NCBI GenBank assembly: GCA_018067055.1 | Contig: JAGPVK010000377.1 | Span: forward strand, 1-13,952 | Length of the DNA: 13,952 nt | Origin: Sphingomonadales bacterium | GTDB taxonomy: Bacteria > Pseudomonadota > Alphaproteobacteria > Sphingomonadales > Sphingomonadaceae | Direction: 5' to 3' | Part shown: positions 1 through 13,952 of the stretch, piece after piece | Position numbering within the stretch: the first letter of the stretch is position 1 | How the letters are laid out: every line of letters begins with the position of its first letter | Program-made: the position numbers and the translations under genes | The notes under the pieces: model-generated | The model's database searches: none | What the model saw: the letters and a program-made list of their open reading frames with translations, nothing else | Told to the model about the DNA's origin: nothing

Positions 1-1003
1 CGTCAGGAATGCCCAGCTTCTGCTGGCAATAGAGCACCTGCACAGCGAAAGCTTCGTTGAGCTCCCACAGGCCGATATCGTCCATCTTAAGGTCGAAACG
101 CTCGAGCAATTTGGGGATTGCGAAGACCGGACCAATGCCCATTTCGTCTGGCTTGGTGCCAGCAACAGCCATGCCGACATAGCGACCCAGCGGATTGAGC
201 CCGGCTTTCTCTGCCGCCTTTGCTTCCATGATTACACTAGCAGCACTACCATCGGACAGCTGCGAGGCATTGCCTGCAGTAACGATATTGTCTGGTCCGA
301 GAACCGGCTTGAGCGACTGCAGGCCTTCAAGGGTGGTCGAAGGGCGGTTGCCTTCATCCTTGTTGATCGTGACCTCGACATGGGAAATTTCTTTGGTTTC
401 CTTGTCCTGCACGCCCATGGTTGTGGTTACTTCGACAATTTCAGCGTCAAAATAGCCAGCTTCCTGAGCGGCTGCCGTGCGCATCTGCGACTGCAGGGCA
501 TATTCATCACAGGCTTCGCGGCTGATCCCGTAGCGCTTGGCGACCACTTCGGCCGTCTGCAGCATCGGCATGTAAATATCGTCATGCATCTTCATCAGTT
601 CGCGATCCGGCTGCACCCGCATTTCCGCTGTCTGCACGGTCGAGATCGAGTCCTGCCCGCCGCCGACAACCACATCCATCATGTCGAGCGTGACTTGCTT
701 GGAAGCCGTCGCAATTGCCATCAGGCCCGACGAGCATTGCCGGTCGATGGTCATGCCGGGCACTTCAATCGGAAATCCTGCCCGCAGCGCAACCTGACGA
801 GCGAGATTGCCGCCCTGTGATCCCTGCTGCAGCGCGCTGCCCCAAACGACATCGTCAATCGTGCCGGGATCGATGCCGGCCCGTTCTACGGCAGCCTTTG
901 CTGAATAATGACCGAGCGTCGCGCCGGTTGTGGTATTGAAGGCACCCTTATAGGCTCGGCCAATCGGTGTACGAGCGGTGGAAACGATGACTGCATCACG
1001 CAT
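1..1003 (-). CDS. Acetyl-CoA C-acyltransferase (thiolase), C-terminus cut by window edge
   Basis: Thiolase-superfamily enzyme, which cleaves or condenses acyl-CoA thioesters (beta-oxidation, or acetoacetyl-CoA formation). The ATG at 1003-1001 begins [15 protein letters not shown], the usual thiolase N-terminus, and is preceded by AAGGA about nine bases upstream. 334 codons are visible of a family that is normally about 390 residues. The nucleophilic cysteine is C90 in DRQCSSG, and the active-site NEAFA motif is at residues 316-320. The segment with the general-base His (GHP) and the second Cys (CxG) would lie beyond base 1 and cannot be checked. The frame is open to the window edge. Whether it is a degradative (FadA-like) or biosynthetic thiolase cannot be decided, because no fadB-type partner is in view. 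The upstream neighbour mscS lies 110 bases away on the same strand, and a possible promoter sits in between. Confidence 0.93.
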
Positions 1004-1047
1004 GATGAAATTCCTTTATGATTGATTTCAGAGTCGAATTTTGGCGC

Positions 1048-1077
1048 TATTGTCCCCGTTAATCGGGCAATTAACAA
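1048..1077 (-). promoter_or_regulatory. Possible promoter of the thiolase gene
   Basis: On the minus strand TTGTTA (1077-1072) and ACAATA (1053-1048) stand 18 bases apart, a fair match to a sigma-70-type -35/-10 pair. This would start transcription near 1041 and give a leader of about 38 bases before the ATG at 1003. A perfect inverted repeat, GTTAAT-N6-ATTAAC (1058-1075), overlaps the -35 and spacer, where a repressor could bind. This is by-eye matching only. Confidence 0.35.
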
Positions 1078-1086
1078 GGCATTTTT

Positions 1087-1104
1087 TAAAGGCGGCGATG
1101 CCGC
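1087..1104 (-). terminator. Weak terminator-like hairpin after mscS
   Basis: On the minus strand GCGGC-ATC-GCCGC is followed by CTTT, immediately downstream of the mscS stop codon. The stem is only five GC pairs and the T run is short, so this is a weak candidate. Confidence 0.3.
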
Positions 1105-1113
1105 TACGGAACG

Positions 1114-2280
1114 CTAGTCCTTGCCCGCGAGCACAGCAAAACCACCTTCGGGATAGGGCATGATCATCTCGCCGTCGGGAGCGGAGGTGAAGGTGGTCTG
1201 TGTGGGATACGCAAATTCCAGACCTTCTTCATTGAACGCCTGTAGAATCGCCAGCCCGATTATATGGCGTCCTTGATAAACCACATCATATTCACTGCTC
1301 ATAATGTCAAAATCCAGTTCGAAGTTGATCGAACTGTCACCAAAGCCGACAAATCCGCAACGCACGAACACGGCATCATTGTCTTCGACAATCTTTTTGA
1401 GCAGGCTCGGTATCCGGCGCGCATCATCAGGCTTTGTCTGATAGATGACACCGATGCCAAAGCGCGTCCGCCGCCTAGCCAGGCGAGTCATGTTGACGAT
1501 TTCCTTGTCCAGCAAATTGGTATTGGAAATAATGATTTCTTCGCCGGTAATAGCGCGCAAGCGAGTGCTTTTCAGACCGATTTTCTCGATCGTTCCGACC
1601 GTGGTGTCGTAGCTGATCGTTTCCCCCCGGCGGAACGGCTTGTCGAAAATGATCGAAAGTGCCGCAAACAGATCGGAAAAAATGCCCTGAGCGGCGAGAC
1701 CAATGGCGATGCCGCCGACACCCAGGCCAGCAATCAAACCGGTTACATTCACGCCCAGATTGTCCAGAATCATGATCGCAGCGATCGCGAAGAGCACGAA
1801 GGTGACCAGCAAGCGAATCAGGGTCATCGCATTTTCCAGCGTTTCATGCTGATCGGGATCCTGCGAAGTCCGACGAACAATCAGACCGAGAATGACTTCC
1901 CGAAGCCAGATGGCAACCTGGATCACCACTGATATCGTGAACAATACATGCACCACCCGGTCGAAACTGGATGGCGCGCTGGCAAAGTTCACGACCAGTT
2001 CGGCCGACACCATCAGCATGAAAAACTTGCTGGTGCGCGCGATCGCCGTGCCGATGATCGTGCGATAACCGGTCAGCCCGCTATTGTTGCGAACATAGCG
2101 CGCGCCAAGCCGCTTGATCGCACCGAGCAGAAAAAATATTGCGGTACCGATGACGACCGCGAAAATAAGTTCCACATAATGGTCGGTCAGCCATCGAGAG
2201 CCGTCCACGGTTACGCGTTGGATGGAGCTACCGATATCCGGCATGGTCGGCACAAGGGGGGCATCTGTTGTTTTTGTCAT
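1114..2280 (-). CDS. MscS-family small-conductance mechanosensitive channel
   Basis: Inner-membrane channel predicted to open under membrane tension and release solutes during hypo-osmotic shock. From the ATG at 2280 it has 388 residues. Hydrophobic segments lie at about 35-55, 84-103, 111-135 and 155-175. They are followed by the glycine/alanine-rich pore helix GLIAGLGVGGIAIGLAAQ (181-198), the hallmark of MscS TM3. The beta domain (about 211-275, with DKPFRRGETI) and the cytoplasmic alpha/beta domain (about 276-370) follow. The ATG at 2280 is preferred over a TTG 12 codons upstream because GGAGGG sits just before it and the extra residues look non-conserved. The gene lies 66 bases downstream of tlyA on the same strand and may share its transcript. 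The extra N-terminal helices make it larger than E. coli MscS (about 286 residues), as in many MscS paralogues. Confidence 0.9.
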   Translation of the reverse strand: MTKTTDAPLVPTMPDIGSSIQRVTVDGSRWLTDHYVELIFAVVIGTAIFFLLGAIKRLGARYVRNNSGLTGYRTIIGTAIARTSKFFMLMVSAELVVNFASAPSSFDRVVHVLFTISVVIQVAIWLREVILGLIVRRTSQDPDQHETLENAMTLIRLLVTFVLFAIAAIMILDNLGVNVTGLIAGLGVGGIAIGLAAQGIFSDLFAALSIIFDKPFRRGETISYDTTVGTIEKIGLKSTRLRAITGEEIIISNTNLLDKEIVNMTRLARRRTRFGIGVIYQTKPDDARRIPSLLKKIVEDNDAVFVRCGFVGFGDSSINFELDFDIMSSEYDVVYQGRHIIGLAILQAFNEEGLEFAYPTQTTFTSAPDGEMIMPYPEGGFAVLAGKD

Positions 2281-2346
2281 AGCCCTCCAGCTAGGGAGAA
2301 GAACCGGAAATAACAACCCGTCGGATCTGCCACATTACCGTCCACG

Positions 2347-3111
2347 CTAGGGATTTCCGGATTTCTGCGCCCCGATCAGAAACTCCACATTGCCCTTCGG
2401 CCCGGTGATTGGACTTTCGGTCATTCCCATTATGTCCCAGCCGGATGCAATCAGCCAATCTCGCACCTTTTCGCAGGCCGCCTGGCGAACCGCTTCATCC
2501 CGCACAACACCCCCCTTGCCGACTTCGCTACGCTCAGCCTCAAATTGCGGCTTTACCAGCGCGACCAGCAGGGCCCTGTCTTTCGCGAAATTAAGCGGCC
2601 GTTCCAGAACTTTGACCAGTGAAATGAAGCTGGCATCGCAGACGATTATGTCGATTTTTTCGGGTATATGCTGCTCGGTGAGAATCCTGGCGCTGGTTTG
2701 CTCATGCACTACCACCCGCTGGTCCTGCCGCAGTTTCCACGCAAGCTGGTTGGTGCCGCTATCCACGGCATAGACTTTTTCCGCGCCACCGGTCAGCAAC
2801 ACATCGGTAAAACCGCCGGTACTGCTGCCGACATCCATCGCGATCATGCCGCTTACATCTATATCAAAATGTCGCAGGGCATGCTCGAGCTTGATACCAC
2901 CGCGAGACACCCAGGGATGGTCTTTCCCCTTGAGTTCTATCACCGCATCGCTCGCTATCTTGTGACCCGGCTTGTCGATTTTCTTGCCGGCTACGGTCAC
3001 CAGACCCGCCATGATATAGGCTTGCGCCTTGGCGCGGCTCTCGGCGAGGCCGCGATCCGCCAGTATCTGGTCAACGCGTTGCTTAGCGACTTTGGGATCG
3101 GACCGGGACAT
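2347..3111 (-). CDS. tlyA: TlyA-type rRNA (cytidine-2'-O)-methyltransferase
   Basis: Methylates ribose 2'-OH groups of rRNA using S-adenosylmethionine; in characterised TlyA proteins the targets are 23S C1920 and, in some, 16S C1409. The 254 residues show an N-terminal S4 RNA-binding domain (about 11-65, RVDQILADRGLAESRAKAQ) and an FtsJ-like Rossmann domain with the SAM loop DVGSSTGGFTD (93-103). Residues in the places expected for the catalytic K-D-K-E set are K73 in RGGIKLE, D159 in VCDASF, K187 in LVKPQFEAE and E243 in NVEFLI. The ATG at 3111 has no good Shine-Dalgarno sequence, but the S4 domain begins right after it. A lipoprotein gene diverges 50 bases away, so the two share a short promoter region. 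TlyA is often annotated as hemolysin, which is misleading. The 16S/23S specificity (TlyA I or II) is not decidable here. Confidence 0.93.
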   Translation of the reverse strand: MSRSDPKVAKQRVDQILADRGLAESRAKAQAYIMAGLVTVAGKKIDKPGHKIASDAVIELKGKDHPWVSRGGIKLEHALRHFDIDVSGMIAMDVGSSTGGFTDVLLTGGAEKVYAVDSGTNQLAWKLRQDQRVVVHEQTSARILTEQHIPEKIDIIVCDASFISLVKVLERPLNFAKDRALLVALVKPQFEAERSEVGKGGVVRDEAVRQAACEKVRDWLIASGWDIMGMTESPITGPKGNVEFLIGAQKSGNP

Positions 3112-3161
3112 TGGAAATCAGGACTAGCCTAGCGCTGCGCTTTTGGCCATATTCCTTTGCA

Positions 3162-3701
3162 ATGAGAATCACTTATACCCCCCTGTTCGTTTCCTTGGCC
3201 TTGCTCGCACTGTCAGCATGTTCAACCGCGCCACCAGAACCGGCCCCGGCACCGCAACCGGCGAAACCCATCGCAACGCCCGCACCGGCACCGATGCAGC
3301 CGAAGGGGGAATGGATTGACTGGCCGATCACTCCCGGCGCCTGGGCCTATCGAAAGGATGGTCGCGGCTCACTGGCACTATTCGGCGAGGCCGACCGAGA
3401 CGCAATTTTCATCATCCGCTGCGATCATTCGCGTCGGCAATTATTTCTGTCCCGGGCCGGTTCGGTTGGCCAAAATGCTAAGATGGTTTTGCGGGCCAGC
3501 GCGGGCATGGCATCCTACCCGGCTGTCAATAGTGGTGGAACACCGGCATATACGGCTATTTCGGTATCGCCCGGCGATATCATGATGGACCGCATTGCCT
3601 ATAGCCGCGGCCGCTTTGCAGTCGAAACCAGCGGATTGGAATCTTTAGCCATTCCTGCCTGGCCGGAATTCAGTCGTGTGGTGGAAGATTGCCGAAACTG
3701 A
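3162..3701 (+). CDS. Proline-rich lipoprotein of unknown function
   Basis: A 179-residue predicted lipoprotein. The signal peptide MRITYTPLFVSLALLALSAC ends in the lipobox LSAC, so C20 would be lipidated. A linker very rich in Pro and Ala (about 23-47) follows, a common tether between the outer membrane and a periplasmic domain. The globular part (about 50-179) starts at EWIDWPITPG, has Trp/Gly-rich strand-like segments and two cysteines (RCDHS and near the C-terminus, EDCRN) that could form a disulfide. I do not recognise a named family. The ATG at 3162 is chosen because it starts the signal peptide directly; the 17 codons upstream in frame add nothing signal-like. It is divergent from tlyA and ends about 120 bases before the small gene at 3819. 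Confidence 0.8.
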   Translation: MRITYTPLFVSLALLALSACSTAPPEPAPAPQPAKPIATPAPAPMQPKGEWIDWPITPGAWAYRKDGRGSLALFGEADRDAIFIIRCDHSRRQLFLSRAGSVGQNAKMVLRASAGMASYPAVNSGGTPAYTAISVSPGDIMMDRIAYSRGRFAVETSGLESLAIPAWPEFSRVVEDCRN

Positions 3702-3775
3702 TCCGCTCGTCATCAGGCCGGAACGCGCAATTGTGACAGCAAAATAAAAAAATTCAAGACTTGTTCGCGAGTCGA

Positions 3776-3788
3776 ATTTGATTCAAAT
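3776..3788. repeat. Perfect 13-base palindrome ATTTGA-T-TCAAAT
   Basis: Six-base arms around a single central base, 31 bases upstream of the first possible start codon of the small gene at 3819. Placed where a promoter or operator would be expected. No consensus -35/-10 pair is clear around it. The region is AT-rich, so chance is possible. Confidence 0.5.
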
Positions 3789-3818
3789 CTAGATCGTCGA
3801 ACAGCGGAGAAGATTTCA

Positions 3819-3923
3819 ATGCAACAGTTCGTATTACATTCACAAGCGAAAGGAGGTGGTCCGATGTCTCATGGTTCAGCACAGGGGTCGGAAAAATCCG
3901 TTCGGGGGGCATCTCTGATTTAG
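3819..3923 (+). CDS. Very small protein or leader peptide with an exceptional ribosome-binding site (19 or 34 codons)
   Basis: Reading frame too short for usual gene finders. The stronger start is the ATG at 3864, giving the 19-residue peptide MSHGSAQGSEKSVRGASLI, stop TAG at 3921-3923. It is preceded by AAAGGAGGTGGTCC (3849-3862), which can pair over 14 bases with the 3' end of 16S rRNA with a single G-U wobble. An in-frame ATG at 3819, with GGAG nine bases upstream, would give a 34-residue version in which the SD bases are read as KGGGP. The peptide is hydrophilic with no signal or membrane segment, and I do not recognise it. No same-strand gene follows. A hairpin and a strong intrinsic terminator close the unit at about 4007, so it stands alone as a small mRNA or dual-function RNA. 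Translation itself is an inference from the SD sequence. Confidence 0.55.
   Translation: MQQFVLHSQAKGGGPMSHGSAQGSEKSVRGASLI
3849..3862 (+). promoter_or_regulatory. Extended Shine-Dalgarno sequence (14 bases)
   Basis: AAAGGAGGTGGTCC matches the full complement of the 16S rRNA 3' tail (AAAGGAGGTGATCC) except for one base that still allows a G-U pair. The core AGGAGG ends seven bases before the ATG at 3864. No other SD in this window comes close in length. It favours 3864 as a true start. Confidence 0.75.
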
Positions 3924-3939
3924 ATATCAGGCTACCCGG

Positions 3940-3960
3940 CAGCGGCACTTCCTACCGCTG
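3940..3960 (+). ncRNA. Hairpin with an anti-Shine-Dalgarno loop in the 3' part of the small transcript
   Basis: CAGCGG (3940-3945) pairs perfectly with CCGCTG (3955-3960) around the nine-base loop CACTTCCTA. Eight of the loop bases, CACTTCCT (3946-3953), can pair with AGGAGGTG (3851-3858), the SD of the same transcript, with one G-U pair. A further weak stem, CTGAT/ATCAG (3915-3919/3926-3930), straddles the stop codon. The loop could hide the SD in cis as a long-range kissing interaction, or bind SD sequences of other mRNAs in trans, as C/U-rich loops of some alphaproteobacterial sRNAs do. Function is inferred from complementarity only. Confidence 0.5.
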
Positions 3961-3970
3961 ACCCATGTTC

Positions 3971-4007
3971 AGAGGCTGTTGATCCTGCGGGATCGGCAGC
4001 CTCTTTT
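3971..4007 (+). terminator. Strong intrinsic terminator of the small gene
   Basis: A 15-base-pair stem (3971-3985 with 3990-4004, including two G-U pairs), tetraloop TGCG, then a T run to 4007. The T run is on the plus strand only. Read on the minus strand the hairpin is followed by TGAACA, so it is not a good terminator for the DUF2721 gene, whose stop codon (4009-4007) abuts it. It is direct evidence for a plus-strand transcript ending here. Confidence 0.85.
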
Positions 4008-4486
4008 CATTTCTTCCAATCGGAATTTTCGAGATATTCTTCGCGGATCATGAAATCGCGAATACCGGTGCGCACTTCGCGTGAAAATTGGATGAGCGCC
4101 ACAGACAGCAAAATGACGGCGATGATGAAAGCGCTGGCAACAATTTGCGCCAATGCCGGATGACTGGTCAGCCCCATCACAAACAGCAATCCGATCAACA
4201 CACAAACAACAATGGAACTCACCACACTGAGGTAAATGGCGCTGTTCACATATTTGATGCGCAATTGCAGATCGCGGAGTTCATGGACGCATAATATATG
4301 CTCTTCTCCTTCAGTTTCGAGATAGCGATCCTGCATGATCCGGGCCCGGTCAATGATCCGCTCCAGTCGACCAGTAAAAATATTGAGCATCCCTCCCAGA
4401 GCGACCAGCAGAAATGCCGGAGCCATCGCCGTTTGCAGCACGGTGACGATATCTGTTTTTGCCAATTCCGGTAGCACAGAAATCAT
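4007..4486 (-). CDS. DUF2721 family membrane protein
   Basis: A 159-residue predicted inner-membrane protein of the DUF2721 family, recognised by the N-terminal helix TVLQTAMAPAFLLVALGG followed by LNIFTGRLERIIDRAR. Hydrophobic segments lie at about 15-36, 83-104 and 112-135. The stretch between the first two (about 38-80) is charged, probably helical and cytoplasmic or periplasmic. The biochemical function is unknown. The ATG at 4486 overlaps the stop codon of the upstream siroheme gene as ATGA and has AGGA eight bases upstream, so translational coupling is likely; a longer in-frame start at 4537 is less convincing. It is the last gene of the argH-lysA operon. No clear own terminator was found. 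Confidence 0.85.
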   Translation of the reverse strand: MISVLPELAKTDIVTVLQTAMAPAFLLVALGGMLNIFTGRLERIIDRARIMQDRYLETEGEEHILCVHELRDLQLRIKYVNSAIYLSVVSSIVVCVLIGLLFVMGLTSHPALAQIVASAFIIAVILLSVALIQFSREVRTGIRDFMIREEYLENSDWKK

Positions 4487-5259
4487 ATCTTCATCCTGAT
4501 TCTGACGGTCAGACCGTTCGCCGGATTCTCGTCCCATAACGCCAGGCCGAACCGTTCCGCATCGGCTCTGGCGCGATCCAGAATGCTTTCCGGCACATCA
4601 TCGCTGGCAAAAATCTGGTCGGCTCGTCCCAGCAACCGCGCTTGCCGCAAGGTCAGATCATCAGGGTCAGCGCTGGTCAGCATTATATCCTCAACCTCGG
4701 ACAGGTCCTCTGCGAAAGGCATCGATAGCCATGTTTCGAGATTGGCTTCCGAGCCTTCGGACAGCACATCGAGGGCGCCGCCAGGATCCAGTGCAGTGTC
4801 AATCGCCTTTCGGCGCTGGACACCATCTGGCCAAATCTGCTTGATCCGGTCCCGCGCAGCAGCAAGACCGCTGGCCAGGCCGCCGAGATTTCCAGGGACC
4901 AAACGCTCCAGTCTTTGGCGCAGGGATTTGGCAAGACCCGCCGAAGCCCCCCCGGTGCCAATCGCAATCAATACCGGGTCGCGGTCAATGATCGCCGGCG
5001 TGGTGTAATCACACAAGGCTGACCGGTCGACGGCGTTGACCAGCAGACCTCTCGCCTTGAGACGTTCTACCGCTGCCAGCGCATCGTCCTCATTCTCCAG
5101 CGCGACCACCGCAAGAGCGACATCCGCCGCCGCTTCATCATCGACAATGACGGCTCCTGCGCGTTCATATAACCGTCTTTTGGCGTCTGCCATTTCTCCT
5201 GTGCCGAGCAGAATGACCTTTCGTCCGGAAAGGTTCACAAAGATCGGCAGCTGGTTCAT
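4483..5259 (-). CDS. Siroheme synthase-like protein: precorrin-2 dehydrogenase/ferrochelatase domain with a broken methyltransferase remnant
   Basis: Resembles the N-terminal half of CysG (Met8p-like), which oxidises precorrin-2 with NAD and inserts iron to make siroheme for sulfite/nitrite reductase. Of 258 residues, 1-36 match the CysG start (LPIFVNLSGRKVILLGTGEMADAK), with GTGEMA in place of the usual GGGxVA. N75-A-V-D78 corresponds to CysG NVVD with catalytic Asp104. DYTTPAIIDRDPVLIAIGTGG (84-104) matches the dimer/active-site region, with Thr102 where CysG has Ser128. About 25 residues of the NAD domain between 36 and 70 are missing relative to CysG. Residues 189-239 resemble the first part of the SUMT methyltransferase domain, but its SAM loop GAGPGD reads TSADPD and the rest of the domain is absent. 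Overlaps lysA and the DUF2721 gene by four bases each. Confidence 0.85.
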   Translation of the reverse strand: MNQLPIFVNLSGRKVILLGTGEMADAKRRLYERAGAVIVDDEAAADVALAVVALENEDDALAAVERLKARGLLVNAVDRSALCDYTTPAIIDRDPVLIAIGTGGASAGLAKSLRQRLERLVPGNLGGLASGLAAARDRIKQIWPDGVQRRKAIDTALDPGGALDVLSEGSEANLETWLSMPFAEDLSEVEDIMLTSADPDDLTLRQARLLGRADQIFASDDVPESILDRARADAERFGLALWDENPANGLTVRIRMKI

Positions 5260-6515
5260 TTCAACCAGTCGGGCACATGTTCGGCAGCCATGATCGTCGC
5301 CGGCTCGATCCGTTCGGCGACCACCGCATAGCGATCACCATCGACCAATACTTCAGGCACCAGAGGTCGGCTGTTATAGGTGTTGGCCATGGTCGCGCCA
5401 TAGGCTCCGGCGGTGCGGAATATCCCCAGATCATCGGTCTGGACCCGGTCGACGACACGTTCCTTGGCAAATATGTCGCTGCTTTCGCAAATCGGACCGA
5501 CGATCGACGCAACCATTGTCTCGCCATTCGGTTCAACCGCTTCAAAATCATGCCATGCATCATAGATGGCCGGTCGCATCAGATCATTCATCGCCGCATC
5601 GACAATGACGAAATCGCTGTTCACGCCAGGCTTGATCCGGATAACCTTGGTGATCATGACGCCGCTATTGCCGGCGATGACCCGGCCGGGTTCGAACATC
5701 AGAGTGACATCCCAATTCTGCGTGACCCGAGCAACCATCGCACCATATTCAGCCGGACTTGGCGGATTGTCTTCCGGCTTGTAAGGCACACCGAGGCCAC
5801 CGCCGAGGTCGACATGGGTAATGACATGCCCCGCACCGCGCAACTGCTCGATCAGTTCACCCATTCTCGCATAGCATTTTTCAAGCGGATCAAGATTTTG
5901 CAACTGGCTGCCGATATGCACGGCAACCCCGCGCAGGTTGAGCCCGTCAAATTTGGCAAGCCTGGCATAAATCTCCGGTGCCACGTCGATCGCGACGCCA
6001 AACTTGTTTTCCTTCTTGCCGGTTGAAATTTTCGCGTGAGTGCCGGCATCGACATCGGGATTGACTCGCAGGGTTGCAGAGGCCTTTACCCCTCGGGCGG
6101 CTGCAATCTCCGCGAGCATTTCGCCTTCTTCTTCCGATTCCAGATTAAACTGGCCGATCCCTTTTTCGAGGCCGAGCGTCAATTCCTCGCGGCTCTTGCC
6201 AACGCCGGAAAACACAATGTCCTCCGCCTTCATCCCTGCTGCGAGAGCACGCTGCAATTCGCCACCGGAAACGACGTCCGCGCCATAGCCCTGATTGGCC
6301 AGTATCCGAAGAACCGCAAGATTGGGATTCGCTTTCACCGCGAACGCCAGATGGATTTTCCCGGCGTCCTTCAGGCCTTCGCGAAAGACCCGCGCATGCC
6401 GCTCGAGCGTCGCCCGCGAATAGACATAGACCGGAGTCCCGACTTCTTCCGCGATTTTTGACAACGGAATATTTTCCGCATGCAATATACCATTTTTAAG
6501 CTGGAAATGGTCCAA
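5256..6515 (-). CDS. lysA: Diaminopimelate decarboxylase
   Basis: Decarboxylates meso-diaminopimelate to L-lysine, the last step of lysine synthesis; PLP-dependent, fold type III. The 419 residues match the family length. The PLP lysine is K61 in FAVKAN. Other landmarks are HIGSQ (200-204), the phosphate-binding DLGGGLG (236-242), EPGR (275-278), the partner-subunit active-site Cys343 and Glu344 in CESSD, and AYGATMANTYNSRP near the C-terminus. The start is TTG at 6515: the encoded MDHFQLKNG aligns with the normal LysA N-terminus and there is no ATG nearby, but the SD is weak. It follows the LptM-like lipoprotein by 31 bases, and its stop overlaps the next gene's start as ATGA. Non-ATG initiation and a poor SD suggest modest translation or coupling to the upstream gene. 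Confidence 0.96.
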   Translation of the reverse strand: MDHFQLKNGILHAENIPLSKIAEEVGTPVYVYSRATLERHARVFREGLKDAGKIHLAFAVKANPNLAVLRILANQGYGADVVSGGELQRALAAGMKAEDIVFSGVGKSREELTLGLEKGIGQFNLESEEEGEMLAEIAAARGVKASATLRVNPDVDAGTHAKISTGKKENKFGVAIDVAPEIYARLAKFDGLNLRGVAVHIGSQLQNLDPLEKCYARMGELIEQLRGAGHVITHVDLGGGLGVPYKPEDNPPSPAEYGAMVARVTQNWDVTLMFEPGRVIAGNSGVMITKVIRIKPGVNSDFVIVDAAMNDLMRPAIYDAWHDFEAVEPNGETMVASIVGPICESSDIFAKERVVDRVQTDDLGIFRTAGAYGATMANTYNSRPLVPEVLVDGDRYAVVAERIEPATIMAAEHVPDWLK

Positions 6516-6546
6516 TATCTTATACTTTCAAACCGATGGGATAGAT

Positions 6547-6798
6547 TTAGCCGGGCGGCGGCAAGTCAAACTCGTCATCCTGCCGTTTTTCTGACCGGCG
6601 GAGCAGTTCGTCGCTACGCTCCGGCTTTGCCTGGCTCGAAGGGATCAGCAGGTCTTCTCCGCTGGGTGTTTTCATTTCACCATAAACAGGCGGTGGAAGT
6701 GCCTCGCCTTTTGCTGGTTGCAAAGCACCGCGATTGCCGCAGGCGGCCAGAACGGTCGTGGCTCCGACCAGCAGCAGAATCGAATGGATTTTTTTCAT
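6547..6798 (-). CDS. Small LptM/YifL-like lipoprotein
   Basis: An 83-residue predicted lipoprotein. The signal peptide MKKIHSILLLVGATTVLAAC has the lipobox LAAC, so C20 would be lipidated. The mature start CGNRGALQPAKG fits the CGxxGxLxxP pattern of the LptM family (E. coli LptM begins CGLKGPLY). In E. coli LptM binds the LptD/LptE translocon and helps LptD disulfide maturation. The remainder is hydrophilic and Pro/Glu/Arg-rich with no domain. The ATG at 6798 is one base from the argH stop codon, and GGAG lies seven bases upstream inside argH, so it is co-translated with argH. Such small lipoproteins sit next to lysA or dapF in many proteobacteria. The LptM assignment rests on a short motif and on context. 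Confidence 0.8.
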   Translation of the reverse strand: MKKIHSILLLVGATTVLAACGNRGALQPAKGEALPPPVYGEMKTPSGEDLLIPSSQAKPERSDELLRRSEKRQDDEFDLPPPG

Positions 6799-6799
6799 T

Positions 6800-8176
6800 T
6801 CAGCTCTCCAGCCCCAGTGCTTTTCTGGCCTTTGCAATCTGAACCCTTACTTGATCGGGAGCGGTACCGCCATAGCTGGATCGGCTGGCTACCGAAGCAT
6901 CGACGCTCAGCACACTGAACACATCGGCATCAATCCGCTGGTCGATCGCCTGAAACTGTTCGAGCGTGAGATCAGCCAAACCACAAGCCTGCTCTTCGGC
7001 CAGCGCCACCACTGCACCAGTGACATGATGCGCTTCGCGAAATGGGAGCTTCGCCTCCCGCACCAGCCAATCGGCAAAATCGGTAGCGGTTGAATAGCCC
7101 GCCTCGGCCAGTGCGCGCATCCGGCTGCCGCTGAATTCCACTTCGGCAATCATGCCGGTCATTGCGGCAATAGACAGGCCGAACAAATCATGGGCTTCGA
7201 ACACGGGCGGCTTGTCGTCTTGCATGTCTTTGGAATAGGCGAGTGGCAGCCCTTTCATCGTAATCACCAGCGCGGTCATTGCACCAGCTATGCGGCCGGC
7301 ATGGCCGCGCACCAGTTCGGCGGCATCAGGATTGCGTTTTTGCGGCATGATCGAGGAGCCGGTTGAAAAACTGTCGGGCAGTTTGACAAAACCGAAGGGC
7401 TGACTCGCCCAGATCACAAATTCTTCGGCCAGCCGCGAGAGGTGTAAGCTGCACTGGGTCGCCGCCATCAGATAGTCGAGTGCAAAGTCCCGGTCAGATA
7501 CCGAATCCAGACTATTGCCGGTAGGACCATCAAAATCCAGCGTTGCTGCCGTTTTTTCACGATCAATCGGAAATCCCGTACCCGCTAGCGCTGCCGCACC
7601 CAGCGGCGATTCATTCATCCGCCGCCGCGCATCGGCAAAGCGAGAGCGATCCCGCCGGATCATCTCATAATAAGCCATCAAATGGTGGCCGAGGCTGACC
7701 GGCTGGGCCGATTGCAAATGGGTGAAGCCCGGCATGATGGTATCGGCATGTTCTTCAGCACGCTCCACCAGTGCCTTTTGCAAAGCGGCCAGAGCGCCAT
7801 CCACCATGTCCATGGCATCGCGCACCCAGAGCCGAAAATCGGTCGCCACCTGGTCGTTGCGCGAGCGGGCGGTGTGCAGGCGTCCCGCCACCGGTCCAAT
7901 AATCTCGGAAAGGCGCGCTTCGACGTGCATGTGAATATCTTCAAGGTCGAGATTTTCGGTGACGCCGTGAGCTTCAAATTCCTGCGCGATCTGGCTAAGG
8001 CCCTTGATGATTTTCGTGGCGTCCTCCGCGTCGACTATGTTCTGCTCAGCCAACATGGCGACATGAGCCAGACTCGCACGAATATCATGCCGCCATAATT
8101 TCTTGTCGAACGGGATCGAGGCGTTTATCTCGCGCATGATTGATGAAGGGCCATCGGCAAATCTGCCACCCCACAT
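6800..8176 (-). CDS. argH: Argininosuccinate lyase
   Basis: Cleaves argininosuccinate to arginine and fumarate, the last step of arginine synthesis; a cytoplasmic homotetramer of the fumarase/aspartase superfamily. The 458 residues are the normal length. Visible motifs are HTARSRNDQ (101-109), THLQSAQP (152-159, with the catalytic His) and the superfamily signature [10 protein letters not shown] (273-282, with the catalytic Ser). The ATG at 8176 is chosen because the protein begins MWGGRF, the usual ArgH start; the in-frame extension upstream to a TTG at 8296 overlaps the divergent gene and is not conserved-looking. There is no clear SD. It is the first gene of the operon that continues with the LptM-like lipoprotein, lysA, the siroheme gene and DUF2721. 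Only 28 bases separate its ATG from that of the divergent tlpA-like gene. Confidence 0.96.
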
Positions 8177-8204
8177 GATATTGGAATTTTTCGTGACTTT
8201 TGTG

Positions 8205-8792
8205 ATGCGTACCGTCCTGTCCATGATCCTGTTGGTGAGCCTTGGCGCTTGCGATAGAGGCTCGAGCGAAGCGGGGCAAGAATTTGCTGACGGCAAGCCT
8301 CAGGAACAAGGCGAGACCATCGAGAGTAGCCAGGGGATGGTTGGCAAGTTGGATATTTCCCAGCGTGGCACAGCGATGATTGACACTCCATTCCAGGCGC
8401 CTGATGGCAGTACGGTAAGATTGAGTGATTTTACCGGCAAACCTTTGCTGGTGAATATCTGGGCAACCTGGTGTGCGCCATGCATCGTCGAAATGCCGAT
8501 GCTGGATAAACTGGCAACGCGAGAGAAGGACCGACTCAAGATACTGGTTGTATCTCAGGATATTCAGGGTGCGGAAAAAGTCGTACCCTTTTTCGAGCGG
8601 GGCAATTTTCAGGAACTCGAACCCTATGTCGATCCCGAAAACGGTCTGAGCTTCGGCTTCGGGTCCGGCCTGATGCCCACGACGGTGCTGTATGATGCGC
8701 AAGGCGAAGAAGTGTGGCGAGTGATCGGGGCGATGGATTGGGATGGTGCCAAGGCTGCCGCTCTGTTGGAAGAAACACTGGCCGACGATTGA
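8205..8792 (+). CDS. TlpA-like thioredoxin-fold lipoprotein
   Basis: Periplasmic, membrane-anchored thiol-disulfide reductase of the TlpA/ResA group. These keep cysteines of exported proteins, often apocytochromes c or CuA sites, reduced. Of 195 residues, [16 protein letters not shown] is a lipoprotein signal with the anchoring C16. The thioredoxin-like domain (about 60-195) has ATWCAPC with redox cysteines C90 and C93, and the cis-proline motif MPTT. The start at 8205 gives a clean signal peptide, although no SD is visible; an in-frame ATG at 8175 would put extra hydrophobic residues in front and overlap argH. A c-type cytochrome gene follows 129 bases downstream on the same strand, which fits a role in heme attachment, but that link is an inference. 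Confidence 0.9.
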
Positions 8793-8831
8793 AATCTGCT
8801 TTCCGCAGCAACGGAATCAAACCCGGAACTG

Positions 8832-8849
8832 GCTGGAAACTAGCTTTTT
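8832..8849 (+). terminator. Weak terminator-like hairpin after the tlpA-like gene
   Basis: GCTGG-AAA-CTAGC (one G-U pair) followed by TTTTT, 40 bases past the stop codon. The stem is only five pairs. It may partly separate the tlpA-like gene from the cytochrome genes. Confidence 0.35.
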
Positions 8850-8921
8850 CAAAATTAGAATCGATTGCGTTGAAAGCGGATTTCGTTATTCTCGAAGCAC
8901 CTTGCTATATTGGAGAATTCG

Positions 8922-9437
8922 ATGAACCGCTGCAAATTACAATTCATGTTGCCGGTGCTTGCTGGCTTTGCTCTGCTTTCGGCCTGCGAACAAACGGCCG
9001 AAACAGATGTGGTATCTGAAACCGCCGCCGTCGAGCTTCCCAATGGAATGACAGTAAAAGAACAGATCGAGGCCCGGCAGGGTCACCTCAAGAAAATCGG
9101 CAAAGCGTTCAAGGCAATCAGCGACCAGTTGAAGGCTGGCAGTCCCGATCTGGCCCAAATTCAGACCGCTGCTGCAACTGTACCGACCGAGGCGATGGGA
9201 ATGAACGACTGGTTTCCGGAAGGCACCGGACCTGCATCCGGTATCAAAACAGCAGCCTTGCCGATCATCTGGGAAGACAAGACGGATTTCAATGACAAGA
9301 TCGGGGCAATGCAGGATGCGGCCGCGAAGCTCGACTCCATTGCACAAGCCGGGGATGTTGCCGCCATTGGAGCCGCTTTCAAGACCACCGGCGGCACATG
9401 CAAAGCCTGTCACGACAAATACCGTAAAGACGACTAG
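8922..9437 (+). CDS. Cytochrome c' (class II c-type cytochrome), with lipoprotein-type signal
   Basis: A four-helix-bundle heme protein of the cytochrome c' family, implicated elsewhere in NO binding and periplasmic electron transfer. The 171-residue precursor has the heme site CKACH near the C-terminus (C160, C163, axial H164), as typical for class II. The N-terminal signal ends LLSAC, a lipobox with C22 as the lipidated residue, so the cytochrome is probably membrane-tethered rather than soluble. A short Glu/Thr/Val-rich linker (23-40) follows. The ATG at 8922 has GGAG six bases upstream and is preferred over an ATG four codons earlier. The cytochrome b561 gene starts six bases after the stop, indicating one transcript and a likely electron donor/acceptor pair in the membrane. 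Confidence 0.92.
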   Translation: MNRCKLQFMLPVLAGFALLSACEQTAETDVVSETAAVELPNGMTVKEQIEARQGHLKKIGKAFKAISDQLKAGSPDLAQIQTAAATVPTEAMGMNDWFPEGTGPASGIKTAALPIIWEDKTDFNDKIGAMQDAAAKLDSIAQAGDVAAIGAAFKTTGGTCKACHDKYRKDD

Positions 9438-9443
9438 CCCGCG

Positions 9444-10118
9444 ATGACAACCAAACCAGCGCGAGTTATGGTCTGGGACGGTGCGCTCAGGCTGGTGCAC
9501 TGGCTGATGGTGGCTCTTGTCCCGCTTCTGTGGTGGACCGCCGAGGAAGGCCATATGGACTGGCACAAGAGCTTCGGACTCACCATGTTCGGGCTGGTCC
9601 TTTTCCGGCTGATATGGGGTTTGATCGGGACGTGGACGGCACGTTTCGCCCCCATGGTGCAACGGATCGGATCGCTGAACATCTACATCAAAAAACTGCG
9701 CAACCGGGATAGTGGCGCAACATTTGGCCACAGCCCCTTGGCGGTGCTGAGCGTCTTCGCCTTGCTGCTGGCTCTGACAGCCCAGGTGACAACCGGATTG
9801 TTTTCCGTCGATATTGATGGCCTCGAATCAGGGCCATTGGCAGTGCTGATATCATTCGAGACAGGCCGGCAGTTCGCAGCGGTCCATGAACTCAACTTCA
9901 ACCTGCTGCTAGCGCTGATCGGGCTCCACATAACGGCGATCGCCATCTACTATTTTGTCCTGAAAGACAGACTTGTCGAACCGATGGTAACCGGTCATCG
10001 ATCCCGCGCTGACTTTCCGACATCCGATCTGCCTGAGAATCGGCTGCAGTTGCTTCCTGTGATAGCCGCTGCCGCCCTGGCGCTGGCCTGCGTAATCGCG
10101 ATATCCAATTTCGGCTGA
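9444..10118 (+). CDS. Cytochrome b561-family membrane protein
   Basis: A di-heme b-type cytochrome of the inner membrane that shuttles electrons between quinones or cytoplasmic donors and periplasmic partners. Of 224 residues, transmembrane segments lie at about 16-32, 43-62, 98-118 and 150-172. An extra hydrophobic C-terminal helix follows (about 203-220), unlike the four-helix minimum. Likely heme ligands are H19 (in LVHW), H41 (in DWHKSFG), H148 (in AAVHEL) and H162 (in GLHIT), matching the E. coli CybB pattern. It begins six bases after the cytochrome c' stop. The c' and b561 pairing recurs in proteobacteria and suggests that b561 reduces the c'. The 3' end lies close to a convergent tRNA gene. 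Confidence 0.92.
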   Translation: MTTKPARVMVWDGALRLVHWLMVALVPLLWWTAEEGHMDWHKSFGLTMFGLVLFRLIWGLIGTWTARFAPMVQRIGSLNIYIKKLRNRDSGATFGHSPLAVLSVFALLLALTAQVTTGLFSVDIDGLESGPLAVLISFETGRQFAAVHELNFNLLLALIGLHITAIAIYYFVLKDRLVEPMVTGHRSRADFPTSDLPENRLQLLPVIAAAALALACVIAISNFG

Positions 10119-10135
10119 AGCGAATCACTTGAGAG

Positions 10136-10163
10136 CACCATCGCCGATCTTGCATCGGGATGG

Positions 10164-10165
<2 letters not shown>
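10136..10165. terminator. Hairpin between cytochrome b561 and tRNA-Val (possible shared transcription end)
   Basis: CACCATC-g-CCGAT, loop CTTGC, ATCGG-GATGGTG: twelve base pairs with one bulged G at 10143. It lies between convergent genes, which suits a termination or RNA-protection role. No T run follows on either strand, and the right arm reaches the tRNA's CCA (10164-10165), so intrinsic termination is doubtful. Confidence 0.4.
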
Positions 10166-10239
<74 letters not shown>

Positions 10240-10284
10240 CATGACACGATGCATGGCTGCATCACTGAGGTCAGGCGAGCGCCA

Positions 10285-10310
10285 TTGCCAAATCACGGCG
10301 CCTTTGGCAA
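10285..10310. repeat. Perfect 8-base inverted repeat TTGCCAAA-N10-TTTGGCAA upstream of tRNA-Val
   Basis: Two eight-base arms around TCACGGCGCC, 46 bases upstream of the tRNA gene on its strand. It could be an operator, or a hairpin in a transcript. Function unknown. Confidence 0.55.
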
Positions 10311-10432
10311 GCCTATTTGCGCTCCTTTGCTGACAAGTTGATCTGCGACAAACTTTCAGCGCGAATTTGACACGAACATTGGCCCGTTAACCAGAACCCT
10401 AGCTGACTCCGCGATTCGCCAGTTATACCTCG

Positions 10433-10441
10433 TTATCCACA
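10433..10441 (+). promoter_or_regulatory. Perfect DnaA box TTATCCACA
   Basis: Exact match to the high-affinity DnaA-binding consensus, about 335 bases upstream of the likely dnaA start. It suggests DnaA controls its own gene, or an origin element. Confidence 0.75.
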
Positions 10442-10585
10442 GCATATAATCGTTATTTATCATTGACTTAAAAAGATATTTAGCAAATTCCGGGGGTTGC
10501 CGCTGTCAATCGAAATATTTCACTTTTTTTACAGCACTGCTCTTGATCGACTCACGCAGAGGGGCTTACTAAGGATGTTCGGCTG

Positions 10586-10699
10586 ATGGCTACGATTGCA
10601 ATATCCGAGCCTAATTTGAAAATGAAAATGATCGTTGAAAACGTGTTTTCAGCACAGGGTCCGCTGCGTCTGATTCATTCCCATGGCTGGGGGTTTTGA
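10586..10699 (+). CDS. Possible 37-codon upstream reading frame in the dnaA leader
   Basis: ATG at 10586 with AAGGA about ten bases upstream; it begins MATIAISEPNLKMKMIVENV and ends at TGA 10697-10699. The stop overlaps the ATG (10699) of a second 13-codon frame as TGATG. That frame stops at 10740, two bases before an in-frame dnaA ATG at 10743. No family is recognised and the peptide is not hydrophobic. It may be a regulatory leader whose translation couples to dnaA, or chance. Confidence 0.3.
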   Translation: MATIAISEPNLKMKMIVENVFSAQGPLRLIHSHGWGF

Positions 10700-10775
10700 T
10701 GGCTGCTCAATTCGGTGCCTGCGATCAATTGTCGGCGTAGCGATGGCGCGCGCCAAACGGGGAAGATGTCGGGGG

Positions 10776-12212
10776 ATGCTCGTGAACGAAAGTGTACACA
10801 AACGGGATGATGGACTGTCCGTAAACAGTCCTGTTGCTGGGGATATTGTTATTTCAACCGATCTGGAAACGATTTGGCTCAAGATTTGCGCAGGCCTGCG
10901 TCGCGATCTGGGTGCACAAATTTTTGGCCAGTGGATCAAACCGGTAAAGCTCACCGTTTTTGATTCCGACACGGGCACATTGCAACTGGAACTCCCTTCG
11001 GAATTTGCCGCCACCTGGGTCCGTGATCGCTATGCCGAGCGTCTGTTGCTGGCATGGAAAGCCCATTGCCCGGCGGTCAAAGACCTTGCTTTTCAGGCCC
11101 AATCCGGCGCTGCAAAAATAGCCCAGATTGCAAATACCAATGGCATGACCACCCAAGCCAGTCACAAGATTACGCCGGAAAGCAAATTCCGCCTGGACCT
11201 CGATCCCCGGATGACCTTTGAGCAATTTATCGCAGGCCATTCGAATGTTCTCGCGCTCAATGCCGCGCAACGCACCGCGGCCGCAGAAAAGCCGCTGTTC
11301 AGTCCGCTCTATCTCCAGTCATCGACCGGACAGGGCAAGACGCATTTGATGCACGCCATTGGTCATGCATTTCGCGCCGAATTTCCTTCCGCGACCATCA
11401 TCTACATGTCCGCGGAACGCTTCATGATCGAATTCGTATCGGCCATGCGCCGCAACGAGGGGATGGAATTCAAGGCTTCGCTGCGCGAAGCAGATCTGCT
11501 GATGATCGATGACATACAGTTCATTGTCGGCAAAAACTCTACCCAGGAGGAATTTCTTCACACGGTTGATTCGCTGATCAGCCGGGGCAAACGCGTTGTC
11601 GTCGCGGCAGACCGTCCACCGCAAGCTCTGGACGGTGTCGACCAGCGGCTGCTCTCGCGCCTGTCGATGGGGCTGGTTGCCGATATCCAGTCCGCTGGCC
11701 TCGAGCTGCGCCGTGACATTCTGACGCATCGCCTTGCCACCATGCCGCACCAGCATGTGTCGGAAGAGGTCGTCGATTTTCTCGCTCGCACGATCAGCCG
11801 GAATTTGCGCGAACTGGAAGGCGGTCTCAACAAGTTGCTCGCTTATGCGCAGCTAACCGGACGCGAAATCAGCCGAGAACTGGCCGAAGAACAATTGTCG
11901 GACATATTGAGTGCCTGTCGCCGTCGAATCACGATCGACGAGATTCAGCGTACGGTCTGCGAATATTACCGACTCGACCGGAACGAGATGTCATCGAAAC
12001 GCCGGGCCCGTGCAGTCGCACGGCCGCGGCAGGTTGCGATGTATCTGGCGAAGGTAATGACCCCGCGCAGCTATCCTGAAATCGGCCGAAAATTTGGCGG
12101 ACGCGACCACAGCACCGTGATCCATGCGGTCAAATTGGTTGAACATCTGCGCGGCGAAGATAGCGAAATGGACAATGACGTCCGGATGCTCCTCCGCCAG
12201 CTTGAAAGCTGA
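10776..12212 (+). CDS. dnaA: Chromosomal replication initiator protein DnaA
   Basis: AAA+ ATPase that binds DnaA boxes, opens the origin and loads helicase. From the ATG at 10776 it has 478 residues. Domain I (about 28-100, IWLKICAGLRRDLGAQIFGQW) is followed by a linker to about 138 and domain III. Domain III has Walker A at 182-189, Walker B LLMIDD at 241-246 and the arginine-finger segment QRLLSRL near 290-296. Domain IV ends in the DnaA-box-binding helix-turn-helix with the signature GGRDHSTVIHA (441-451). Walker A reads SSTGQGKT, lacking the usual first glycine. The start is uncertain: in-frame alternatives are ATG 10683, ATG 10743 and GTG 10782, the last having GGGGG six bases upstream. 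A convergent DUF4136 lipoprotein gene ends 20 bases downstream. Confidence 0.95.
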   Translation: MLVNESVHKRDDGLSVNSPVAGDIVISTDLETIWLKICAGLRRDLGAQIFGQWIKPVKLTVFDSDTGTLQLELPSEFAATWVRDRYAERLLLAWKAHCPAVKDLAFQAQSGAAKIAQIANTNGMTTQASHKITPESKFRLDLDPRMTFEQFIAGHSNVLALNAAQRTAAAEKPLFSPLYLQSSTGQGKTHLMHAIGHAFRAEFPSATIIYMSAERFMIEFVSAMRRNEGMEFKASLREADLLMIDDIQFIVGKNSTQEEFLHTVDSLISRGKRVVVAADRPPQALDGVDQRLLSRLSMGLVADIQSAGLELRRDILTHRLATMPHQHVSEEVVDFLARTISRNLRELEGGLNKLLAYAQLTGREISRELAEEQLSDILSACRRRITIDEIQRTVCEYYRLDRNEMSSKRRARAVARPRQVAMYLAKVMTPRSYPEIGRKFGGRDHSTVIHAVKLVEHLRGEDSEMDNDVRMLLRQLES

Positions 12213-12232
12213 ATAGCGGAGCTGCGCCCGGT

Positions 12233-12892
12233 CTATTTTTTCTCGGGGGCGACCGAAATCCTTACGCGTTCGCCGCTATTTCCCGGAAAATCGGTGAACA
12301 TGGCTTCGACCAGATTGGGCACGAGATAGGTCAGGTTCTTCGATCGCGATAGCGCTTCCGCCTTGCCCTCGAACAGGCGCTGGCCATCGACAGCGCGGTC
12401 AATCTTCATTTCCAGCTCCGTGGTGTAGACGGTAAAGCTGCGGACCCCGTCATAGCCGGAAAAGCCGTAGCCCCCGTACAGGAATGGATCGTTGAAGCCG
12501 TAGAGATACCGGTGGCGTCCGTAATATCCACCGAATCGACTGGAAGGATAGAATGGATCATAGTCGGCGACGACTTTTTCCCGGCCCTTGTCGATATCAT
12601 AGTCCATTCTGACAATCAGTTCCGCCGCCGCAGGGTCATCGCTACGACGATATCCGAGATCAAGCATGCGCTGTTCAACCAGCGTTGCATATTGACCGAA
12701 CTCGAGACCGCCAGCCAGATCGGGATCGTCGGCAACAACGGCAAAGCTCTGGCCGGTGGTGTCCGGAAGCGCGACAAACCTTTGCACATCCGCACGAAAC
12801 GGCGTTGCACAGGCCGCCAGCGTCAGGACAGCAAGCGGAGCGAGCAGCGAAAGCCCTTTCCGATTAAAGCCATGTTTAGCAAAAATAGTCAT
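12233..12892 (-). CDS. DUF4136 family lipoprotein
   Basis: A 219-residue predicted lipoprotein, probably outer-membrane anchored. The signal peptide ends LTLAAC with C28 as the lipidated residue. The early mature region (FRADVQRFVALPDTTGQSFAV), the central GQYATLVEQRMLDLGYRRSDDPAAAELIVRMDYDI segment seen around residues 66-100, and the late MKIDRAVDGQRLFEGKAEALSRS pattern fit DUF4136. A Gly/Tyr/Phe-rich stretch (about 112-150, repeated GGYYG, GYGFSGY) interrupts it, as in related proteins. Function is unknown. The ATG at 12892 has GGAAG about seven bases upstream. Convergent with dnaA, with no visible terminator in the 20-base gap. Confidence 0.85.
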   Translation of the reverse strand: MTIFAKHGFNRKGLSLLAPLAVLTLAACATPFRADVQRFVALPDTTGQSFAVVADDPDLAGGLEFGQYATLVEQRMLDLGYRRSDDPAAAELIVRMDYDIDKGREKVVADYDPFYPSSRFGGYYGRHRYLYGFNDPFLYGGYGFSGYDGVRSFTVYTTELEMKIDRAVDGQRLFEGKAEALSRSKNLTYLVPNLVEAMFTDFPGNSGERVRISVAPEKK

Positions 12893-13047
12893 GCTTCTTC
12901 CTTCAAATTACCCACCATCATTGGCTGATGATAGAGAAACCGGGCTGAACCAGCTTTGAACGACTTCAGATTGACGCCGTGCGGCTGACTTGAGCCCTTT
13001 CGGATCAACTGCACAAGGTAAAACAGACTGTCCAGCAAATGTCTGTC

Positions 13048-13082
13048 CGGACATTCCGCCCCTGAGACCACCGGAATGTCCG
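13048..13082. repeat. Perfect 11-base inverted repeat CGGACATTCCG-N13-CGGAATGTCCG
   Basis: Two perfect 11-base arms around a 13-base spacer. The left arm also overlaps a 10-base palindrome TGTCCGGACA (13044-13053). It lies between the DUF4136 gene (start 12892) and the rpsT terminator, in otherwise featureless sequence (12893-13105). It is compatible with a REP-like dispersed repeat or a dimeric operator. Confidence 0.7.
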
Positions 13083-13105
13083 ATCGGGCGGCAATCGCGC
13101 AAAAG

Positions 13106-13132
13106 AAAACCCGCCACAATCGGGCGGGTTTT
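13106..13132 (-). terminator. Intrinsic terminator of rpsT
   Basis: Stem CCCGCC/GGCGGG (13110-13115/13123-13128) extended by A/T pairs, seven-base loop. Read on the minus strand it is followed by TTTTCTTTT, and it lies about 25 bases after the rpsT stop codon. On the plus strand TTTTT also follows, so it could act in both directions. Confidence 0.85.
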
Positions 13133-13155
13133 TCTGTACCGATCTGGAAGTCAGC

Positions 13156-13425
13156 TTAAGCGGTCTGCAGCGCTGCAACCCGTTTGGTCAAGCGACTGAA
13201 TTTCCGCGAAGCCGTGTTCTTGTGATAGAGGCCCTTGCTCACACCGCGCGCCAATTCAGGCTGTACAGCCTTCAGTGCTGCCACTGCGACATCTTTATCA
13301 CCAGCCTCAACGGCTGCATCCACGGCCTTGATCCTGGTACGAATCTGGCTCAGGCGATTCTTGTTGATCGCGGTGCGGCGCGTGTTGCGACGGATACGTT
13401 TTTTTGCTTGCGGCGTATTAGCCAT
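13156..13425 (-). CDS. rpsT: 30S ribosomal protein S20
   Basis: Binds 16S rRNA early in 30S assembly. The 89-residue, strongly basic, helical protein begins [20 protein letters not shown], the classic S20 N-terminus, and contains the family pattern [20 protein letters not shown] near the C-terminus. Length is normal. The ATG at 13425 is preceded by GAGGG on the minus strand. A separate intrinsic terminator follows, so it is likely its own transcript. The rpsT, mutM and dnaA neighbourhood is common in alphaproteobacteria. Confidence 0.97.
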
Positions 13426-13537
13426 GAAAAACCCTCAAAATCTGAAATTAAATGCCGGGACGGTGCGTATCGCTTCCGGCTCAAGACGGCGGGCAATAGC
13501 GTGGCTTCCGATTCTCGTCAATAGCTTAGTGAACCGC

Positions 13538-13952
13538 TTATTTCTGGCATTGCGAACAGTAAAAGGTCGAGCGGCCACTATCGACTCGGCGTTGCACCAG
13601 AGCGCCGCACTGGCAGGCCTGACCTTCGCGACCATAGACCTGCCAGTCCTTGGCAAAATAGCCCAGTTCCCCGCCCGGTTGCACAAAATCGCGCAGGGAA
13701 GAACCACCGGCCGCGATCGCGGCAATCAGCACCTGCTTGACCGCAGCTACCAGCCGTTCATAGCGAGGCTTTGAAATCGCTCCACCCTTCAATCGCGGCG
13801 ATATGCCTGCCATATGCAGCGCCTCGCACACATAGATATTGCCGAGTCCCGCGACTATGCGCTGGTCGAGCAGCAGCTGCTTGATCGGCGCCTTGCGATC
13901 TCTGGTCACGGCTTTCAGATAAGCACCGGTAAAATCGTCGCCAAGCGGTTCC
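13538..13952 (-). CDS. mutM: Formamidopyrimidine-DNA glycosylase, C-terminal part only
   Basis: Base-excision repair glycosylase/AP lyase that removes 8-oxoguanine and formamidopyrimidines from DNA. Only the last 138 residues are inside the window; the N-terminus with the catalytic Pro-Glu lies beyond base 13952. Visible are EPLGDDF at the window edge, the helix-two-turn-helix region with KQLLLDQRIVAGLGNIYVCE, and the C-terminal zinc finger CQCG...CSQC. The first and second cysteine pairs are each CxxC, as required to bind zinc and contact the lesion. It ends at TAA-equivalent bases 13540-13538, 112 bases upstream of the rpsT start on the same strand. Confidence 0.95.
   Translation of the reverse strand, partial: EPLGDDFTGAYLKAVTRDRKAPIKQLLLDQRIVAGLGNIYVCEALHMAGISPRLKGGAISKPRYERLVAAVKQVLIAAIAAGGSSLRDFVQPGGELGYFAKDWQVYGREGQACQCGALVQRRVDSGRSTFYCSQCQK

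Follow-up and report, generated by a model that had tools for sequence, protein, structure and literature searches.

CC2171 is a family of RNAs spread through the Alphaproteobacteria, which is filed in Rfam (RF01867) as type "Gene; sRNA" with no mention of a reading frame found there. For Caulobacter, 133 ncRNAs have been reported, of which 27 were known before, and profiling describes the intergenic ncRNA regions as untranslated (Schrader et al. 2014, PMC4117421); the passages on ncRNAs in that study do not name CC2171. In the passages covered by the literature search, RF01867 appears only in two tables. Neither a role for CC2171 nor a reading frame is described in the literature searched, a scope that does not extend to the founding paper (Landt 2008) or the supplements and is no proof of absence of such a frame. 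Herein, a locus is described that is related to this family by its sequence and that appears to be kept translatable.

The locus lies in a window of 13,952 nucleotides, meaning the whole stretch of DNA that was analyzed, from a member of the Sphingomonadaceae. Its features are collected in Table 1. The initial annotation had described a 14-base Shine–Dalgarno sequence, a 19-codon frame in good position, a 15-bp terminator with a T run, and a 6-bp hairpin, the latter without a position. The first three are present on the plus strand, and the hairpin is best fitted by the perfect stem CAGCGG/CCGCTG, which is probably the one that was meant. That no gene follows on the same strand also holds, the next gene (DUF2721) being convergent. 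The transcript would have a length of roughly 200 nt. A Pfam search of the upstream neighboring ORF (3162-3698, plus strand) gave no match, and the sole match of Rfam at the curated cut-off across the window is a tRNA gene (10167-10239, minus strand).

Table 1. Features of the putative RNA gene and its surroundings in the window
Feature	Position	Strand	Remarks
Upstream block GACTTGTTCGCGAGTC...GATTC	3758-3784	+	Two GANTC sites (3769-3773, 3780-3784); probable promoter region (putative role)
Alternative in-frame upstream ATG	3819-3821	+	34-codon frame to the same stop
Putative RNA gene, whole unit	3849-4012	+	14-nt site, ATG, 19-codon frame, terminator
14-nt site AAAGGAGGTGGTCC	3849-3862	+	Complement of the 14 terminal 3′ bases of 16S rRNA (one G-U pair)
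Start codon ATG	3864-3866	+	Single G spacer between AAAGGAGGTGGTCC and ATG
19-codon frame MSHGSAQGSEKSVRGASLI	3864-3923	+	With TAG stop (3921-3923)
Basal helix P1, 5′ strand CATGGTTCAGC	3870-3880	+	Predicted fold
Apical hairpin	3915-3930	+	Stop codon in loop, 5 pairs in the window copy; predicted fold
6-bp stem CAGCGG/CCGCTG	3940-3960	+	Alternative to P1 (part of the same 3′ strand)
CACTTCC	3946-3952	+	Possible partner of GGAGGTG within the 14-nt site (closed fold); energy prediction
Basal helix P1, 3′ strand GCTGACCCATG	3957-3967	+	Predicted fold
Intrinsic terminator	3971-4012	+	15-bp stem (3971-4004) and T-rich tail
DUF2721 gene	4007-4537	-	Next downstream gene, convergent

The 14-nt site forms a computed duplex of -23.4 kcal/mol with the 16S tail. 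With up to two mismatches allowed, it would be expected 0.15 times in the window by chance, and the sole exact copy found in its own draft genome is that of the window. The 16S end GGATCACCTCCTTT was found in one of the 11 genomes searched (G033, same family), where the 16S gene ends exactly there; we take this end to be common to the other members of the family. Site and start together occur once in each of 24 genomes of the genus and are absent from 16 genomes of other families.

In a DNA search, 54 of 98 genomes gave a match, including all 32 of the window's genus. None of the 39 genomes from other families of the order was matched, and outside the genus the match mostly covers little more than the site, the start, and the initial codons. 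Of 298 family genomes, 221 contain the exact 25-nt core AAAGGAGGTGRTCCGATGTCTCATG, which thereby covers 78 of 96 genera, with one copy per genome among the matches listed; its reversed control gave no match among those listed. At least 120 stretches were matched by a looser pattern scanned against contigs of named genomes, with titles from Sphingomonadales, Rhizobiales, Rhodospirillales, Acetobacteraceae, Caulobacterales, and others, including three Azospirillum loci; the pattern demanded a start codon, and frame length is the only independent result there. One listed stretch is titled Candidatus Kuenenia, a label that may be wrong. A plasmid search gave no match for the window copy and likewise none for one canonical copy.

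Compared with the RF01867 covariance model, the window copy reaches 30.9 bits and lies below the gathering cut-off of 75. The match does not appear at the curated cut-off but only when an E-value threshold is applied and relatives are added; in its own genome, the window copy has an E-value of 1e-4 and is the better of two matches. It aligns to model positions 1-159, meaning all 159, with a poorly aligned middle. Related copies form a chain of scores from 88.5 (L052) and 77.5 (L054) over 58.1, 50.1, 49.4, and 40.6 down to 30.9 bits, and the first two, which come from the same family as the window, exceed the cut-off. Because of this sub-cut-off score, the full-length match, and the chain of intermediates, the window element is, in these model comparisons, a divergent relative of CC2171 below the curated limit. 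Across the class, the model matches 85 of 385 genomes at an E-value of 0.001 or better, 13 of them over the cut-off, with a control that gave a match in Caulobacter alone. Across the order, it matches 194 of 296 genomes at an E-value of 0.01, one of them over the cut-off, with a control match outside the class too (Deinobacterium chartae).

What the window element shares with CC2171 is the 14-nt site, the RTGTCTCAT start region, and a closing helix adjoining the terminator. The P1 and inner helices of the window copy, however, have another sequence. Canonical copies mostly read AAAGGAGGTGATCC, A, GTG, and TCT CAT TG..., and their basal helix is CATTGTC/GACAATG as opposed to CATGG.../...CCATG in the window type. 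A further CC2171-type group (L214, L218, L235, L242, and similar) has frames ending in EQPS-like residues, and some of its members contain a GGAGCAACCTTC-like hairpin core.

From 203 starting matches, 189 distinct elements were obtained by dropping identical copies, two duplicates of the window (L031 and L058), one truncated locus (L096), and the Azospirillum loci L132, L162, and L174, whose frames of 57-59 codons were treated as a different gene. In 188 of the 189 (96/96 and 92/93 by group), the in-frame stop follows the start at a distance of 14-26 codons, vs 50 in the +1 frame and 44 in the +2 frame, and none has a stop before codon 14; with the Azospirillum loci kept, the count is 188/192. 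After clustering, 76 of 77 clusters show the stop at 14-26 codons; the two other frames give 16 and 11 clusters, and shuffles average 16.9 with a maximum of 30; herein, relatedness is handled by clustering at 70% similarity only, and the shuffles keep single-base content only. Six loci off the start pattern were left uncounted. Judged by eye, four of them have frames of 18 (L051), 25 (L083), 23 (L087), and 26 codons (L089), and two (L057 and L059) are not copies. The loci L132, L162, L174, and L213 combine the same 14-nt site and start with a frame of 55-59 codons that has, by eye, the look of a secreted small protein.

The frame is also kept among the class-wide model matches, with the site present within two mismatches in 38 of 40 (28 exact) and a frame of 14-30 codons in 33 of the 38, vs 9 and 4 in the other frames; the test covers 40 of 62 matches without locus, with mostly the weakest left out, and the model itself weighs site and start. 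The five frames outside this range have 32, 34, 34, 35, and 55 codons. In 31 of 31 genus copies, a count that omits L014 because it is shifted by a deletion, the stop columns contain only T, A/G, and A/G, and the following column contains all four bases. Among the 68 other copies of the family, the frame has 18 codons in 62. The upstream ATG at -45 is open and in frame in all 32 genus loci; among 68 other family copies, 13 have an ATG as their most distant open in-frame start within the 150 bases upstream. As judged from these comparisons, a "non-coding" family of the RF01867 type keeps a reading frame, which is a new point.

The region 3795-4012 (218 nt) has a computed folding energy of -83.4 kcal/mol (z -4.3), which none of 200 shuffles equals. 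The stretch from 3870 to 3967 is predicted to form a single long hairpin of 34 pairs, all of which enclose the stop codon. The folds of 94 of 96 and 70 of 93 elements, in which the 3′ strand of P1 was located by pattern, allow a comparison of the stop position. Contact between the stop and a hairpin loop is seen in 26 of the 28 genus elements (vs 1.8 expected), in 29 of 66 other family copies (vs 5.6), and in 22 of 70 canonical copies (vs 6.8). Relative to the maximum number of enclosing pairs, the stop reaches 0.98, 0.86, and 0.79 in these sets, respectively, vs position means of 0.52-0.53. In 32 distant members of the class (of the 40 model matches), the stop is loosely placed, at 0.64 vs 0.41 for the position mean. 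The idea of a stop always at the hairpin tip was confined to the genus and, in a looser form, to the family. In L056, as seen by eye, the tip of the long hairpin holds an extra hairpin-like insert directly behind the stop codon.

The covarying stems that the initial annotation had suggested to search for are partly found in the hairpin. In one subgroup of the family with 26 copies, 94.3% of cells pair and 13 pairs are changed on both sides, vs none of 500 shuffles and 1-8 in slid versions of the structure; since these sequences also served to draw the structure, the percentage of paired cells is favored, and the changes on both sides are the stronger sign. In 27 genus copies, four pairs are changed on both sides, a number reached by three of 500 shuffles, and in the apical hairpin of the genus this applies to two of six aligned pairs. 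By pattern, the alternative stem CAGCGG/CCGCTG is present in 27 of the 28 copies of the genus. In minimum-energy folds, the site pairs with ACTTCC in all 28 genus elements and in 12 of 26 from group B; for 70 canonical elements, ACTTCC does not appear in the list of the 12 most frequent partners. Given these counts, the idea that CACTTCC always hides the ribosome site was abandoned for the wider family. In the genus, the closed fold lies below the site-free fold in all 28 elements, by a median of 5.4 kcal/mol and by 7.5 kcal/mol in the window copy. By the computed energies, the 16S duplex would suffice to cover the cost of opening the closed fold, and a switch between the folds is predicted on this basis.

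The region upstream of the genus and family copies is rich in GANTC. Within 160 bases, 28 related genus loci contain 47 such sites vs 16.6 expected, and 67 other family copies contain 95 vs 39.1, whereas the canonical copies are hardly enriched (59 vs 50.2); all expectations derive from simple shuffles keeping single-base content only. Control by CcrM/GcrA via GANTC sites is a possibility. In one genome of the same genus (G006; L029, L057, L251, and L252), the 3′ arm of the RNA is separated from the apparent old terminator by a region of about 22 kb. This region is flanked by a direct repeat of 27-28 bases, CAGCGGCACTTCCAACCGCTGACC(C)ATG, and contains a tyrosine integrase and a Prim-Pol gene. 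In this genome, the RNA gene appears to be used as an integration site.

The maintained start, frame, and stop behind a strong ribosome site would suit an ordinary small-protein gene, with the peptide as product and the hairpin only tuning its translation or stability. In the canonical set, the conservation of VSHC and of TWI-like residues points the same way; the peptides there mostly start with VSHC, and a W is common to 58 of 93. In a substitution test on single-difference codons among close pairs, synonymous changes are in slight excess in the genus (22 vs 13.7 expected) and in the canonical set (61 vs 47.9), but they fall below expectation in the family outside the genus (36 vs 48.6). Across the 68 other Sphingomonadaceae elements, third codon positions even change least (41 vs 61 and 71), and the residues after MSH vary freely while the frame length of 18 codons holds. 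The test is shaped by the hairpin, as indicated by one control frame in the family with 89 synonymous changes vs 53.9 expected, a larger excess than in the real frame. The synonymous bias proposed as a check by the initial annotation is thus weakly present in the genus and fails in the rest of the family, which leaves a plain small-protein gene unsupported there; in these alignments, the amino acids of the family outside the genus are without protein-like conservation. The frequent W and the slight synonymous excess of the canonical set leave room for a working peptide. A Pfam search with the 34-codon version gave no match. As the explanation of the element, a small-protein gene is somewhat unlikely.

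An RNA that binds the 30S subunit would use the 14-nt complement to sequester or guide the 16S 3′ end, and the frame would be a clean exit for ribosomes. This is an unlikely reading, although the complement covers the whole 16S tail, site and start occur once per genome in the genus, the start codon follows one base from the duplex, and intergenic ncRNA regions of Caulobacter are reported as untranslated (PMC4117421). A safety stop would set an upper limit only, yet 0/189 elements stop before codon 14, and in the parts of the Staphylococcus aureus study considered, pairing extended toward the start codon is compatible with initiation (PMC13009471). The same profiling of Caulobacter, which counts intergenic ncRNAs as untranslated (PMC4117421), and the filing of the family as an sRNA in Rfam would also agree with a conventional antisense sRNA of the CC2171 family, whose frame is a by-product of constraints on structure and sequence; the frame-specific placement of the stop, far beyond that in other frames and shuffles, makes this very unlikely. 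A short frame followed by a hairpin and a terminator is, furthermore, the classic layout of a leader peptide or attenuator of a downstream gene. In the window, however, the next gene lies on the opposite strand, and the same is true for the next long ORF in 107 of 203 copies, as called by a crude ORF caller. With this caller, every one of the four possible orientations is seen among the nearest long ORFs around the 203 copies, which argues that the element is not the leader of one gene and agrees with the stand-alone unit, other than an ordinary leader, of the initial annotation. A comparison of the first 40 residues of the neighboring long ORFs by eye shows that several family copies share a downstream ORF, with no arrangement common to all found. 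The attenuator was set aside as highly improbable, a conserved same-strand downstream gene not being found across the 203 copies with the crude caller.

The explanation that we tentatively prefer is a free-standing gene, present in one copy, whose product is a structured RNA with a length of about 200 nt, related to CC2171 and kept translatable, in which the act of translation gates the RNA. Because frame and stop are kept while the amino acids drift in the family, the act of translation is the likelier selected property, and it possibly, though by no means certainly, matters more than the peptide. The peptide is probably a by-product in the window's family and may matter in other orders. In this gene, a 30S subunit would dock on the 14-nt site, which is complementary to the whole 16S 3′ tail, and the ribosome would translate up the 5′ arm of the hairpin and thereby melt it. 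Termination would occur near the hairpin tip, with the 3′ arm staying single-stranded while ribosomes keep loading. The active form would be the 3′ arm or the opened, ribosome-protected RNA, and the RNA could report free 30S subunits or translation capacity. In the genus, the off state would be the closed fold, in which CACTTCC pairing buries the ribosome site. A whole class of RNAs gated by their own translation, with a free 3′ arm reporting available 30S subunits and a drifting peptide sequence, is a somewhat doubtful extension. A counterpoint to the preferred explanation is that the stop touches the loop only in a minority of copies outside the genus (29/66 and 22/70). CC2171 is presumably among the 27 previously known ncRNAs of Caulobacter, which would oppose translation under the conditions of the profiling study. 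Of the small protein or dual-function sRNA supposed by the initial annotation, the translated RNA is the part that fits the maintained frame and the covarying hairpin, and the plain small-protein gene is unsupported in the family outside the genus. The relation to CC2171 and the long hairpin are additions to it.

If start, frame, and stop are kept, CC2171 is a different kind of gene than the one it is filed as, and direct tests are possible. If the preferred explanation is true, the element would be a natural case in which selection favors pairing with the complete 16S tail, and it could act as a sensor of how many ribosomes are available. The SEP1 peptide of Sinorhizobium meliloti was set aside as the same frame by its description, the stated pI of 4.18 being ill-suited to the peptides of this element (PMC10117765). 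The rnTrpL/peTrpL system of Sinorhizobium, as far as it is described in the passages considered, likewise combines a short RNA with a translated frame, which for the window RNA is deduced from comparison; rnTrpL, however, derives from the trp attenuator and is leaderless, whereas the window RNA is free-standing with an extended ribosome site (PMC10117765). The extended Shine–Dalgarno sites of S. aureus, in the parts of the report considered, share the 16S pairing that reaches past the core site toward the start; they are presented as a habit of that species, whereas here one site per genus genome is tied to a hairpin RNA (PMC13009471).
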